Source of the DNA: Synechococcus sp. CC9902
GTDB taxonomy: Bacteria; Cyanobacteriota; Cyanobacteriia; PCC-6307; Cyanobiaceae
Assembly (NCBI RefSeq): GCF_000012505.1
Contig: NC_007513.1
Span: forward strand, 682,001 to 746,000
DNA length: 64,000 nucleotides
Direction of reading: 5' to 3'
Of this stretch, positions 1 to 64,000 are shown in pieces. The translations under genes were made by a program, and so were the position numbers. How positions within the stretch are numbered: position 1 is the stretch's first letter; each line of letters opens with the position of its first letter. The notes beneath the pieces were generated by a model. That model saw nothing but the letters and a program-made list of their open reading frames with translations. It did no database searches and was not told the DNA's origin.

Positions 1-365
1 CAACGGATCGTTCCGTTCCCTTAAATCAATTGGGCACCGGAAGTTTTGTTGATCCACAAACCGGTCAATCCCGAATGATTCCTCTGGAGATTGGTTTCCG
101 TGGAGAAGAGAATCCCCGCTACAGCCGGGAAATTACCAATCCCAGTCAGCTGGATTCCCTCAGGCTGAACCATGAACGTGGCTCGGTGGCGATGGCACGG
201 TCTCAGGCCCCAGACTCCGCCAGCGCTCAGTTTTATATCGCCTTAAAGCCTTTACCAGAACTGGATGGCCGCTATGCCGTTTTCGGGAGGGTGATTGAGG
301 GCATGGACGTTGTTGATGAGATTCGCCAGGGGGATCGGATCACCAAAGCCAGCCTTGGCGATTGA
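1..365 (+). CDS. Cyclophilin-type peptidyl-prolyl isomerase, 3' part
   Basis: The C-terminal ~120 residues of a cyclophilin-type cis-trans prolyl isomerase, which assists protein folding. The frame is open from base 3, so the gene starts outside the window. Visible family signatures are the [19 protein letters not shown] stretch (the conserved M-A-x(n)-S-Q-F core) followed by [19 protein letters not shown], the usual cyclophilin C-terminal motif. It converges on ilvH with only 2 bp between the stop codons. Whether it has a signal peptide cannot be judged from this fragment. Confidence 0.9.
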
Positions 366-367
366 AC

Positions 368-898
368 TCAAGCGGGGATCCGCGTTTCGCTGGGTGAAAC
401 CTTGAGCAGTTCGGTGTTCACCCCGGAAGCCCGCTCGAGGGCCACTTTTCCGGTTCGTGCGATTTCAAGGATGCCGAAGGGCTTCATCAGGCGTTCAAGA
501 GCTACCAACTTTCCGGGGTCGCCCACCACTTCAAGGGTTAGAGCTTCATCGGCCACGTCGACAACCTTGGCGCGGAACACCTGAACCAGATCAAACACTG
601 CGCTTCGCGTTTCGGCTGGGGCTTTCACTTTCAGGAGCATCAGTTCGCGTTCCACTGCAGGACGCTGGGTTAGATCCAGAACCTGGAGAACGTTGACCAG
701 CTTGTCCAGCTGTTTGGTCATCTGCTCCAGGGTTTGCGCATCTCCTTCCACCACCATCGTTAAGCGCGATTGGCCATCGGCTTCCGCTGGCCCCACAGCC
801 AAGCTGTGGATATTGAAACCACGGCGGGCGAACAATCCGGCGATGCGGCTGAGTGCTCCAGATTCGTCCTCCACAAGCACCGAAAGGGTGTGCTTCAT
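368..898 (-). CDS. ilvH: Acetolactate synthase small (regulatory) subunit
   Basis: Regulatory subunit of acetohydroxyacid synthase, the first common enzyme of branched-chain amino acid synthesis; it confers valine feedback control on the large subunit. The 176 residues begin with an ACT domain (about residues 3-75, opening [19 protein letters not shown] and then [16 protein letters not shown]), followed by the ALS small-subunit C-terminal domain. The length is normal for cyanobacterial IlvH. The ATG overlaps the stop of the upstream hydrolase gene by 4 nt, so the two are probably co-transcribed. Confidence 0.95.
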
Positions 899-1929
899 AT
901 CTGCTGAACGTCCCCTGCTGGTCTGCTGTTACCCAAGTTACGGTCCAGCCAGGGCAGCAGAGCATTTAGGAACTGATTCGGGTCCTCATCGTGGGAGCAA
1001 TGCCCGCAGTGATTGAGCACTTTGAGCTCCACCCAGGGGTGTTGATCCACAACCTTTTGGCCGACGCTGAGGGGGACAAAACGATCGTTTCGGCCCCAGA
1101 GCATCAACATCGGCAGTTGTGTTGTCGCTAGCTGTTCCAGTAGGGCCGGAGCTGTTGCTCCGCTGGGTCGAAGACCCATGCCAAGAGTCATGGCCCGTAG
1201 GGCTCGGGCTGCGGTCGGTCGGCGGGCTGGACGACAAATCAGCTGCTGCAGATCAAGGTCGTTGGTGATGGAACAGGTGTAGGCACCTTGCAGTCCAAGC
1301 CGAATCAGCTTGCTGCGGGCAATCACTGGCACGATCCACTGCAAGGGAATCAGTTGAACGATCAAGCTGAGCCATCCCCGTTGCCAGCGTCGTCGCCACG
1401 GTGAACGTCGTCGTGGCACCGGCTGGAGCAGGGCCGGATCAGGCAGCGGTGCTGCCACGAGTGCTCTCACCAAATCGGGCGTCAGAACGGCTGTGGTGAG
1501 GGCACTGAGACCACCCAGGGAGTTCCCCACGAGTACGGCGGGCCGCTGAACAATCTCCTGGAGAAAGGCAGCGGTTTGCTGTCCCCAAATCCGGTTATCC
1601 AGTGGACCTCCCTGGCGAATCCCCGATTGCTCCGACGCGCCAAATCCCAAGAGGTCGAGGCTGAACACTTGCCAGCCCTGGGCCGCCAGTTTCGGCGCGA
1701 TGCGCCGCCAGTGCCCGCTCGAGGCCCCGAAACCATGCAAGAGCACGAGGGCTGGGCCATGGCTTGGCCCCAAAACTCGCCAATGGCATGTCCATTGTTG
1801 ATTTTGGTTTCTACGACTTGGCTGTCGACGCCAAGTCCATTCGTGGTGGTGCCCCCAGGCGCTGGTTTCGGCCTCCGGGCACCATGGCTCGGCAGGCTGG
1901 AGTGCATTGGCTGACACAGCTCTGGGCAT
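895..1929 (-). CDS. Alpha/beta-fold hydrolase
   Basis: Predicted alpha/beta hydrolase of 344 residues; substrate unknown. It has the oxyanion-hole motif HGFGAS (about 65-70), the nucleophile elbow GNSLGG with Ser137, an acid-residue region [10 protein letters not shown], and a C-terminal His in [12 protein letters not shown], so the catalytic triad looks complete. Such proteins are common in cyanobacteria, and some act on chlorophyll or lipid esters, but nothing here decides the substrate. The first ATG (1929) overlaps the divergent trm1 start region by 23 bp; no later Met lies before the conserved core. The stop overlaps ilvH by 4 nt. Confidence 0.85.
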
Positions 1930-3085
1930 ACCGGATCATCACTATCGCGAAGGGTCTGCCTCCCTAACGCTGGGATCGGGGTTTTTTCGTCCGGATTCTC
2001 GGCCTTCCCGGGACTGTTCGGTGCTGTTGGCCCGTCATCAACAGCAGAACGCGGAGGGCCAACTCCGCTGGCTCGATCTCATGGCAGGGTGCGGAATTCG
2101 TGGTTTGCGCTGGGGATTAGAAGCCGTTCCAGCCAGAGCAGAGCGGGTTGAGCTCTGGGTGAACGATGGCGACCCAGATCGTTTGCCCTGCCTGGAGAGC
2201 AACCTGAGTGGTCTCCCGATGCCGGTGCGCATCAGTTCCCAGGCTGCCGAGGTGGTGTTGGCACAGGCGTATCTGGAAGGCCGCTTTTTCGATTTGATCG
2301 ATCTTGATGCGTTCGGCGCCCCTGGGGCATTAATTCAGCCGGTTTTACAAGCCTTGCGGTTCGAGGGGCTGCTGCTGCTGGCAAGTACGGATGGGCGCTC
2401 CCCAACGGGCCACGACCGCGCTGGAGCGGTTCGCAGCCTTGGTGCGGCTGCACGGGTGCATCCTGCGAGCTGGGAATTGGCTTTGCGCCACCAACTTGGA
2501 TTGCTGGCCCGTCAAGCTTGGATGTTGGGTCGGGGTCTTCAACCCCTGCTTTGTTTCAGTGAAGGAAGAACCTTTCGGGTTGGTGTGCGCATGCGGCGGC
2601 ATCTTCAACCGGGCGAGGAGCATCGCTTGGGCCTCTTGGCTCGTTGTGACGCCTGTGGATCGCAAGTGGTGCAGATTTTGAGAAATCTCAGTGGGTGGCC
2701 AGCCTGTCGCTGTGCAAGCGGAGCAGGTCGGTGGAGTGTGAGCGGTCCCCTCTGGATCGGACCTCTGCAGGATCCTCAAACCTTGGCTGCGTTGCGCCGC
2801 GATCCCTGGCTGCGGGAACCGGGGGCTATCTCCAATCAGACGCAGCGGTTGCTGGAGCGTTTAGAGGCCGACCCAGGCAGTCCGGCAACGGTTTGGCCCA
2901 CCGATGAGTTGGCGCGACGTGTTGGTATTGGTGGGCCGCCGCCCTTGAACCAGCTCGTCACAGCGGTGCGGCGAGCCGGATTTCAGGCCTATCCCAGTGG
3001 CGTGATGGCTGGGCAATTGCGAACCGATGCAGATTTAACAGTCCTGTTAAGGCTTTGCGCTGATTTGTGTTCCGAAGGGACTTAA
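1907..3085 (+). CDS. trm1: tRNA (guanine26-N2)-dimethyltransferase Trm1 family
   Basis: SAM-dependent enzyme making N2,N2-dimethylguanosine in tRNA. The 392 residues carry a Rossmann SAM-binding motif, LDLMAGCGIRGLRWG (56-70), an acidic NDGDPD segment after the next strand, and DLDAFG (132-137) in place of the DPFG catalytic motif. A Cys cluster (CDACG ... CRC) in the C-terminal half resembles the Trm1 zinc site. Trm1 is mainly archaeal/eukaryotic but is known in Aquifex and cyanobacteria. The start used is TTG at 1907, which overlaps the divergent hydrolase; the homologous region begins by YREGSA, so the true start cannot be far downstream. Confidence 0.85.
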   Translation: MADTALGIPDHHYREGSASLTLGSGFFRPDSRPSRDCSVLLARHQQQNAEGQLRWLDLMAGCGIRGLRWGLEAVPARAERVELWVNDGDPDRLPCLESNLSGLPMPVRISSQAAEVVLAQAYLEGRFFDLIDLDAFGAPGALIQPVLQALRFEGLLLLASTDGRSPTGHDRAGAVRSLGAAARVHPASWELALRHQLGLLARQAWMLGRGLQPLLCFSEGRTFRVGVRMRRHLQPGEEHRLGLLARCDACGSQVVQILRNLSGWPACRCASGAGRWSVSGPLWIGPLQDPQTLAALRRDPWLREPGAISNQTQRLLERLEADPGSPATVWPTDELARRVGIGGPPPLNQLVTAVRRAGFQAYPSGVMAGQLRTDADLTVLLRLCADLCSEGT

Positions 3086-3112
3086 ATGGAGCGTGAAAGT
3101 TGCGCCTCGATC

Positions 3113-3211
3113 ATGGCTTCAGAAATTTTCGGAACGGCCGCCATTTTCTGGGTTTTGATCCCCATTGGTCTTGTCGGTGGTGCCTTGCTGTTGAAACTTG
3201 AGGGCGATTGA
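3113..3211 (+). CDS. petM: Cytochrome b6f complex subunit VII (PetM)
   Basis: A 32-residue single-span membrane protein beginning [19 protein letters not shown] and ending LLKLEGD. It matches PetM, the small peripheral subunit of the cytochrome b6f complex in the thylakoid membrane. A hydrophobic helix runs from about Ile11 to Leu27 with an acidic C-terminus. It lies 27 bp after trm1 and 55 bp before ycf39, all on the same strand. An in-frame upstream ATG at 3086 would add 9 residues, but the family length favours 3113. Confidence 0.93.
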
Positions 3212-3266
3212 TTCAGCAGCTTTTGCCTCAAGCCCACTAAGCTCGCCACCTTGAAGTCGAGGTGCC

Positions 3267-4229
3267 ATGCAGGTTCTGGTGGTTGGAGGAACGGGCACCC
3301 TCGGACGGCAGATTGCTCGTCGAGCCTTGGATTCAGGGCATCAGGTTCGTTGCATGGTCCGAACCCCTCGCAAGGCGGCGTTTTTGCAGGAGTGGGGCTG
3401 TGAGCTCACACGTGGTGACCTGTTGGAGCCCGACAGCCTCGATTACGCCCTTGACGGTGTTGATGCGGTGATCGATGCCGCCACCAGTCGCCCTAGTGAT
3501 CCGCAGAGCATTTACGAGTCTGATTGGGACGGAAAGCTCAATCTCCTGAAGGCCTGTGATCGCGCCAATGTGAAGCGATTCGTGTTCCTTTCGTTGCTAG
3601 GGGCCCACCGGTATCGCGATGTGCCGTTGATGGACATCAAGGCATGTACTGAGAATCTGCTGGAGGCTTCGGATTTTGATTACACCATCCTCCAAGGCGC
3701 AGCTTTTATGCAGGGTGTGATCAGCCAATTCGCAATCCCAGTGTTGGAAAGCCAAACCGTTTGGGTGAGTGGAAGTCCTACGGCGATTGCTTATATGAAC
3801 ACCCAGGACATGGCCCGTTTTGCGGTGGCGGCCCTCGAACGTCCAGAAACGGTGAGGGGAACCTTCCCTGTTGTGGGCCCTAAACCCTGGAATACAGGGC
3901 AACTGGTTCAGCTGTGCGAGCGTTGCAGCGACAAGACGGCGCGTGTGTTCCGCGTTCAGCCGATCTTGATCAAGCTGATGCAAGGCGTTGCTTCATTTTT
4001 CGAACCTGCCGTAAATGTGGCCGAACGTCTGGCCTTCGCAGAAGTCACCGGTGGTGGTCAGGCCCTCGATGCTCCGATGAAATCCAGTTATGCCGCGTTC
4101 GGCTTGGATGAAGCCGAGACAACGGATATGGAGAGTTATATCCGGGAGTACTACGACACGATTCTCAAGAAGCTTCGTGAGATGGAGGCGGATCTTGATA
4201 AAGACGCCAAGAAAAAACTTCCCTTCTAG
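3267..4229 (+). CDS. ycf39: Ycf39 / NmrA-like PSII assembly factor
   Basis: An NAD(P)-binding atypical short-chain dehydrogenase of the NmrA/Ycf39 family, 320 residues. In cyanobacteria Ycf39 associates with high-light-inducible proteins and assists early photosystem II assembly and chlorophyll delivery to D1. The N-terminal glycine motif VGGTGTLGRQ (6-15) is intact. The NmrA core (GDLLEPDSL, FVFLSLLGAHRY, YTILQGAAFMQGV) is clear, and the C-terminus ends in a charged helical tail. A good ribosome site, GAGGTG, lies 4 nt before the ATG. Confidence 0.9.
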   Translation: MQVLVVGGTGTLGRQIARRALDSGHQVRCMVRTPRKAAFLQEWGCELTRGDLLEPDSLDYALDGVDAVIDAATSRPSDPQSIYESDWDGKLNLLKACDRANVKRFVFLSLLGAHRYRDVPLMDIKACTENLLEASDFDYTILQGAAFMQGVISQFAIPVLESQTVWVSGSPTAIAYMNTQDMARFAVAALERPETVRGTFPVVGPKPWNTGQLVQLCERCSDKTARVFRVQPILIKLMQGVASFFEPAVNVAERLAFAEVTGGGQALDAPMKSSYAAFGLDEAETTDMESYIREYYDTILKKLREMEADLDKDAKKKLPF

Positions 4230-4281
4230 GCCTTGTTTTCTCTTAGTTGATTTGTACTATTAATCTAGATTTCTTGGTCCT

Positions 4282-4497
4282 ATGGCCGTCGCTCAGCTCA
4301 AAAATCTGCAGCGCCGACTGCTTTTGCTCTCTGACGAGGCTGAGCAAGGCCTGAACCGTGCGTGTGGCCATGAGCTTTGGAGAACCGTTGGCCCCGATGC
4401 CATTGATGGCTTAGAAGACCCGGCCAGGAGAGCAGAGGCAAATTATTGGTATGGCCAGTGGAATGTTGTGCGTGAGCTGCAGGAGGCCATCGGCTGA
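4282..4497 (+). CDS. Conserved hypothetical protein, 71 aa
   Basis: Small soluble protein with no recognised domain. It is predicted mostly helical (AQLKNLQRRLLLLSDEAEQGL near the N-terminus; ARRAEANYWYGQWNVVRELQ near the C-terminus) and rich in Trp/Tyr at the end. Its stop overlaps the ATG of the arsM-like gene (TGATG), so the two are likely translationally coupled; this is the only hint of function. A poor LexA-like sequence lies about 25-35 bp upstream (see rejected items). Confidence 0.7.
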   Translation: MAVAQLKNLQRRLLLLSDEAEQGLNRACGHELWRTVGPDAIDGLEDPARRAEANYWYGQWNVVRELQEAIG

Positions 4498-5297
4498 TGC
4501 CTGATTCTTGTTGTCCGCCATCGGATGCTTTTGATCAAACCCGTGCCGTGGAGGAGCGTTATGGCGCTGCCGCTCATGCGCAAGAGGCTTGTTTGTGCAC
4601 CCCTGTGGGGTTTGATCCTGAACTCCTGCGTGTGATCCCGAAGGCCGTTGTCGAGCGTGATTACGGCTGTGGAGATCCCACTCGCTGGGTTCGTGCGGGT
4701 GATCGGGTGTTGGATCTTGGCAGTGGCAGCGGCAAGAACGCCTTCATTTGTTCTCAACTTGTGGGTGCTGATGGTGCCGTCATTGGCATCGACCGCAACG
4801 TCGAGATGTTGGCCTTGTCCCGTGGTGCTGCGGCCCAAGTTGCTGAGGCGATTGGCTACAACAATGTTCAGTTTGTTGATGGATCCATTGAGGCGCTTGA
4901 TGCCCCCATCGACGATGGAACACCCCTTGTCGCTGATGAAAGCGTTGATTTGGTCTTAAGTAATTGCGTTCTCAATTTGGTGAATCCTTCCGATCGAGAG
5001 CGACTTTTGGCCAACATTCGACGCGTTCTTGCTCCAGGTGGTCGAGTCGCCATCAGCGACATTGTTTGCGATCAAGTTGTGCCCCAGCACCTTCAGGACG
5101 ATCCAGATCTCTGGAGCGGCTGTATCAGCGGAGCCTGGGAAGAGAGCGCATTTCTTGATGCCTTCCGCCGCCTTGGTTTCGAGCAGGTGCATTACGCCGA
5201 TCGCAGCCAGGATCCCTGGAGGGAAGTTGAAGGAATCGAGTTTCGGGCTGTCACCCTCGTCGGCGATCTGCCTGGTTCTTCGGGTTGCTGCCCTTAA
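4497..5297 (+). CDS. arsM: Arsenite S-adenosylmethionine methyltransferase-like
   Basis: Predicted As(III) methyltransferase, 266 residues. It has a class I SAM motif VLDLGSGSGKNAF (71-83) with the acidic IDRN strand end. It also has all three cysteine contexts used by ArsM to bind As(III): YGCG (Cys58), LSNCVLNL (Cys157) and WSGCISGAW (Cys209). Extra cysteine pairs lie at both ends, SCCPP near the N-terminus and GCCP at the C-terminus, which fits metalloid binding. The ATG overlaps the stop of the 71-aa gene, and the 3' end overlaps the convergent pseudouridine synthase by 47 bp. A general methyltransferase is possible but less likely given the Cys pattern. Confidence 0.82.
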   Translation: MPDSCCPPSDAFDQTRAVEERYGAAAHAQEACLCTPVGFDPELLRVIPKAVVERDYGCGDPTRWVRAGDRVLDLGSGSGKNAFICSQLVGADGAVIGIDRNVEMLALSRGAAAQVAEAIGYNNVQFVDGSIEALDAPIDDGTPLVADESVDLVLSNCVLNLVNPSDRERLLANIRRVLAPGGRVAISDIVCDQVVPQHLQDDPDLWSGCISGAWEESAFLDAFRRLGFEQVHYADRSQDPWREVEGIEFRAVTLVGDLPGSSGCCP

Positions 5298-5892
5298 GCA
5301 ACTGCACAAAACGAGCTTCTTCCTCCTTGCTCACTGCCCGCGATGCGCCGGGTTCGAGTCCTGTCAGAGTCAAGGGAGTGCCCCCATCCATGAGGTCGAT
5401 GGTGTGGCGGACCAATCGAAGCGTGGGTAGGCCAACGGCTGCGGTCATGCGACGCACCTGACGATTCCTGCCTTCCGTGAGGGAGATTTCCAGCCAGTGA
5501 GTGGGGATGGTTGCGCGGTACCGAATCGGCGGGACGCGATCCCCGATGGTTGGTATGGCTTCAGCTTTAAGCCATGCGGCTTTGGCCGGACGCGTGCGAT
5601 GGCCCTGCACCGTGATGCCGTCGCGAAGTTGTTGTAATTGATGGGGCTGGGGAGTTCCCTCCACTTGAACCCAATAGGTTCGCCAATGACCGAAGCGAGG
5701 ATCGGTTAACTGTTGTTGGAGTCGTCCATTGCTTGTGAGTACAAGTAATCCTTCGCTGTCGGCATCCAGACGACCAGCTGCATACACATCGGGTGTATCA
5801 ACAAAATCTTGCAGGCTGGCCCAGCGACTGTTCTCTTCGCGAGTGAACTGGCTAAGCACCCCGTATGGCTTATGGAGCAACAAAGTCGTCAA
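5251..5892 (-). CDS. rluE: 23S rRNA pseudouridine synthase, RluE/RsuA family
   Basis: RNA pseudouridine synthase of the RsuA/RluB/E/F family, 213 residues. It starts directly with the catalytic domain (LLLHKPYGVLSQF) and has no S4 domain, as in RluE. The catalytic Asp is in GRLDADSEGLLVLT (Asp43). The family motif GRNRQVRRM is near residue 150, and LRLVRHTIDLMDGG follows. RluE in E. coli modifies 23S rRNA U2457; assignment to the same site here is inference. Its 3' end overlaps arsM on the other strand by 47 bp. Confidence 0.85.
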   Translation of the reverse strand: MTTLLLHKPYGVLSQFTREENSRWASLQDFVDTPDVYAAGRLDADSEGLLVLTSNGRLQQQLTDPRFGHWRTYWVQVEGTPQPHQLQQLRDGITVQGHRTRPAKAAWLKAEAIPTIGDRVPPIRYRATIPTHWLEISLTEGRNRQVRRMTAAVGLPTLRLVRHTIDLMDGGTPLTLTGLEPGASRAVSKEEEARFVQLLKGSNPKNQADRRRG

Positions 5893-6272
5893 GAGGTTCA
5901 GCTGATGACTTCTTTAAAGAAAACTCTAAAGTAAAAATCTCCGGGATGAATTTCCAGAAATTACTTCAGATAAAAATATTTTTATGGTTAAAGATTTTGA
6001 TTGGGGGTTGATCAGCTTTCTTTTGGCATGATTGGATTCAACGTCGATGGCGTTGAACAATCCTTGTCTTATTGGGCATTGCCTTGGCGTGCACGCCAAA
6101 GGTTGACCGCTCCGATGGAAATCAGAAGCAAGCCCAAATCGAGGGTAAGGGGGGGGAGCATCATCGATTTGGTTTCAGCGAGCGTCGACCTTAAAGGGAA
6201 AAATCTGTGAATGGGTTCTGCATGCACCCTCCTAAAGTGAATGGCATTACAGGTTGAAACCCTCACCAGCGC
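5893..6272. other. Intergenic stretch, AT-rich, no confident gene
   Basis: 380 bp between rluE and infA, AT-rich near 5930-6000. It contains an 18-bp palindrome around 6084-6104 (TTGGCGTG/CACGCCAA core). One short minus-strand frame, listed separately, is the only coding candidate. The infA promoter presumably lies at the right end. No tRNA or known small RNA motif was recognised. Confidence 0.5.
6069..6164 (-). CDS. Possible 31-aa single-span membrane peptide
   Basis: The frame starts with two Met codons and encodes a hydrophobic stretch (LTLDLGLLLISIGAVNLW) ending in a polar, basic tail (RARQGNAQ). This is the shape of small thylakoid or inner-membrane subunits. I do not recognise a family, and there is no convincing Shine-Dalgarno sequence before either ATG. 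The 3' end includes the palindrome at about 6084-6104. It may be a chance frame; a longer in-frame start exists at 6266. Confidence 0.3.
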   Translation of the reverse strand: MMLPPLTLDLGLLLISIGAVNLWRARQGNAQ

Positions 6273-6542
6273 ATGATCGAAACCTCGGGTGTGATCGAGA
6301 AGGAACAGGGCAATGGGTTCTATCTAGTCACGCTCGAGCAGCCTGCCGGTCACCAGTGTCTATGTCGCGCTGCAGGAAAGCTGACCAAATTTCGGATCAA
6401 ATTGTTGGCTGGCGACAAGGTGCTTGTCGAAATCAGTCCCTACGACCTCACCCGCGGGCGGATCACCTACCGCGAGCGCAATGCCGGAGCACCCGGCGGA
6501 CGCCCAGGCGGCAATCGCCCAGGTGGACCACGGCGCCGCTGA
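6273..6542 (+). CDS. infA: Translation initiation factor IF-1 with basic Gly/Arg tail
   Basis: S1/OB-fold initiation factor IF-1, which binds the 30S A site. The OB core is recognisable (IETSGVIEKEQGNGFYLVTL ... GDKVLVEISPYDLTRGRITYR). At 89 residues it is longer than the usual ~72, because of a C-terminal tail of repeated Gly-Gly-Arg-Pro units ending GPRRR. Picocyanobacteria generally also keep an infA elsewhere in the ribosomal protein cluster, so this may be a second copy; the window cannot show that. Convergent with the thioredoxin reductase gene. Confidence 0.85.
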   Translation: MIETSGVIEKEQGNGFYLVTLEQPAGHQCLCRAAGKLTKFRIKLLAGDKVLVEISPYDLTRGRITYRERNAGAPGGRPGGNRPGGPRRR

Positions 6543-6569
6543 TCAGATTTGGTGTTGGGGGCGCAGGGA

Positions 6570-7961
6570 TTAACTGATCAGGGCTTCGATGGCCTGTTTG
6601 AACTCACTGCGTTGTTTCACCCCACGCCATTGCTTCACCATCGCTTTTTGGTGAAACAGCTGAATGGTGGGGGTACCGCTCACCCCTGCCTGCTCGGCAA
6701 TCTCTTGGTCGGATTCGATATCAATCACGATCGCTTGGGCGGCCCCGTCGAGCTCATTGATCACCCGTTGAAGCTGAGGCTTCAACACGTGGCAAGGGCC
6801 ACAGCTTGGTGAGGTGTAAACCACAAGAATTGGTTTGTTGCTGTCGTGATAAAGCTTGCGAAGGGCGTAACCCCCTTTTTGCCAGAGCCCTTCAGGGCTG
6901 TAGGTGGCTTCCGTGGTGACATCCACGTTGACCGGTCGTTCCGCCTTGGCTGGCTCAACGTTGTCCCGTTTCATTAGGGTGGCTAAATCGTGATGGCTCA
7001 GCCAACGCTCGGCCGCTAAGGCTGCCTTACAGCCGCTGCCAGCTGCTGTAATGCCTTGCCTCCATTCAGCGTCCGCCACATCACCAGCTGCAAACACGCC
7101 ATCAATGGATGTTTCTGGGCGGCCTGATGTTGTGGCGAGATAAGCCTTGCTATCGAGGTCAATTTGACCTTTCAACAGCTCGGTGTTGGGGGTATGGCCA
7201 ATGGCATAAAACAAGCCTTTGACCGCAAAGTCAGTGGTTGAATCATCGATGCGGTTTCGCAAGGTAAGCGTCTCCATCCAGTCTTCACCGCTTACATCGA
7301 CAATCTCACTGGTCCAATGCACGGTGATGGCTGGGTTAGCAAGCACTCGGTCGGCCATGGCGGCGCTGGCCCGTAACCGTTCGGAGCGCACGATCAGATG
7401 CACGTGGCTGCCGTATTTCGTGAGATAAACGGCCTCTTCGCAGGCGGAATCACCGCCACCGACAACGGCGAGTTCGGCGTTGCGGAATTGGGGTGTCGCT
7501 CCATCACAAATTGCACAGGCACTAATGCCACGGCTCCAAAATTTCTCCTCTGAGGGCAATCCCAAGCGGTTAGCACTGGCGCCCGTTGCAATCACAACTG
7601 CATGGGCCCGAATAGTTTCCCCTTCAACTTGAATCTGAAATGGGCGCTGGCTTAGATCAATAGAATCTGCGTCGGCCTCAAGCAAATGGGTTCCCCAGCG
7701 AACCGCTTGAGCCTTCATCAAATCCATCAAATCTGGTCCGAGCACTCCATCGGGAAATCCAGGAAAGTTCTCGACGTGGGTCGTGGTCATGAGTTGCCCG
7801 CCCGGAATTCCTCCTCGCTGGAATCCCGTTACCAAGATGGGCTGGAGGTTGGCTCTGGCGGCATAGATGGCTGCTGTATATCCAGCCGGCCCTGACCCAA
7901 CAATTACAAGGTTTTCAATCGACTCGGGAGCACCAGAAACCATGCTCTTATGCGGATTCAC
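6570..7961 (-). CDS. ntrC (trxB-trx): NADPH thioredoxin reductase fused to thioredoxin (NTRC type)
   Basis: Bifunctional redox enzyme of 463 residues. The N-terminal reductase has the FAD motif VGSGPAG (21-27), the redox centre CAIC (149-152), the NADPH motif VGGGDSAC (167-174) and GHTPNT. A linker at about 320-370 leads to a C-terminal thioredoxin domain with CGPC (387-390) and the cis-Pro motif GTPT. In chloroplasts and cyanobacteria NTRC passes electrons from NADPH to 2-Cys peroxiredoxin and other targets. An alternative start is Met7. It is not the nitrogen regulator NtrC. Confidence 0.95.
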
Positions 7962-8046
7962 TATGAGTTAAATCTAAGGCCTGAAAGATGCTGAACGTGC
8001 CGGGTGGAGTTCGTATTACCTACACCTCCAAAAATAAATAAAACCT

Positions 8047-8370
8047 TTAGATTTCGACTTGATGATCGTTTGACGGGCGGTCGTTGATGCCTTCCGAATT
8101 TTTCGGATTATTTGGCGCGATCAGGATTGTGTCATCGAGCATCGCAACGTTTTCGCCGATGCATGTAATCCATTCTCGAAATTCTTGGGTGATGGCATAA
8201 CTGTCTTCATAGCGCTCATCTTTGTCGAGATAAGCAATCCGAGTTGATGCCCAGTTGGTCGCAACATTGATTCGGCGCTCCATTGCTGCATCCATAACAA
8301 TCTCTTCGTTGTGGGCCAGGTTGGTTGATCCAAGGGCTAAGTCGTGGCCCTCATGTTGAAAACTTCGCAT
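8047..8370 (-). CDS. Hypothetical acidic protein downstream of helicase, 107 aa
   Basis: No domain recognised. The sequence is acidic and hydrophilic, with a central segment (ERRINVATNWASTRIAYLD, then SYAITQEFREWITCIGENV) that looks helical, and a polar C-terminal tail. It starts 22 bp after the helicase stop on the same strand, which suggests one operon. A GAGAG box 5 nt before the ATG at 8370 supports that start; internal Met26 and Met30 are alternatives. Function unknown. Confidence 0.6.
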   Translation of the reverse strand: MRSFQHEGHDLALGSTNLAHNEEIVMDAAMERRINVATNWASTRIAYLDKDERYEDSYAITQEFREWITCIGENVAMLDDTILIAPNNPKNSEGINDRPSNDHQVEI

Positions 8371-8392
8371 TTTTCTCTCAAGAAAGCTGTAA

Positions 8393-9763
8393 TCACTGCT
8401 GCAAAAACAGTGGAAGTTCTGGTGTCTTGAGACGGATCACATTCCCGGCTCCATCTTCGACAGCCTCCATGGGAAGGCTGGGACCACGCCAGTGCCCACC
8501 AGCCCCAAGTTCGTCCGCCTCGGCATCCTCGCGCGGACGTAAAACGTAGGGCTCCGCGATCGACCAAGAACGGGCGTACTCCATCAGGAGTGGGTCGGCT
8601 GGAGCAAAAACAAACGAGGGTGCGCGGGGGATGGTCTCCTTGGCCGCAAGGGTTGCCGTCATCCGAACCGCCCGGGTGATGCCTTGAACAAACCGACTTC
8701 GGGTAACCACGGTGGTGAGGTAAGCCACAACCCTTAGGCGTGGAGCATCAAAACCCTCAGCACACATATCAATGCTGACGAGCCAGTCGGCCGTGCCGCA
8801 CTGAAATCCATGGAGCCGCTCTGCCGCCTGTGGGCTTTGGGAATGCACGAGCTCCACGCGATTGCCGTCTTCCTTCAGCAGCGTGGCGATGGCTTCGGCG
8901 TGATCAATATCCCTGGCAATGACAAGTCCTGCCGCATCAGGATGGCTTTGCCGTAAGTCCGTCAACTTGCGTTGCGCTCGCAGCAACACCTGTTGACCGA
9001 TGCTGCTGCTGTCGGCCAAGCGGATGGCGCGGCGAAGGTTGCGGGCTCGCCAGCTTTCCCGATGTTCGGCGGAGAGGGGTGACACGTCGCGGTCGGGCAT
9101 CCCTTCTCGACTGTGCTCCACCCACCCGTCTTGAAAGCGGAATTCGAGAGGTCGCACGTCTCCAGCGGCGATCAAGTCCCTCGGCTCAACGCATAGATCA
9201 GGGCGAATTTGCTCCATCACCATGCCGTCTTGAACAATGCGAATCCGGCGGGCTGCGCAGAACCCCAAGTTGTCGGCGCGGAATGGTGTGCCAGTGAGTC
9301 CGACGCGCAACTTGAAGCTTTCGGTCAGCGCTTGGAAGGTTTGTCCCCATGCCGGTGCTTTGGGGTCTTCAGGATCCAGCCCAAGGTGGTGAGCCTCATC
9401 GGCAATCGCCATGCAGCGATCAGCTTGAAGTTGCCCGAGTTGCTGCTGCAGAGGTTTGAGCTGACGCCCCGCTCCCTGATATGTCACCAGCAGTCCATCA
9501 GCCGCTTTGGCCGCCGCATCGGTGCAGGGCCATTCCTCAAGGCTTAAACCGAGTCCAGCCGCTGCTTGTTTCCACTGCTCCAGGATTGATGTTCGATGGC
9601 AGAACACCACAAATTGATCCAGATGGCCCTCGCGTCGCATGCTGGAAAAGCCCAGTAATGCCCCAAGGGTTTTGCCTGCTCCAGGTCCGGCAAATACAAG
9701 AATGTCGCCAAGGTCAGCAGCGGGCGAGCCGCTGGAGAGTTGATCCAGTCGGCGGCGTAACAA
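8393..9763 (-). CDS. DEAD/DEAH-box superfamily 2 helicase
   Basis: SF2 helicase/ATPase, at least 456 residues. It has Walker A AGPGAGKT (25-32), motif II DEAHH, TGTPFRAD (motif III region), and helicase C motifs around DMCAEGFDAPRLR and QGITRAVRM. Nucleic acid target unknown; these stand-alone RecG/XPB-like helicases are frequent in picocyanobacteria. The first standard start codon is TTG at 9763, but the frame stays open another 110 nt upstream, and that part (PREWQQHLIQ) looks like the conserved pre-Walker Q region. The real start may be a non-standard ATC at 9847 preceded by CAGGA. The 107-aa gene follows 22 bp downstream. Confidence 0.85.
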   Translation of the reverse strand: MLRRRLDQLSSGSPAADLGDILVFAGPGAGKTLGALLGFSSMRREGHLDQFVVFCHRTSILEQWKQAAAGLGLSLEEWPCTDAAAKAADGLLVTYQGAGRQLKPLQQQLGQLQADRCMAIADEAHHLGLDPEDPKAPAWGQTFQALTESFKLRVGLTGTPFRADNLGFCAARRIRIVQDGMVMEQIRPDLCVEPRDLIAAGDVRPLEFRFQDGWVEHSREGMPDRDVSPLSAEHRESWRARNLRRAIRLADSSSIGQQVLLRAQRKLTDLRQSHPDAAGLVIARDIDHAEAIATLLKEDGNRVELVHSQSPQAAERLHGFQCGTADWLVSIDMCAEGFDAPRLRVVAYLTTVVTRSRFVQGITRAVRMTATLAAKETIPRAPSFVFAPADPLLMEYARSWSIAEPYVLRPREDAEADELGAGGHWRGPSLPMEAVEDGAGNVIRLKTPELPLFLQQ

Positions 9764-9908
9764 CTGAATCAGATGTTGTTGCCATTCCCGCGGTTGGATC
9801 GGTGCCGAGTTGGCGTGAGCCGGAAGGTTGAAGCTGCAGGCGCTGATGGTGTTCCTGAAGAAGGTTGAGTCTTTTTAACGATTTCGAAAGGCTTTGGCAC
9901 CTCTTGAG

Positions 9909-9948
9909 GGCCTGCCACCAACGTCAGACAAGACGTCGGTGGCAGGCC
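9909..9948. terminator. Strong stem-loop between genes
   Basis: Inverted repeat with an 11-bp outer stem (GGCCTGCCACC / GGTGGCAGGCC), one A-C mismatch, a 5-bp inner stem (ACGTC / GACGT) and a 6-nt loop. It lies 28 bp past the stop of the 166-aa gene on the minus strand. There is no U-run, so it could be a transcript-end or processing structure rather than a classical terminator. Confidence 0.55.
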
Positions 9949-9976
9949 ACTCCTTCAAATCAAGCCAACAAACGGT

Positions 9977-10477
9977 TCAAAGGGCGTCGGCGTGGTTCAA
10001 CACCAAGCGTTCAACTTCTTCGAGGGCATCTTCCGTGGCGTGACGTGCGGCTTCGAAGTCACCCTTGGCCGTATCCATGAGTTGATGGGCCACACGGTCG
10101 AGCAGGTCTTGGCGCCGTTCTTCAATCATCGCGAGCAGTTCTTTCTCAACGAGGGTGCGAACGGCTTGAACACGAAGCTCGTCTTCACTCGCCTCAGCAA
10201 ACGTGCCCTGCACCAGCTCTTGGATGAACAAGCGGTGCACTTCACTGCTGCGCAGGAAGCTTTCGGTGGCATTGATGATGCCGTCGACCAAGGTCTGATC
10301 GGGCTCGGAATCGTTTTCGGCAAGTTTGAACTCCCAGTCCAGATGGCGCCGTTGCCAGCCCGATGCATGCAGGCTGGGCATCACGCTTTGAGAGAACGTG
10401 TCGACCGACATCTCATAAATCCGCTCAGCCAAGCGTTCGCACCAGTCCCTGCCGTGCTCCTGCAGGGTCGATTTCAT
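9977..10477 (-). CDS. Conserved hypothetical protein, 166 aa
   Basis: Soluble, acidic, predicted almost entirely helical; no family recognised. It opens MKSTLQEHGRDWCERLAERI and has a long charged C-terminal helix (RRQDLLDRVAHQLMDTA ... EDALEEVERLVLNHADAL) with coiled-coil character. The frame remains open for 37 more codons upstream (to 10588), but that part is His/Cys-rich and lacks helical character, so Met at 10477 is preferred. It is divergent from pntAA, with about 175 bp between starts. Confidence 0.65.
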   Translation of the reverse strand: MKSTLQEHGRDWCERLAERIYEMSVDTFSQSVMPSLHASGWQRRHLDWEFKLAENDSEPDQTLVDGIINATESFLRSSEVHRLFIQELVQGTFAEASEDELRVQAVRTLVEKELLAMIEERRQDLLDRVAHQLMDTAKGDFEAARHATEDALEEVERLVLNHADAL

Positions 10478-10652
10478 CGTTTCGCGTTCTACTGAGTGGC
10501 CACCGTGGTGGCTGTGGCAAACGCCATCTGGACATTCGATTGCGCTGAGACCCATACAAAACACGAGATGTTCCTTTGAACTAGCCACACCAGCGGCTTT
10601 CGGCCGCGTTCTTCAACAATCCTGCGGATCTCAAGATGATGACCTCGTAATC

Positions 10653-11819
10653 TTGATTGGGTCGGTGGATGTGTTCGCCTTGCCCAGACTTCTGATACCG
10701 GTGGAGTCGACACCGGGAGAAACCCGGATCGCGGCAACGCCCGACACGGTCAAAAAATTTATTTCGCTCGGCTGTTCGGTCTCAGTTGAGCGCGGCGCCG
10801 GTGTGGCGTCGGGTTATTTAGACGCCGCCTATTCCGATCAGGGTGCAGCGTTGGTTGCGGTTGGGGACGCCAGTACCTGGTCCCAAGCCGACATCCTTCT
10901 CTGTGTGCAGCCGCCTTCGTCAGAGAACTTGCGTCGTCTGCATCAGGGGGCGTTGGTGGTGGGTTTGATGGCGCCCTATGCCAACGCGGCTTTAGCGACG
11001 ACCCTCCAACAGGCAGGCCTGTCGGCGATGGCCCTAGAGCTGCTGCCAAGAATCAGCCGTGCTCAGTCGGCTGATGCTCTTTCATCTCAAGCGAATATCG
11101 CTGGATATAAATCGGTGCTGTTGGCATCGTCCGCCTTGGATCGCTACTTCCCGATGCTGATGACGGCTGCCGGCACGGTGCAGCCAGCCAAGGTGGTGAT
11201 TCTTGGCGCTGGAGTGGCTGGATTGCAGGCGGTGGCAACGGCCCGCCGTCTCGGAGCGGTGGTTTACGTGAGTGATATCCGGCCCGCCGTGAAGGAACAG
11301 GTGGAATCCCTCGGCGCTCGCTTTATCGAGCCGCCAGAAACGGACGACAAACCTGCTGAATCCGGTGGCTACGCCAAGCAGGCTTCCGATGCTTTTCTCG
11401 CTGCGCAGCGTCAGCAATTGTCTGACCAATTGGCCGAGGCGGATGTGGCGATCTGTACCGCCCAGGTGCCGGGCCGCCGTGCCCCCCGTTTGATCAGTGA
11501 AGACATGCTCGATCGCATGCGCCCTGGTGCCGTTGTTGTGGATTTAGCCGTGGCGCAGGGCGGCAATTGTGCGGATACGGTCCCCGGACAGACCGTGGAC
11601 CGCAAAGGGGTGAAGTTGATTGGGGGGAACGACCTTCCCTGCACTGTTCCCAACCACGCCAGTGCGCTGTACGCCCGCAACCTTGTGGCTCTGCTGGAGC
11701 CCACGATGAAGGATGGCCAGTTCAGTTTGGATCTCGATGATGAACTGATTGCCGGTTGTTTGATTGCTCAGGACGGCTCGATCCGCCGCGGCGACGTTCT
11801 TACCCCAGGAGCCAACTGA
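10653..11819 (+). CDS. pntAA: NAD(P) transhydrogenase alpha subunit, soluble part
   Basis: NAD(H)-binding domain I of the proton-translocating transhydrogenase, which exchanges hydride between NADH and NADP+ using the proton gradient. The protein has LLIPVESTPGETRIAATPDTV near the N-terminus, the NAD-binding motif VVILGAGVAGLQAVATARRLG, and the VVDLAVAQGGNC region typical of PntA/alanine dehydrogenase. The TTG at 10653 is the first start; relatives begin close to PRLLIPVE, so GTG 10665/10671 or TTG 10680 are also possible. The split into PntAA/PntAB is usual for cyanobacteria. First gene of a tightly overlapping pnt operon. Confidence 0.93.
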   Translation: MIGSVDVFALPRLLIPVESTPGETRIAATPDTVKKFISLGCSVSVERGAGVASGYLDAAYSDQGAALVAVGDASTWSQADILLCVQPPSSENLRRLHQGALVVGLMAPYANAALATTLQQAGLSAMALELLPRISRAQSADALSSQANIAGYKSVLLASSALDRYFPMLMTAAGTVQPAKVVILGAGVAGLQAVATARRLGAVVYVSDIRPAVKEQVESLGARFIEPPETDDKPAESGGYAKQASDAFLAAQRQQLSDQLAEADVAICTAQVPGRRAPRLISEDMLDRMRPGAVVVDLAVAQGGNCADTVPGQTVDRKGVKLIGGNDLPCTVPNHASALYARNLVALLEPTMKDGQFSLDLDDELIAGCLIAQDGSIRRGDVLTPGAN

Positions 11820-12124
11820 TGGAATCCTCGTTTGTTGAATTTTTATGGGTGCTGCTCTTGGGCAGCCTTCTCGGTCTTGAACTCATCGGGAAAGTTCCAC
11901 CCACATTGCACACACCGCTGATGAGTGGTGCCAATGCCATCTCGGGCATCACGGTGCTGGCAGCTCTCACAGCCATCATCAAGGCCGACGGCAATCCAAC
12001 CCTGTTAGTGCTCGGCTCGGTTTCCCTGGGTTTTGCCCTGTTCAACGTGATCGGTGGCTTTCTCGTCACGGATCGAATGCTGGCGATGTTCAGCCGTAAG
12101 CCCGCACGCAAGGAGAACCGCTGA
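11819..12124 (+). CDS. pntAB: NAD(P) transhydrogenase alpha subunit, membrane part
   Basis: The 101-residue membrane segment of the split alpha subunit. It has about three hydrophobic spans (FLWVLLLGSLLGLELIG; GISGITVLAALTAI region; LGSVSLGFALFNVIGGFLV) and the HTPLMSGANAISG motif conserved in transhydrogenase membrane domains. The ATG overlaps the pntAA stop (TGATG), and its own stop overlaps pntB in the same way. Confidence 0.95.
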   Translation: MESSFVEFLWVLLLGSLLGLELIGKVPPTLHTPLMSGANAISGITVLAALTAIIKADGNPTLLVLGSVSLGFALFNVIGGFLVTDRMLAMFSRKPARKENR

Positions 12125-13542
12125 TGACTGACTACATCAAATACGTGATCGATCTTGTCGCCGTTCTGTTGTTGGCCCTTGGTATCAAGGGTTTGTCGAA
12201 AGTGAGGTCCGCCCGAGGGGCGAACCAATTGGCGGCTGTTGCGATGGGCTTGGCGGTCGTTGGCCTACTGGTGAATTACGTCGGGGTACCAACCTTCAAC
12301 ACCCAAGCTTGGTCTTGGATCGTTGGTGGAAGCATCGTCGGTGGTGTTCTCGGGGTGATCACGGCCCAGCGGGTTCCGATGACGTCGATGCCCGAGACCG
12401 TTGCTCTTTTCAACGGTTGTGGTGGCATGTCGTCATTACTTGTGGCTTTGGCTGCAGCTTTGGAACCGATTGCACTCGATGCAACGGGACCCGTCGCGCT
12501 GGTGTCGATTGTCGTGTCAGTCTTCGTGGGCTCGATCACCTTTACCGGTTCGATTGTGGCGATGGCGAAGTTGCAGGGCTGGCTGTCGACGCCCCCCTGG
12601 ATGCAAAGCCGGCTGCGCCATGCCGTGAATATCGCCTTGGCCGTCGCGGCGTTGGTGGGTGCCATTGAAATGGTGAGAACCACCGGTGGTGCCACGGGCC
12701 TGTGGCTGTTGGTGGTGGCCTCCAGTTTGTTGGGCATTGGCGTAACGCTGCCGATTGGTGGTGCTGATATGCCCGTGGTGATCTCTCTGCTGAACAGCTA
12801 CTCCGGTGTTGCAGCAGCAGCAGCAGGTTTTGTTGTCGGCAGTCAGTTGCTTGTTGTGGCGGGAGCGATGGTGGGAGCTGCCGGCTTGATCCTCACCCAG
12901 GTGATGTGTAACGGCATGAACCGTTCCCTGGTGTCCGTGTTGTTTGGTGGAGCGCTTGGAGCAAGCTCCAGCTCGAGTGCGGGTGGTGGTGAATACACCA
13001 ACATCACGAGCTGCAGTGTTGAAGAGTGCGCCCTCACGCTTGAGGCGGCCGAGCGGGTGATCATTGTTCCTGGCTATGGACTCGCCGTGGCCCAAGCTCA
13101 GCACACGCTGCGTGAGGTCACCCGTTCCCTTGAGGCTGCGGGAATTGATGTCACCTACGCGATTCATCCCGTTGCTGGCCGTATGCCAGGCCATATGAAT
13201 GTTCTGCTCGCAGAGGCCGATGTGCCCTACGAGCAGCTCAAGGAGATGGATGTGATTAATCCTGAGTTCCCTGCCACCGATGTGGTGTTGGTGTTGGGAG
13301 CCAATGACGTGGTGAATCCCCAGGCCAAGACCGATCCCAATTCACCGTTGTACGGCATGCCTGTGCTCGACGTGCAGCAAGCCCGCACGGTGTTTGTGGT
13401 GAAGCGGGGCATGAGTGCCGGCTATTCCGGGATCAAAAACGATCTGTTTGATCTGGCGAATACCTCGATGGTGTTTGGCGATGCCAAAAAGGTTCTGGGA
13501 GATCTGCTCGTGGAGCTCAAGGATCTCGGCGTTGGCAAGTAG
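12124..13542 (+). CDS. pntB: NAD(P) transhydrogenase beta subunit
   Basis: A 472-residue subunit with the remaining membrane helices (about residues 5-290) and the C-terminal NADP(H)-binding domain III. Diagnostic segments are the GCGGMSSLLVALAAALEP membrane region, the NADP loop VPGYGLAVAQAQ, and MNVLLAEADVPY and VINPEFP further on. Embedded in the inner (or thylakoid) membrane with PntAB, it forms the proton channel. The stop overlaps the GTG of yheT by 1 nt, but a terminator-like hairpin follows within 60 bp. Confidence 0.96.
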   Translation: MTDYIKYVIDLVAVLLLALGIKGLSKVRSARGANQLAAVAMGLAVVGLLVNYVGVPTFNTQAWSWIVGGSIVGGVLGVITAQRVPMTSMPETVALFNGCGGMSSLLVALAAALEPIALDATGPVALVSIVVSVFVGSITFTGSIVAMAKLQGWLSTPPWMQSRLRHAVNIALAVAALVGAIEMVRTTGGATGLWLLVVASSLLGIGVTLPIGGADMPVVISLLNSYSGVAAAAAGFVVGSQLLVVAGAMVGAAGLILTQVMCNGMNRSLVSVLFGGALGASSSSSAGGGEYTNITSCSVEECALTLEAAERVIIVPGYGLAVAQAQHTLREVTRSLEAAGIDVTYAIHPVAGRMPGHMNVLLAEADVPYEQLKEMDVINPEFPATDVVLVLGANDVVNPQAKTDPNSPLYGMPVLDVQQARTVFVVKRGMSAGYSGIKNDLFDLANTSMVFGDAKKVLGDLLVELKDLGVGK

Positions 13543-14588
13543 TGACTGACCAATCCGCTCAGATGGCGAATGACCCTCAGCTGTTGAAGCAGCTGGGGGT
13601 TTCTTCGTTTCAGCAGCGTTTTCCTTGGTTTGGGGGTGATCTCCAAACACTGCGCGACACCCTTCGCACCGTGGATCTTCCCGATGAGACGGGTCGTCGG
13701 GTGTTGGTGGATGTGCCTGCGCTGCCAACGGGGGCGGCGCAATCCGGACAACTCTTGGCCCTTCTTGATCAACCGAATCGGGAGCCCCGTGGCCTGGTGT
13801 TGTTGCTGCATGGCTTGGGAGGGTCGAGTTCCCGGGAAGGCCTACGGCGGATGGGGCTTTGTTTGCAGTCGGCTGGATTTGCCGTGCTGCGTCTCAATCT
13901 GAGGGGAGCGGATCCTGGTCGTGAATTTGCCGGCGGCACCTATGCGGCACGCTGCAACAGTGACCTCCTGCCGGTGATTGCCCGTGCCCGTGAGCTGGCC
14001 GGTGATCGTCCGTTGTTGGGTGCTGGCATTTCCCTGGGGGGAACGATGTTGCTCAATGCCTGCCTCAGTTTTCCTGGGGTTTTGGATGGGCTTTTTTGTG
14101 CGAGCAGTCCGCTGGATCTCGCGGATTGCAGTGCCTCGATCGAGCGTCCCCGGAATCGGGTGTATCAACGTTGGCTGCTCAAGCGGTTGGTGCGTCAGAC
14201 CCTTGCGGATCCCTTCGGCGTTAGCGCTACAGAGTTAGAAGAGCTCAGCGGTGATGCTGCCCCGCGCACAATTCGCGCCTTCGATGCTGCCGTGACGGCA
14301 CCGCGGTGGGGCTTTAACGACGTGGAGGCCTATTACCGGGAGGCCTCACCGTTGCTTCATCTCATCGCTGGGCAAGACAAGCTGCCGCCCACCTTGTTGC
14401 TTCAGGCGTTGGATGATCCATGGGTGCCAGCCTCAGCTGCCATCCACTTGGCAAATGCCTTGGAGACCATGAGCCCGATCGGGTTGCAGTTCACCAGAAA
14501 GGGAGGACATAACGGGTTTCATGGTCGAGGGGGCTGCTGGGGTGATCAGCTCGCCGCTGCCTGGTTGGGGTCCATCGTCGACCGTTGA
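13542..14588 (+). CDS. yheT: YheT-family alpha/beta hydrolase
   Basis: Esterase-like alpha/beta hydrolase of the YheT/ABHD1-3 family, 348 residues from GTG 13542. It contains HGLGGSSSREG (90-100), the nucleophile elbow GAGISLGGTML (Ser164), the acid-residue region LLQALDDPWVP, and the catalytic His in KGGHNGFHG. The physiological substrate is unknown. The first ~20 codons overlap a terminator-like hairpin, so translation may begin later, for example at TTG 13584. The 3' end overlaps the convergent ferredoxin gene by 43 bp. Confidence 0.87.
   Translation: MTDQSAQMANDPQLLKQLGVSSFQQRFPWFGGDLQTLRDTLRTVDLPDETGRRVLVDVPALPTGAAQSGQLLALLDQPNREPRGLVLLLHGLGGSSSREGLRRMGLCLQSAGFAVLRLNLRGADPGREFAGGTYAARCNSDLLPVIARARELAGDRPLLGAGISLGGTMLLNACLSFPGVLDGLFCASSPLDLADCSASIERPRNRVYQRWLLKRLVRQTLADPFGVSATELEELSGDAAPRTIRAFDAAVTAPRWGFNDVEAYYREASPLLHLIAGQDKLPPTLLLQALDDPWVPASAAIHLANALETMSPIGLQFTRKGGHNGFHGRGGCWGDQLAAAWLGSIVDR
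13574..13605 (+). terminator. Intrinsic terminator-like hairpin after pntB
   Basis: Stem CCCTCAGCTG / CAGCTGGGGG (10 bp with one T-G wobble), a 6-nt loop TTGAAG, then a T-rich tail TTTCTTCGTTT. It lies 32 bp past the pntB stop, where a pnt operon terminator is expected, but inside the annotated start of yheT. Confidence 0.6.
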
Positions 14589-14905
14589 ATCAGCCATTCT
14601 TCGATCGGTTCTCCGCCGATCACGTGTTCGGTGAGAATCCGTTCAATGCGGTCGGGAGTGACCTCTCCATACCAAGTGCCATCGGGCCAAATCAGCAGTA
14701 CGGGTCCGCGATCGCAGATTCGTAAACAATCAACTTTGCTGCGCAACACCATGCCTTCAGGCCGGGATGCGGCTTCGAGTCCAAGGCGTTTGACACCCTG
14801 TTTCAGAGCATCCCAAGTAGCTGCTCCCTTGGCGGGATCACAGCATTTGGCCTTGCTCGGGGTGGCGCAAAGCAGAAGGTGATGACTGATCTTGGCTGGA
14901 GTCAT
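14546..14905 (-). CDS. (2Fe-2S) thioredoxin-like ferredoxin domain protein
   Basis: A 119-residue protein of the thioredoxin-like [2Fe-2S] ferredoxin type. The cluster-ligand pattern is C13, C21/C22, then C60 and C64 ([11 protein letters not shown]), matching the C-x(7-8)-C ... C-x3-C arrangement. It ends with the [18 protein letters not shown] helix typical of the family. Electron-transfer partner unknown. Its ATG overlaps the dxr stop by 4 nt, so it is co-transcribed with the isoprenoid enzyme Dxr; this pairing is common in cyanobacteria and hints at a link to the Fe-S-dependent MEP pathway, which is inference. Confidence 0.87.
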
Positions 14906-16155
14906 GCCGCGACGGCAGGGCCTGGAATCCTCGTGGTGCCTCGACTCACCTGTTCACGCACCGCCGTCCGCGCCCATTGATCCACCTCCAGCACATCATC
15001 GAGTTGGGGATGGGCCATGAGATCGGGTTTGTGGCGCTCGCAAGCCGCTTCGATCACTTCAGGAATATCGAGGAAGTGGATGCGCTCTTCAAGGAACTGG
15101 GCCACGGCTTCTTCGTTGGCGGCATTCATCACGGCGGGCATCGTTCCCCCAGCGCGGCCCGCGGCATAGGCCAATTCCATGCATGGATATTTATTGGGAT
15201 CGGGTGCACGGAAGCTGAGTTGTCCCACTTCCGTGAGATCAAGGCGCCGCCAAGGTGTTTCCAATCGGGACGGCCAGCTCAGGCAATACAGGATGGGTAG
15301 TTTCATGTCGGGCCAGCCCAGTTGCGCCAACACCGAGGAATCGGCCATCTCCACCATCGAGTGGATGATGCTTTGGGGATGAATCACGATTTCGATGTGG
15401 TCGTAATCCAGCCCGAATAAGTAATGAGCTTCGATCACCTCCAGGCCTTTGTTCATTAAGGAGGCGGAATCGACCGTGATTTTGCGGCCCATGCTCCAGT
15501 TGGGATGACTGGTGGCATCAGCAACCGTGGCCTTCTCAAGGTCTGCGGCGTTCCAATCGCGGAATGCACCACCCGATGCGGTGAGTTGGATGCGTCGCAG
15601 CCCAGGGGTGGGTACGCCGGTGGATAGGCGAGCGGTGTCAGCCCATGGGGTGCCTTGCAGGCATTGAAAAATGGCGGAGTGTTCTGAATCCGCTGGCAAC
15701 AATCGACTGCCGCTTTTTTTCAGCTCGGGCAAGACCACCGGGCCTGCTGCAATCAGGGTTTCCTTGTTGGCCAGAGCCAGATCCTTGCCAGCCCGCACGG
15801 CAGCCAGGGTGGGTAGGAGGCCGGCGCAGCCCACGATGCCTGTCACCACAAGCTCGGCACTGCCCCAAGAGGCGGCTACCTCTAGACCATCTGGGCCTCC
15901 CACCATTTCAGGACATTGAGCGGGTCGGTCGGAGGGATCAAGGGCCTCCAAACGCTGTTTCAATTCTGGAAGTAAGGCTTCATCGGCCAAGGCCACCAGC
16001 TCCGGCTGATGCCGCTGGATCTGCTCCACCAAAAGGGCCAAATTGCGGCCCGCTGTGAGCGCTACGACGCGGAACTGGTCGGGGAAGTCGTCAACGATTT
16101 GCAGGGTCTGTGTACCGATCGACCCTGTGGAACCCAGCACGCTGATGGCTTTCAT
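14902..16155 (-). CDS. dxr: 1-deoxy-D-xylulose 5-phosphate reductoisomerase
   Basis: Second enzyme of the MEP isoprenoid pathway, converting DXP to MEP with NADPH. The 417 residues show the NADPH motif [11 protein letters not shown] (7-17), the ANKETLI segment, the active-site flexible loop around [11 protein letters not shown], and the metal/substrate motif [14 protein letters not shown]. The length is standard. It supplies precursors for carotenoids (including the crtL product) and the phytol tail of chlorophyll. Confidence 0.97.
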
Positions 16156-16240
16156 GCGGTCCCAGTCGTTTTTACCAGTCTCCCACCAGGTTGCTCAAAC
16201 GCTGGCAAGCTGATTGACAGCTTTGGAACATCACCGCGCA

Positions 16241-17563
16241 ATGGCGATCAAGGAGCACTGGCGGTCTGGCTTCGGATTTGTTCTGGCGGCGGCTGGCAGT
16301 GCCGTTGGTTTGGGAAATCTCTGGGGGTTTGCCTACCGCGCCTCCCAGGGTGGCGGTGGAGCGTTTTTGTTCTTGTACCTCTTAATTGTTTTGGTGGTCT
16401 GCCTGCCGGTGTTGGTGGCGGAAATGGTGTTGGGCCGCAGCACAGGCCACAGCCCGTTGCTGGCTCCGGTTACGGCTGCAGGCAAGCGTTGGCAACCGAT
16501 GGGCTGGCTGTTTGTGCTGGCGTCCTGCGGGATTTTGGCGTTTTACGCCGTGTTGATGGGCTGGACAGGGGTGACCTTGATTCAGGTGGTAACCCAAGGC
16601 CTTCCTGCCGATATCGGCGAGGCCGAGGCCTTTTTTGCAGGATTGAGTGGTGGCCGTGCCGCTCTGCTTGGTCAATTGGTGAGCCTTGTGCTCACGGCAG
16701 TGGTGGTGGCGGCAGGCGTGCGCGGTGGCATCGAGCGGTTATCCCGTTGGGGTTTACCGCTGTTGTTTGCCCTCTTAATCGGCTTGGCCATCTGGGCGGC
16801 TGGCCTTGATGGTGCGGGGGAGGGATACCGGACCTTCTTGCTGCGTTGGGATGGATCGGAACTCACGAATCTCACCACGATTCGCAATGCCTTTACGCAG
16901 GCCTTTTTCTCGATTGGCACCGGTATTGGCTGCATTTTGGCTTACTCCGCCTATCTCGACCGTGATGCTCACCTGCCCAGGGAGGCCGTGGCCGTGGTGG
17001 GGATGGATACGGCTGTGGGGCTGTTGGCAGGCATGGTGACGTTCCCTGTGGTGATGAGTTTTGGACTTCAGGATGTGATCAGCGGATCGACGCTGGGCAC
17101 GATCTTTATTGCCTTGCCCACAGGTTTGGCTTCCCTGGGATCAACGGGAAAACTCGTGGCGTTGTTGTTTTTCGGATTGGCTTTTCTGGCTGCGATTACC
17201 TCCGCCGTCTCGCTGCTGGAGGTGCCTGTGGCGTGTTTGATGGATCGCTTGAATTGGACCCGTTCCCGTGCGGTGTGGGTCTCCACCGCTGTGATCTTTG
17301 TGCTCGGGTTGCCCGCAGCAACATCCCTGGGCGTTTTGGGATGGATGGACTCGGTGTTTGGCGGTTTGCTGCTGATCCTTGGGGGGTTGCTACTGGCTCT
17401 TTTGCTCGGCTGGGTGGTGCCCCGACGCTTCTCAGACGATTTGGAACAGTCGTCCACCCCTCCGGCGCTGCGCCGTTTCCTCCTGGTGTTGTTGCGCTGG
17501 GTGTCCCCACCGATCGTTGCTACAGGCCTGGTGATCAGCGTGATCGACCTGGTGCAGGGCTGA
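16241..17563 (+). CDS. Sodium:neurotransmitter symporter family transporter
   Basis: Na+-dependent secondary transporter of the SNF/NSS (LeuT-like) family, about 440 residues with 11-12 hydrophobic segments in the inner membrane. The diagnostic TM1 sequence is GFVLAAAGSAVGLGNLWGF with the unwound GLGNLW site that binds Na+ and substrate, followed by GGGAFLFLYL in TM2. The substrate is probably an amino acid or related amine, but is not determinable here. Start ATG 16241 (MAIKEHW) was chosen because TM1 begins soon after; an upstream in-frame start at 16214 exists. Confidence 0.9.
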   Translation: MAIKEHWRSGFGFVLAAAGSAVGLGNLWGFAYRASQGGGGAFLFLYLLIVLVVCLPVLVAEMVLGRSTGHSPLLAPVTAAGKRWQPMGWLFVLASCGILAFYAVLMGWTGVTLIQVVTQGLPADIGEAEAFFAGLSGGRAALLGQLVSLVLTAVVVAAGVRGGIERLSRWGLPLLFALLIGLAIWAAGLDGAGEGYRTFLLRWDGSELTNLTTIRNAFTQAFFSIGTGIGCILAYSAYLDRDAHLPREAVAVVGMDTAVGLLAGMVTFPVVMSFGLQDVISGSTLGTIFIALPTGLASLGSTGKLVALLFFGLAFLAAITSAVSLLEVPVACLMDRLNWTRSRAVWVSTAVIFVLGLPAATSLGVLGWMDSVFGGLLLILGGLLLALLLGWVVPRRFSDDLEQSSTPPALRRFLLVLLRWVSPPIVATGLVISVIDLVQG

Positions 17564-17577
17564 GCTGAAGCCTGGTT

Positions 17578-17811
17578 TCAGGACTTGGGATCGTTGGGTT
17601 GATTCAGCATCGATTCCATTTTGCGGATGCGCACCAGCATTTTTTGCCACACCTCGAGTTTCCAGGCCTGTTCTGCGTCTTTGGTTTGTTCCACCAACAG
17701 CTGTTGATCGTTCACCTTGGTTTCGAGATCTTCACCGGCATCCAGAGCCTTCATCAGCTCCATCTCCAGCTTTGCTGTCTCCATGAAGTTCAGCTTCTTA
17801 AGCCAGAGCAT
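17578..17811 (-). CDS. Conserved hypothetical helical protein, 77 aa
   Basis: Small, highly charged, all-helical protein (FMETAKLEMELMKALDAGED ... LEVWQKMLVRIRKMESMLN), probably a coiled coil. No domain recognised. It starts 38 bp after the end of cysS on the same strand and converges on the SNF transporter gene. It could be a small partner protein; no functional evidence. Confidence 0.65.
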   Translation of the reverse strand: MLWLKKLNFMETAKLEMELMKALDAGEDLETKVNDQQLLVEQTKDAEQAWKLEVWQKMLVRIRKMESMLNQPNDPKS

Positions 17812-17849
17812 GCCGTTGAGATGCGATCAGTTCAGGCAGTTTGACGGGC

Positions 17850-19349
17850 CTAGCGGCGAATCCACTCCGTGATGCCTCCTGGTTTATCGATGAGTTCGAT
17901 GCCTTGCGCTTTGAGCTCATCCCGGATCCGATCCGCTTCGGCGTAATTCTTGGCGGATTTGGCTGCGATTCGGGCATCGATCGCGGCTTGAATTTCATCC
18001 TGGTTTGTGGAGTCATCACCAGGGCCCGAGCTCTCGGAGTCGGCTTCGCGGCGAAGGCCGAGAACGGCAGCGAGATCACGCAGCAATCGCCAGCGCAGGG
18101 CGAGGGCAGCCAGCTCGTCAGCGGGTCGATCGGCACGATCACCACGCTCGAGGCGGTTGGCTAATGCACGCAGGGGCTTCGCTAAATCAAACAGCACCGC
18201 CAGGGCTCCGGAGCTGTTGAGGTCGTCGTCCATCGCATCAATGAACCGTTGTTGGAGCGGTTCCAAGGGTTCGGATGGATGGTTACTTGGTGCCACCAAG
18301 GCCACTGGCGCTAGGGCCGGAGTTGCTGGCCATTCCAGCGATTGGCCATGGCGCTCACCCAGGCCCAAGGCTGCATTGAGGCCTTTCCAGCCGGTGGCTG
18401 CGGCCTCCAGGGCTTCCGCGGTGAAATCCAAGGGCTTGCGGTAGTGGGCCTGGAGCACAAACAACCGCAGGGTCATGGGTGAAACACCGCTCTCGAGCAG
18501 AGCTCGGATGGTGGTGAAGTTGCCGAGCGACTTGCTCATCTTTTGGCCCCCTACATTCACCATCCCGTTGTGCATCCACACCTGGGCGAGCTCTTGTCCG
18601 GTAGCGGCTTCGGATTGCGCTATTTCGTTTTCGTGGTGCGGGAAGACCAAATCGGCGCCGCCGAGATGAATATCAATCGTGTCGCCGAGTTCAGCTCGCA
18701 CCATGGCTGAACATTCGATGTGCCAACCGGGTCGGCCGGCGCCCCATGGGGAGGGGAAGCTGGGCTCACCCTCTTTGGCGGCCTTCCAGAGGGCGAAGTC
18801 GAAGGGGTGTTGTTTACGCGCGCCCTCAGCATCGGCGACGCGACCGCCGGCGTTCTCCTGCTGTTCACTCAAATCTCGGCCACTCAGCTTTCCGTACCCG
18901 GCGTGCTTCATCACCGCGAAATACACATCTCCTTCGGCGCTGTAGGCAGCACCTTTCGCTTCGAGTTCGCCGATGAGGGCACGAATCCCATCCAGGCACT
19001 GGGTTGCCCTAGGCATGCTGTCGGGTCGCAGGATTCCGAGGGAATCCATGTCTGCATGAAATGCATCAATGTTCCGCTCGCTCACGGCCGTCATCGATGA
19101 GTTTTCGTCTGAGGCCCGTTTGAGGATTTTGTCGTCGATGTCGGTGAAGTTCTGAACGAATCTCACGTCCAGTCCGCTCCAGATCAGATAGCGACGCAGC
19201 ACATCCCAGTTGATGTAGCTGCGGGCATGACCGAGATGGCAAAGGTCATAGACCGTGACGCCGCAGCAGTAAATGCTTGCCTTGCCAGGCCGGAGTGGAG
19301 TGAACGGTTCCGTGCGGCGGGTCAGGGTATTGGTGAGCCGCAGGGTCAA
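17850..19349 (-). CDS. cysS: Cysteinyl-tRNA synthetase
   Basis: Class I aminoacyl-tRNA synthetase charging tRNA-Cys, 499 residues. It shows the zinc-binding [18 protein letters not shown] segment with the HIGH-type motif HLGH (38-41), the second zinc-ligand segment around WHIECSAM and [12 protein letters not shown], and the KMSKSLGN signature. The DALR anticodon-binding region and a C-terminal helical extension follow. The first codon is TTG (19349); no upstream alternative was found. Confidence 0.97.
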
Positions 19350-19398
19350 AACAGCCGATCAAGCGCTGGATCTGAGGTTACGGCCTGCTGGGGACGAA

Positions 19399-22395
19399 TT
19401 ATTTCGCTTCCATCCAGTCGCGACCAACGCCGGTTTCCACCACGAGAGGCACGCTGAGCTTGACGGCGTTTTCCATGGTGTTCACCACAAGGTTTCGCGT
19501 GGTGTCCAATGCGTCTGGCGCCACTTCGAGGACCAGTTCGTCATGCACCTGCAGGAGTAGGCGGGCGGGGATCCCTTGGCTAAGAAGCACCGCTTGTAAT
19601 TGCACCATCGCCACCTTGATGATGTCGGCGCTGGAGCCCTGAATGGGGGCGTTGGCGGCGGCGCGCAGTTGTTGTGCTTCCATCCCACCTCGCCGTGCCA
19701 CATCGAGATCAATTTCGAGGGGATCTTTTCCCAATAAGCGGCCGAGGCCGTTGCGATCGAAATGAAATGGGCGACGACGACCCAAGATTGTTTCCACGTA
19801 GCCGCGGCTTAGGGCGAGCCGCTCCTGAAGCTCAAGGAAGGCAAACACTTTGGGGTAGCGCTGTTTGTATTTGGTGAGGAACTCCTTCGCTTCGGCCGAG
19901 CTCACCCCTGTTTCCCGCGCAAAGCGTTGGGCGCCCATGCCGTAAATCACCCCGAAGTTGATCGTTTTTCCGAGGCGACGTTCATCGGCGCTCACGTCGT
20001 CTTTATCCAGCAGTAAGCGTGCGGTGAGTGCGTGCACGTCGTCGCCCGTGCTGTAGGCCTCCTGCAGCACCTCTTCCCCGGAGAGGTGGGTGAGGATTCG
20101 GAGTTCGATTTGGGAGTAGTCGGCGCTGAGCAGTGTCCAGCCCTCTTGGGGGAGGAACGCTTTGCGGATGCGACGGCTGTATTCCGTGCGAACGGGAATG
20201 TTTTGCAGATTTGGGTTGCTGCTGCTCAAGCGGCCCGTCGCTGTTACGGCTTGGTTGAAGTCGGTGTGGACGCGGCCGGTTTCCGCTTCGACGAGTTGGG
20301 GCAGAGCATCAACGTAGGTGCTCTTGAGCTTGCTCAAGACGCGGTGCTCCAGCACGAGAGGAACGACGGGATGGTCGTTTTCGAGTTTTTCGAGAACGGT
20401 GGCATCAGTGCTGAATCCGGTTTTCGTGCGCCTCGACTTCTTGCGATCCAGTCCGAGCGTGTCGAACAACAATTCCCCAAGTTGCTTTGGAGAGGCGAGG
20501 TTGAAGTCCACCTCAGCGACCTGTTTGGCGTCGGTTTCTAACCGGTTCAGGGTGCTGCCTAATTCGTCCGACAGTGTTTTGAGGTAAGGCACATCGATGC
20601 GGATGCCGGTGGCCTCCATTTGGGCCAGAACGGGTTCCAGCGGTTGTTCAACGCCCTCCAGGAGAGGCAGTAATTGGGGGCCCATCGCTTGCAAGGTTTG
20701 GCGGAGCTGCAGGGCCAATCGCCTGGTGACGTGCACGTCCATGCCGCAATAGAGGCTGGCAGGTTCGATTGCCACATCGGCAAAGGTTTGTTTCTTGCCA
20801 ACAAGATCGCCGTAGGTGGTGGGGCGGAAGCCAAACTCCCGTTCGCTCATCAGGTCCAAACCGTGCTTGGCCGCGGCATCCCGCAGGTAATCCGCCAGCA
20901 GGGTGTCGATCACGACGCCGTTGAGCGTGAGCCCATGGCGTAGCAGGATGAGTCGGTCGTATTTGGCGTTCTGTAGGGCTTTGGGGTGCTGCGGACTCGC
21001 AAGCCAGGGCGAGAGCGCCATTAGCACCGTTTCCAGCGGAAGCTGCTGGGGTGGTGTTGCCTCGGAGAGTTCGCTGGGGGGCTTGTGGCCGATGGGGATG
21101 TAGGCGAGGGCATCGTTGGCCTCGCCCCAGCACACCCCTACCCCCACGAGTTCGGCCTTGAATGGGTTGAGATCTGTGGTTTCGGTGTCGACGGCAATTG
21201 GCGCTTTGGGATCGGTGCAGTCCATCAGCCGTTGCACAAGGGCTTGCAGGGCTTCGTTGCTCTCGATCAGCTGCGGTTGGAGGGGAGGGATTGCTCCAAC
21301 CTCCGCTTCCCCTGAACCTTGCTGCGGAGCGGCTGCACTCCCGATTGAACTGGTGGAATCAGGGTTCGTTTTCGCTGGGGAGCGTTTAGGGGTCTTCTCA
21401 GCTTCGCTACTGGCATTGGCGCCATACCCACCGGTGGAAAAGGTCGCCACAAACCCACCGACTTGACGGACGAGGCTATTGAGCTCGAGGTCTTCGAGGC
21501 GATCGCTCAACCCTTCAGCATCAACCTGCTGTAGGCCGAGTTCTGGATCCTTCGGGAGGGGAATGTCCACGAGGATTTCCGCCAGCATTCTCGACAGATA
21601 GGCGTTGTCGCGATCGGAGCGCAGCTTGCCGACCAAGGCCCCTTTGATGGCCCCGCGACTGGCCTTCGGACCTTCAGCTTCCACCTCCGCCAAGGTCGCG
21701 TACACCGCGTCCAGGTCGATGTTGTCTTTCAGCAGGTTGATGGCGGTTTTGGGACCAACGCCCCGCACCCCTGGGATGTTGTCGGAGCTGTCTCCTGTGA
21801 GGGCCTTGAGGTCCACCACCTTGTCGGGCATGACTCCCAACTTGCTCACAACGCCGTCCTCTTGAATCAGCGTTGGCCCGCTTCCCTTGGCATAGGGCCC
21901 GCCACCCATGTACAGCACCGCGATGTCGCGGCTGTTGTCGACGAGCTGAAAAAGATCACGGTCTCCCGAGAGAATCCGAACCCCCCAGCCGGCGTCGGCG
22001 GCACGGTTGGCAAGGGTGCCGAGCACGTCATCGGCTTCGTATCCCGGTGCCATGCACAGGGGCAACTTCATTTGATCGCTAAGGATCTGCTGCAACTGTT
22101 CGAGGTCTTGGAAGAAAACCTCTGGTGCCACGTCCCGGTGGGCTTTGTAATTCGTGTCCGCTTTGTGGCGGAATGTGGGTTCCGCGGTGTCGAAGGCAAT
22201 CGCGACGCCCTGGGGCTTGAACGTTTTGCCGGTGTCCAGGAGCGACTTCAAAAAGCCATAAGTGACACTCGTTGGCCGTCCATCTTTTGTGGCAAGGCCC
22301 CCTTCGCCGCCTTTGCTGAAGGCGTAAAAACTGCGAAAAGCCAGTGAGTGGCCATCCACAAGCAGGAGTAGGGGCTTGGTGACGGCCTCAGGCAT
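19399..22395 (-). CDS. polA: DNA polymerase I
   Basis: Family A DNA polymerase of 998 residues. The N-terminal 5'-nuclease domain (VDGHSLAFRSFYAF; GYEADDVLGTLA; GDSSDNIPGVRGVGPKTA) is followed by a proline/serine-rich linker at about 315-365. The 3'-5' exonuclease domain has intact DTETTDLNPF, LLADYLRD and YCGMDV motifs, so proofreading is likely active. The polymerase domain has SADYSQIELRIL, RRLGKTINFGVIYG and LLQVHDEL. It acts in repair and Okazaki-fragment processing. Confidence 0.98.
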   Translation of the reverse strand: MPEAVTKPLLLLVDGHSLAFRSFYAFSKGGEGGLATKDGRPTSVTYGFLKSLLDTGKTFKPQGVAIAFDTAEPTFRHKADTNYKAHRDVAPEVFFQDLEQLQQILSDQMKLPLCMAPGYEADDVLGTLANRAADAGWGVRILSGDRDLFQLVDNSRDIAVLYMGGGPYAKGSGPTLIQEDGVVSKLGVMPDKVVDLKALTGDSSDNIPGVRGVGPKTAINLLKDNIDLDAVYATLAEVEAEGPKASRGAIKGALVGKLRSDRDNAYLSRMLAEILVDIPLPKDPELGLQQVDAEGLSDRLEDLELNSLVRQVGGFVATFSTGGYGANASSEAEKTPKRSPAKTNPDSTSSIGSAAAPQQGSGEAEVGAIPPLQPQLIESNEALQALVQRLMDCTDPKAPIAVDTETTDLNPFKAELVGVGVCWGEANDALAYIPIGHKPPSELSEATPPQQLPLETVLMALSPWLASPQHPKALQNAKYDRLILLRHGLTLNGVVIDTLLADYLRDAAAKHGLDLMSEREFGFRPTTYGDLVGKKQTFADVAIEPASLYCGMDVHVTRRLALQLRQTLQAMGPQLLPLLEGVEQPLEPVLAQMEATGIRIDVPYLKTLSDELGSTLNRLETDAKQVAEVDFNLASPKQLGELLFDTLGLDRKKSRRTKTGFSTDATVLEKLENDHPVVPLVLEHRVLSKLKSTYVDALPQLVEAETGRVHTDFNQAVTATGRLSSSNPNLQNIPVRTEYSRRIRKAFLPQEGWTLLSADYSQIELRILTHLSGEEVLQEAYSTGDDVHALTARLLLDKDDVSADERRLGKTINFGVIYGMGAQRFARETGVSSAEAKEFLTKYKQRYPKVFAFLELQERLALSRGYVETILGRRRPFHFDRNGLGRLLGKDPLEIDLDVARRGGMEAQQLRAAANAPIQGSSADIIKVAMVQLQAVLLSQGIPARLLLQVHDELVLEVAPDALDTTRNLVVNTMENAVKLSVPLVVETGVGRDWMEAK

Positions 22396-22422
22396 GGCGG
22401 AAACGGATGGATAGAGGGAGGT

Positions 22423-23622
22423 TTAATCGCGGTTTCGATTGGCCCAGGGAGGCAGGTCGATGAAGAAGCGCGTTCCCGCATCAAGCCCCTCCAGAATTGC
22501 AGTCTGTGCATCACTGCTGCTGCCGAGTTCCACCTCCTGGAAGACCGGCTGTTGCTGTTGATCCACCACAAGCACCCCTGTTTTGCCGCCTTCCGTCACG
22601 ATCGCCACGGTGGGGACGAGGGTCTTGACGGCGCTGCGGCCTGTTTGAAAGTCCACGTCGGTGGTCATCCCGATCAGCAATTTTTTGGGGGGATTCATGA
22701 GCGCAAGTTTCACCTCGAACGAGATCACGTTCTCCTGTTTCACAGCCCTCGGAGCGATCTCGCTGACCCGGGCTTGGAAGCGCTCATCGGGAAAGGCGTC
22801 CACTCGGATTTGTGCGGCCTGGCCGATCGCGATGCGTCCGATGTCGCTTTCGGGAACGCGAGCCGAAACCTCTAATCCCTGGGAGAGCTCCACGATCGAA
22901 GAACTGGTGGCACCAGCGGTGGCTGAAGCTGCAGTGGTGGGGGTGACAAACGCCCCTGGCTCTGCGTATCGGGCCGTGATCATTCCGGCGAAGGGAGCGC
23001 GAATATCCAGCTCTCGTTTTGTTTGCTCGAGCTGCTCGACCCGTTCTTGTGCTGCCGTCATCGCCGCCTGACGCGCCAGCATCTCGTTTTGAACGGTGCT
23101 GAAGTCGTCAGCGCTGATCACTGCCATCTCGAACAGCTTGTTGCGGCGCTCGTATTCCTGTTTTTTGATTGTGTATTGGGCTTTGGCTTGTTGAAGCAGG
23201 GCCTCACGTTCTTGAAGACGGTCATCAAGATCACCGCGATCCATCACCGCCAAAATCTGGTTCGCCTTCACAACATCGCCTTCATCCACGAGCAATTTCT
23301 GGAGAAGCCCCTGCTGGCGGGGGCTCACGTTCACCTTTTGGATGGCTTGCAGTTCGCCGCTGGCGGTAACGACTCCGGACAGGGCACCTCGTTCTGCGGT
23401 TGTGGTGTAGGGCGTGAGGTCTCGTTTTGGATTCCAGGGAGCAAACCTTGCCAGCAGCAACCCTCCGCCTAGAAGGGCGAGTAGGGCAATTGCGATGGTT
23501 TTTTGGCTCGGACGCCAGCGAGAGGCTGACGCTCTGGACATCCCGTCAGGAGAGCTGGTCGGCGCCGACGAGGAAGAGGGGGTGGACAAGGTTGTGCGGG
23601 TTCGTCGCTGGGACTGCGGCAT
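22423..23622 (-). CDS. HlyD-family periplasmic adaptor of an efflux system
   Basis: Membrane fusion protein (RND/ABC exporter adaptor), 399 residues from ATG 23622. A basic, Ser-rich N-terminus precedes one membrane anchor (TIAIALLALLGGGLLLARF, about 42-60). Then comes the biotinyl-lipoyl-like half (VNVSPRQQGLLQKLLVDEGD), a long coiled-coil hairpin (REALLQQAKAQYTIKKQEYE ... RVEQLEQTKRELDIRAPF), and the beta-barrel domain. The closest described role is a DevB/MacA-like partner of an ABC exporter. No transporter or outer membrane channel gene is adjacent. It is divergent from ychF with 52 bp between starts. Confidence 0.87.
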   Translation of the reverse strand: MPQSQRRTRTTLSTPSSSSAPTSSPDGMSRASASRWRPSQKTIAIALLALLGGGLLLARFAPWNPKRDLTPYTTTAERGALSGVVTASGELQAIQKVNVSPRQQGLLQKLLVDEGDVVKANQILAVMDRGDLDDRLQEREALLQQAKAQYTIKKQEYERRNKLFEMAVISADDFSTVQNEMLARQAAMTAAQERVEQLEQTKRELDIRAPFAGMITARYAEPGAFVTPTTAASATAGATSSSIVELSQGLEVSARVPESDIGRIAIGQAAQIRVDAFPDERFQARVSEIAPRAVKQENVISFEVKLALMNPPKKLLIGMTTDVDFQTGRSAVKTLVPTVAIVTEGGKTGVLVVDQQQQPVFQEVELGSSSDAQTAILEGLDAGTRFFIDLPPWANRNRD

Positions 23623-23674
23623 GAGCGCACAAAAGTTAACAACAGTCTCGCCGTCGGCCGGTAGATTCCGCCCC

Positions 23675-24766
23675 ATGCTCAAAGCCGGAATTGTTGGATT
23701 GCCCAATGTGGGCAAGTCCACGCTGTTCAACGCACTGGTGGCCAACGCTCAGGCGCAAGCTGCCAATTTCCCGTTCTGCACGATCGAGCCGAATGTGGGC
23801 ACGGTGTCGGTTCCGGATGATCGTCTTCAGCTGCTCACGGACCTCAGCAAGAGTCAAAACACCGTTCCTACGCGAATGGAGTTTGTGGATATCGCTGGCT
23901 TGGTGAAGGGGGCCAGCCAGGGCGAAGGTCTGGGCAACAAATTTCTGTCCAACATCCGCGAAGTCGACGCCATCGTGCATGTGGTGCGATGTTTTGAAGA
24001 CGACGATGTGATTCATGTGTCGGGCTCCGTGGGGCCAGCGCGGGATGCTGAGGTGATCAATCTGGAGTTGGGCCTCGCCGATCTCTCGCAAATCGAGAAG
24101 CGCCGTGAACGTCTAAAAAAGCAAATGCGCACCAGTACGGAGGCGCAAGTTGAAGATGCGGCCCTTGAGCGCATTCAGCAGGTGTTGGAACAGGGAGGCG
24201 CAGCGCGGAGTGTGGAGATCACCGCAGAGGAGGAGGGAATGATCAAACCTCTGGGTTTGCTCACGGCGAAGCCGATCATCTATGCCACCAACGTGAGTGA
24301 AGACGACCTCGCTGATGGCAATCGTTATTGCTCTGAAGTGATGGCTGTGGCGGAACAGGAAGGGGCTGAAACGGTGAGAATTTCAGCGCAAGTGGAAGCG
24401 GAACTTGTGGAACTTGGCGACGAAGAACGGGCCGACTATCTCGAAGGCTTAGGGGTGAGTGAAGGGGGGCTTCGCAGTTTGATTCGCGCCACCTATCGGC
24501 TTCTTGGGCTGCGGACCTATTTCACGACAGGCGAAAAAGAAACTCGGGCTTGGACGTTTAAGTCAGGGATGACAGCACCGCAAACGGCTGGTGTGATCCA
24601 TACCGACTTTGAGCGTGGGTTCATCCGAGCTCAGACGATTGGCTGCGAGAAGTTGCTGGAAGCTGGATCTCTGGTGGAAGCCCGAAATAAGGGTTGGTTA
24701 CGCAGTGAAGGTAAGGATTATGTGGTGGCAGAAGGGGACGTCATGGAGTTTTTATTCAACGTTTAA
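23675..24766 (+). CDS. ychF: Ribosome-binding ATPase/GTPase YchF (OLA1)
   Basis: P-loop NTPase of the Obg-related YchF family, 363 residues, the family's standard length. G1 is GLPNVGKST (8-16); the G2/G3 region is followed by [20 protein letters not shown]; an inserted coiled coil ([21 protein letters not shown]) and the C-terminal TGS domain ([16 protein letters not shown] ... [10 protein letters not shown]) are all present. ATG 23675 starts [13 protein letters not shown] as in relatives, although the frame is open further upstream. YchF binds ribosomes and affects stress responses. Confidence 0.97.
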
Positions 24767-25101
24767 GAGGCGAGTCGCAAGAAAACTCGAATATCTCGAG
24801 GATGAGCCGCCACTGGACTCGGAATCGGTGATCACACCAGTTGGTCTTATAGGGCTCTGAATATCCCCCAAATGGGTGATGCAGATGCGCATGATTGCGG
24901 AGAGAGTGAAGGAAGTTCAGAAGATGACAAATGCCTATCGTCACGGTCGCAGCAATCGTTGCTATTTGTACCCCTTTTTACTTCAAGTTCTGTAAGTATG
25001 TTGTTGAACTCTGATGATCTGGAAGGGGGATTTTAGAGCGTTGATTATCTCCATCTATCTCCCGATCAAATCCTTAAGTGTTAATTCAAGATGAGTTGCT
25101 G
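24767..25101. other. Low-GC intergenic stretch after ychF
   Basis: 335 bp of AT-richer DNA marking the start of the accessory region that runs to about 27.4 kb. There is no clear ychF terminator. One 27-codon hydrophobic frame is listed separately. I see nothing else supportable. Confidence 0.4.
24931..25014 (+). CDS. Possible 27-aa hydrophobic peptide
   Basis: ATG-initiated frame with a hydrophobic core (MPIVTVAAIVAICTPFYFKF) followed by a short basic/aromatic end (CKYVVEL). A purine-rich GAAGGAAG lies about 20 nt upstream, too far for an ideal ribosome site. It resembles other tiny membrane peptides of picocyanobacteria in shape only. Confidence 0.28.
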   Translation: MPIVTVAAIVAICTPFYFKFCKYVVEL

Positions 25102-25404
25102 ATGAACGATCCGAAAAAAGATATTTCTAAGCTTCAAGATGAAATGGATAAGGCAAGGGAAGATGCTGCCAAGTCTCAAAGAGGTGAATCACTAAAGCCA
25201 GTTCTCTATCAATCCAAGAGCCTGGGCTTTGATGCGGTTTTGACTGGGGCTGGGATGCTTGTTGTACTTGGCCTATCGGTCAGCCTGGCAAGTCAGTTGA
25301 CTAGAGATCAAGTAACTGCACTGACTGCTGGAAGCATTGGGGCGTCTGGTGGATTAGTGATCGGCTATGGAATTGGTCGTAGGAGGAATGAACGAAAAAC
25401 TTGA
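25102..25404 (+). CDS. Small membrane protein with coiled-coil N-terminus, 100 aa
   Basis: Unrecognised protein. A charged N-terminal helix (DISKLQDEMDKAREDAAKSQ) precedes two hydrophobic segments (AVLTGAGMLVVLGLSVSLA and ALTAGSIGASGGLVIGYGIG) and a basic end, RRRNERKT. This predicts a hairpin inner-membrane protein with cytoplasmic ends. ATG 25102 is preferred; an in-frame GTG at 25078 would add eight residues. The downstream gene overlaps by 4 nt. Confidence 0.55.
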   Translation: MNDPKKDISKLQDEMDKAREDAAKSQRGESLKPVLYQSKSLGFDAVLTGAGMLVVLGLSVSLASQLTRDQVTALTAGSIGASGGLVIGYGIGRRRNERKT

Positions 25405-25607
25405 ATCGGCCACCATTGTTTAGTAGGGATATTTATGAAAAATTAGCTAACACCATAATTATTACTCTTATTCTTTCGGCCATGCTGGTTACTTTGTTCA
25501 GAGGTCCATTGATGGGTGTTCTCCTGATTGTGGGCTTCTATGCAGTTTCGGTATTGAACATAAGGTGTCCACGCCTTAGTGGGCAAAGATTTCTAAGGCG
25601 TAAGTAG
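25401..25607 (+). CDS. Small membrane protein, 68 aa
   Basis: Starts with TTG overlapping the previous stop (TTGA), which suggests translational coupling. It has one or two membrane segments (NTIIITLILSAMLVTLF and GVLLIVGFYAVSVL), then a basic tail ending RFLRRK. No family recognised. Together with the preceding gene it forms a two-gene unit of membrane proteins of unknown function. Confidence 0.5.
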   Translation: MNRPPLFSRDIYEKLANTIIITLILSAMLVTLFRGPLMGVLLIVGFYAVSVLNIRCPRLSGQRFLRRK

Positions 25608-25815
25608 TTAATTATTCTTCTCCTAGGCAGTCGAGTAGGTTCGTCAGGGCTATTGCAGTCGATAAATGACGGCTACGAAGCCAACTCAATTGTTGTGTCT
25701 ATTCCGCCGATAGGCAGCCATTGATACAAGAAATCGGAAGAGAGGTATGGATTGACTGATAAGGGAGCTGCGCAGGAGCGATTCTTCTTAAGGTTGTGCA
25801 GTTGCAGGAAAAGGG

Positions 25816-25977
25816 TTGGCTCGCTACTTGCTGCGTAATGGCTCTTTGCTCAGCATTGAGGTTGAGCCTAAGCTTGTAGATGTACTTGTTTTTAGAAGCT
25901 TTAGTGGTGAATATATTTACGCTACTCTTTCCGAAAGTGCTGAGCACTTACTGCTGAAGGCTTGGGATGCTTCTTGA
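25816..25977 (+). CDS. 53-aa protein, paralog of the next gene
   Basis: Short protein starting TTG, with AGGA six nt upstream. Its sequence begins MARYLLRNGSLLSIEVEP and contains SGEYIYATLSESAEHLLL. It aligns along nearly its whole length with the 50-aa protein at 26062-26214, sharing RYLLR-G, IE--P, DV--FR, SGE-IYA-LSE-AE and LL. The conserved pattern between two divergent DNA sequences is good evidence that both are real genes. Function unknown; the size and alternating pattern suggest a small alpha/beta or beta-hairpin domain. Confidence 0.65.
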   Translation: MARYLLRNGSLLSIEVEPKLVDVLVFRSFSGEYIYATLSESAEHLLLKAWDAS

Positions 25978-26061
25978 TAACCTTCTCGTGGAACTAGTTC
26001 GGTAAAGCGAACAAGCAATGATGAAGCCTGGCTTTTAGGGTATCGATATTAGTTCAATGCT

Positions 26062-26214
26062 ATGACTCGTTATCTCCTGCGAAGTGGTAAGTATGCAGAC
26101 ATCGAGGCTCATCCAAACCATTTGGATGTGGTGACCTTTAGAAATCAAAGTGGAGAAGTGATCTACGCTCTGCTTTCTGAAGATGCCGAGCGAGATTTGC
26201 TGAATTTGCAATGA
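26062..26214 (+). CDS. 50-aa protein, paralog of the preceding gene
   Basis: ATG start; sequence MTRYLLRSGKYADIEAHPNH, ending DAERDLLNLQ. It is similar over its length to the 53-aa product 84 bp upstream and is on the same strand. Soluble, slightly acidic, no Cys. The two look like an old tandem duplication of a small gene family within the low-GC stretch. Function unknown. Confidence 0.7.
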   Translation: MTRYLLRSGKYADIEAHPNHLDVVTFRNQSGEVIYALLSEDAERDLLNLQ

Positions 26215-26260
26215 AGAGTTCTGGCTTTGGCCTACTCAATTGTTGACGCTTGCTCAGATG

Positions 26261-27466
26261 TCAAGGTTTGCCAAGTTGTAGCAAGTGGATTTTTACGTAC
26301 CGGATGGTCCGGAGCGAGATCGATGGTGATAAAAAGTTCGCTATTCGTTCCAGCGGATCTACAATTCGATAGTGAAGTTTGGGCTTAATTTTGTGGCGAA
26401 TTCGCCGTAAAAGATGAATGGTAATAGCATGCATTGTTTCTTCTTCTTCAATGGATTGGGGTTGATAAATTTGTTTCTTTCGTTGTAGCAGTTTGATGTC
26501 GTCTGGGAATGCAGTCGTCCAACTTGTCCCCCAGGCGGCCTTTGCAAACTTGTCGTTGTCGTTTTTAAAGTGTTTGATCACTTGGTTTTTTAATCGTCTG
26601 GAATAACCCCAAAAGGCTGGATCCATCCAGCGTCGCTGTTGTTCTTCCCGAAGAATGATTTGTGAGGAGTTGTCGATGGATCGTGTGGAGATTTTGTTCT
26701 CCCTCAGCTTTTGGCTTAGAAGACGTGCCATCCACACGCCGCGCGTGCCGGGGCTTCGATTGAAGTGTCGGCTGGTGCATTGTTCCCAGGTTTGGTTGTG
26801 GGCTACTCCAATAGTCGTAATGAGATCTTGAAAGGGGTCGTTGCCATTCTGTTGGAACGGGATAAAACTCACCTTGAGTCCAGATTTCTTCGCTTCTATG
26901 AGTGGTTGGAAGTACGTCCAAAAATTAAAAACATCCTGACGACGGGTAATGCGGCCCCGTTGTTGCCATTCACTGTGCATCTCACCTTCGATGGCATCGC
27001 TGACAAACTGTTCAAAGGTTTGACTGTGATAAAACCGTCGTAGTGAGTAGATATAGCGGGAATTGATATAGTCGAGCTGGCTTCGAATGAAGACCACAAT
27101 ATGCAGTTTGAATCCAAAATTATTGGCAAGCTCTTCCAAATTTTGAATGCATTTTTGGTTGGTTAATGGAACAGAAAATTGTTCTGCGCTTAATAGAAGA
27201 TGCTGATCTTGTTTGTGGTTGGAGAGCATTCTTCTCCAGCGCTTTTCGCGGTATTTACATAATTCTCCAGCAAGTTTTTTCGCTTTTGGTCGATCGAAGC
27301 AAGGATCCTGATAAGTGATCGATTGCTGTTTCAATAAGTCGCGGTTGAGATGCAACCGCTCTTGGATGTAGGTCGAGGCTGTCTTATGGGTTCCGGCATG
27401 CAAGATCAGCAGGGGTTTGGACCTGGCATTGGTCGTACTGTTTTGAAATCCTGCGTCTGACGTCAT
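26261..27466 (-). CDS. Sulfotransferase-like P-loop protein
   Basis: A 401-residue protein with an N-terminal 5'-phosphosulfate-binding-type loop HAGTHKTASTYIQ (23-35). A second segment is consistent with the 3'-phosphate site (LHIVVFIRSQLDYINSRY, with the R-S pair). These are features of PAPS-dependent carbohydrate sulfotransferases. Substrate is not determinable; a surface polysaccharide is a reasonable guess. Codon use is more AT-rich than the flanking housekeeping genes, and the gene lies in an accessory stretch, so it may be horizontally acquired. Its ATG overlaps that of the divergent gene (CATG at 27464-27467). Confidence 0.75.
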   Translation of the reverse strand: MTSDAGFQNSTTNARSKPLLILHAGTHKTASTYIQERLHLNRDLLKQQSITYQDPCFDRPKAKKLAGELCKYREKRWRRMLSNHKQDQHLLLSAEQFSVPLTNQKCIQNLEELANNFGFKLHIVVFIRSQLDYINSRYIYSLRRFYHSQTFEQFVSDAIEGEMHSEWQQRGRITRRQDVFNFWTYFQPLIEAKKSGLKVSFIPFQQNGNDPFQDLITTIGVAHNQTWEQCTSRHFNRSPGTRGVWMARLLSQKLRENKISTRSIDNSSQIILREEQQRRWMDPAFWGYSRRLKNQVIKHFKNDNDKFAKAAWGTSWTTAFPDDIKLLQRKKQIYQPQSIEEEETMHAITIHLLRRIRHKIKPKLHYRIVDPLERIANFLSPSISLRTIRYVKIHLLQLGKP

Positions 27467-27764
27467 GGGTGATCTAGGTCGGACTTGGTGGCTGTGGGGT
27501 GTCTTGCTCGGTTTGGGTGCGCCGAACGCCCATGCCGTGACTTACACGCTGCATCGCTCCTCCATTCTGACTTCACGGCCCAGCTTTGAAATGCGATACC
27601 GGGTGGAACTCGACCCCTTAGACATCACCGTGAGGGGACCGGCGCTAGAGCAAAGCGGCCAGTTTTGTCGCTACGTACTAATGAATCGCCGGCTGCAGCC
27701 GATTGAGCCCAAAGTGGCGTGGACGCCCTGCTACAGCATTGATAAGGTTTTTTCTGCACCTTGA
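27465..27764 (+). CDS. Hypothetical exported protein, 99 aa
   Basis: An N-terminal signal peptide is visible: the hydrophobic WWLWGVLLGLGAPNAHA (about 8-24) with an AHA-V cleavage site. The mature ~75 residues contain two cysteines (QFCRYVL and TPCYSI) that could form a disulfide in the periplasm. No domain recognised. The start is shared back-to-back with the sulfotransferase start, and the 3' end overlaps the convergent MFS gene by 34 bp. Confidence 0.6.
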   Translation: MGDLGRTWWLWGVLLGLGAPNAHAVTYTLHRSSILTSRPSFEMRYRVELDPLDITVRGPALEQSGQFCRYVLMNRRLQPIEPKVAWTPCYSIDKVFSAP

Positions 27765-29029
27765 ACCTCAACTTGGGAGTTCCGTTCTGAGGATGATCCA
27801 TCCGCTGTGAAGCGGGGCCGCAAGTTGCGCAGTGCTGGAAGCATTGCCAGGCAAGCACCTCCCATCAAGAGCCAAAGCAGCAGCCCGTTGTTGAGGTGAT
27901 CAAGCATGGCGCCACCAAGCAGGGGAGCAACGATCGCACTCACAGTGAAGCACTGCGAAAAGAGGGCCATCGCGAGCCCACGATGCTCTGGAGGTGTCTC
28001 TTCGATAACGGCTTCAGTGGCTGTGGGAAGGAAAGCTGCTTGGGCAAAAGCCATCGGCAGCAAGCTCACCAAAACAAGTGCTGTTCCGGCCGTAAACAGC
28101 GACGACAAAGCGATTAAGACGCACCCCAAACTGAAGCTGGCAAGGCTGATGCTTAAACCGAAGCCAACGCTGCGGTTTGAAAGCCATCGACCGACTGGCC
28201 ACTGCAGGCTGACCAGAAGAATTAATTGCAGGGCAATCAACGCGCTGCTGTGGCTCTCGGTGAGGCTGGGTCGTTGAAGGCTTCCCTGGACAAGATCAAG
28301 TGGCAAAGCACTTTGCTGGAGGGCCAGGATGCCCGTGGCCACAACGCTGGTGGCAAGCACAGGCAACAACGGCAGCAGCCAGGTTGGCGTTGCGGGAACT
28401 CCGCGGGATGTGGTTTTCTCGACAACTTGGCTTGAGCCATGGGCAGGGCGGTCGTCCTGAAGCGGCCGAAGGCTGATCAAAATCAGCACAGCACCCATGC
28501 AAAGGGCTTCAACGCCGTAGACGATCCGCAAGGCTCCCTGGGTGGATGCCACTGTTCCGATCAAGGCTCCAAATCCGATGCCGAGGGCATCAGCACTGCG
28601 CACGAGGGCATATCCCCGCCCTGAGGGCACTTGGGCGCAGCTCAGCGGAACGGCGAGCTCAATCGCTGGCCAGTAAAGGCCAGCAGCGCAGCCCAGCAGC
28701 ACTTGGCCAAACAGAAAATGCGAATAATCGTTCGCCTGCACCAAAATCACATCGCCGGCGATGGCCAGCAGGGTGGTCACCCGAATCGGCCATGAGCAGC
28801 GCAACCCTCGGTCGATCAGAACACCACTGATCAAACGCACCACAGTGCCGATCAGTGCTGCAAGGGCCAGACCACTTCCAACCTGGCTGGCTGAGAAATT
28901 GATCGCATGAAAAATCAGCGGAGTCATAAAGATCACCCCACCGGCCCCAATGGATGCCAGGAGTCGGATGCGGGTGACATTTCTCAGCGCTAGTGGAAAC
29001 TGGTTCCACCACCGCAGAGGGTCTGGCAT
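27731..29029 (-). CDS. Major facilitator superfamily transporter
   Basis: About 432 residues with 12 predicted membrane helices in two halves separated by a hydrophilic loop (PLQDDRPAHGSSQVVEKTT). The MFS loop signature between TM2 and TM3 is present as RLISGVLIDRGLR, and TPPEHRGLAMALFSQ corresponds to the second-half loop. Likely an exporter or permease; substrate unknown. ATG 29029 (MPDPLRWW) was chosen over TTG 29065, which would run into the opposite gene. Confidence 0.85.
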   Translation of the reverse strand: MPDPLRWWNQFPLALRNVTRIRLLASIGAGGVIFMTPLIFHAINFSASQVGSGLALAALIGTVVRLISGVLIDRGLRCSWPIRVTTLLAIAGDVILVQANDYSHFLFGQVLLGCAAGLYWPAIELAVPLSCAQVPSGRGYALVRSADALGIGFGALIGTVASTQGALRIVYGVEALCMGAVLILISLRPLQDDRPAHGSSQVVEKTTSRGVPATPTWLLPLLPVLATSVVATGILALQQSALPLDLVQGSLQRPSLTESHSSALIALQLILLVSLQWPVGRWLSNRSVGFGLSISLASFSLGCVLIALSSLFTAGTALVLVSLLPMAFAQAAFLPTATEAVIEETPPEHRGLAMALFSQCFTVSAIVAPLLGGAMLDHLNNGLLLWLLMGGACLAMLPALRNLRPRFTADGSSSERNSQVEVQGAEKTLSML

Positions 29030-29064
29030 TGCTGCTCGGACGCTTAACAGGACGATGCCTCGCA

Positions 29065-30657
29065 ATGGGCTTGACCGGCAGTCTGCTGCTCTTGTCGGTC
29101 GGATCGTGGCCTGCGCGTGCGACTAAACGACTGGAAGTGGAAATTGATGGCATCGTTTTGCCAGTGTCGCTGGAGGATCTCAGGTCGTTTGGCCGTCTTG
29201 GAGATCGCAGCCGAAGTGAGTTAGCTACTTGGTTGCGACTCTTGAATCCCGATAGCCGTGAGGGGTTGATGCGTTTGCTTAATGCGCCAGTGCTCACCCG
29301 TCGCAGCCTTGGGCAACAGCTCCTTAATAGTTGGGGGGCTGCACCTTTGATTGATGCCTTGGGGGCGTTGGTTCGTGTGGAAGGTGGTGGATCGATCAGT
29401 AGTTCTGAGGTGCTTCCAACCCTGGAGCGGTTGTTGGATCAACAGGAGCAAGTGTCCACGCTTGATGTTTTGCAAGCCTTGCCCACCGAACAATTGCGGT
29501 TGGATCTCAATGCTCTGCTGAAGGCCGCTAACCATTGGCAACAGCAACTCGAGCGCCACAACAGCTTGATGGCTGTTCTCGCTGCTGAACCGAGTACGCG
29601 GCGGGTCAGTCCCCAGCCTTTAAAGACGTCCCGATTGGCATCGTCGCGATCCAATGGCCCCGAGACGATGGAGTTATTGGTGCGCCATCGTGCTGCGCCA
29701 ATCCAAGTTCAAGCTTGGTCGTCGTTGGTGTCGTCAACGTCATCTGAAGCGCCAGCTGATCGACCTTGGCTGCTGATCATGCCTGGTTTGGGCGGAGATC
29801 CTGAGCATTTCCATTGGTTGGCGGAAGACCTCAGTGAGGCGGGATGGGCTGTTGTGATCGTTGAACATCCAGGCAGTGATGCTGAAGCTGTTCAAGCGCT
29901 GTTGGATGGGCGGCAACCCTTTGACGGGGCCAAAGCTCTGCGTCAAAGACTGTTGGATCTTGATGCGGTGCTGGGGGCTCAGCGCCAGGGCCGTCTTCCT
30001 GTGAAGGGAACGAATGTGGTGCTGGTGGGCCACTCGCTTGGAGCCCTCACCGCTTTGTTGGCGGCGGGGGCTGATCCTGTCCCTGGCATCGACCGCCGTT
30101 GTCGCGCCTCATTGGCTGCAATTCCGCTCACCAATTTGTCTGAGCTTTTGCAGTGTGAACTAGCCGATAGTCGAGCCCTCAAAACAGCTCCCCTTGATCC
30201 TCAGCCCCTCGCGGTGGTGGGTTTAAACAGTTTTGGTGGGTTGATTTGGCCGCGCGGCAAGCAAACACAACCGTTGGAGATGCCGTTGCTGCTCTTTGGT
30301 GGAACCCTCGACTTGATTACGCCACCGTTGGATGAACAAATCCCGTTGCTTCAACGGCTTGGTCACCATCCCTTGAGTCGGGTGGTGGTGGTTGAGGGTG
30401 CGAGTCACTTTTCGCCGATTCGCGTGGAGAGCCAAGCGGGTTCAGTGCAGGGAGACGACCTTTTTCAACTGGGAGAAGAGTTGGTGGGCGTAAATCCACT
30501 CACGGTGCAAACGCTGATGACCCAGGAGATCATTCAATTTCTTGAGCAACTCGAATCGCAGTCTCCAGCGGCGAACGCGGGGCACTTCGATTGGGGAACA
30601 ACCCGTTGGCATCGTTTGAATCGCAACGAGGCCGATCGCCTCATTGGGGATCTTTAG
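29065..30657 (+). CDS. Exported DUF1400 alpha/beta hydrolase
   Basis: About 530 residues. The signal peptide GLTGSLLLLSVGSWPARA is followed by a DUF1400-type helical domain (LEVEIDGIVLPVSLEDLRSF ... LNPDSREGLMRLLN) found in cyanobacterial secreted hydrolases, then a C-terminal alpha/beta hydrolase domain. That domain has MPGLGGDPEHF, the nucleophile GHSLGALTALL, FGGTLDLITPP and the terminal His in VVVEGASHFSP. Substrate unknown. ATG 29065 gives a normal signal peptide; GTG 28993 is the alternative and would overlap the MFS start. Converges on the ABC permease, overlapping by 4 nt. Confidence 0.8.
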   Translation: MGLTGSLLLLSVGSWPARATKRLEVEIDGIVLPVSLEDLRSFGRLGDRSRSELATWLRLLNPDSREGLMRLLNAPVLTRRSLGQQLLNSWGAAPLIDALGALVRVEGGGSISSSEVLPTLERLLDQQEQVSTLDVLQALPTEQLRLDLNALLKAANHWQQQLERHNSLMAVLAAEPSTRRVSPQPLKTSRLASSRSNGPETMELLVRHRAAPIQVQAWSSLVSSTSSEAPADRPWLLIMPGLGGDPEHFHWLAEDLSEAGWAVVIVEHPGSDAEAVQALLDGRQPFDGAKALRQRLLDLDAVLGAQRQGRLPVKGTNVVLVGHSLGALTALLAAGADPVPGIDRRCRASLAAIPLTNLSELLQCELADSRALKTAPLDPQPLAVVGLNSFGGLIWPRGKQTQPLEMPLLLFGGTLDLITPPLDEQIPLLQRLGHHPLSRVVVVEGASHFSPIRVESQAGSVQGDDLFQLGEELVGVNPLTVQTLMTQEIIQFLEQLESQSPAANAGHFDWGTTRWHRLNRNEADRLIGDL

Positions 30658-31673
30658 TAGCGAACGCGCGGGTCAAGGGCGGCTACCAAAAGATCCACAG
30701 CAACGCTCACCAGCACAACGAGTGCAGCGATCACGACGACGATGCCTTGCACCACGGGGTAGTCCCGTTGGTTGATCGCTTCTTGGAGTCGTAAAGCGAT
30801 GCCAGGCCATGAGAACGTCACTTCGATAAGGAGTGCGCCGCCAATGAGTGAGGCCACTGTGATGCCGGCAATGGTGAGCACCGGAAGCAGGGCATTCGGC
30901 AAGGCGTGATGCACGATCACCTGTCGTTCGCTTAGCCCTCGACTGCGGGCGGCCTCGACGTAGTCCCCTCGCAAGGTGCGACGCAGGTTGAGCCGTAATG
31001 CGGTGGTGAATGTTCCACTCAGCAGGAGTGCCAGCGTTGCGGCTGGGAGTACGAGGTGGCGGATGCTCCCAACCAAGGCCGGCCAATTCCCCGAAACAAC
31101 GCTGTCGAACAAAAAGAAGCCGCTGCCTTCTGGTGGCAGCAGGCTGGGGGGGAAGCGGCCTCCCACAGGAAACCAACCCAAGCTCACAGCGAAGATCAGC
31201 TGCACCATCATCGCGACCCAGAACGGGGGGAGCGCATAGGTGCCTAGGCCGTAAAGCCTCCCGCTGAAATCAATCGAACCCTCTGGCCGGGCAATGCCGC
31301 TGAACCCAATACTCAGGCCAATAATCGCCGCGGCGATCAGGGCGATCACGCTCAATTCAAGGCTTGCGGGCAGGGTGTTCCCGATGATCTTGCTCACCGG
31401 TTCCTGGTTGATCAGGGCTTGCCCAAGGTCTCCATGGATCAGGCCATTGAGATAACTCAAATATTGATCCAAGAGTGATTGATCCAGGCCGAGGCGTGCG
31501 CGCATGGCGGCCTTGGCTGCAGCGGGGGCTCGGCTACCAAGAACGGCATCCACTGGATCGCCGGGAGCCACCCGCAGGAGCAGAAACACCAAGGTGGCGA
31601 TCAGCCACAGCATTAAGGGGGCAAGCCCAAGGCGGGTGGCGCTGTAGCGGATTAGATCGCGAGCGCGTCCCAT
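30654..31673 (-). CDS. Peptide/nickel-type ABC transporter permease (DppB-like)
   Basis: Inner-membrane permease of the oligopeptide/dipeptide/nickel ABC importer family, 339 residues with six predicted spans. The N-terminal GLAPLMLWLIATLVFLLLRV helix, the APGDPVDAVLG motif after TM1, and the EAA loop region (YVEAARSRGLSERQVIVHHA) contacting the ATPase are all clear. It overlaps the substrate-binding gene by one base. No second permease (DppC) or ATPases are adjacent, so partners must lie elsewhere. Confidence 0.93.
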   Translation of the reverse strand: MGRARDLIRYSATRLGLAPLMLWLIATLVFLLLRVAPGDPVDAVLGSRAPAAAKAAMRARLGLDQSLLDQYLSYLNGLIHGDLGQALINQEPVSKIIGNTLPASLELSVIALIAAAIIGLSIGFSGIARPEGSIDFSGRLYGLGTYALPPFWVAMMVQLIFAVSLGWFPVGGRFPPSLLPPEGSGFFLFDSVVSGNWPALVGSIRHLVLPAATLALLLSGTFTTALRLNLRRTLRGDYVEAARSRGLSERQVIVHHALPNALLPVLTIAGITVASLIGGALLIEVTFSWPGIALRLQEAINQRDYPVVQGIVVVIAALVVLVSVAVDLLVAALDPRVRY

Positions 31674-33304
31674 CAGTTGCCCTCCTGCTTATGGGACACC
31701 CGTTCCAGTTCAGCCAGGCGTAGGAAGCCGCTGCGGTTGTAGAGCGGTGGCTTCAAGCTGCGTTGACTCCAAGACCTGGGGGATTCGAGCCAGACGGGGA
31801 TGTAGGCCGCTCCGTTCACGGTGAGCTCTTCGATGGTGTTGAGAATCGCGGCGCGCGGCGCGCCCCGAACGGAGTCGCTTTCCTGCAAGGCGTTTTGAAG
31901 CCCTGGTGCGCTCCAGAAGCTTCCGCTGATCGCGGCTTCTCCATCGAGGCAAACATGCCCTTCAGCGTTGGAACAACTCAGCAAAGGATTGAGATAAGCC
32001 TCGGGGTCGGGATAGCTCCCGAGCCAATCAAGAATGACGGCCTTGAACGCCCCTTCCCCGAGCTGGCGGTACACGGTGGTTGATTCCACGCCATCCAGCT
32101 TGAGCACCATGCAGTCAGCCAGATCCCGCTGCACTTGGGCTTGCCACGTCAGCGCTAGAAGTTTGTCGGCGGGAACATTGGAACGGAAGGTAAGGGGCAC
32201 TTCGAGTTGGGTTCCTTCGCAGTATCCCGACTGCCTCAGCAGTGTTTTCGCATCTTTGGGATTGTGCTTCGGCCATGGGGCCACGCCTCCCCCGGGGAGG
32301 CTGGGTGGAATCAAAGCGCGCAACGGTCGGCGCAATCCATAGCTCACACGCTCGCTCACTTCATCGCGATCCAGGCTTAAGGCAATGGCTTGCCTCAGGC
32401 GTTGGTCGCTCAGCGGTGCAGTGTTACTCAGCAGAGTGATGTAGCCGATTTCCATCGCTGGCCCAACCGATTCATGCAAGTCCCCTCGCTTCGCTTGCTG
32501 GTTCAGGGCATGGCGTTGGTCTTCATCAATCGAGGCTGAGAGCAGCACATCCACTTCGCCGCTGCGAAGTGCACCAAAGAGAGCGGTGGAATTGCTGAGG
32601 CTGATCAGATCAAGGCCAGGATTTTTTGGTGGATCTCCCCAGTACTGATCAAAGGGTTCAAGCCGTTGCTGTTTCTCGTTGAATTTGGTGAGGCGGTAAG
32701 GACCTGTGCCAACAAAATTGTCATGCAGAAAGCTGTCCTTGTGCTTGGCGTAGGCCCGAGGAGAAAGGGGCGTGAGGTTGATGGATGTGAGCAGTCCCTC
32801 AAGGGACGTGGAGCGTCGGTTGAGCTCCAGCCTCAGCACATGAGGGGCTTCAACCTCCACAGCTTTGATCCGATCTCCCACCACATAGCTCAGCGTTCCG
32901 ATTCGCAGAAACCGGCGCAAGCTGAAGGCCATGGCCTTTGCATCAAAGCGGGTGCCGTCGTGGAAACGAACATCTGTTCTCAGCGGGATCGTGACGAGCC
33001 GGCCATCGGCGCTGATCGTTGGCTCTGATGCTGCTAAGCGGGGTTGCAGGCTCCCGTCATTGTTCAGGCTGTAGAGCGGATCCCCAATCGCGCTCAACAG
33101 CTGCAAGCTATGGACCGTGCTCACTTGGGCTGGATCCAACGAGCTGATGGACCCAGCAGACGCAACGGTGATGCGCTGGTTCGTTGAGGAGACCTGACAA
33201 CCGGTTTGCGTCAAAGCTGCCATCACGAGGGCAGCGGTAAAAGATATGGACGTCCTGAGGGTTTGATTGGCTCGCTTCAACGCGATGCTCAGGCAAAGAC
33301 GCAC
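31673..33304 (-). CDS. ABC transporter substrate-binding protein, family 5
   Basis: Periplasmic solute-binding protein of the DppA/OppA/NikA family, 543 residues. The N-terminal signal has a lipobox-like end LTQTGC (Cys36), suggesting a lipoprotein. Family signatures include SISSLDPAQVST, PLRTDVRFHDGTRFDAKAMA and LLSNTAPLSDQRLRQAIALS. It delivers peptide-like solutes to the adjacent permease; the exact substrate is not predictable. Starts 16 bp after the 57-aa gene on the same strand. Confidence 0.92.
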   Translation of the reverse strand: MRLCLSIALKRANQTLRTSISFTAALVMAALTQTGCQVSSTNQRITVASAGSISSLDPAQVSTVHSLQLLSAIGDPLYSLNNDGSLQPRLAASEPTISADGRLVTIPLRTDVRFHDGTRFDAKAMAFSLRRFLRIGTLSYVVGDRIKAVEVEAPHVLRLELNRRSTSLEGLLTSINLTPLSPRAYAKHKDSFLHDNFVGTGPYRLTKFNEKQQRLEPFDQYWGDPPKNPGLDLISLSNSTALFGALRSGEVDVLLSASIDEDQRHALNQQAKRGDLHESVGPAMEIGYITLLSNTAPLSDQRLRQAIALSLDRDEVSERVSYGLRRPLRALIPPSLPGGGVAPWPKHNPKDAKTLLRQSGYCEGTQLEVPLTFRSNVPADKLLALTWQAQVQRDLADCMVLKLDGVESTTVYRQLGEGAFKAVILDWLGSYPDPEAYLNPLLSCSNAEGHVCLDGEAAISGSFWSAPGLQNALQESDSVRGAPRAAILNTIEELTVNGAAYIPVWLESPRSWSQRSLKPPLYNRSGFLRLAELERVSHKQEGN

Positions 33305-33319
33305 CTATTGAACATGGCG

Positions 33320-33493
33320 TCAGCCCAAATTACGGATTTGATTGAGGGAGATTTCAAAAACGGGAGATCCACCCTGCGGTTCAATCGGCCAACGGCGCAC
33401 CCAGCAACGGTCGTGATCCCCATCCACACCAATCACTTGGTAGGTGTCCTCATCGCGGTTGAGATTGACGCAATCACCTTGATGAATACTCAT
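33320..33493 (-). CDS. Conserved small protein, 57 aa
   Basis: Short soluble protein starting MSIHQGDCVNLNRDEDTYQ. The core QVIGVDGDHDRCWVRRWPIE, then SPVFEISLNQI, looks like a small SH3-like or beta-barrel fold. I believe similar small proteins are widespread in marine Synechococcus, but no function is known to me. An upstream in-frame ATG at 33556 would add 21 residues of poorer composition. Confidence 0.65.
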   Translation of the reverse strand: MSIHQGDCVNLNRDEDTYQVIGVDGDHDRCWVRRWPIEPQGGSPVFEISLNQIRNLG

Positions 33494-33666
33494 CGTGTTG
33501 GGGGCATCTTGGATAAGACAGCCTTGATGAAGTGTCGTTTGGGTGAGGTTCGGCATGAACCGTTAGATGCATGGATCAGCGTTTGCCGATCACTGCAGCG
33601 AAACATATTTATATTTTGACGCATCGACGGGCCCGTCGTCGGGGGGAGTCCGGAGATGGTGGGGAG

Positions 33667-34974
33667 TTAAAGGCAACCCAGATGGGCGGCGAGACCCGAA
33701 ACTTCGGGCAAGGCTTGGATGGATTGGAGTGCTTCGTCCATCTTTTTTTGGCTCACTTCGTGGGTGATCACAACAATTTCAGCACCGGCTTTGCTGGCGT
33801 TGAATTGAACGATCGATTGGATCGACACCCCACCATCGCCGAAGCAGCCACCAATCCGACCAATCACGCCGGGAGCATCCTGTGTGTGGAAGCGCACGTA
33901 ATGGCGCTGACGGATTTCGCCTTGATCCACCAACACGCAACGACGCCAGCTGCTCGCCGCAAGGAGGGGGTCCAAGCGATCATCGCCCTGGGTGGCCTGG
34001 CGAATTCCAGCGATGTTGAGGATGTCCGCCACCACGGCTGAAGAGGTGGGCCCGGCCCCGGCCCCTGGTCCGTAAAACATCACCCGACCGATCGGATCGC
34101 CTTCCACAAGGATGGCGTTGTTGACGCCGTTCACACCCGCCAACGGGTGATCATTCGGCACAAGGGTGGGTTGCACACGGAGAGAGAGAGGGAGTGGTTC
34201 TCCCGACGGTTTCATCCGTTCCGCCACGGCGAGCAATTTCACGCCGTAGCCCAGCTGTTTGGCGTAATCCACATCGCGCCCTTGCAATTGGCTGATGCCA
34301 GCCGTGGGTACCGCACTGCGTTCGACACTGCCTCCAAAGGCCAAATTTGCCAAGATCGCGATTTTGTCGGCGGCATCTAATCCATCCACATCCGCTGCGG
34401 GGTCTGCCTCGGCGTATCCCAACTCCTGCGCGTCTTTTAAAACACTCTCGTAAGCAGCGCCTTCATCGGCCATCCGCGTGAGGATGTAGTTCGTGGTGCC
34501 ATTGATGATTCCGCTAACCCGGTTGATCCGGTTCCCCCCCAGGGATTGCTTCAGGGGTTCAATGATCGGGATGCCACCACCAACGGCGGCTTCGATGAGC
34601 ACGTACACCCCAGCTTTGGCGGCAGCGTCGGCAATTTCTTCGCCATGACGCGCGATCACCGCTTTGTTCGCGGTAACAACGGATTTTCCGGCTGCAATGG
34701 CCTGCAAGATCAAGCTTCTTGCTGGCTCGATTCCACCGATCACTTCCACCACCACATCGACGGCCGGGTCGTTGACCACGACGGCTGGATCGGTTGTCAG
34801 GATTTCGTTGGGGAGTTCGACAGACCGCGGTCGGTTCAGATCTCGAACCGCCACGCGCACAAGTTTCAGATCCGCGACAAGGGGATGGCGTTCACTCGGG
34901 CTTTGCAGGATCGAAGCCACACCGCCACCAACTGTTCCCAGCCCGAGCAGACCAATTCCGATCCCTGAACCCAT
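33667..34974 (-). CDS. hom: Homoserine dehydrogenase
   Basis: NAD(P)-dependent enzyme reducing aspartate semialdehyde to homoserine, for threonine and methionine. The 435 residues include the nucleotide-binding motif GLLGLGTVGGGV (8-19), the catalytic-domain signature GISQLQGRDVDYAKQLGYGV, and a C-terminal ACT domain (DAPGVIGRIGGCFGDGGVSI), which usually gives threonine feedback regulation. Length is normal. Confidence 0.97.
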   Translation of the reverse strand: MGSGIGIGLLGLGTVGGGVASILQSPSERHPLVADLKLVRVAVRDLNRPRSVELPNEILTTDPAVVVNDPAVDVVVEVIGGIEPARSLILQAIAAGKSVVTANKAVIARHGEEIADAAAKAGVYVLIEAAVGGGIPIIEPLKQSLGGNRINRVSGIINGTTNYILTRMADEGAAYESVLKDAQELGYAEADPAADVDGLDAADKIAILANLAFGGSVERSAVPTAGISQLQGRDVDYAKQLGYGVKLLAVAERMKPSGEPLPLSLRVQPTLVPNDHPLAGVNGVNNAILVEGDPIGRVMFYGPGAGAGPTSSAVVADILNIAGIRQATQGDDRLDPLLAASSWRRCVLVDQGEIRQRHYVRFHTQDAPGVIGRIGGCFGDGGVSIQSIVQFNASKAGAEIVVITHEVSQKKMDEALQSIQALPEVSGLAAHLGCL

Positions 34975-35012
34975 TCCCCTTTAAACCCTTAATGACGCGA
35001 CATTCAATAACT

Positions 35013-35456
35013 CTATGAATCCATGGGCGCGGTGTTGGGTTCAAGCCGGCGCGCTTGCTCTTGCATGGCACGCAAAATATTGAGGAAACCGTTGGCACGG
35101 GACGGGGTCAAGCTGGCTTGAAGGCCCGTGGCTGCGATGAATGCAGGGTCGACGGCTTGGACGTCTTTTGGACTGAGGCCATTCAGCCCCTGAATCAAGA
35201 GAGCCAACAACCCTTTGGTGATCAGTGCGTCGGAATCCCCTTGCCAGTGCATCACCCCATCGGCGAGGGTGCCTTGCACATACACCTGCGATACGCATCC
35301 CTTCACTTTGATGTCGTCGGTTTGTTGATCGGCCGGAAAAGGCTCCAGTTTTTTTGCCAGCCAGAGCACATATTCGTAGCGGCGTTTGGGATCTGTTGTG
35401 CCGCCCAAACGTTCCACCATCCGGTCGAGGGTTTCACTGCCGGTGCTGGTGGCCAT
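35013..35456 (-). CDS. sufE: Cysteine desulfurase activator SufE
   Basis: SufE accepts sulfur from the desulfurase SufS and passes it to the SufBCD scaffold for Fe-S assembly. The 147-residue protein has the conserved active-site loop VKGCVSQVYV (Cys54), the RYEYVLWLAKKL helix and the SRANGFLNILRAM C-terminal helix. It is stand-alone rather than within a suf cluster. It sits 8 bp after the gene for the exported 135-aa protein. Confidence 0.95.
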   Translation of the reverse strand: MATSTGSETLDRMVERLGGTTDPKRRYEYVLWLAKKLEPFPADQQTDDIKVKGCVSQVYVQGTLADGVMHWQGDSDALITKGLLALLIQGLNGLSPKDVQAVDPAFIAATGLQASLTPSRANGFLNILRAMQEQARRLEPNTAPMDS

Positions 35457-35464
35457 CCCGTTTG

Positions 35465-35872
35465 TTAGTCACTACGACGTCGCACGCTAACCAGAAGCCC
35501 TACAAGCACAAGGCTCAACGGTAGGGACACCACCTCATCAAGCTTCACCTGTCCGGCCTGGACGGGCATTTCGAGGTAATCACGATGACCCGGGCCACCG
35601 TCGATTTGTAGATCGACGATTCCGTCTTGAACCGTGTCGAGATCGAGGGTGAGACGACCGGCTTGATCGGTGCGACCCAACTCTTGGCCTGCGCTGCCAT
35701 CGGCGTTGAGCAGACGGACCACAGCACCTTGCGTTGGTTCTCCATTGGAAAAACTGCTGCTGAGCTCGAGTTCTCCGTTGAGATAGTTGAGTGCACTTTC
35801 AATTTGATGGGCCTGGACTGGGATCGCCCCAAGGCCACCAAACAGAAGGAGAGACGCCAAGACACGGAGCAT
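35465..35872 (-). CDS. Exported protein with C-terminal anchor, CbiL-like
   Basis: 135 residues with a signal peptide (VLASLLLFGGLGAIPVQAHQ) and a single Ig/carboxypeptidase-regulatory-like beta domain (NGEPTQGAVVRLL ... GRTDQAGRLTLDLDT). A C-terminal membrane span (LPLSLVLVGLLVSV) ends RRRSD. This architecture resembles CbiL/NikL proteins of nickel/cobalt ECF transport, but no transporter genes are adjacent, so the role is uncertain. Confidence 0.7.
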   Translation of the reverse strand: MLRVLASLLLFGGLGAIPVQAHQIESALNYLNGELELSSSFSNGEPTQGAVVRLLNADGSAGQELGRTDQAGRLTLDLDTVQDGIVDLQIDGGPGHRDYLEMPVQAGQVKLDEVVSLPLSLVLVGLLVSVRRRSD

Positions 35873-35894
35873 GGTCTGCGCGATCAGATGAAGC

Positions 35895-36458
35895 TCATGA
35901 TGCGCTGGGTCTCAACACCTGGCCAGACCCCTGTTCCGTAATCCAACCGTTGAAGGGCACATCCCAGGCGTCCTGCGGCAATGGGGAGGATCGAACGCAG
36001 TTCGACGGCAGCACAACCCACGCGGGAACGTTCGCCCAGAGAGGGTCTGCGCGCAATCGGTCGTAGTAGCCCCCGCCATAGCCGAGGCGGACCCCAGATG
36101 AATCCACGGCAAGAGCTGGAACGAGCAACAGGCTGATCTCTTGTGCTTGAAGCTTGCTGCCGTTACTTGGCGCGGGAATACCGCAGCCATCCTTTTCAAG
36201 GTTTTGGCCACTCCAGCGTTTGTACTGCAAACAGCCTTTGCCGTCGGCTTGGGGCAGGGCCATGGGATTGGGCAGTTGCGTCCGCAGGGGGCGAAGGTCA
36301 ATTTCGTTGGCGAGGGGCCAATACAAACCCACCAAAGATTTTTTCGTTGTTGTTCGACGAACGAAGCTCAATGCCGCTCCATAGATCGCTTCATGGATGG
36401 CTGGGGTTGTTCGCCGAAGCTGCCGATAGTGGCGACGAAGACTGGCTTTATCGCGCAT
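35895..36458 (-). CDS. 5-formyltetrahydrofolate cyclo-ligase
   Basis: ATP-dependent conversion of 5-formyl-THF to 5,10-methenyl-THF (folate salvage). The N-terminal RDKASLRRHYRQLRR helix, a central WPLANEID segment, and the C-terminal signature GVRLGYGGGYYDRL are clear. Start ATG 36458 (MRDKASLR) gives 187 residues, the usual length; an upstream ATG at 36506 adds 16 residues. Same strand and closely spaced with the next four genes. Confidence 0.93.
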   Translation of the reverse strand: MRDKASLRRHYRQLRRTTPAIHEAIYGAALSFVRRTTTKKSLVGLYWPLANEIDLRPLRTQLPNPMALPQADGKGCLQYKRWSGQNLEKDGCGIPAPSNGSKLQAQEISLLLVPALAVDSSGVRLGYGGGYYDRLRADPLWANVPAWVVLPSNCVRSSPLPQDAWDVPFNGWITEQGSGQVLRPSAS

Positions 36459-36615
36459 ATTTTCAGCCTTGGGGGTCTCCGGCAACAGTGAATGAGACGG
36501 GTGCATTCAAGAAGTGGACGCCCACATCCGCTTCATTGTTATAGAAACAACTGGGTGAGAAGCTTGCACACTTTTCTCCACGTTTTGGCTTCAGAGGCGG
36601 AGCCGACCCGGTGAA

Positions 36616-36729
36616 TTATTGATAAACCTTCATGGTGATGTCTTCGTTGTTGTGTTGGTGAGATGTCGTTGCACCTGTTCCGGATTTGTGGTCCAACAAT
36701 CGTTCTTTCGTGGTTGGTGCTGAACCCAT
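36616..36729 (-). CDS. Possible 37-aa hydrophilic peptide
   Basis: ATG frame beginning MGSAPTTKERLLDHKSGTGA and ending EDITMKVYQ. It is rich in Thr, His, Asn and charged residues, and likely unstructured. It lies downstream of the cyAbrB terminator, so it would need its own promoter. No Shine-Dalgarno sequence was seen and no family recognised. Confidence 0.25.
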   Translation of the reverse strand: MGSAPTTKERLLDHKSGTGATTSHQHNNEDITMKVYQ

Positions 36730-36822
36730 GTTGTGCTGAAGGCTTGTGTTGGATCCGAATGGACGCTGTTGCATGCAGAGATCGTCCTTGATCAGGGCGC
36801 AATAGTGTTGTTCTCAGACCAT

Positions 36823-36850
36823 AAAAAAAGCCCTGTCGGAAAGACAGGGC
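36823..36850 (-). terminator. Rho-independent terminator of cyAbrB
   Basis: On the minus strand: GCCCTGTC, loop TTTCC, GACAGGGC, then a run of seven T. A textbook intrinsic terminator, 35 bp past the cyAbrB stop. Confidence 0.92.
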
Positions 36851-36884
36851 AGCCATATTTGATGGTTCGGCTATGCCGACTCAA

Positions 36885-37274
36885 TCACTCTTCAACGCCT
36901 TCAGCACCTTCGCTGTGGGTTGCAGCAGCACCAGTGGGGAGAAGACGAATCGCCTTTTTGCCGAGCTTGATTTCAAACTCATCACCGGGTTCCAGATTCA
37001 GCATGGCGGTATAAGCCTTGCCGATCAGCAAATTGCCGTTGCCTTGAACTTTTGCGATGTAGCTCAGCTTGCGACCGCCTTTGCCAATTGCAGCTCCACC
37101 ACCGGTGAGATTCACACCTTTAGCGTCGAGCAGAGCCTCGTAGAACGCAGTGAAGTTCAGGCGTTCGCTGCCATCCTTCTTTGAAGATACGTAACCGCAA
37201 GCCCTTACCAAATCAGACTTTGAAACGTCGCCAAGATCTTTGACTTTTGCGAGAAGGTCTGAACCTGTAAGCAT
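36885..37274 (-). CDS. Cyanobacterial AbrB-family transcription regulator
   Basis: cyAbrB DNA-binding protein, 129 residues from ATG 37274. The N-terminal region (LTGSDLLAKVKDLGDVSKSD, VRACGYVSS) is specific to the cyanobacterial family. The C-terminal half carries the swapped-hairpin AbrB domain (KVQGNGNLLIGKAYTAML, LEPGDEFEIKLGKKAIRLLP). In other cyanobacteria cyAbrB proteins control nitrogen, carbon and energy genes. The frame extends to 37322, but a consensus promoter lies within that extension, supporting 37274. It has its own promoter and terminator, so it is probably monocistronic. Confidence 0.93.
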   Translation of the reverse strand: MLTGSDLLAKVKDLGDVSKSDLVRACGYVSSKKDGSERLNFTAFYEALLDAKGVNLTGGGAAIGKGGRKLSYIAKVQGNGNLLIGKAYTAMLNLEPGDEFEIKLGKKAIRLLPTGAAATHSEGAEGVEE

Positions 37275-37299
37275 CGGATTGCTGTTGATTGATACGCAA

Positions 37300-37329
37300 A
37301 ATATATTTGAATTACTCGACACCTGTCAA
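37300..37329 (-). promoter_or_regulatory. Sigma-70-type promoter of cyAbrB
   Basis: Minus-strand TTGACA (37329-37324), an 18-nt spacer, and TATATT (37305-37300). The predicted transcript start is near 37293, giving a leader of about 20 nt before ATG 37274. Confidence 0.65.
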
Positions 37330-37378
37330 TAAATAGGCGGGAAAAAGCATCGCTTGATCCGCATGTCCAAATGGCTTT

Positions 37379-37648
37379 CTAAGCCTTGTCTGCATTTGGC
37401 AAGCCTTTTTTGAAGTGGTGTATTGCTCTGCTCATCTTGCGCCGCAGCCATTCAATTTCTGAAAGTCGTCGATTTTGTTGTGGACCGTGCTCGATCGCGG
37501 TGGAAATGGGACGACTGATCCTTGATTGGGTACGGCCAATGTTTCGATTTTGACGGTGGCGATTTTGACGGTGGGGATCTTGATGAACGCCCCATCTTTT
37601 GGGGTTTTGAAGCCAATTGCGGAGATTGGATCCGTTTACCAATGACAT
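37379..37648 (-). CDS. Hypothetical basic protein, 89 aa
   Basis: ATG frame with a very basic, Gln/Asn/Arg-rich middle including a tandem HRQNR-HRQNR made by a 15-bp DNA repeat. The C-terminal helix (RLSEIEWLRRKMSRAIHHFK) looks the most protein-like. A competing plus-strand frame (37522-37815) overlaps it, and neither has a recognised family. The minus frame is slightly favoured for its coherent C-terminal helix and ATG start. Confidence 0.4.
   Translation of the reverse strand: MSLVNGSNLRNWLQNPKRWGVHQDPHRQNRHRQNRNIGRTQSRISRPISTAIEHGPQQNRRLSEIEWLRRKMSRAIHHFKKGLPNADKA
37545..37574. repeat. Tandem 15-bp direct repeat
   Basis: Two exact adjacent copies of CGATTTTGACGGTGG. The 15-bp unit keeps the reading frame in both overlapping candidate genes. 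Confidence 0.9.
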
Positions 37649-37830
37649 CGAGCTCTTTAAAGCGCAAGAGGCATCGTGTTTTGGCCGATGGATGTCACGA
37701 ATGTCGTTTCACTGAACTGTCTTACGGACGCTTCATCGTGGACATCCCTCTTCTCAAGATTCGCGCGGTGCGGAATTCCAGCCTGGTTAGGTTCTGGAGA
37801 AGACCAACCGATTGAGGGCAGCTGAGGGAG

Positions 37831-38034
37831 ATGAGTTACAACCAAGATGTGGTTTTTTTGTGCACCATCAAGGGCACCCTTAACGGACTTCTGAAGCAAG
37901 CCACGCGAGAAGACCTGAACGAGTTGCTGTCTACCGATGCGGGTCGAGAGCATTTTCTTAACAGGCTCGAGATCAAAGAAATGAACGAAATCGACGTGGT
38001 GGAAGCGGTGCAAGAGGCAAGCCTCTCCGATTGA
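37831..38034 (+). CDS. Hypothetical small acidic protein, 67 aa
   Basis: Begins MSYNQDVVFLCTIKGTLNGL after a good ribosome site (TGAGGGAG immediately before ATG). The rest is helical and acidic (REDLNELLSTDAGREHFLNR, EMNEIDVVEAVQEA). No family recognised; probably cytoplasmic. Confidence 0.6.
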   Translation: MSYNQDVVFLCTIKGTLNGLLKQATREDLNELLSTDAGREHFLNRLEIKEMNEIDVVEAVQEASLSD

Positions 38035-38109
38035 AGCGGCTTGATCGAGTGGCTTTGCCTGGCCGTTTCACCTGAATGTGGCGAATAGCCGAACACGAGG
38101 AAAAGTGCT

Positions 38110-38123
38110 AGTACAGATGTACT
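38110..38123. promoter_or_regulatory. LexA (SOS) box upstream of the DUF3104 gene
   Basis: Perfect palindrome AGTACAGATGTACT, matching the cyanobacterial LexA consensus RGTAC-N3-DGTWCB at every fixed position. It lies 12 bp before the ATG at 38136, where a bound repressor would block transcription initiation. Confidence 0.72.
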
Positions 38124-38135
38124 TAATCGTGTTGG

Positions 38136-38408
38136 ATGAGCGAAGACCGTTCAGCGCCTGTCGCCGTTAAGGCGGGGGATCCCATCTTCTTGTCGGTGAA
38201 GGCGGGCATGACTGTGATTGTTCGGCATCTCCCTGAGGTGGGTTTTACGTCGGACGACGACCGCTGGTGGATGGCGGACGTGATCTATGTGGAGGGAGGT
38301 GCGAGGAATCCAAGCGTGCCGACCCTCTTTCAAGTCGCCGATGTCGACTCAGGGGAGGTCCTTTGGGTGAATGCAGATCTGGTGACGCACATCGTCCCCA
38401 GGCTTTAG
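38136..38408 (+). CDS. DUF3104-type small protein, 90 aa
   Basis: Small beta-rich protein whose core (VKAGMTVIVRHLP, RWWMADVIYVEGGARNP, TLFQVADVDSGEVLWVNAD) fits the DUF3104 family, found almost only in marine picocyanobacteria; function unknown. The fold looks SH3/KOW-like. An exact LexA box before the start suggests induction by DNA damage. ATG 38136 directly follows TTGG; the leader must be very short. Confidence 0.75.
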   Translation: MSEDRSAPVAVKAGDPIFLSVKAGMTVIVRHLPEVGFTSDDDRWWMADVIYVEGGARNPSVPTLFQVADVDSGEVLWVNADLVTHIVPRL

Positions 38409-38779
38409 TGCTGGCTGGGTCTTGTGGTGGAGGCTCTGGCTCTGCGTAACGCTCGGTTAAGGACGGTTGGTGGTTTGTCCGCCTGTTGTTCATATTGAAC
38501 TTGTGGGACTGGCAGCGGGAGCGGCCGCCACAGGGGGGATTGAGACCAATGAGGACTCTCCCCCACACCATTGACAACAGACTGCTCAAGGCCAGATCTT
38601 GGTTGTAGACCAGCTTTGGACGCAAGGGTTCATCGGGATTAACAGAAGTCGGCTGGGTGTGTATCACTTTGATACCCAGAAAGCAAAGAAAGAATAAATA
38701 CTTACTCACCTTGATACATGTCCTGTTGCGTCACGGGGGAACTCAAGCGATTCTCTGGCGGACGCAATCCCTATTTCTC
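38409..38779. other. Intergenic stretch with a hairpin, no confident gene
   Basis: 371 bp between two small genes. It includes an inverted repeat at 38653-38679 (CTGGG, bulge, TATCA, CTT, TGATA, CCCAG). This hairpin is followed by an A-rich run and could act in the leader of the DUF4278 gene. A minus-strand frame (38245-38709) has poor composition, overlaps the DUF3104 gene and is not credited. Confidence 0.45.
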
Positions 38780-38941
38780 ATGCTGACCTGCACATACCGC
38801 GGCATTAGCTATCAAGTTCCCGCGCGCCAAAGCAAGACTCAAGAGCTTGGATATGATCGCAATCATTACATTGAGCGTATGAATGAAGCTCAGAAGTGGA
38901 TGACGTATCGTGGCATTCGTCATTCACTGATCGCAAATTAA
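38780..38941 (+). CDS. DUF4278-like small protein, 53 aa
   Basis: Starts MLTCTYRGISYQV, the hallmark opening of DUF4278 proteins (a [LK]-x-YRG-x-x-Y motif), and ends with a second YRG (TYRGIRHSL). These tiny proteins of unknown function are common in cyanobacteria. The frame is open further upstream (to 38657), but the family motif marks ATG 38780 as the start. Confidence 0.7.
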   Translation: MLTCTYRGISYQVPARQSKTQELGYDRNHYIERMNEAQKWMTYRGIRHSLIAN

Positions 38942-38969
38942 TCTCAGTTGAGATCTTTCTTTGAATGAA

Positions 38970-39001
38970 AAAGCCCTATGCCAGCAATGGTGGAGGGCTT
39001 T
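38970..39001. terminator. Stem-loop after the DUF4278 gene
   Basis: AAAGCCCT pairs with AGGGCTTT, with an inner CCA-GCAA-TGG hairpin. The plus strand has only a short T stretch after it; the minus-strand side has five T. Probably a terminator for the DUF4278 transcript. Confidence 0.6.
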
Positions 39002-39068
39002 GATCTGATCGGTCGGTTGTCGTATTTCTTGTCGATAACCGAAGAAATCAATAGGTCTTGATAGAACC

Positions 39069-39533
39069 TTATCGCTGAAACCAGCCGGTTAATGCAACCG
39101 CAAGGGCGTCGGCCGCGTCATCTGGCCTTGGAGGATCGGTGAGGTTGAGTTCTCGCATCACCGCTTCAAGAACTTCATCTTTTTCGGCGTGGCCGAATCC
39201 AGCAAGGGCGAGCTTGATTTGCATCGGTGGAAATTCCACCACAGGCACTTTGAAGCGCGCCAACGTCATCATCACTACCCCTCGGGCCTGAACAACGCTG
39301 ATCGTGGTGCTTGATCGATAAAAAAAGAATTTTTCGACCGCGGCTAATTCCGGTCGCCAGGCACGAATCAACTGGCGGAGATCCGAGGCGATCACCACCA
39401 TGCGATCCCCTTCCGAGTACCCCGGCTCGGTGCGAATAATTCCGCAATCAAGCATGCGTTGTTGGCCGCCACTGGTGTCGATGACGCCGTAGCCCACACG
39501 AGCTAGGCCAGGGTCGATGCCGAGGATCCTCAA
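39069..39533 (-). CDS. ruvC: Holliday junction resolvase RuvC
   Basis: Endonuclease that cleaves four-way DNA junctions during recombination repair. The 154-residue protein opens [16 protein letters not shown] with catalytic Asp7 and has [14 protein letters not shown] (second acidic site). It ends with [15 protein letters not shown], giving the final acidic pair. Last gene of the set running from the beta-lactamase-like gene through DUF3370 and chlI; 6 bp separate it from chlI. Confidence 0.96.
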
Positions 39534-39539
39534 GTTGCT

Positions 39540-40628
39540 TTAGGCCGCGAGGGCTAGTTCGAAATCGGCGCGATCGCTGCCCTCACTGCGTTCAAACACC
39601 TTGCAGAACACCTTCACAACGCGATCACCGGAGTCCACCTGTTCCAGGGGATCTTTGCGGAGGCGGTGGCGGAGGCAACAGGAGGCAACCCGGGCCACAT
39701 CGTCTTCGCTCACTTCCGTTCGTCCCTCGAAGGCGGCCAGGGCACGCGCGGCGCGGTTGGTCACGATGTCTCCCCGCAAACCATCCACATCCAACTCTCC
39801 GCAAACGGCCGAAATCCGCAGGCGGAGATCGTCGTCGATGGTCACCTGGTCGAGCCGTTGTTGGGCATCGACGACCCGTTGCTGAAGTGCATCTTGATTG
39901 GCTTCGACGGCCGTACTGAAGCCGTCAGGGTCGCTGTCAAAGGCGGTGCGTTGATCCACCACCTGCACACGAAGTTCTGGGTTGCGCACGGTGCGCACCT
40001 CCACGCTCATACCAAAGCGGTCCAGCAGTTGAGGGCGCAGTTCTCCTTCTTCAGGGTTGCCGGAGCCAATCAGAACGAACCGGGCCGGGTGGCGCACTGA
40101 AATCCCCTCGCGCTCCACGGTGTTCCAGCCCGATGCGGCGGAATCCAGCAACACATCCACAAGGTGATCGTCGAGGAGGTTCACCTCATCCACGTAGAGC
40201 AAGCCGCGGTTGGCCTTGGCCAAGAGGCCTGGTTCAAAGGCCCGTACGCCCTCACTGAGGGCTTTTTCAATATCAATCGTTCCGCAGAGTCGATCTTCTG
40301 TGGCGCCGAGGGGAAGGTCCACCATCGGCACCTGCCGCGGTTCTGTGGCCACGGTTTCGTTGCGAATCAACCGTTCGCGCACCTCACTGCTTTGCAGGTC
40401 TGGATCGGTGGCGGAGCTGTTGTACGGGTCTCCAGCCACCACATCAATGTCGGGCAGAAGGTCCGCCAGCGCACGGATCGTGGTGGATTTCCCCGTCCCA
40501 CGGTCGCCCATGATCATCACGCCGCCGATGCGTGGGTCGATCACGTTGAGGAGAAGCGCCAGCTTCATTTCCTCCTGACCGATCACCGCAGTAAAGGGGA
40601 AAACCCTGCGCTTCCGTGGTGCCGTCAC
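39540..40628 (-). CDS. chlI: Magnesium chelatase ATPase subunit I
   Basis: AAA+ ATPase subunit of Mg-chelatase, which inserts Mg2+ into protoporphyrin IX, the first step committed to chlorophyll. The 362 residues include Walker A MGDRGTGKST (40-49), Walker B LLYVDEVNLLDD, and the sensor region SGNPEEGELRPQLLDRFGM. Length is standard for ChlI. Overlaps the DUF3370 gene by 4 nt. Confidence 0.97.
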   Translation of the reverse strand: MTAPRKRRVFPFTAVIGQEEMKLALLLNVIDPRIGGVMIMGDRGTGKSTTIRALADLLPDIDVVAGDPYNSSATDPDLQSSEVRERLIRNETVATEPRQVPMVDLPLGATEDRLCGTIDIEKALSEGVRAFEPGLLAKANRGLLYVDEVNLLDDHLVDVLLDSAASGWNTVEREGISVRHPARFVLIGSGNPEEGELRPQLLDRFGMSVEVRTVRNPELRVQVVDQRTAFDSDPDGFSTAVEANQDALQQRVVDAQQRLDQVTIDDDLRLRISAVCGELDVDGLRGDIVTNRAARALAAFEGRTEVSEDDVARVASCCLRHRLRKDPLEQVDSGDRVVKVFCKVFERSEGSDRADFELALAA

Positions 40629-42010
40629 AGTGATCTCTTGTATCGAGAGAATTGTTTCACAGGCTGAACAGTCAGCACCTGGGGTGGGGTGGCATCGGCG
40701 GGATAGACCAGTCGCAGCTGAACCTGTTGTTGTTCGCCGGGGTTGAGGGTTACCTGGCCGAGGGACGGCCCCTGTTGCCCTTGGCGCAAGACCAAATGCA
40801 CCGTTTGGCGTCCGAGCGGCTCACCGTCGGTTCCGTCGAGGCCTCGGATCTGCAATGGGCCGCGGAACATCACGGGTCCGTTGTGATCGCTGCGAAACCG
40901 GAGTGATTCAGTGGTTTTGTTGCCCTTCAGGGGGGAATCGAGAGACACCTGCAGCGTCACCGGTTTGGTGCTGTTGTTCCGCAGGGGCAGGCGGAGGTCG
41001 TATTCAACCCCGTAGTTTCCATGGGCGGCCCAGGCGGTTCCGGGATAGAACGCTTTGAGTTCTGCGGTTTGAACTTGGCCGGTAGCCAGGGTGCCGCGTT
41101 CGAGGCTGCTAATCGGCCAGGACATCGGCCCTTGGGGGGCATCGAGCACCCGACTGCCGGGATCGGTGATCTCGGCAGTCCAGCGGCTGCCCCGTTGCAC
41201 ACCACTCACCCGGGAATAAATCAACTTGCCGCGGCTGCCGCGGGGGCTTGGCCGGTGTTCTTTTTTGCTGAGGATTCCCTGGCTGAGCATGGTGCGCCAC
41301 GCCTGGTCGCTGGGGGGCTTCGCATCTTGGCCGTGGCCCGCCAGGGTGGCGATGGCTACGGGGGCGGAGCTGTGGAGGCGCAACTGCACATTCCGGCCGT
41401 TGAGCAGGGGATCGAGGCCTGCGACCGGCATCGGTAGACGAAGCAAGCGAGTGGGTTCTCCTGGCTTCAGGGTCCAGGTTTGATGGCTGAGTTCCGGGGC
41501 CGTTCGGCCAGCGAGAAGATCCCCGGCAACACGGCTACCAGGACCCGACGCCACCACGGCCGTGGTTTCCCGCATGTGGCTGGGAAGCGGCAGGAAGGGG
41601 GCTTCGGTTTGGCCTGGTTTGGTGGCTTGGGATAAAGACGTGCTCCCCTCGAGCAGGGTGAGGGTGACGGGTTGGTCGCCGAGGGGTGCGGCTAGAAGCG
41701 CGAACCAGAGGGTGGATTCCGGACTGGCCTCGGCATCGCCGGCATAGACGTGATGGCTGAACAGATCAAAACGGCCGTTCAGCGCGACGGGTAAGGACGC
41801 GTCGCGGCCCGTGGGGAAGGTGGACAGCAGGATTCCATCGCTCGCAATCAGCTCTGGGTTGTTGTCGTTCACCATCAGCACGGCATCGAGCCCGCCGGGG
41901 AGAGGACGCACGGTTTGCTGACGCACCACCACCTCTGCCATGGCTGGCATGGTGAGCCCAAGGAGAGCGATTGGCGCCAGGGTGGCTGGGAACAAGCGGT
42001 TCAGCGTCAT
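40625..42010 (-). CDS. Exported DUF3370 protein
   Basis: A 461-residue secreted protein with signal peptide (ATLAPIALLGLTMPAMA, cleavage near residue 25). The long beta-rich body matches the cyanobacterial DUF3370 family (QQTVRPLPGGLDAVLMVNDN, VYAGDAEASPESTLWFALL, YGVEYDLRLPLRNNS). Function unknown; probably periplasmic or outer-surface. It overlaps genes on both sides by 4 nt, so it is co-expressed with the beta-lactamase-like gene and chlI. Confidence 0.85.
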   Translation of the reverse strand: MTLNRLFPATLAPIALLGLTMPAMAEVVVRQQTVRPLPGGLDAVLMVNDNNPELIASDGILLSTFPTGRDASLPVALNGRFDLFSHHVYAGDAEASPESTLWFALLAAPLGDQPVTLTLLEGSTSLSQATKPGQTEAPFLPLPSHMRETTAVVASGPGSRVAGDLLAGRTAPELSHQTWTLKPGEPTRLLRLPMPVAGLDPLLNGRNVQLRLHSSAPVAIATLAGHGQDAKPPSDQAWRTMLSQGILSKKEHRPSPRGSRGKLIYSRVSGVQRGSRWTAEITDPGSRVLDAPQGPMSWPISSLERGTLATGQVQTAELKAFYPGTAWAAHGNYGVEYDLRLPLRNNSTKPVTLQVSLDSPLKGNKTTESLRFRSDHNGPVMFRGPLQIRGLDGTDGEPLGRQTVHLVLRQGQQGPSLGQVTLNPGEQQQVQLRLVYPADATPPQVLTVQPVKQFSRYKRSL

Positions 42011-43173
42011 GGTTTGGCTGGCGCTGGTTGTGGCTTGAGATGGGGAGCCATGGCCGCGGCAAGTTGGCGGATCATCTCGGTGGAGCGGGGGTCATTGAAG
42101 GGTCCTTTCACCAAAAAACCTGCCACCGCTCTGCGGCCATCCGGAAGTTCAATTAAGCCGGCGTCGGCATAGGCGGTGCCGATGTCTCCGGTTTTGTTGA
42201 ACACCCGATAACCCTTACGAGCAAGGGCGGAGTCGGGTGCTCCTTGGGCGCCTCCGAGGCCTCGCATCAGGCCCGTGGGCAACAGGGTGTTGGTGACGGA
42301 GGTCGCCATCACCTCCCGGAAGAGATCGCGGCTGCGGGGGGCAAGACTTTCTCCGCTATCCACCAGGGCAATGGCGCGGCTGAGATCACGGGCGCTGGTG
42401 GTGTTGGTTCCATCAAGGTCTGGAAGCCAGTTGTTCACCACCGTGGCCGGCAGGTCGAGCGCTTGAAAGCGAGCGTTGATGGCGTCTTGGCCTCCGGCCC
42501 TTGCAATCATCAAATTGGTGGCGGAATTGTCGCTCACCCGAATCATTTCAGTGGCCACCTCGTAGGTGGGGAAGCGCGTTCCCAGGGGGCGTGAGGCCAT
42601 CCATCCGGCGCCGCCACCCACCAGTTCTTTCGTGAGTGTTAGCGGTTCATTCCACTGCAGGGTGCCTTGGTCGATTCGCTCGAGAACCGCCAGCAGGATG
42701 GGCGTTTTGATGGAGCTTGCGGCCGGCATGGGCCGGTTCGCGTGCATCTGGGCAAAGCGACCGTCATCAAGGATGAGCATGTAGGCGCTCACCTGCAGGT
42801 CAGGTTGGGTTGCGGCCTGCTGAATCCAGCGTTGGGAGAGCGCCGTGATCTCTTGACGCGGTGCAAAGGGGTGTTGAGGGAGCCCTGTGTTGCGGAGAGG
42901 GGCGAGGGGAACCGTCGCAGCTGCGCTTTTGGATGAACTGTCGGATGCGCCGTTGGATTGCTTTGCACCCTCGGGAGTGATGCTGTCGATCCAGGGCTGC
43001 TTCGCGAGCCACTCCGGCAGCGCTAACTGCTGCTGGCGCACCTGAGGGGCCAGCATTTTCAGGGCAGAACCACTGATCACTCCAAGCCCGATCCCAATCA
43101 GGATCAAGCGGGTGATCAGGCGGGCGGGCTGTCCCCAGCCTGGGATGCGTCGAGATGGTCGGCTGCTAGTCAA
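42007..43173 (-). CDS. Class A beta-lactamase-like serine hydrolase
   Basis: 388 residues: an N-terminal membrane anchor (LITRLILIGIGLGVISGSAL), a Ser-rich linker, then a penicillin-binding/beta-lactamase fold. It has Ser-x-x-Lys as SSIK (153-156), RVSDNSATN as the SDN loop, and NKTGDIG as the KTG motif. The active-site set is complete, but there is no evidence for resistance; such proteins in cyanobacteria probably act on peptidoglycan. Fourth motif residues (omega-loop Glu) could not be assigned with confidence. Confidence 0.87.
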   Translation of the reverse strand: MTSSRPSRRIPGWGQPARLITRLILIGIGLGVISGSALKMLAPQVRQQQLALPEWLAKQPWIDSITPEGAKQSNGASDSSSKSAAATVPLAPLRNTGLPQHPFAPRQEITALSQRWIQQAATQPDLQVSAYMLILDDGRFAQMHANRPMPAASSIKTPILLAVLERIDQGTLQWNEPLTLTKELVGGGAGWMASRPLGTRFPTYEVATEMIRVSDNSATNLMIARAGGQDAINARFQALDLPATVVNNWLPDLDGTNTTSARDLSRAIALVDSGESLAPRSRDLFREVMATSVTNTLLPTGLMRGLGGAQGAPDSALARKGYRVFNKTGDIGTAYADAGLIELPDGRRAVAGFLVKGPFNDPRSTEMIRQLAAAMAPHLKPQPAPAKP

Positions 43174-43202
43174 CCTGGCTGATGCCTATCGCTCGGCTGA
43201 GA

Positions 43203-43973
43203 TTAGGGGCGGTGTGAGCGGATGGCCCAGCGCAGCTGACGAACCATGCCGCGGATCAAAGCCACCTCTTCCGTTCGAATGGTGGCGCGTTGCAACAGAT
43301 CTCGCACTTTGCCCATGCGTGCATGGGCCGTGTGTTGCAGCAAAAAACCGGCTTCCAGTAATAAATCGGTGGCATCGTCGAGGAGGGCGGTCAGGGCTGG
43401 AGCTGCCGCAGGATCCGGCGATGGCAGTTGGGCTGGCTTAGCGCTTGGATCTGCGGTTGAGGGGATGTGGAGCTTGGTGCTGAGGCGCGCCATGTCGTGC
43501 AGCACGATGCCCACGGAGTGGGAGAGGTTGAGCGAGGGGTAGTCGGACCCGCTGTGAAGGGTCAAAACCCTTTGGCAAAGACGAAGTTCATCATTGGAGA
43601 GGCCGCGATCTTCGCGGCCAAACACCACCGCAATCGGCCCGGGTTGGTGCGGCTCTGGGGTTGGCCTCGCGAGCAACCAGGTGAGGGCGTCGGTAGGGGA
43701 ATGCAAAGGGATGGCGCCGTGGTCGATGCGACCGCAACTGGCCACGCTGCGGCGACAGTCCCCAATGGCTGAAAGCAGCGTGGGGTAGAGCTTGGCGCTG
43801 TGAAGCATCTCGCGGCCATGGACGGCCATCTGGAGGGATGGTTCGCTGAGGTGATCACAGCGGGGAGCCACAAGCCGCAGCTCCTCAACGTTGAAGTTGG
43901 CGCAAAGGCGGGCAACGCTGCCGATGTTGAGGGGGCCTGCCGGCTCCACCAGCACCACCACCACATTGTTCAC
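43203..43973 (-). CDS. trmJ: tRNA/rRNA 2'-O-methyltransferase, TrmJ type
   Basis: SPOUT-class methyltransferase of 256 residues. It begins VVVVLVEPAGPLNIGSVARL, has AVVFGREDRGLSNDEL and the knot motif YPSLNLSHSVGIVLH, and a C-terminal helical extension (ARMGKVRDLLQRA) as in TrmJ, which methylates tRNA position 32. Site specificity is by homology only. 29 bp upstream of the beta-lactamase-like gene on the same strand. Confidence 0.88.
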   Translation of the reverse strand: MNNVVVVLVEPAGPLNIGSVARLCANFNVEELRLVAPRCDHLSEPSLQMAVHGREMLHSAKLYPTLLSAIGDCRRSVASCGRIDHGAIPLHSPTDALTWLLARPTPEPHQPGPIAVVFGREDRGLSNDELRLCQRVLTLHSGSDYPSLNLSHSVGIVLHDMARLSTKLHIPSTADPSAKPAQLPSPDPAAAPALTALLDDATDLLLEAGFLLQHTAHARMGKVRDLLQRATIRTEEVALIRGMVRQLRWAIRSHRP

Positions 43974-44037
43974 AGCGTTGATGTCAACGGAGGACGCTCA
44001 AAAGGGAATGCTCGTTGAAACTGGCAACGGTGAAGGC

Positions 44038-44427
44038 TCAAGAGAGGTCGTGCAGGTAGGCGAGTAGATCGGCCATCGACTGCGGTTCCATTTGAAAGCT
44101 CGGCATGGGTGGCGTTTCACCGCTGATGATTTGGTGAACGAGCACCGGATCGTTGCGTTGCTCGCTGATCCCAACAAGTTTTGGACCAACAAGCCCTTGT
44201 CCGGCGAGGCCATGGCAGCCGGCGCAGTTGATGCGGAACAACTGCCCGCCATGGTCGGCGGAGCCTGGAAGATCGAGGCTGGCGCGTACGTAGGGATCTT
44301 GGCGGGCGTTGCCCAGCACCCAAAGCACGAGAACAACGCAAGCTGCGGCTGCCAACACAACGAGGGCTGTGATGAGACCACGACCTCTTTCCGGCTGTTC
44401 AGCTGCAGTTGATGACGGCTCGATCAC
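44038..44427 (-). CDS. cytM: Cytochrome c, CytM type
   Basis: Membrane-anchored mono-haem cytochrome c, 129 residues. A single N-terminal anchor (LITALVVLAAAACVVLVLWV, 18-37) is uncleaved in appearance. The haem-binding site is CAGCH (68-72), and the axial Met is in PPMPSFQM. CytM is a cyanobacterial cytochrome linked to repression of photosynthesis/respiration interplay under heterotrophic or stress conditions. Divergent from petG, 56 bp away. Confidence 0.9.
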   Translation of the reverse strand: MIEPSSTAAEQPERGRGLITALVVLAAAACVVLVLWVLGNARQDPYVRASLDLPGSADHGGQLFRINCAGCHGLAGQGLVGPKLVGISEQRNDPVLVHQIISGETPPMPSFQMEPQSMADLLAYLHDLS

Positions 44428-44481
44428 AATCCAGGGGTGTCGATGACAGAATTCTGCTCAATCTTGATAGGTGATGCGACG

Positions 44482-45150
44482 TCATGATCGAACCTCTGCT
44501 GTGCGGCATCGTTTTGGGTCTGATTCCCGTAACGCTTTTGGGTCTGTTTGTGGCGGCGTGGAACCAGTATCGACGGGGCGGTAGCGCTCTGGGGGGCTGA
44601 GCATCAGCAGGCTGCTGATGCCGTATTTGCGTTGATCTTTCACCGTCCAGCATGGGTCTGTGACGGGGGTTCGGCGCGAGCGGTGTTCACAGATCACAAG
44701 ACTTTCGCTGTGTAGCCACCCGCCATCACTGAGTTGTTGGATCACCTGGGTGTAGAGATCAGCGTCGTAGGGGGGATCGAAGTAAACCAGATCGAAAGCT
44801 GGTTCGGTCCAATCCCGTTGCAGCCAATGCACCACGTCTTGGCGAATCACTTTGATTTGAGCTTCGTCGGCGAGGCTGTCGCTCACGGTTTGCAAGTTTT
44901 GGCTGCAGATGCGAGCGGTGGAGGCGTGGTTTTCCACTGCAACAACCAACTGGGCGCCATGTTGCAGGGCTTCACAAGCCATCACACCGCTGCCGCTACA
45001 GAGATCCAACCAGCGACAACCGTCGAGGCGGGGAGCAAGGATATTCATCACCGCTTCGCGAACACGGGCCGTGGTGGGTCGTGTGTCATGGCCTGGGGGG
45101 CTCAATAGGCGCCGGCCACCGGTGAGGCGTAATTGGGCTGATCCCTTCAA
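44482..45150 (-). CDS. rsmD: 16S rRNA (guanine966-N2)-methyltransferase RsmD
   Basis: SAM-dependent methyltransferase of 16S rRNA, 222 residues. The motif DLCSGSG (49-55) binds SAM and DPPY (125-128) is the catalytic motif of N-methyltransferases. It opens with [20 protein letters not shown]. The conserved domain ends around [12 protein letters not shown]; the last ~36 residues are a Pro/Arg/Ser-rich tail antisense to petG and probably not conserved. Overlaps hisH by 4 nt. Confidence 0.9.
44484..44600 (+). CDS. petG: Cytochrome b6f complex subunit V (PetG)
   Basis: A 38-residue single-span protein, [20 protein letters not shown] then [13 protein letters not shown], matching PetG, a small subunit needed for b6f assembly in the thylakoid membrane. 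The whole gene is antisense to the last 39 codons of rsmD. A gene of this kind is expected in the genome, and the match is clear despite the small size. Confidence 0.94.
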
Positions 45151-45788
45151 TGGACCGGCTCTGCGCCTTGGTGCAACCAGTGGAGCCAGCGCTTGAGCAT
45201 CGCTTCCCCGGCGGCGGATGATTTTTCAGGATGAAATTGGCAAGCGCCGATCCGTCCGCTCCACACCATCGCTGTTACGGCGGCGTTGCCGTAGGCGGCT
45301 GTGGCCGCCAACACCGAGCTGTTCAGGGGAACGGCGGCATAACTGTGCACGAAATACACCCAAGGGGTGGGGTCGTCGCTGTGCAGCAGCGGGCAATTGC
45401 GTTCGACTGTGAGGGGCGCCCATCCCATGTGAGGAATTCGCTCGTTGGGATGGCTCTGGAGCCGTTCAACGGCACCTTGGAACAATCCCAGGCCATCTTT
45501 GCTTCCCTCATCACTGCGTTCGAACAGAAGCTGCAGCCCGAGGCATATGCCCAGCAGGGGACGGTTGTTGTTGCCCCAATCTTTGAGATGGGGAATCAAT
45601 CCTGTGGCTCGAAGGTTTTCGATCGCTGGATCGAAGGACCCAACCCCCGGAAGAATTAAGGCGTCGACCGACTTGAGGTCCTCTGGACCTTGCACAAGAA
45701 CTGCTTGTTCGCCAAGCCGTTCGAGGGCTTTCCCCACCGAGTGGAGATTGCCCATGCCGTAATCGATCACACCGAGATTCAGGCCCAA
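45147..45788 (-). CDS. hisH: Imidazole glycerol phosphate synthase, glutaminase subunit
   Basis: Class I glutamine amidotransferase of histidine synthesis; it supplies ammonia to HisF. The 213 residues have the oxyanion region LPGVGSFDPA, the nucleophile in LLGICLGLQLLFE (Cys82), and the His-Glu pair in CQFHPEKS near residue 190. HSYAAV is also typical. Coupled to rsmD by a 4-nt overlap and preceded by trxA 30 bp upstream. Confidence 0.96.
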   Translation of the reverse strand: MGLNLGVIDYGMGNLHSVGKALERLGEQAVLVQGPEDLKSVDALILPGVGSFDPAIENLRATGLIPHLKDWGNNNRPLLGICLGLQLLFERSDEGSKDGLGLFQGAVERLQSHPNERIPHMGWAPLTVERNCPLLHSDDPTPWVYFVHSYAAVPLNSSVLAATAAYGNAAVTAMVWSGRIGACQFHPEKSSAAGEAMLKRWLHWLHQGAEPVH

Positions 45789-45818
45789 TCGATCAACCCG
45801 TTCGACGAGGCAGATGCC

Positions 45819-46142
45819 TCAGAGATACTTCGAAATTGTGCCTGAGAGGGTGGCTTTGGGAACGGCACCAACAACGGTGTCGACCTTTTGGCCGCCCTTA
45901 AACACCATCAGTGTGGGGATACTGCGAATCCCGTATTGGCTGGCCACGTTGGGGTTTTCATCGGTGTTGAGCTTGAACACCTTGATTTGGCCTTCGAATT
46001 CTTTTGCGATTTCTTCGACGATGGGAGCCACCATCCGGCAAGGACCGCACCAAGGGGCCCAGAAGTCGACCAAAACCGGCACGTCGCTCTGGAGAACGTC
46101 CTGTTCGAAAGAAGCGTCGGTGACAGCGGCAGCGCTCGACAT
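45819..46142 (-). CDS. trxA: Thioredoxin
   Basis: A 107-residue m-type thioredoxin: [20 protein letters not shown] with redox Cys32/Cys35, and the cis-Pro motif SIPTLMVF. Reduces target disulfides using ferredoxin-thioredoxin reductase or NTR electrons. Met at 46142 ([14 protein letters not shown]) matches family length; the frame upstream is open through the Yfr1 gene and is not credible as coding. Confidence 0.97.
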
Positions 46143-46242
46143 ATAGCTCGATAAATGTGTTTCGAATTTAGCAACGTTTTCACTCTCGGCAGCCAAAAAT
46201 GTTCGGAGCGAGGAGATCTGTGATGGTTGCCTGAAGAAAAGA

Positions 46243-46304
46243 ATGAAAGCTCGAACGCGTCGAGCCGGGGGTGTGAGGAGTGTGTGGGCGCTAGCCCGCA
46301 CACA
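46243..46304 (-). ncRNA. yfr1: Yfr1 small RNA
   Basis: Contains the ultra-conserved unpaired motif ACTCCTCACAC (minus strand, 46281-46271). Upstream is a 5' hairpin (GTGT..GGGC / GCCC..ACAC, 46303-46282); downstream is a terminator hairpin GCTCGA-CGCGT-TCGAGC (46265-46249) followed by TTT and a T-rich stretch. This is the Yfr1 layout, and guaB-trxA is its known location in marine picocyanobacteria. Yfr1 acts by base pairing with mRNAs, for example porin messages. Exact ends are estimated. Confidence 0.93.
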
Positions 46305-46323
46305 AATGCAGATTAGCTCTCCT

Positions 46324-47487
46324 CTACTTACCCATCCCTAGATTTTGAGCCTTTTGGTACACCTTTCCTTCTGTGAGCAGGGAGGGTGCCACCACTACTT
46401 CGACGGTTTGCATCTCGGCAATCGTGCGGGCACCCAGGGTTCCCATTGAGGTTTTGAGGCAACCCAGCAGGTTGTGGGTGCCGTCATCGAGCTTTGCGGG
46501 GCCGCGAAGAATGCGCTCAATGCTTCCCGTACTGCCCACATTGATGCGGGTGCCGCGGGGCAAGACAGGGCTTGGCGTGGCCATCCCCCAATGGAACCCG
46601 CGTCCGGGTGCTTCCTCGGCCCGAGCAATCGGGGATCCAATCATCACGGCATCAGCGCCGCAGGCGATGCACTTGCAGATGTCGCCACCGGTGACGATGC
46701 CGCCGTCAGCAACGATCGGCACATAGCGTCCGCTCTCTTTTTGGAAATCGGCGCGAGCTGCGGCACAGTCTGCAACTGCTGTGGCTTGTGGAATGCCAAC
46801 GCCCAGTACGCCCCTGGATGTGCAGGCGGCTCCAGGGCCAATGCCCACCATCACCCCGGCAGCACCGGCTCGCATCAGTTGCAACGCCACCTCATAGGTG
46901 ACGCAATTACCGATCACCACGGGCAAGCCCATGCCTTGGCACAGCTCTTCGAGGTCCAAGGTGGCCTGACCTTCAGGACCGATGTGGTTGGTCGACACCA
47001 CCGTGGCTTGCACAAAGAAGAGATCCGCGCCTGCTTCAGCGATGGCCTTGCGGAAACGCATCGCTGCTACTGGGGTGCCACTCACAGCGGCGATGCCCCC
47101 TTGGGCCTTGATGTCTTGAATCCGTTTGCGGATGAGCTGCTCTTGGACGGGTTGGCTGTAGATCTCTTGCATCAACGGAACAAATTCCGTTTTGCCGACG
47201 GCGGCAATGCGATCCAAAACCGCATTGGGATCCTCGTAACGGGTTTGAACACCCTCAAGGTTCAAAACGCCAAGGGCACCCAACTCTGAGAGCCGCACGG
47301 CCATGTCCACATCCACCACGCCGTCCATGGCACTGGCGATGATCGGAATCTCTCGCGTAATACCACCAAGGCTCCAACTGGTGTTGGTGACCTCGGGATC
47401 CACCGTGCGCCCTCCTGGCACAAGGGCGATCTCATCAATTCCGTAGGCGCGGCGAACAGTTTTGGAGCGTCCAAGCTGAATGTCCAC
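46324..47487 (-). CDS. guaB3: GuaB3-family IMP dehydrogenase-related protein
   Basis: A 387-residue TIM-barrel protein of the IMPDH/GMPR superfamily without CBS domains, the GuaB3 branch typical of cyanobacteria and actinobacteria. It opens [20 protein letters not shown]. The nucleotide/cysteine loop [17 protein letters not shown] contains the catalytic-type Cys. [19 protein letters not shown] follows. GuaB3 activity was long unclear; recent family knowledge supports IMP dehydrogenation. Upstream of Yfr1 and trxA on the same strand. Confidence 0.93.
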
Positions 47488-47544
47488 CGAGCGACTTTTC
47501 GTGAAGTCGACTCAAACTACCAATTGGGATGGATCGGTTTGTGG

Positions 47545-48120
47545 TTAACGCCCCACAACCTTGTTCCAAGTGGACCCCACAGCATCAATCACCCGCTTGC
47601 GATCGCTACTGCGAACGAGGTTGCAGCGGGCGTAATTCAACAGCCAAATCACACCAGTGAGTTCCAGCAGCCCTGGGGCGAGAGGAACCTTGTTGATTGT
47701 GCCGAGAATGCCGCTGTAGACGGTGCTTACGATCACAAAGAGGATCAAGCCGCCAATCAGACGGAGTGGCAGTTGAGCTTGGTCCCAAAGCGATCCAAGT
47801 TGGTTGGAATCAATCCAGGCTTTGATTTTTTCAACGAGCAAATCCCACTCGCCACCCTCATCGGTGGAATTCTCTTGGGCAGGAATGGTCACCGTCGAGG
47901 TGACGACGGGTTCCGGTGCTGGTTCCGGCTCGGCAACGACCGCGATCTCGGGCGCGGGTTGGCTCTCTGCGGGCGAAGCCGAGATTGGTTCAGCCTCAGA
48001 TACAGGCTCCTCTACTAAATCCGACGCTGGGGGTGTTGGTGGAACGGGGACAGCCGACTGGCTTCCAGTGGTGTCAGCTGATTCGGCGGCCTGAAGCGGC
48101 TCGTCGGTCGGTTCCATCAC
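47545..48120 (-). CDS. CAAD-domain thylakoid membrane protein (CurT-like)
   Basis: 191 residues: a long disordered Pro/Glu/Ala-rich N-terminus (about 1-90), an amphipathic helix (WDLLVEKIKAWIDSNQLG), and two membrane helices (LPLRLIGGLILFVIVSTVYS; LLELTGVIWLLNYARCNL). This matches the CAAD domain shared by cyanobacterial aminoacyl-tRNA synthetase appendages and CURT1 thylakoid-curvature proteins. A stand-alone CAAD protein most likely shapes or stabilises thylakoid membranes. The first two codons are both Met. Divergent from gyrA, 91 bp between starts. Confidence 0.87.
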   Translation of the reverse strand: MMEPTDEPLQAAESADTTGSQSAVPVPPTPPASDLVEEPVSEAEPISASPAESQPAPEIAVVAEPEPAPEPVVTSTVTIPAQENSTDEGGEWDLLVEKIKAWIDSNQLGSLWDQAQLPLRLIGGLILFVIVSTVYSGILGTINKVPLAPGLLELTGVIWLLNYARCNLVRSSDRKRVIDAVGSTWNKVVGR

Positions 48121-48211
48121 ACCGGCAACAAACTAACCTGCACCTTATCGGTGTTTTTTAAGCAAAAAACCAGGCGCGCGATAAAATTTAGGTAAGGCAA
48201 ACGGGTGATCT

Positions 48212-50872
48212 ATGGCGGATTCTGTGGGACCAGGAGGCGGCGGTCCCGGCGATTCCGACGAACGAATTATCCAAACAGATCTCCGCAACGAGATGTCGCG
48301 CTCCTACATGGAGTATGCGATGAGTGTGATCGTGGGTCGGGCCTTGCCTGATGCCCGCGATGGATTGAAACCGGTGCATCGGCGCATCCTGTACGCGATG
48401 TATGAGTTGGGGCTCACCAGTGATCGCCCTTATCGGAAGTGCGCCCGTGTGGTGGGTGAAGTGTTGGGCAAATATCACCCCCACGGCGATACGGCTGTCT
48501 ATGACGCCCTGGTTCGGATGGCCCAGGACTTTTCAATGTCGATGCCCCTAATCGACGGGCACGGAAACTTTGGCTCGGTGGATAACGACCCACCGGCGGC
48601 GATGCGATACACCGAATCGCGGTTGCGGGCTCTCACCACCGACAGCCTGCTGGAAGACATCGAAGCCGAGACGGTTGACTATGCCGACAACTTCGATGGC
48701 TCCCAGCAGGAGCCAACCGTTCTTCCGGCTCGGATCCCGCAGCTATTGCTGAATGGATCGGCGGGCATCGCCGTGGGGATGGCGACCAACATTCCTCCCC
48801 ACAACCTCTCTGAACTGATTGATGGCCTGATGGCCTTGATCAACAACCCTGAGATCTCGGAACAGGAGTTAATAACTCTGATCCCTGGCCCCGACTTCCC
48901 AACCGGTGGCCAGATTCTGGGTCGCGCCGGGATCCGCGAAACCTATTTAAGTGGCCGCGGCTCGGTGACGATGCGCGGCGTGGCTGAGGTCGAAACGATC
49001 GAAGCCCCCGGTCGGCCTGATCGGGATGCCGTGATCATTACGGCTCTGCCTTATCAAACCAACAAAGCGGCGTTGATTGAACGCATCGCTGAGATGGTGA
49101 ACGACAAGAAACTGGAGGGAATTTCCGACATCCGCGACGAAAGCGACCGCGATGGCATGCGGATCGTTGTCGAGTTGCGTCGGGATGCCTACCCGCAGGT
49201 GGTATTGAACAACTTGTTCAAGCTCACACCGCTGCAGAGCAACTTCAGTGCCCACATGTTGGCGCTGGTGAATGGTGAGCCGATCCTGCTCACCCTGCGC
49301 AAGATGCTCGAGGTGTTCCTCGACTTCCGCATCGAGACGATCGAGCGGCGCACCCGTTATTTGCTCCGCAAGGCCGAAGAGCGCGACCACATTTTGCTGG
49401 GCTTGCTGCTGGCCCTGGATCAGCTCGATCCGATCATTGCCTTGATCCGTGCCGCACCCGACACCGCAACGGCGCGAACGCAATTGCAAGACCGTCATGG
49501 GCTGTCTGCGGTGCAGGCGGATGCGATTTTGCAGATGCAACTGAGGCGGCTCACCGCGCTTGAAGCGGACAAGATCCGCCTGGAGCACGAAGATCTCGTC
49601 ACCAAGATTGCCGACTACAAAGACATCCTCGGCCGTCGGGAACGGGTGCTGGGCCTCATCCAAGAGGAGCTTGTCCAACTGCGCGAGCGCCATAGCGTGC
49701 CGCGGCGCACCGAAATTTTGGATCTGGCTGGTGGCCTGGAAGACATCGACCTGATCGCGAATGAGCGCTCGGTGGTGTTGCTCACCGAAACCGGCTATCT
49801 GAAGCGGATGCCGGTGAGTGAATTCGAAGCCACAAGCCGTGGCACCCGCGGCAAAGCAGGCACTCGCAGCCAGGGTGAAGAAGCGGTGAAGCTGTTCATC
49901 GGCTGCAACGACCACGACACGTTGCTGTTGTTCAGCGATCGGGGCGTGGCCTATGCGCTTCCGGCCTATCGGGTGCCGCAGTGCAGCCGTACCGCCAAAG
50001 GCACACCGGTGGTGCAGCTGTTGCCGATTCCTCGGGAAGAGGCGATCACTTCGTTGCTAGCCGTTTCGGAATTCAACGACGACACCGATTTGTTGATGCT
50101 CACCCAGGGTGGCTTTATCAAGCGCACGCGGCTTTCGGCATTTAGCAATATTCGTTCCAACGGCTTGATTGCCATTGGTTTGGAAGATGGCGACGCGCTC
50201 ACCTGGGTGCGGTTGTCGATCCCAGGCGACAGTGTGCTGATTGGCTCGAAGGCGGGGATGACGATCCACTTCCGCTTGGCGGATGGTGAGTTGCGCCCCT
50301 TGGGTCGCACCGCCCGCGGTGTGCGTTCGATGAACCTGCGCAAGGGCGACAGTTTGGTGAGCATGGATGTGCTGCCAGCGGAGTTGGCCGATCAAATTGC
50401 CGCCAGTGCCGATGATGCCGGGGATGGCGACGATGCAGGAGACGTTGCTGAAACGGCTGTGGCAGCCGAAGGCCCATGGGTGTTGGTGGCGTCGGCATCT
50501 GGGCTTGGCAAGCGGGTTCCCGTTACCCAATTCCGTTTGCAGAAACGGGCTGGCATGGGATTGCGGGCGATGAAGTTCCGCACCGATGCCGATGAACTCG
50601 TGGGATTACGGGTGTTGGGAGCTGGGGAAGAGCTGTTGTTGGTGAGTGAAAAGGGTGTGATTGTGCGCACCGGCGCTGATGCCATTCCTCAGCAATCCCG
50701 AGCCGCCACCGGCGTTCGTTTGCAGCGTCTCGATAAGGGCGATCGCTTGGCGGATGTGGTGCTGGTGCCGCCCGAGGCGGAAACGGATGACGACGGTGAC
50801 CAGGCCAACGGCGATGTGGCCGACCAGCCGCAGGCTTCAGGGGAGTCGTCTGAACCATCAGCTGAGGGCTGA
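48212..50872 (+). CDS. gyrA: DNA gyrase / topoisomerase IV subunit A
   Basis: Type IIA topoisomerase breakage-reunion subunit, 886 residues. The N-terminus has [20 protein letters not shown] and [13 protein letters not shown]. The catalytic Tyr is in [12 protein letters not shown]. The tower/coiled-coil region ([20 protein letters not shown]) is followed by a C-terminal beta-pinwheel of repeated blades ([38 protein letters not shown]). The GyrA box is divergent (TRGKAGTR). A UTR -10-like TAAAAT lies upstream. Confidence 0.95.
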
Positions 50873-50874
50873 CC

Positions 50875-52098
50875 TTGGCTGATTGCGCTGATGTGTTGGT
50901 GATCGGGGGCGGTCCGGCCGCCCTTTGCATTGCTTCTGAATTGCATCAGCGCGGAGTGGTGGTTGAGGGCATTGCACCGAATCCGGTGGATGCCCCTTGG
51001 CCGAACACCTATGGGATTTGGGCAAAGGAGCTCGAGCTATTGGGCCTCGAGGATTTGCTGGAGCACCGCTGGAGCAACACGGTGAGTTTTTACGGCGCAG
51101 GGGGCTCGGATTTAGACGATCAACCCACGCCGCACGGGCTGGATTACGGGTTGTTTGATCGGCAAAAGCTTCAGCAGTACTGGTTGGGCCGTGGCGAGGG
51201 AATCACCTGGCATCAAGACAGCGTCGATCGCATCGAGGTGAAGGCTGACCGCACTTGGGTGCATTGCGCTTCTGGCGAACAACGCCTGGCCCGGGTTGTG
51301 ATTGATGCCTCAGGCCATCGAACACCGCATATCCGTCGTCCGGATCAGGGGCCGGTGGCTGGGCAAGCCGCCTATGGCGTAGTGGGTCGCTTTGAAAAAG
51401 CTCCAGTGGAGCCAGGCCAATTCGTGCTGATGGATTTTCGCTGCGATCACCTCAGCCCAGAGCAACGCCAGCAGCCCCCCACCTTTTTGTATGCGATGGA
51501 CTTTGGTGATGGGGTTTATTTCCTGGAGGAAACATCGTTGGCTTTAGCTCCGGCGGTGCCGGAAGCTGAGTTGAAGCAACGGCTGGAGCAACGTTTGGCC
51601 AATGCGGGGAATGCAATCACCGAAGTGATGGATGTTGAACATTGTTTGTTTCCCATGAATTTGCCGTTGCCGGATTTCCATCAGCCGGTGTTGGCCTTTG
51701 GCGGTGCGGCGAGCATGGTGCACCCAGCCTCGGGCTACATGGTGGGTGCGCTGTTAAGACGCGGGCCAGGTTTGGCAAAAGCCTTGGCATCGGCTTTGAA
51801 CGAGCAACCAGCGATGGGATCTGCAGCTCTGGCGCGTGTGGGCTGGCAAGCGCTGTGGCCAACGGAGTTGGTGTGGCGCCATCGCCTGTTTCAGTTTGGT
51901 TTAGGCCGTTTGATGGGCTTCGATGAACGGCTGTTACGCCGGCATTTCACCAGCTTCTTTCAGTTGTCTCAAGCGGATTGGAGTGGCTTCCTCACCAACA
52001 CGTTGCCGTTGCCGCAGCTGATGGCTGTGATGCTGCGCCTGTTTGCGATCTCACCGTGGGATGTGCGGAGAGGGTTGGTATTGGGGGCACCGCGCTAA
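50875..52098 (+). CDS. crtL: Lycopene beta-cyclase
   Basis: Flavoprotein converting lycopene to beta-carotene, 407 residues. The N-terminal dinucleotide motif VLVIGGGPAALCIA is followed by the plant-type CrtL segments PWPNTYGIWAKELE and HGLDYGLFDR. Further on are FLYAMDFGDGVYFLEETSLA and FGGAASMVHPASGYMVG. The start is TTG at 50875, two bases after the gyrA stop; no ATG is available before the FAD motif. Membrane-associated, feeding carotenoid synthesis for photoprotection. Confidence 0.95.
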   Translation: MADCADVLVIGGGPAALCIASELHQRGVVVEGIAPNPVDAPWPNTYGIWAKELELLGLEDLLEHRWSNTVSFYGAGGSDLDDQPTPHGLDYGLFDRQKLQQYWLGRGEGITWHQDSVDRIEVKADRTWVHCASGEQRLARVVIDASGHRTPHIRRPDQGPVAGQAAYGVVGRFEKAPVEPGQFVLMDFRCDHLSPEQRQQPPTFLYAMDFGDGVYFLEETSLALAPAVPEAELKQRLEQRLANAGNAITEVMDVEHCLFPMNLPLPDFHQPVLAFGGAASMVHPASGYMVGALLRRGPGLAKALASALNEQPAMGSAALARVGWQALWPTELVWRHRLFQFGLGRLMGFDERLLRRHFTSFFQLSQADWSGFLTNTLPLPQLMAVMLRLFAISPWDVRRGLVLGAPR

Positions 52099-52285
52099 GA
52101 AAAAGGGTGGGCTCTTGCTCAAGCTGAGGCGACAACGTGGCTGTGAATTGTTGGTGTGATTGTTTGGCGGTGAAAGGAAGACAGCGGGCAAGGCAAGTCT
52201 TGGATTGATACTCGCAATTCTTACTCGATTTGTACCTTCTCTCTCGTGAGAAGAGCCTACTTTTCGAGGAGATGGAAATAGATGT

Positions 52286-55200
52286 GTGACGAGACATTCC
52301 GCTGGAAACCTTATCTTCCTATTGGTATTTGCACTGCTGTGTGGTGATTGGGCTGAGCCAGCTAAAGCAAGGGCCGCTGTTGGTGGACATAAGGCACTTA
52401 GCAAGTTATTGCCGGCTAGTTCGAATGCTTCTACAACAGATGTATTGCTGGCCCAGGCTCCTAAACCCAAAAACTTTCCTGACGATCAAAAAATACCTCT
52501 GCCAGGGCCAGATACAAAAGACAAGGTTACTCTTTGGCAATTGCCAGAAGACTTTAAATCAGTAATTGCAACCGATAGTGGTGATTTTTATGGAATTTAC
52601 TACTCGGCCTGGAATAGAGAAAGGGAAGATGTTCAATTGCCAGGAGTTTATGGGTCTGGATGGATAGACGGTAGCAAAAATAATAACTATCAACCGTGGA
52701 AGGATGATGAGGATTTAGCAGAGGAGCTATCAGTAAAATATCTGGCTCAGAAGCAATCATTTATGGTTGAATGTGATTCATCTAAGGATTATCAAACAGG
52801 TTGTGTTGATGAAGTTAACGGCGAGAAAGTTAAAAATCTCAATCTCTATGGCTTCTGGAACGGGGGAGGATTTGCCTATGGAGCGATCAAACCAGATCAA
52901 TCTGTTTCACGCCCATCCGGGGGTAATTCTCCTAAAATAGGCTATTACTGGAATGGTGAGCTTTATCAAACTAATGGCGGTGATAATTATAAAATACAAT
53001 TTTTTGCGGGTTGCAATCTAAATACTATTAATTCATCTGTTTCTGACTCTGGACTATCCTCTCCTGAAGATTGTAAGAATGGTACTGCTCCTGTTCTTGA
53101 TGGAGGTAGTCTTAACTTTGATACAAAGCAGGAGTATTCAAGCTCGCTTTACGTCACTAGTAAAGGTGGAACGATTGATAACAATGGCAGAAATCTTATT
53201 TTAGATGGGACGATCCAATCGATTGGAGATACATCTGATTCGCCTAGCTCACTATTTTTTGATGGTGAAGGATCGACGTCTCTTCAGGGCAATAATTCAT
53301 ACCTCAACCCAACGACAGTCAAAGAGGGTGTTCTTGAAATCACCAATGTCGATGGTTTGGGCTCTGCTGATGCAGGAACCAGAGTTGAAGAGAGTGCCGT
53401 TCTGAGAATTTCTGTAAGTGGAGTGCAAACTCCTGAGGGTCAAGGTGCAATAAACGACGCAAAGATCAACGAAGAAATCACCTTGGCTGGTGGTGAGATT
53501 GATCTGAATGGAAATTATATCGATCTAAAAGGTGGTGTTGTCTTAGAGGGTGATGGTGTTAATTCAACTATTAGGGTTAAAGGCGGCAGTACTGAAGTCT
53601 TCGCGAGAAGTATCATTTCTGGCGATGGTGGTTTAATTAAGGATGGAGAAGGCTTTTTTCGTCTTGGAGGTGGCGGACCACAAACCTATAACGGCGAAAC
53701 GATCATTAAGGCGGGTGAACTGCGTTTTGCAGATTCAACATCAACACCCAAGACAACCCATGTCACAGTGAAAGAGGGCGCCACATTGCGTCTTGTGGGT
53801 GAGAATGAAGTCTCTTCTATTGAGGGATCCGGCAGGATCTTTCTTCAGAATGATGGTTCAGCGTTAACAGTTAATGTTGAAGATGAATCCAATCCTGATT
53901 TCGAAGGTTCAATTCGTGATCCAAGAGATGATTTGGAAGGAACGTTCATCAAGGATGGCGGGGGAAGTTTAACGCTGACAGGTAAGAATGCGTATGGGTC
54001 TTTGATTGTTGAGAAGGGTCAGTTGGATATTAATGGTGAGAATATTGATACTGAGGATATGGATCCATCTGAGGCTTCAGTATCTCTCAGTCTGGGAAAA
54101 GATCTTTCCGTAAAGGGTGGTACTGCTTTACGGGTTACTGGGCGTGATGTAGACGAAACTTATGGCCCAAGAACTCCTCCTAGAAAGGATGGAATTGGTA
54201 ACACGAGTACTTCTAATAAGCTTGCACCTCATGCCTCACCTATTCTTGAATTTGATGATTCAATCAATGAATTAACAGTTGAGAATGGCAGTCTATTGGT
54301 GGCTAGTTTTATTGGTGCATTGCCAACAGACTACGAAGCCTATAAAGATAACTGCAAGATAGGGGCGGATCCAAAAACTTGCTACAGCATTCGTCCGCAA
54401 ATTTTATTTAAGGGTGGCGAGGATACGCTAACCAATAATGGGTTAATTGTTGGTCCTGGAGAAGCAGGTACTGGGAATCATTTGCAGCTCCGTTTTGAAG
54501 GTGGTAATGACACTCTTAATAACGGCTTAAGTGAGGGCAATGACCGTAGATCTGGAAGTTGGCTTGGATGTGTGACGGCCGGTGCTGATGATCAGGGATT
54601 TAATGGATATAAGTATGGCAACACCTGCGACGTAGCGAATGAAGAAACAGGTGGCAATTTACCTGATGCAAATAGTAAGGATGCCAAGAGGAATTATACG
54701 GTTAATGTCTATATGGGGGCTGGAAATGATGCATTTACTAATCACCAAGGAAGTTATCTAAGAGGTAACTTTTATGGTGAAGGTGGTGATGATGTTTTTG
54801 GGAGCCAGGGTGTGATTCGCGGTAATATTGTCATGGGTAAGGGAAGTGATACGGTTACTTTTCAAGGAGGTGGCGCAGAGAATAAAGGGCAATTGCGAGG
54901 CATTGGTGTTCTCGATGATCGGCTTGCCCTAGGCACTGCAATCAAGATCGAAAATGATAATTCTCTAGACACTGATGTCAATAAGCTCAATTTGTTTGGA
55001 AACGCGGTGGTTTCTTACCGCAATTCTTTGGGTTGGGGGGTCAAAGAAGACTTAGAGAATTGTGGTGGTAGAAAGTCAACAACAGGCCGCAGTGATTATG
55101 GCTGTCGTTGGGATGACGGTGGATATGGTTATGCCGCCATTGTCGGTAGTAAAGGCAAAGATAGTATTTGGGTGAAAAAGAAGAGCGATGGTACGCAGCC

Positions 55201-58200
55201 CGTCGCGATTTGGGGTTCCGTTGAATTAGGCGCTTCTAATGATGCGCTGCGACTTGGGAACACACAGGATAAATTTGGTGGAGATCTCCATCTCATAGGC
55301 GATTTGGATCTGGGATCGGGTAATTCTCAAATTATTTCGATCGATAAGAATTCTGATTTTTCTGTCAGAGCCATTCGTGGCGACAATATTGATTTTCAGA
55401 TCTATGGCCTAGCCACCCTGGGTGGTGACTCTGAGCTGGGTGTGTTTGCAGCTGATCGTGATGTTGATTTAAAACAAGGAAATACCCTTAGCTCTTATAC
55501 GGGCACAACCACGATTAATGAAGGCGGCACGTTGCGTGCTGGACAGGCTTGGAGTTTGAGTTCTGAATCCATCCATCAAGTGGATGGCAAATTGATCTTA
55601 GGCGACAATGATAATAGGCGAGAAGATCAAGAGATTGGCGAACTCACAGGCAAAGGCCTAGTAAGTTTGCAAAACCAATCTTATCTTTTTTATGGTGGAT
55701 TGAACGGAGATGTTGAATTCTCAGGTACATCTAAGGGTGACGGCGCTCTTGTTAAAAAAGGATCTGGAACAACGACCTTCTCTGGCACATTTGGTCACAC
55801 TGGATTTACCAAGGTGCATGATGGGACATTATTGCTGCAAGAAGATGAAAGCCTTAGTGAAAAATCAACAGTTTTAATCTCATCCTCTACAAAACAACCA
55901 ACCCTTGATCTTGGTGATACCACGCAACGTGCGCCTAAATATAATCTTCATGGAGGCACCCTGAGAAATGGAACATTAGGTGCCGCAGAGATTAATGTTG
56001 AAAGGCGTACGAATAATGCGATCGATAGTATCGAAGGTGAACTTGTCAGCGTCAATGTCTCATCTCGCAATGATTTTGAAGAGGAGGTTGGCCTTACATT
56101 CTCCGGATCGAATCAATTCAAGAGCCTACAGATTGATCGTGCCACTGTTTTGATTGATGAGTCAGCCAATGTTGAGTTGTCAGGCGATATTCTTGGTGGC
56201 GATTTTGTTTCAAGAGGGGCTGCTTTTGAACTATCCGATAAGTTAGATATTCAGGGATCGTTAACGGTTGGCGGCTCGATTGATCTGGATGCAGGCAATG
56301 ATCTGATTCGGATTGGTAACCTGGCTTCAGTTTCCAGTGGCGTTATTGATGGTGGGTCTGGTGATTTTGATGTTTTCTGGAATCAAAATGCATCTCTAGA
56401 TTTTGATACGTCTAATGTAAAAGGCTTTGAAATTATTTCTTATAAGGGTGAGGGTCTTGCCTATCTTGGTGATAAAGCGAGTCTGATTGTTACTGCCGCT
56501 GATCGTGATATCGATGATTCTTTGTATACAGAATATGGATTGATTGTATCGACACCTTCGAATAACACTCTTGATTTTAGTTCGAACTCTAATGCCAAAA
56601 ATATCGAGTCTGGTATCACCGTTGGTCTTCTCCAGCTTGATGGTGATTCAACGATTCATCTGAGGCAAGGATCACTTGATATTGCTGCCCTCCAGTCGAA
56701 TGCCAAGGGTAAAAGGAACAAATTTATTCTCGGTGCACCACTCGAACTTTCTTCCGAGGCCCCACTCCAATCGTTGCGTGAATCACTCGTCAGCCCTGGT
56801 AGTGGTGTTGATTTAGATCAAGTGGCATCGGGCCGTTTATCCGTTGGTGCCTCTGATCAATCGATTGCGTCGATTGATCAACAGGGCGGGCTGTGGAGTT
56901 ATGAAGGCGATTTTTCATCCACTTCACTCTCAGGCCAAGGTGTTGTTGTTGTGGGTGATGGCAACGATGATTCAGAATCATCTGCAACGTTCAAGTCGCT
57001 CACAGCAGATGGCTCGCGTCGGCTTCTGATTGGTGCGAGAAAGGATGGGGTTCTGTCCGTCACCAATGGCATTCATGATTCCTGGTCACCTGATTTGGGA
57101 TTCCTGAATGTATCAAAGGCTTCTCTGATTTCTAATGGTGATGTGGTGTTAGGAATCTCTGGTGGCGATAACCCAAGCACCTATAAGGGCCTCACTGTTG
57201 TAATGCAGGATGGGTCGATCAAGACCCTTGAAAATGATGCGATTGGTCCACAATCACCCACACTGGTTCGTGGCCTGCTCCAGATTGGTGAATCGGAAGG
57301 CAGTGGAGTTAGCCAGAATTTTGCACGGCGTTTGATTGTTGGAGAAACTGGTTCGATTCAAAATGGTGATCTCTCGGTTACCAGCCTCGCCAATGCTGGT
57401 GATGTGCAGATTGATTCGCTGACTGTCAACAATGGGATGAAGCGCTTGTTGGATGTTCTTGATGAGAAGGGTCGTCGACCAATTCCTGTTGATTCACCCC
57501 TACGCAAAATCAAGGCCCAGGGTTCACTGAAAAACTTGGGTGGCAATATTGAGATTAGTGGTGATCTCAAGTATCAGGATAATCAGGACGCATCGGCTGG
57601 CCATGCACTGTTCAACATTGGGCGCCCACGATTACGGAAACAGCCAGGCCTGCTTCAGGCCAACCGAATCTTCATGGGCCCGAAGAATGATCTGATTTTC
57701 AACTCCGGTATCATCGCCACAACAACAGATGAAAAGACCTCAATTGATCTTGGTGGTGGTAATGATTTAATCCTGAATCGTGGGACCTTTGAGATTGGCT
57801 CCTCGATTATTGATGGTGGTGAACCATTAGAAATCACTGGATCGATTCTTACTCGCGAAGCTCGTTCAGCTACCGGTCTCAATATTTTCCGAGGCAGTGG
57901 CACTGAAGATCCAGGTGTCGATGAGAATCAATTGGTCAACTTTGCAGCGATTAAATTAACAGCTGATGGTGATTGGATCTTCCCACAAGGGAATGATTGC
58001 CGTGTTACCGGAGTTGGCCGTACTTTTAGTAAGAGTAAATTGGATTGCGTTGGTATCGTTGGTCAACGAAATGCTGATCAATTTCTACAGATCACCGACG
58101 GTGCGATTGTTAAAACAGGTGTGATGGAATTAGGCCGATCTAGTGATAACAGGATCGAAGTTCTTGATGGAACACTTGAGGCTGGTTTGATTGATGGCGT

Positions 58201-61200
58201 TGTTGGTAGCGCTCGAATCAACAGGTATTCTGGAGAGATTGTTTTTGATCGTAGTGTCAATGCTTCTTTTAATTCTTTGATTGTCGGCGATGAGTCCTCT
58301 ACGGCATCTCTTAAGGCAAAAGCGATTCACAATATTTCGTCGATACATGTTGTGAATGGATCCTTAGATACCGATCTTCTACATGCCAAGGATCTAGAGG
58401 ATTTAGGCCAGGTTCCGGAGCTTAAGATTGGGGCTACGATCGATAGCTCTCTTCTCTCGACAGGTAGCCCAAAATCATTGATTGAGCAGATCTCTGATAA
58501 TGCAGTGAAAGGAACGTTGAGGGTTGATGAGACTGAAGGCTATTCCAAGGCTCAACAGTTGGGTGGCATGTGGGGCTATGAAGGTGATTTTAGTGATATC
58601 GATCTTTCTGCTCAGGGAATTGTAACCACGACGAAGTCGTCTGATGATTTTTCAATTAAAGATGATGCCAACGAAGATTTGCAAGAAGATATTGATGAGG
58701 TAACGTTTAAATCAATCACTGCTCTGGGTAATCGTCGGTTGCTTGTTGGTGCTCGTGAGGGCGGCAAGCTTACTATCACTGACGGATTGCATGAAACAGA
58801 AACCTCCAATAAAGCAGCGATATTGAACAATGGTGAGTTAGTTCTTGGAACTTCTGATCGAAAGGTGCCTCAATCGAGCACCTATTCTGGTGCAACCGTG
58901 GTGATGAAGGATGGACATATTCAAACGCTTAATGCTGATGCTATTGGACCCGAATCTCCCACATTGGTTCGTGGTCGTTTGAGTATTGGTGACGAAACGA
59001 CGGGTGTGATTGAGCAAAATTTTGCGAAGCTATTAATTGTAGGCAAAGGAGGCATAGCTGAGAATGGAGCTTTGTCTGTGACAAGCCTCACCAATGCTGG
59101 TGATGTGCAGATTGATTCGCTGACTGTCAATAACGGCATGAAGCGCTTGTTGGATGTTCTTGATGAGAAGGGTCGTCGACCAATTCCTGTTGATTCACCC
59201 CTACGCAAAATCAAGGCCCAAGGATCTCTGAAAAATTTGGGTGGAACGATTGAGATCACTGGTGATCTGAAATATCAAGATAATGAGGATGCCACGGCTG
59301 GACATGCACTGATCAATATTCGCAATTTGAGAGACGTTACTCAATACAACCAGAAGGGTGGTTTGAAGCCTCAGCCAGGAACATTGGTGGCTAATTCAAT
59401 TTTCATGGGCTCTAACAATGATGTAATCCTCAATAGTGGAATCATCGCCACAACAACGCGTCAATCCACCTCAATTAACCTGGGTGGTGGTAATGATCTA
59501 ATTCTCAATCGCGGAACCTTTGAAATCGGCTCTTCGATTATTGATGGTGGCGAGCCGTTGAATACCACAGGTTCGATTCTTAACCCCGATGCTCGTTCAG
59601 TAACTGGCCTTAACATTTTTAGACAAGGCCTTGATCCTTACCGTGGCCTTTCTGATCAGGCTTCCGGCTTAGAGGAATTCCAGCTGGTTAATTTTGCTGC
59701 GATTAAGCTTGAACATGATGGTGATTGGATTTTCCCACAAGGTCAGGATTGTCAGGTTCGCGGTGAATCAAAAACTTTTGACGCAGACAAGCGCTGTGTC
59801 GGAATTACCGGTTTGAAAAAAGAAAATCAGACTATTGTTATTGAAAATGGTGCACGCGTTGAAGCCGGTGTAGTCGCCTTGGGGCGCGACAGTACCAACA
59901 CAATTCAAATTGAAAAAGGATCGCTGCGCGCTGTCCTGATTGAGGGTGGTAATGAGTTGCTTGATCGTATCCGTGACAAACGCGGTCTGGCTTCTAATAA
60001 TTTGCCGACGAAGAAGGAAGCAATTCTTTTGGGGAAAGAAGGTTCCGATGCAAGTGGTGAGTTAATTGTTGGCGGCATTGTTGATGTGGAGAAGATCACG
60101 CAATTGGGTGGAACTTGGGCCTATGCCGTTAACGCATCAGAAGATGGTTTTGGTGTTTTCCCAGAAACCACAGCTGCTGGCACGCTTGCTGTTAAAGAGA
60201 TAACGCTCAATCGCAGATCAAACGACTCATCTGTTGTGAGTCGTGCAACGTTCCAGAAGATTGATGGAAATGCGAATGATCTCAGTGTTGAAGTTGACTC
60301 GGATGCATCTCTTGCGGTGATTGATGGAATTCATGGTGCAAAAACTACATTGAGTACCGAAGGTGAAGTGAGACTCTCTGGGGAGAGTGACTACCGCGGT
60401 GTAACGACAATTCAGAATGGAGGAATTCTCTACAGCGAAAATAATTCCGCTCTCTCTGAAAAATCTTCGATTTTGATCGAGGTCGGTGGTGTTTTGGATC
60501 TTCAGGGATTCGATAACACAATTTCGTCGCTTTCTGGCAGCGGCGACCTTGTTTTAAATCCTCGTACATCCACGATGCAAATCTCAGCTGATGAGGTGAA
60601 GGGTGCTGATTTAGAGATTCAGGCGGGAGAATTTGCGGGCATAATTGCTGATGGTGGTCTGTCTGGTCTCGGCTCTATCACAAAAACGACTGATGGAGAG
60701 CTGATTCTCTCAGGCGTGAATACGTACTCCTCTCCCACCTTTGTTGACGGCGGAACATTAGTTGCGGCCAGCTCATCTGCTCTCAGCCCGGAATCAGACT
60801 TTACGCTGTCTAACAATGGTGTTTTAGATCTCAGTACTTATCCAAGACAAGCTCGATTTAAAGCCGATGATAAAAACTACAGTGCTTATCTCAAGAGCCT
60901 AACGATTGGCGATCAATCAAGCAATCAGTTCAAACCAAGGCTGACAGTTTCTTCTTTGGCGCCATTACGAGTGAAAGAACAACTCGCTTTTGACCAAGGA
61001 GAAATTGCTACTTTTCTCGATTCAGGTGTGGAATCAACTGCGCCGATCCAGATCGATCAGGCCGGAAAATTCGTGTTCCGAGAAGAATCCCGTAATCTCG
61101 GTCCGGCCAGTCTCTATATGGTCGTTTCCAATGAAGAAGCGCGTCAACAAGAAGGCACTTGGAATGTGATCGATGGTGTAGTGGAGAATGCTGATGAGTT

Positions 61201-62800
61201 GGCAAAAAATACTTACTTACTTGTCCCGGCCCTTCCGGGCGAAAAGAAACGCGAAAATAAAGCTGATTTTGTTGAGATTAATGGTGTCGACTATCGCATC
61301 GCTCAGTTTGACGGTGTTGACCAACCGTTGGCTGATGCGGCCTTATCTGACGTTCGACTGGAAAAAGGTTCGTTGAAACTGGTTGTTGAACAGAAATCTT
61401 TCGACGGCATCCAAGAGGATCTCAATGGTGATGAAGGCGATGTTGATGAGCTTCCAGGTTGTGAGAACGATGATGAGTTATGTGATGTGATCAGTGATAT
61501 CGATGGTGAAGAGGATCAGGCCTCGAATGCGGAAGAAGATTCTGCTGCTGAAATCATTGATGGTGTAGTCGATGGATTGCAAGATCAAGAGATTGAGATT
61601 CCTCTCGGATTCAATTACGGCCAACTTGCAAAACTTGTAACGAGCGGCCTTGCCCCACGAAATGTTGATGCGGCTGGCCGTGGTATTGCACTGTTTAATA
61701 ATCAGCTCGTTGATTCAGTGTTCGATCGGCACCCATTGCGCCAGTTCGAAGAATTGATTGCTGAATCCTCCGCTACTCAGCTCAATAGCGATCTTCTATC
61801 TGAGACTGCAGTCGTTAAATCTGATTCGGATGATGTTCTTTCGTCCGATATCGGGATTGTTGAGGCCGATGGCGTGTCGTACGTGGATCTTGAGAACGAT
61901 TCGTTAGATCTATCCAGTCGTGATGGTGTGAGTGCCTGGATGAAGGGCTTCGGCGGAAATAGCCGAGCCGATAATTCGAGCATTCTTTATAACGATTACG
62001 ACCTGAGCAGCTACGGAACCAGTTTTGGTGTTGATATCGCCTTGAGTGATTCGTTCCAAATTGGTGCCTATGCCAACTATGGCGATGTACGGATTCAACA
62101 CAGCAGCGACGATACCGGTGGTGGTAGTTGGGACTCAGATGGCTGGGGTGGTGGCCTAACGGCGCAGTATTCAACGCGCAACTTCTATGTGCAGGGTCTT
62201 CTTGGCGCCAGTGAATTCAGTGGGGAGCAGACCCGCAATATTCTTCAAATCAATCAAGATTTTGGTGCGAATACAGCGAAAGGCGATAAGAAAGTCACCA
62301 GTTATCTGGGGGCCTTGAGAATGGGTGCGCCATTCAAAGTGGGTGGTGTTGTTCTCGAACCCCAAGCCCAGGCTGTTTGGACCCAAAACCGTGAAGATGG
62401 CTTCTCTGAGACCAGCGGAACCGAGAAAAATTTGCGGTTGAAGTACAAGGATCGCGCCACCAATTTCCTTGAAACGGAACTGGGGATGAAGGTGTCGATG
62501 CCAATTCGTACGGGTGATCGTTCGTTGCTGGTGCCTAGTCTGCGAGCGGCTTGGCTTGCCGATTGGAATCAAAATAATGAAGCGCAGCAGATCGGCTATA
62601 AGTTCACCAATCAAACTGTCGATTTTGATTCGCAGTTGGAAACGCAGAACGGAGCGTTGATTGAAGCTGGCCTGGATTACACGATTCAGAACTTCAATCG
62701 AACGTCGTTGAAGGTGTATGCCCGAGGTGGAGCCGAGGTGTGGGGTGGAGATCGTGGAACCACCTGGCGTGGAAGTGGTGGTGTCACCTTCCAGTTCTAA
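52286..62800 (+). CDS. Giant autotransporter protein, 3504 aa
   Basis: Type Va-like secreted surface protein. Signal peptide at 1-29 (GNLIFLLVFALLCGDW, cleaved near ARA). A very long passenger (about 30-3000) carries at least nine autotransporter-associated repeat-like elements of the form G-x-L-x-L-x-G-x-N-x-Y-x-G-x-T-x-V-x-x-G-x-L (near residues 332, 452, 556, 1066, 1157, 1630, 2199, 2701, 2799), predicting a beta-helix. A ~550-residue module starting at a G-G-x-W-x-Y motif recurs at 1534, 2093 and, degraded, 2608. Sixteen passenger Cys form eight close pairs. An acidic linker (about 3035-3100) leads to a C-terminal barrel (about 3213-3504) ending in TFQF. The GTG start is the only one in frame; GAGGAG lies 14 nt upstream. 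More AT-rich than its neighbours. Probable adhesin or surface layer protein; function unknown. Confidence 0.85.
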   Translation: MTRHSAGNLIFLLVFALLCGDWAEPAKARAAVGGHKALSKLLPASSNASTTDVLLAQAPKPKNFPDDQKIPLPGPDTKDKVTLWQLPEDFKSVIATDSGDFYGIYYSAWNREREDVQLPGVYGSGWIDGSKNNNYQPWKDDEDLAEELSVKYLAQKQSFMVECDSSKDYQTGCVDEVNGEKVKNLNLYGFWNGGGFAYGAIKPDQSVSRPSGGNSPKIGYYWNGELYQTNGGDNYKIQFFAGCNLNTINSSVSDSGLSSPEDCKNGTAPVLDGGSLNFDTKQEYSSSLYVTSKGGTIDNNGRNLILDGTIQSIGDTSDSPSSLFFDGEGSTSLQGNNSYLNPTTVKEGVLEITNVDGLGSADAGTRVEESAVLRISVSGVQTPEGQGAINDAKINEEITLAGGEIDLNGNYIDLKGGVVLEGDGVNSTIRVKGGSTEVFARSIISGDGGLIKDGEGFFRLGGGGPQTYNGETIIKAGELRFADSTSTPKTTHVTVKEGATLRLVGENEVSSIEGSGRIFLQNDGSALTVNVEDESNPDFEGSIRDPRDDLEGTFIKDGGGSLTLTGKNAYGSLIVEKGQLDINGENIDTEDMDPSEASVSLSLGKDLSVKGGTALRVTGRDVDETYGPRTPPRKDGIGNTSTSNKLAPHASPILEFDDSINELTVENGSLLVASFIGALPTDYEAYKDNCKIGADPKTCYSIRPQILFKGGEDTLTNNGLIVGPGEAGTGNHLQLRFEGGNDTLNNGLSEGNDRRSGSWLGCVTAGADDQGFNGYKYGNTCDVANEETGGNLPDANSKDAKRNYTVNVYMGAGNDAFTNHQGSYLRGNFYGEGGDDVFGSQGVIRGNIVMGKGSDTVTFQGGGAENKGQLRGIGVLDDRLALGTAIKIENDNSLDTDVNKLNLFGNAVVSYRNSLGWGVKEDLENCGGRKSTTGRSDYGCRWDDGGYGYAAIVGSKGKDSIWVKKKSDGTQPVAIWGSVELGASNDALRLGNTQDKFGGDLHLIGDLDLGSGNSQIISIDKNSDFSVRAIRGDNIDFQIYGLATLGGDSELGVFAADRDVDLKQGNTLSSYTGTTTINEGGTLRAGQAWSLSSESIHQVDGKLILGDNDNRREDQEIGELTGKGLVSLQNQSYLFYGGLNGDVEFSGTSKGDGALVKKGSGTTTFSGTFGHTGFTKVHDGTLLLQEDESLSEKSTVLISSSTKQPTLDLGDTTQRAPKYNLHGGTLRNGTLGAAEINVERRTNNAIDSIEGELVSVNVSSRNDFEEEVGLTFSGSNQFKSLQIDRATVLIDESANVELSGDILGGDFVSRGAAFELSDKLDIQGSLTVGGSIDLDAGNDLIRIGNLASVSSGVIDGGSGDFDVFWNQNASLDFDTSNVKGFEIISYKGEGLAYLGDKASLIVTAADRDIDDSLYTEYGLIVSTPSNNTLDFSSNSNAKNIESGITVGLLQLDGDSTIHLRQGSLDIAALQSNAKGKRNKFILGAPLELSSEAPLQSLRESLVSPGSGVDLDQVASGRLSVGASDQSIASIDQQGGLWSYEGDFSSTSLSGQGVVVVGDGNDDSESSATFKSLTADGSRRLLIGARKDGVLSVTNGIHDSWSPDLGFLNVSKASLISNGDVVLGISGGDNPSTYKGLTVVMQDGSIKTLENDAIGPQSPTLVRGLLQIGESEGSGVSQNFARRLIVGETGSIQNGDLSVTSLANAGDVQIDSLTVNNGMKRLLDVLDEKGRRPIPVDSPLRKIKAQGSLKNLGGNIEISGDLKYQDNQDASAGHALFNIGRPRLRKQPGLLQANRIFMGPKNDLIFNSGIIATTTDEKTSIDLGGGNDLILNRGTFEIGSSIIDGGEPLEITGSILTREARSATGLNIFRGSGTEDPGVDENQLVNFAAIKLTADGDWIFPQGNDCRVTGVGRTFSKSKLDCVGIVGQRNADQFLQITDGAIVKTGVMELGRSSDNRIEVLDGTLEAGLIDGVVGSARINRYSGEIVFDRSVNASFNSLIVGDESSTASLKAKAIHNISSIHVVNGSLDTDLLHAKDLEDLGQVPELKIGATIDSSLLSTGSPKSLIEQISDNAVKGTLRVDETEGYSKAQQLGGMWGYEGDFSDIDLSAQGIVTTTKSSDDFSIKDDANEDLQEDIDEVTFKSITALGNRRLLVGAREGGKLTITDGLHETETSNKAAILNNGELVLGTSDRKVPQSSTYSGATVVMKDGHIQTLNADAIGPESPTLVRGRLSIGDETTGVIEQNFAKLLIVGKGGIAENGALSVTSLTNAGDVQIDSLTVNNGMKRLLDVLDEKGRRPIPVDSPLRKIKAQGSLKNLGGTIEITGDLKYQDNEDATAGHALINIRNLRDVTQYNQKGGLKPQPGTLVANSIFMGSNNDVILNSGIIATTTRQSTSINLGGGNDLILNRGTFEIGSSIIDGGEPLNTTGSILNPDARSVTGLNIFRQGLDPYRGLSDQASGLEEFQLVNFAAIKLEHDGDWIFPQGQDCQVRGESKTFDADKRCVGITGLKKENQTIVIENGARVEAGVVALGRDSTNTIQIEKGSLRAVLIEGGNELLDRIRDKRGLASNNLPTKKEAILLGKEGSDASGELIVGGIVDVEKITQLGGTWAYAVNASEDGFGVFPETTAAGTLAVKEITLNRRSNDSSVVSRATFQKIDGNANDLSVEVDSDASLAVIDGIHGAKTTLSTEGEVRLSGESDYRGVTTIQNGGILYSENNSALSEKSSILIEVGGVLDLQGFDNTISSLSGSGDLVLNPRTSTMQISADEVKGADLEIQAGEFAGIIADGGLSGLGSITKTTDGELILSGVNTYSSPTFVDGGTLVAASSSALSPESDFTLSNNGVLDLSTYPRQARFKADDKNYSAYLKSLTIGDQSSNQFKPRLTVSSLAPLRVKEQLAFDQGEIATFLDSGVESTAPIQIDQAGKFVFREESRNLGPASLYMVVSNEEARQQEGTWNVIDGVVENADELAKNTYLLVPALPGEKKRENKADFVEINGVDYRIAQFDGVDQPLADAALSDVRLEKGSLKLVVEQKSFDGIQEDLNGDEGDVDELPGCENDDELCDVISDIDGEEDQASNAEEDSAAEIIDGVVDGLQDQEIEIPLGFNYGQLAKLVTSGLAPRNVDAAGRGIALFNNQLVDSVFDRHPLRQFEELIAESSATQLNSDLLSETAVVKSDSDDVLSSDIGIVEADGVSYVDLENDSLDLSSRDGVSAWMKGFGGNSRADNSSILYNDYDLSSYGTSFGVDIALSDSFQIGAYANYGDVRIQHSSDDTGGGSWDSDGWGGGLTAQYSTRNFYVQGLLGASEFSGEQTRNILQINQDFGANTAKGDKKVTSYLGALRMGAPFKVGGVVLEPQAQAVWTQNREDGFSETSGTEKNLRLKYKDRATNFLETELGMKVSMPIRTGDRSLLVPSLRAAWLADWNQNNEAQQIGYKFTNQTVDFDSQLETQNGALIEAGLDYTIQNFNRTSLKVYARGGAEVWGGDRGTTWRGSGGVTFQF
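57390..57540 (+). repeat. Internal duplicated segment, copy 1
   Basis: A 151-bp segment within the autotransporter gene, repeated 1701 bp downstream with only scattered synonymous differences. About 115 bp in the middle are identical. Encodes VQIDSLTVNNGMKRLLDVLD and following residues. Confidence 0.9.
59091..59241 (+). repeat. Internal duplicated segment, copy 2
   Basis: Second copy of the 151-bp segment, 1701 bp after the first and in the same reading frame. The flanking protein modules are also homologous but far more diverged, so this patch was probably homogenised recently by recombination. Confidence 0.9.
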
Positions 62801-62828
62801 ATCGCCCCGTTCTCTGCATTCCAATGTT

Positions 62829-62855
62829 GATTGTTATGGATAAGGCATAACAATC
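62829..62855. terminator. Perfect 10-bp inverted repeat between convergent genes
   Basis: GATTGTTATG, 7-nt spacer, CATAACAATC. It lies 28 bp after the autotransporter stop and 26 bp before the end of the convergent GH57 gene. AT-rich stem without a T-run; either a two-way transcript end or a protein-binding palindrome. Confidence 0.5.
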
Positions 62856-62881
62856 GCATTGCTTTATATCGACTCGTGCTC

Positions 62882-64000
62882 CTACGACTGAGCCAGTTTT
62901 GCCCAGTCCAATGGTTGCACCAACGGGAAGATGTTGTCGTCATTGCTGATGTTGTTCAACCACTCTTCTGGTAGTTGTTCATTTCCATCAAGGGCAGCCA
63001 TTAATTGCCAAAAACGGCCGAGGTGGCGCTCGATCCGTTCTTTGGCCAATCCTGTGGTGGTTCCTGCCCGCAAGATGAAGCTCCAATCCGATGATTGGGC
63101 CAGCATTAACTCCCGTGCCGCTTGTTTGAGCAAGGCCAGATCGGCTTCATGGGCAACGCCACGGCTGCAACGGGTCACCATTGCTGCGGCAGCTTTCTCC
63201 CATTCAGGAATCACCCAGGCGTTGGTGTCGTTCAGCCAGTAATCGTGATATCCACCTTGTCCCCAGCTCGACGGACTGGGATCACACAGTTGCAACTGGC
63301 TGCTCTGATTCAACACATCCCTGAGGCGGGTAAACGTCACCCCTTGTTTGTTGGCTTGTTCGAACAGTTGGGCCAGAAACGCGGGCCCTTCGAACCACCA
63401 ATGGCCAAAGAGCTCCGCATCGAAGGGCGCGACGAGCAGTGGAGCCACGCCCATCGCCGTTTCCAGTTGATCGAGTTGCTGGCGGCGTCCCTGTAGGTAG
63501 TCGCGGGCGTGCTCTTTCACTCGCTCCGCCGCTACGGCTGGCCGGTAGGGCTCTTTTTGATTCAGGGGTGAATTGTGGTTGGTCACCCGGTGCAGTTTCA
63601 AGCTGAGCGGTCTGGGCTCGCTGAGCCCCAAGGGGGCAAGTTGTTCGACTGGTAAGTCCCAGCCCAGATCTCGGTGAAATTCCCGATAGTCCGGATTGCC
63701 TGGGTAGCCGTCTTTCGCCGACCACACCGGCAGGGTGGCTTCGCTGTCGCGACCAAAAAATGCCACTCCATTGCGGCTGCAAATGGGGGCATACACCCCG
63801 TATCGAGGCCGGGGCCGACCATGAAGAAGTCCGTGGGCATCCAGCACCGCGTAGCGCAACCCGGCATCTCGCATCCAATGGTCGAGTCCCTCGTAGTAGG
63901 CGCACTCCGGCAGCCAGATGCCGAGGGGACGTTCACCAATTAAGCGTTGATGTTCCCTGACGGCGGTCCGCAGTTGCCCGCGCACGGCCTCGGGGTGATG
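62882..64000 (-). CDS. GH57 glucan-branching enzyme, 3' part
   Basis: C-terminal ~372 residues of a family 57 glycoside hydrolase, most like 1,4-alpha-glucan branching enzymes; the frame is open to the window edge (HHPEAV precedes an internal GTG at 63985), so the start lies beyond. The nucleophile motif is GIWLPECAYYEG, the acid motif is APFDAELFGHWWFEGP, and the C-terminal helical domain (SSDWSFILRAGTTTGLAKER) is typical. It acts in glycogen metabolism. Convergent with the autotransporter gene. Confidence 0.92.
   Translation of the reverse strand, partial: HHPEAVRGQLRTAVREHQRLIGERPLGIWLPECAYYEGLDHWMRDAGLRYAVLDAHGLLHGRPRPRYGVYAPICSRNGVAFFGRDSEATLPVWSAKDGYPGNPDYREFHRDLGWDLPVEQLAPLGLSEPRPLSLKLHRVTNHNSPLNQKEPYRPAVAAERVKEHARDYLQGRRQQLDQLETAMGVAPLLVAPFDAELFGHWWFEGPAFLAQLFEQANKQGVTFTRLRDVLNQSSQLQLCDPSPSSWGQGGYHDYWLNDTNAWVIPEWEKAAAAMVTRCSRGVAHEADLALLKQAARELMLAQSSDWSFILRAGTTTGLAKERIERHLGRFWQLMAALDGNEQLPEEWLNNISNDDNIFPLVQPLDWAKLAQS

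What the first reader, a model, noticed from the sequence alone, without database searches (positions are those of the whole stretch)
52286..62800. 3,504-residue autotransporter in a marine cyanobacterium
Seen: signal peptide, repeat-rich passenger, acidic linker and C-terminal barrel ending in Phe, all in one frame, wedged between the housekeeping genes crtL and a GH57 enzyme. Established: type V autotransporters are described mainly in proteobacteria; giant surface proteins of marine Synechococcus known to me (such as SwmB) are not of this type. Inference: a strain-specific adhesin, grazing-defence or motility-associated surface protein acquired as a single-gene island.
Basis: partly seen in the sequence, partly recalled or inferred. 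Interest (0 to 1): 0.85.

Follow-up and report, generated by a model that had tools for sequence, protein, structure and literature searches.

The report
Giant swappable surface autotransporter of Synechococcus
This marine cyanobacterium carries a genuine 3,504-residue self-secreting surface protein, and related species hold different versions of it at the same chromosomal spot, with pieces traded between species; it is a known kind of protein with an unusual evolutionary pattern and an unknown job.

Summary
In detail: 52286-62800 encodes a classical (type Va) autotransporter, with PATR repeats, acidic linker, linker helix and a 12-strand barrel ending in Phe (PF03797, E 2e-37; model matches EstA, EspP, NalP at Z about 30). 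Autotransporters were already noted in Synechococcus (PMC4365693); PF03797 occurs in 80 of 271 Cyanobiaceae genomes. The gene is not strain-specific: homologues lie between crtL and GH57 in two other species, and other autotransporters fill the same junction in further species of two genera, while most relatives have a short empty spacer. One genome keeps a remnant of an older barrel beside its present gene. Barrels can be over 90% identical while passengers differ. The passenger is mosaic: synonymous divergence from the nearest homologue runs from 0 to 1.85, against 0.19-0.40 in neighbouring genes. Barrel dN/dS is about 0.03, passenger 0.13-0.38, so the gene is maintained. An N-terminal domain without a Pfam match occurs in 10 of 271 genomes. 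Best reading: a cell-surface beta-solenoid whose exposed part is exchanged between species, perhaps under grazer, phage or neighbour pressure; that function is untested.

The parts
52286..62800 (+). autotransporter gene, 3,504 aa
   Evidence: single open frame; homologue in G002 81% identical over full length
52286..52372 (+). Sec signal peptide (residues 1-29, by eye)
   Evidence: charged start, hydrophobic core LIFLLVFALL, AKA-type site; conserved in G002
52454..53080 (+). N-terminal domain (residues 57-265) with no Pfam or PDB match, two Cys pairs
   Evidence: alignment A3; 10 of 271 family genomes, each in a large frame; no PDB match, no Pfam match over cut-off
53093..61390 (+). repeat-rich passenger (residues about 270-3035), inferred beta-solenoid
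   Evidence: PATR repeats; fold not confirmed by a model
53264..53341 (+). PATR repeat (residues 327-352)
53945..54025 (+). PATR repeat (residues 554-580)
55748..55834 (+). PATR repeat (residues 1155-1183; just under cut-off when this piece is scored alone)
60680..60763 (+). PATR repeat (residues 2799-2826)
57362..58011 (+). internal duplication, copy 1
   Evidence: direct repeats D1-D3, 76-88% DNA identity
59063..59763 (+). internal duplication, copy 2
61403..61663 (+). acidic linker (residues 3040-3126)
   Evidence: 27 D/E, 2 K/R
61664..61723 (+). linker alpha-helix (residues 3127-3146) with Asn-Asn kept in all nine large-form barrels aligned
   Evidence: model; alignment A1
61928..62797 (+). 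12-strand translocator barrel with C-terminal Phe (residues 3215-3504)
   Evidence: PF03797; 12 long strands; fold matches
50875..52098 (+). crtL, left border of the junction
62882..63985 (-). GH57 gene, right border (the frame runs on past the window edge)

Best explanation
The gene encodes a monomeric type Va autotransporter. After Sec export, the Omp85/BamA machine inserts the 12-strand barrel, the linker helix lies in the pore, and the roughly 3,000-residue acidic passenger is passed through and folds outside as a long beta-solenoid topped by an N-terminal domain with disulphide loops. Barrel and secretion class are shown by sequence and model; the passenger fold, disulphides and surface location are inferred. 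The locus is a maintained surface-protein site: the barrel is kept constant by purifying selection, while passengers are exchanged, in part or whole, between species by recombination at and beside the crtL-GH57 junction. Exchange is shown by divergence patterns; that homology in crtL and the barrel drives it is inferred. The likeliest purpose is variation in how grazers, phages or neighbouring cells recognise the cell; this last step is a guess (about 0.4) and untested. The confidence given is for the autotransporter class plus recombination and replacement at the site.
For: Barrel and repeats. Omp85 and TamB genes are in the same genome. Homologues and alternatives at the same junction; remnant of an earlier barrel in G309 beside its present gene. 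Near-constant barrels with differing passengers: the four G030 barrels are 92-97% identical, their passengers' best matches 33-45% (tree). Mosaic passenger: W-G002 dS 0 at residues 1001-1125 and 1.85 at 1751-1875, flanking genes 0.19-0.40; over 1626-2750 G002 is nearer to G021 (pS 0.26) than to W (0.59), though its flanking genes are nearer to W; 0 of 1000 codon shuffles reach the observed range. Constraint: dN/dS 0.03 in the barrel, 0.13-0.38 in the passenger. The crtL tree mixes the two genera while the GH57 tree separates them, so crtL has recombined next to the site. All 16 non-signal Cys lie in eight close pairs, kept in G002.
Against: No expression, proteome or mutant data were found. 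The single-sequence model of residues 56-655 was useless (pLDDT 34). The barrel model rests on six sequences (mean pLDDT 63.6). The G021 homologue has one in-frame stop, so the gene can be lost. The empty G013 site comes from a 3.5-kb contig of an incomplete assembly. The mosaic inference rests on three sequences.
Confidence: 0.82

Rival explanations
1. A recent, strain-specific acquisition of one foreign gene.
For: GC3 0.38 against 0.64-0.71 in the neighbours; empty site in the near relative G013.
Against: Homologues at the same site in G002 and G021, other autotransporters at the site in two genera; low GC3 also in G002; no phage relative and one distant plasmid hit.
Confidence: 0.07
2. An ancient resident locus inherited vertically, with many losses and fast divergence but no exchange between species.
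For: Same site in two genera; the 55-bp junction in G013 could be a loss.
Against: Synonymous divergence swings from 0 to 1.85 within the gene; G002 is nearer to G021 than to W over about 1,100 codons; the G309 barrel, of another genus, groups with G021 and G030 barrels.
Confidence: 0.1
3. The passenger is cut off and released rather than kept on the cell (a variant of the best explanation, not exclusive with passenger exchange).
For: An Asn-Asn pair in the linker helix is kept in all nine large forms aligned; from general knowledge, EspP-type autotransporters cut between two Asn in that helix.
Against: The pair is missing in AG-673-F03 and other relatives; its register in the pore and the barrel residues that catalyse cutting were not tested.
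Confidence: 0.25
4. A decaying gene without function.
For: The G021 homologue has an in-frame stop and G309 keeps a remnant.
Against: Intact 3,504-codon frame here and 3,524 in G002, with dN/dS well below 1.
Confidence: 0.03

Closest known systems
Type Va (classical monomeric) autotransporters, PF03797, such as EspP, NalP, EstA, AIDA-I
   Same: PATR repeats, linker helix, 12-strand barrel, terminal Phe, passenger and barrel in one chain
   Different: cyanobacterial, very long acidic passenger, N-terminal domain without a known family, near-identical barrels shared among differing passengers
Autotransporter-domain proteins of Synechococcus strains (Simm et al. 2015, PMC4365693)
   Same: same domain and group of organisms
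   Different: that paper lists the domain; junction occupation and mosaic passengers are not described in the passages read
SwmB of Synechococcus WH8102 (10,791 aa; PMC4949707)
   Same: giant surface protein of a marine Synechococcus
   Different: not known as an autotransporter (general knowledge); not compared by sequence here
Giant ORFs of Synechococcus genomes (Dufresne et al. 2008, PMC2441476)
   Same: large, compositionally deviant, unevenly distributed genes
   Different: no autotransporter class is named in the passages read

Membership tests
Type Va autotransporter | C-terminal PF03797 barrel | tested here: met
   E 1.9e-37 whole protein, 129.8 bits against cut-off 26
Type Va autotransporter | 12-strand barrel with a linker helix | tested here: met
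   model with 12 long strands and helix 3127-3146; EstA Z 30.6, EspP 29.9, NalP 29.7
Type Va autotransporter | passenger and barrel in one polypeptide, passenger N-terminal | tested here: met
   one frame of 3,504 codons
Type Va autotransporter | Sec signal peptide | tested here: inconclusive
   read by eye only; no predictor was run
Type Va autotransporter | beta-helical passenger | tested here: inconclusive
   PATR repeats present; model of residues 56-655 too poor
Type Va autotransporter | passenger displayed outside the outer membrane | not testable with these tools
   needs proteomics or protease shaving
SwmB-like giant proteins | sequence relation to SwmB | not tested
   SwmB was not fetched or compared

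The most novel reading that the evidence does not exclude
The crtL-GH57 junction is a recurrent exchange site where marine Synechococcus swap whole or partial autotransporter passengers onto a shared barrel across species and genera, giving population-level variation of the cell surface.
Probability: 0.35. Interest if true: 0.7.

Novelty: new member of a known kind. Interest (0 to 1): 0.47.

Why it matters
It shows that classical autotransporters are a common and maintained part of the surface of an abundant group of ocean phototrophs, and it points to one chromosomal site where their exposed parts are exchanged between species. That makes it possible to ask directly whether grazers or phages drive surface diversity in marine Synechococcus. 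The N-terminal domain and barrel profile give handles for finding such genes in metagenomes.

Tried and rejected
Single-sequence structure model of residues 56-655: pLDDT 34, discarded. phmmer of the whole protein and profiles of barrel and N-terminal domain against PDB sequences: nothing. Viral contigs: no relative. Phage records: no match; plasmids: one distant Azospirillum autotransporter. Pairing of the Yfr1 RNA found at 46246-46301 with the gene's leader: energy within the background, dropped. Tandem-repeat search of the gene: none. Search by eye for a fixed insertion signature or target-site duplication at the junction: none seen, boundaries differ among genomes. Scan of named genomes with the barrel profile returned only six loci. 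No paper found that joins CC9902, grazing and cell surface. One alignment call each failed on wrong frames and was redone.

Full report
1. What is there. The frame at 52286-62800 is open for 3,504 codons. The protein is 371.5 kDa with pI 4.5. Pfam finds the Autotransporter barrel at residues 3217-3476 (E 1.9e-37) and PATR repeats (E 7e-23); NCBIfam models agree. The segment 3040-3126 carries 27 acidic and 2 basic residues. An AlphaFold model of residues 3060-3504, built on six related sequences, has a linker helix and 12 long strands with mean pLDDT 63.6. VIA-align ranks EstA, EspP, NalP, Hbp, AaaA and AIDA-I at Z 27-31, and the first structure not of this kind at Z 19.4. The signal peptide is read by eye. 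The fold of the passenger is not shown: the model of residues 56-655 failed.

2. Which organism. The window lies in a 2,234,828-base single-contig genome. The size matches the 2.23 Mb given for Synechococcus CC9902, clade IV; G002 at 2,285,034 bases matches BL107 at 2.28 Mb (PMC2441476). These identifications are inferences from size.

3. How common. PF03797 matches are in 13 of 34 genus genomes, 12 of them over the cut-off, 80 of 271 family genomes and 68 of 386 phylum genomes. Simm et al. 2015 wrote that autotransporter-domain proteins are specific for Synechococcus strains in their set (PMC4365693). The genome has a second, short autotransporter-type protein of 472 aa.

4. The site. crtL and GH57 are convergent neighbours in both genera examined. 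In most genus genomes the gap between the crtL and GH57 matches is about 10-175 bp; G018 has about 380 bp and G029 about 1.4 kb without autotransporter similarity. The gap holds an autotransporter in G000, G002 (3,524 aa), G021 (901 and 2,605 aa, one in-frame stop between them), G030 (1,344 aa) and, at a contig end, G026; and in the other genus in G250, G589, G593 and G309. In G426, of a third genus, an autotransporter of another barrel class follows crtL, but GH57 was not found there. G013, whose crtL and GH57 fragment are 91% and 93% identical to ours, has about 55 bp there. G309 keeps the last 105 codons of an older barrel between crtL and its present gene. No tRNA is in the window.

5. Barrels and passengers. 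In the barrel tree, G021, G030, G006 and G309 barrels form one group across the two genera. The four G030 barrels are 92-97% identical to each other while the best passenger matches are 33-45% identical. G309 (at the junction) and G030_1240 (elsewhere) share a 65% identical passenger.

6. Mosaic. Against G002, dN/dS is 0.03 over residues 3251-3500 and 0.13-0.38 in the passenger; dS runs from 0.035 to 1.6 in 250-codon windows, against 0.19-0.40 in gyrA, crtL, GH57 and leuA. With G021 added, residues 1626-2750 show G002 closer to G021 (pS 0.26) than to W (0.59), whereas the flanking genes show the opposite. None of 1000 codon permutations reached the observed range of the difference. The crtL and GH57 trees disagree: GH57 separates the genera, crtL mixes them. 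So recombination acts on and beside the gene. GC3 is 0.38 against 0.64-0.71 in the four neighbours of the same genome.

7. N-terminal domain. Residues 57-265 align with five other autotransporters and share conserved Gly, Trp, Tyr and Cys positions. The domain occurs in 10 of 271 family genomes, each in a large open frame; nine belong to a gene with the barrel, and the G337 frame was not followed to its end. No member matches a Pfam family over its cut-off, the only hit being DUF693 at E 0.14, and no PDB sequence matches. Outside this family of genomes it was not searched.

8. Mechanism. Export by Sec, insertion by the Omp85 machine (one Omp85 and one TamB gene found), passage of the passenger and folding outside. 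Only the barrel class is shown; the rest follows from established knowledge of type Va secretion. A conserved Asn-Asn in the linker helix is a possible self-cleavage site, untested. All 16 cysteines outside the signal peptide lie in eight close pairs, at matching places in G002, which fits small disulphide loops.

9. Verdict. A genuine member of type Va, not new in kind; the exchange at one junction and the shared-barrel pattern are the interesting part. The biological function remains open.

Noticed in passing
L152-L153 (G585:C1:2328200-2362500) and L154-L155 (G395:C1:261400-291500): Open frames of 10,770 and 9,433 codons with signal-like starts, QSIGGGGG repeats and a split PF03797 barrel; the first contains masked stretches read as X. 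Far larger than the window's gene.
   Followed up: partly
L069:1895-16156: A 4,753-aa frame in G021 with a split autotransporter barrel, another giant class.
   Followed up: no
L074:2959-4377; relatives L003-L006, L008, L009, L011: Short autotransporter-type proteins of about 460-550 codons with little passenger and, where read, a CFGPCTQFPPAPPYRQF-like motif; the G002 copy is cut by an in-frame TAA.
   Followed up: partly
window 50875-52098: crtL is 93% identical to that of G250 in another genus but about 72% to most genomes of its own genus, a sign of gene exchange.
   Followed up: partly
L067:2883-14003 and L071:3061-13821: A second shared neighbourhood for large autotransporters in G006 and G030, beside similar flanking genes by eye.
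   Followed up: no
window 46246-46301: Yfr1 small RNA (Rfam RF01116, 61.9 bits).
   Followed up: partly
L113:4960-6400: G029 has about 1.4 kb of AT-rich DNA in the crtL-GH57 gap with no autotransporter similarity.
   Followed up: partly
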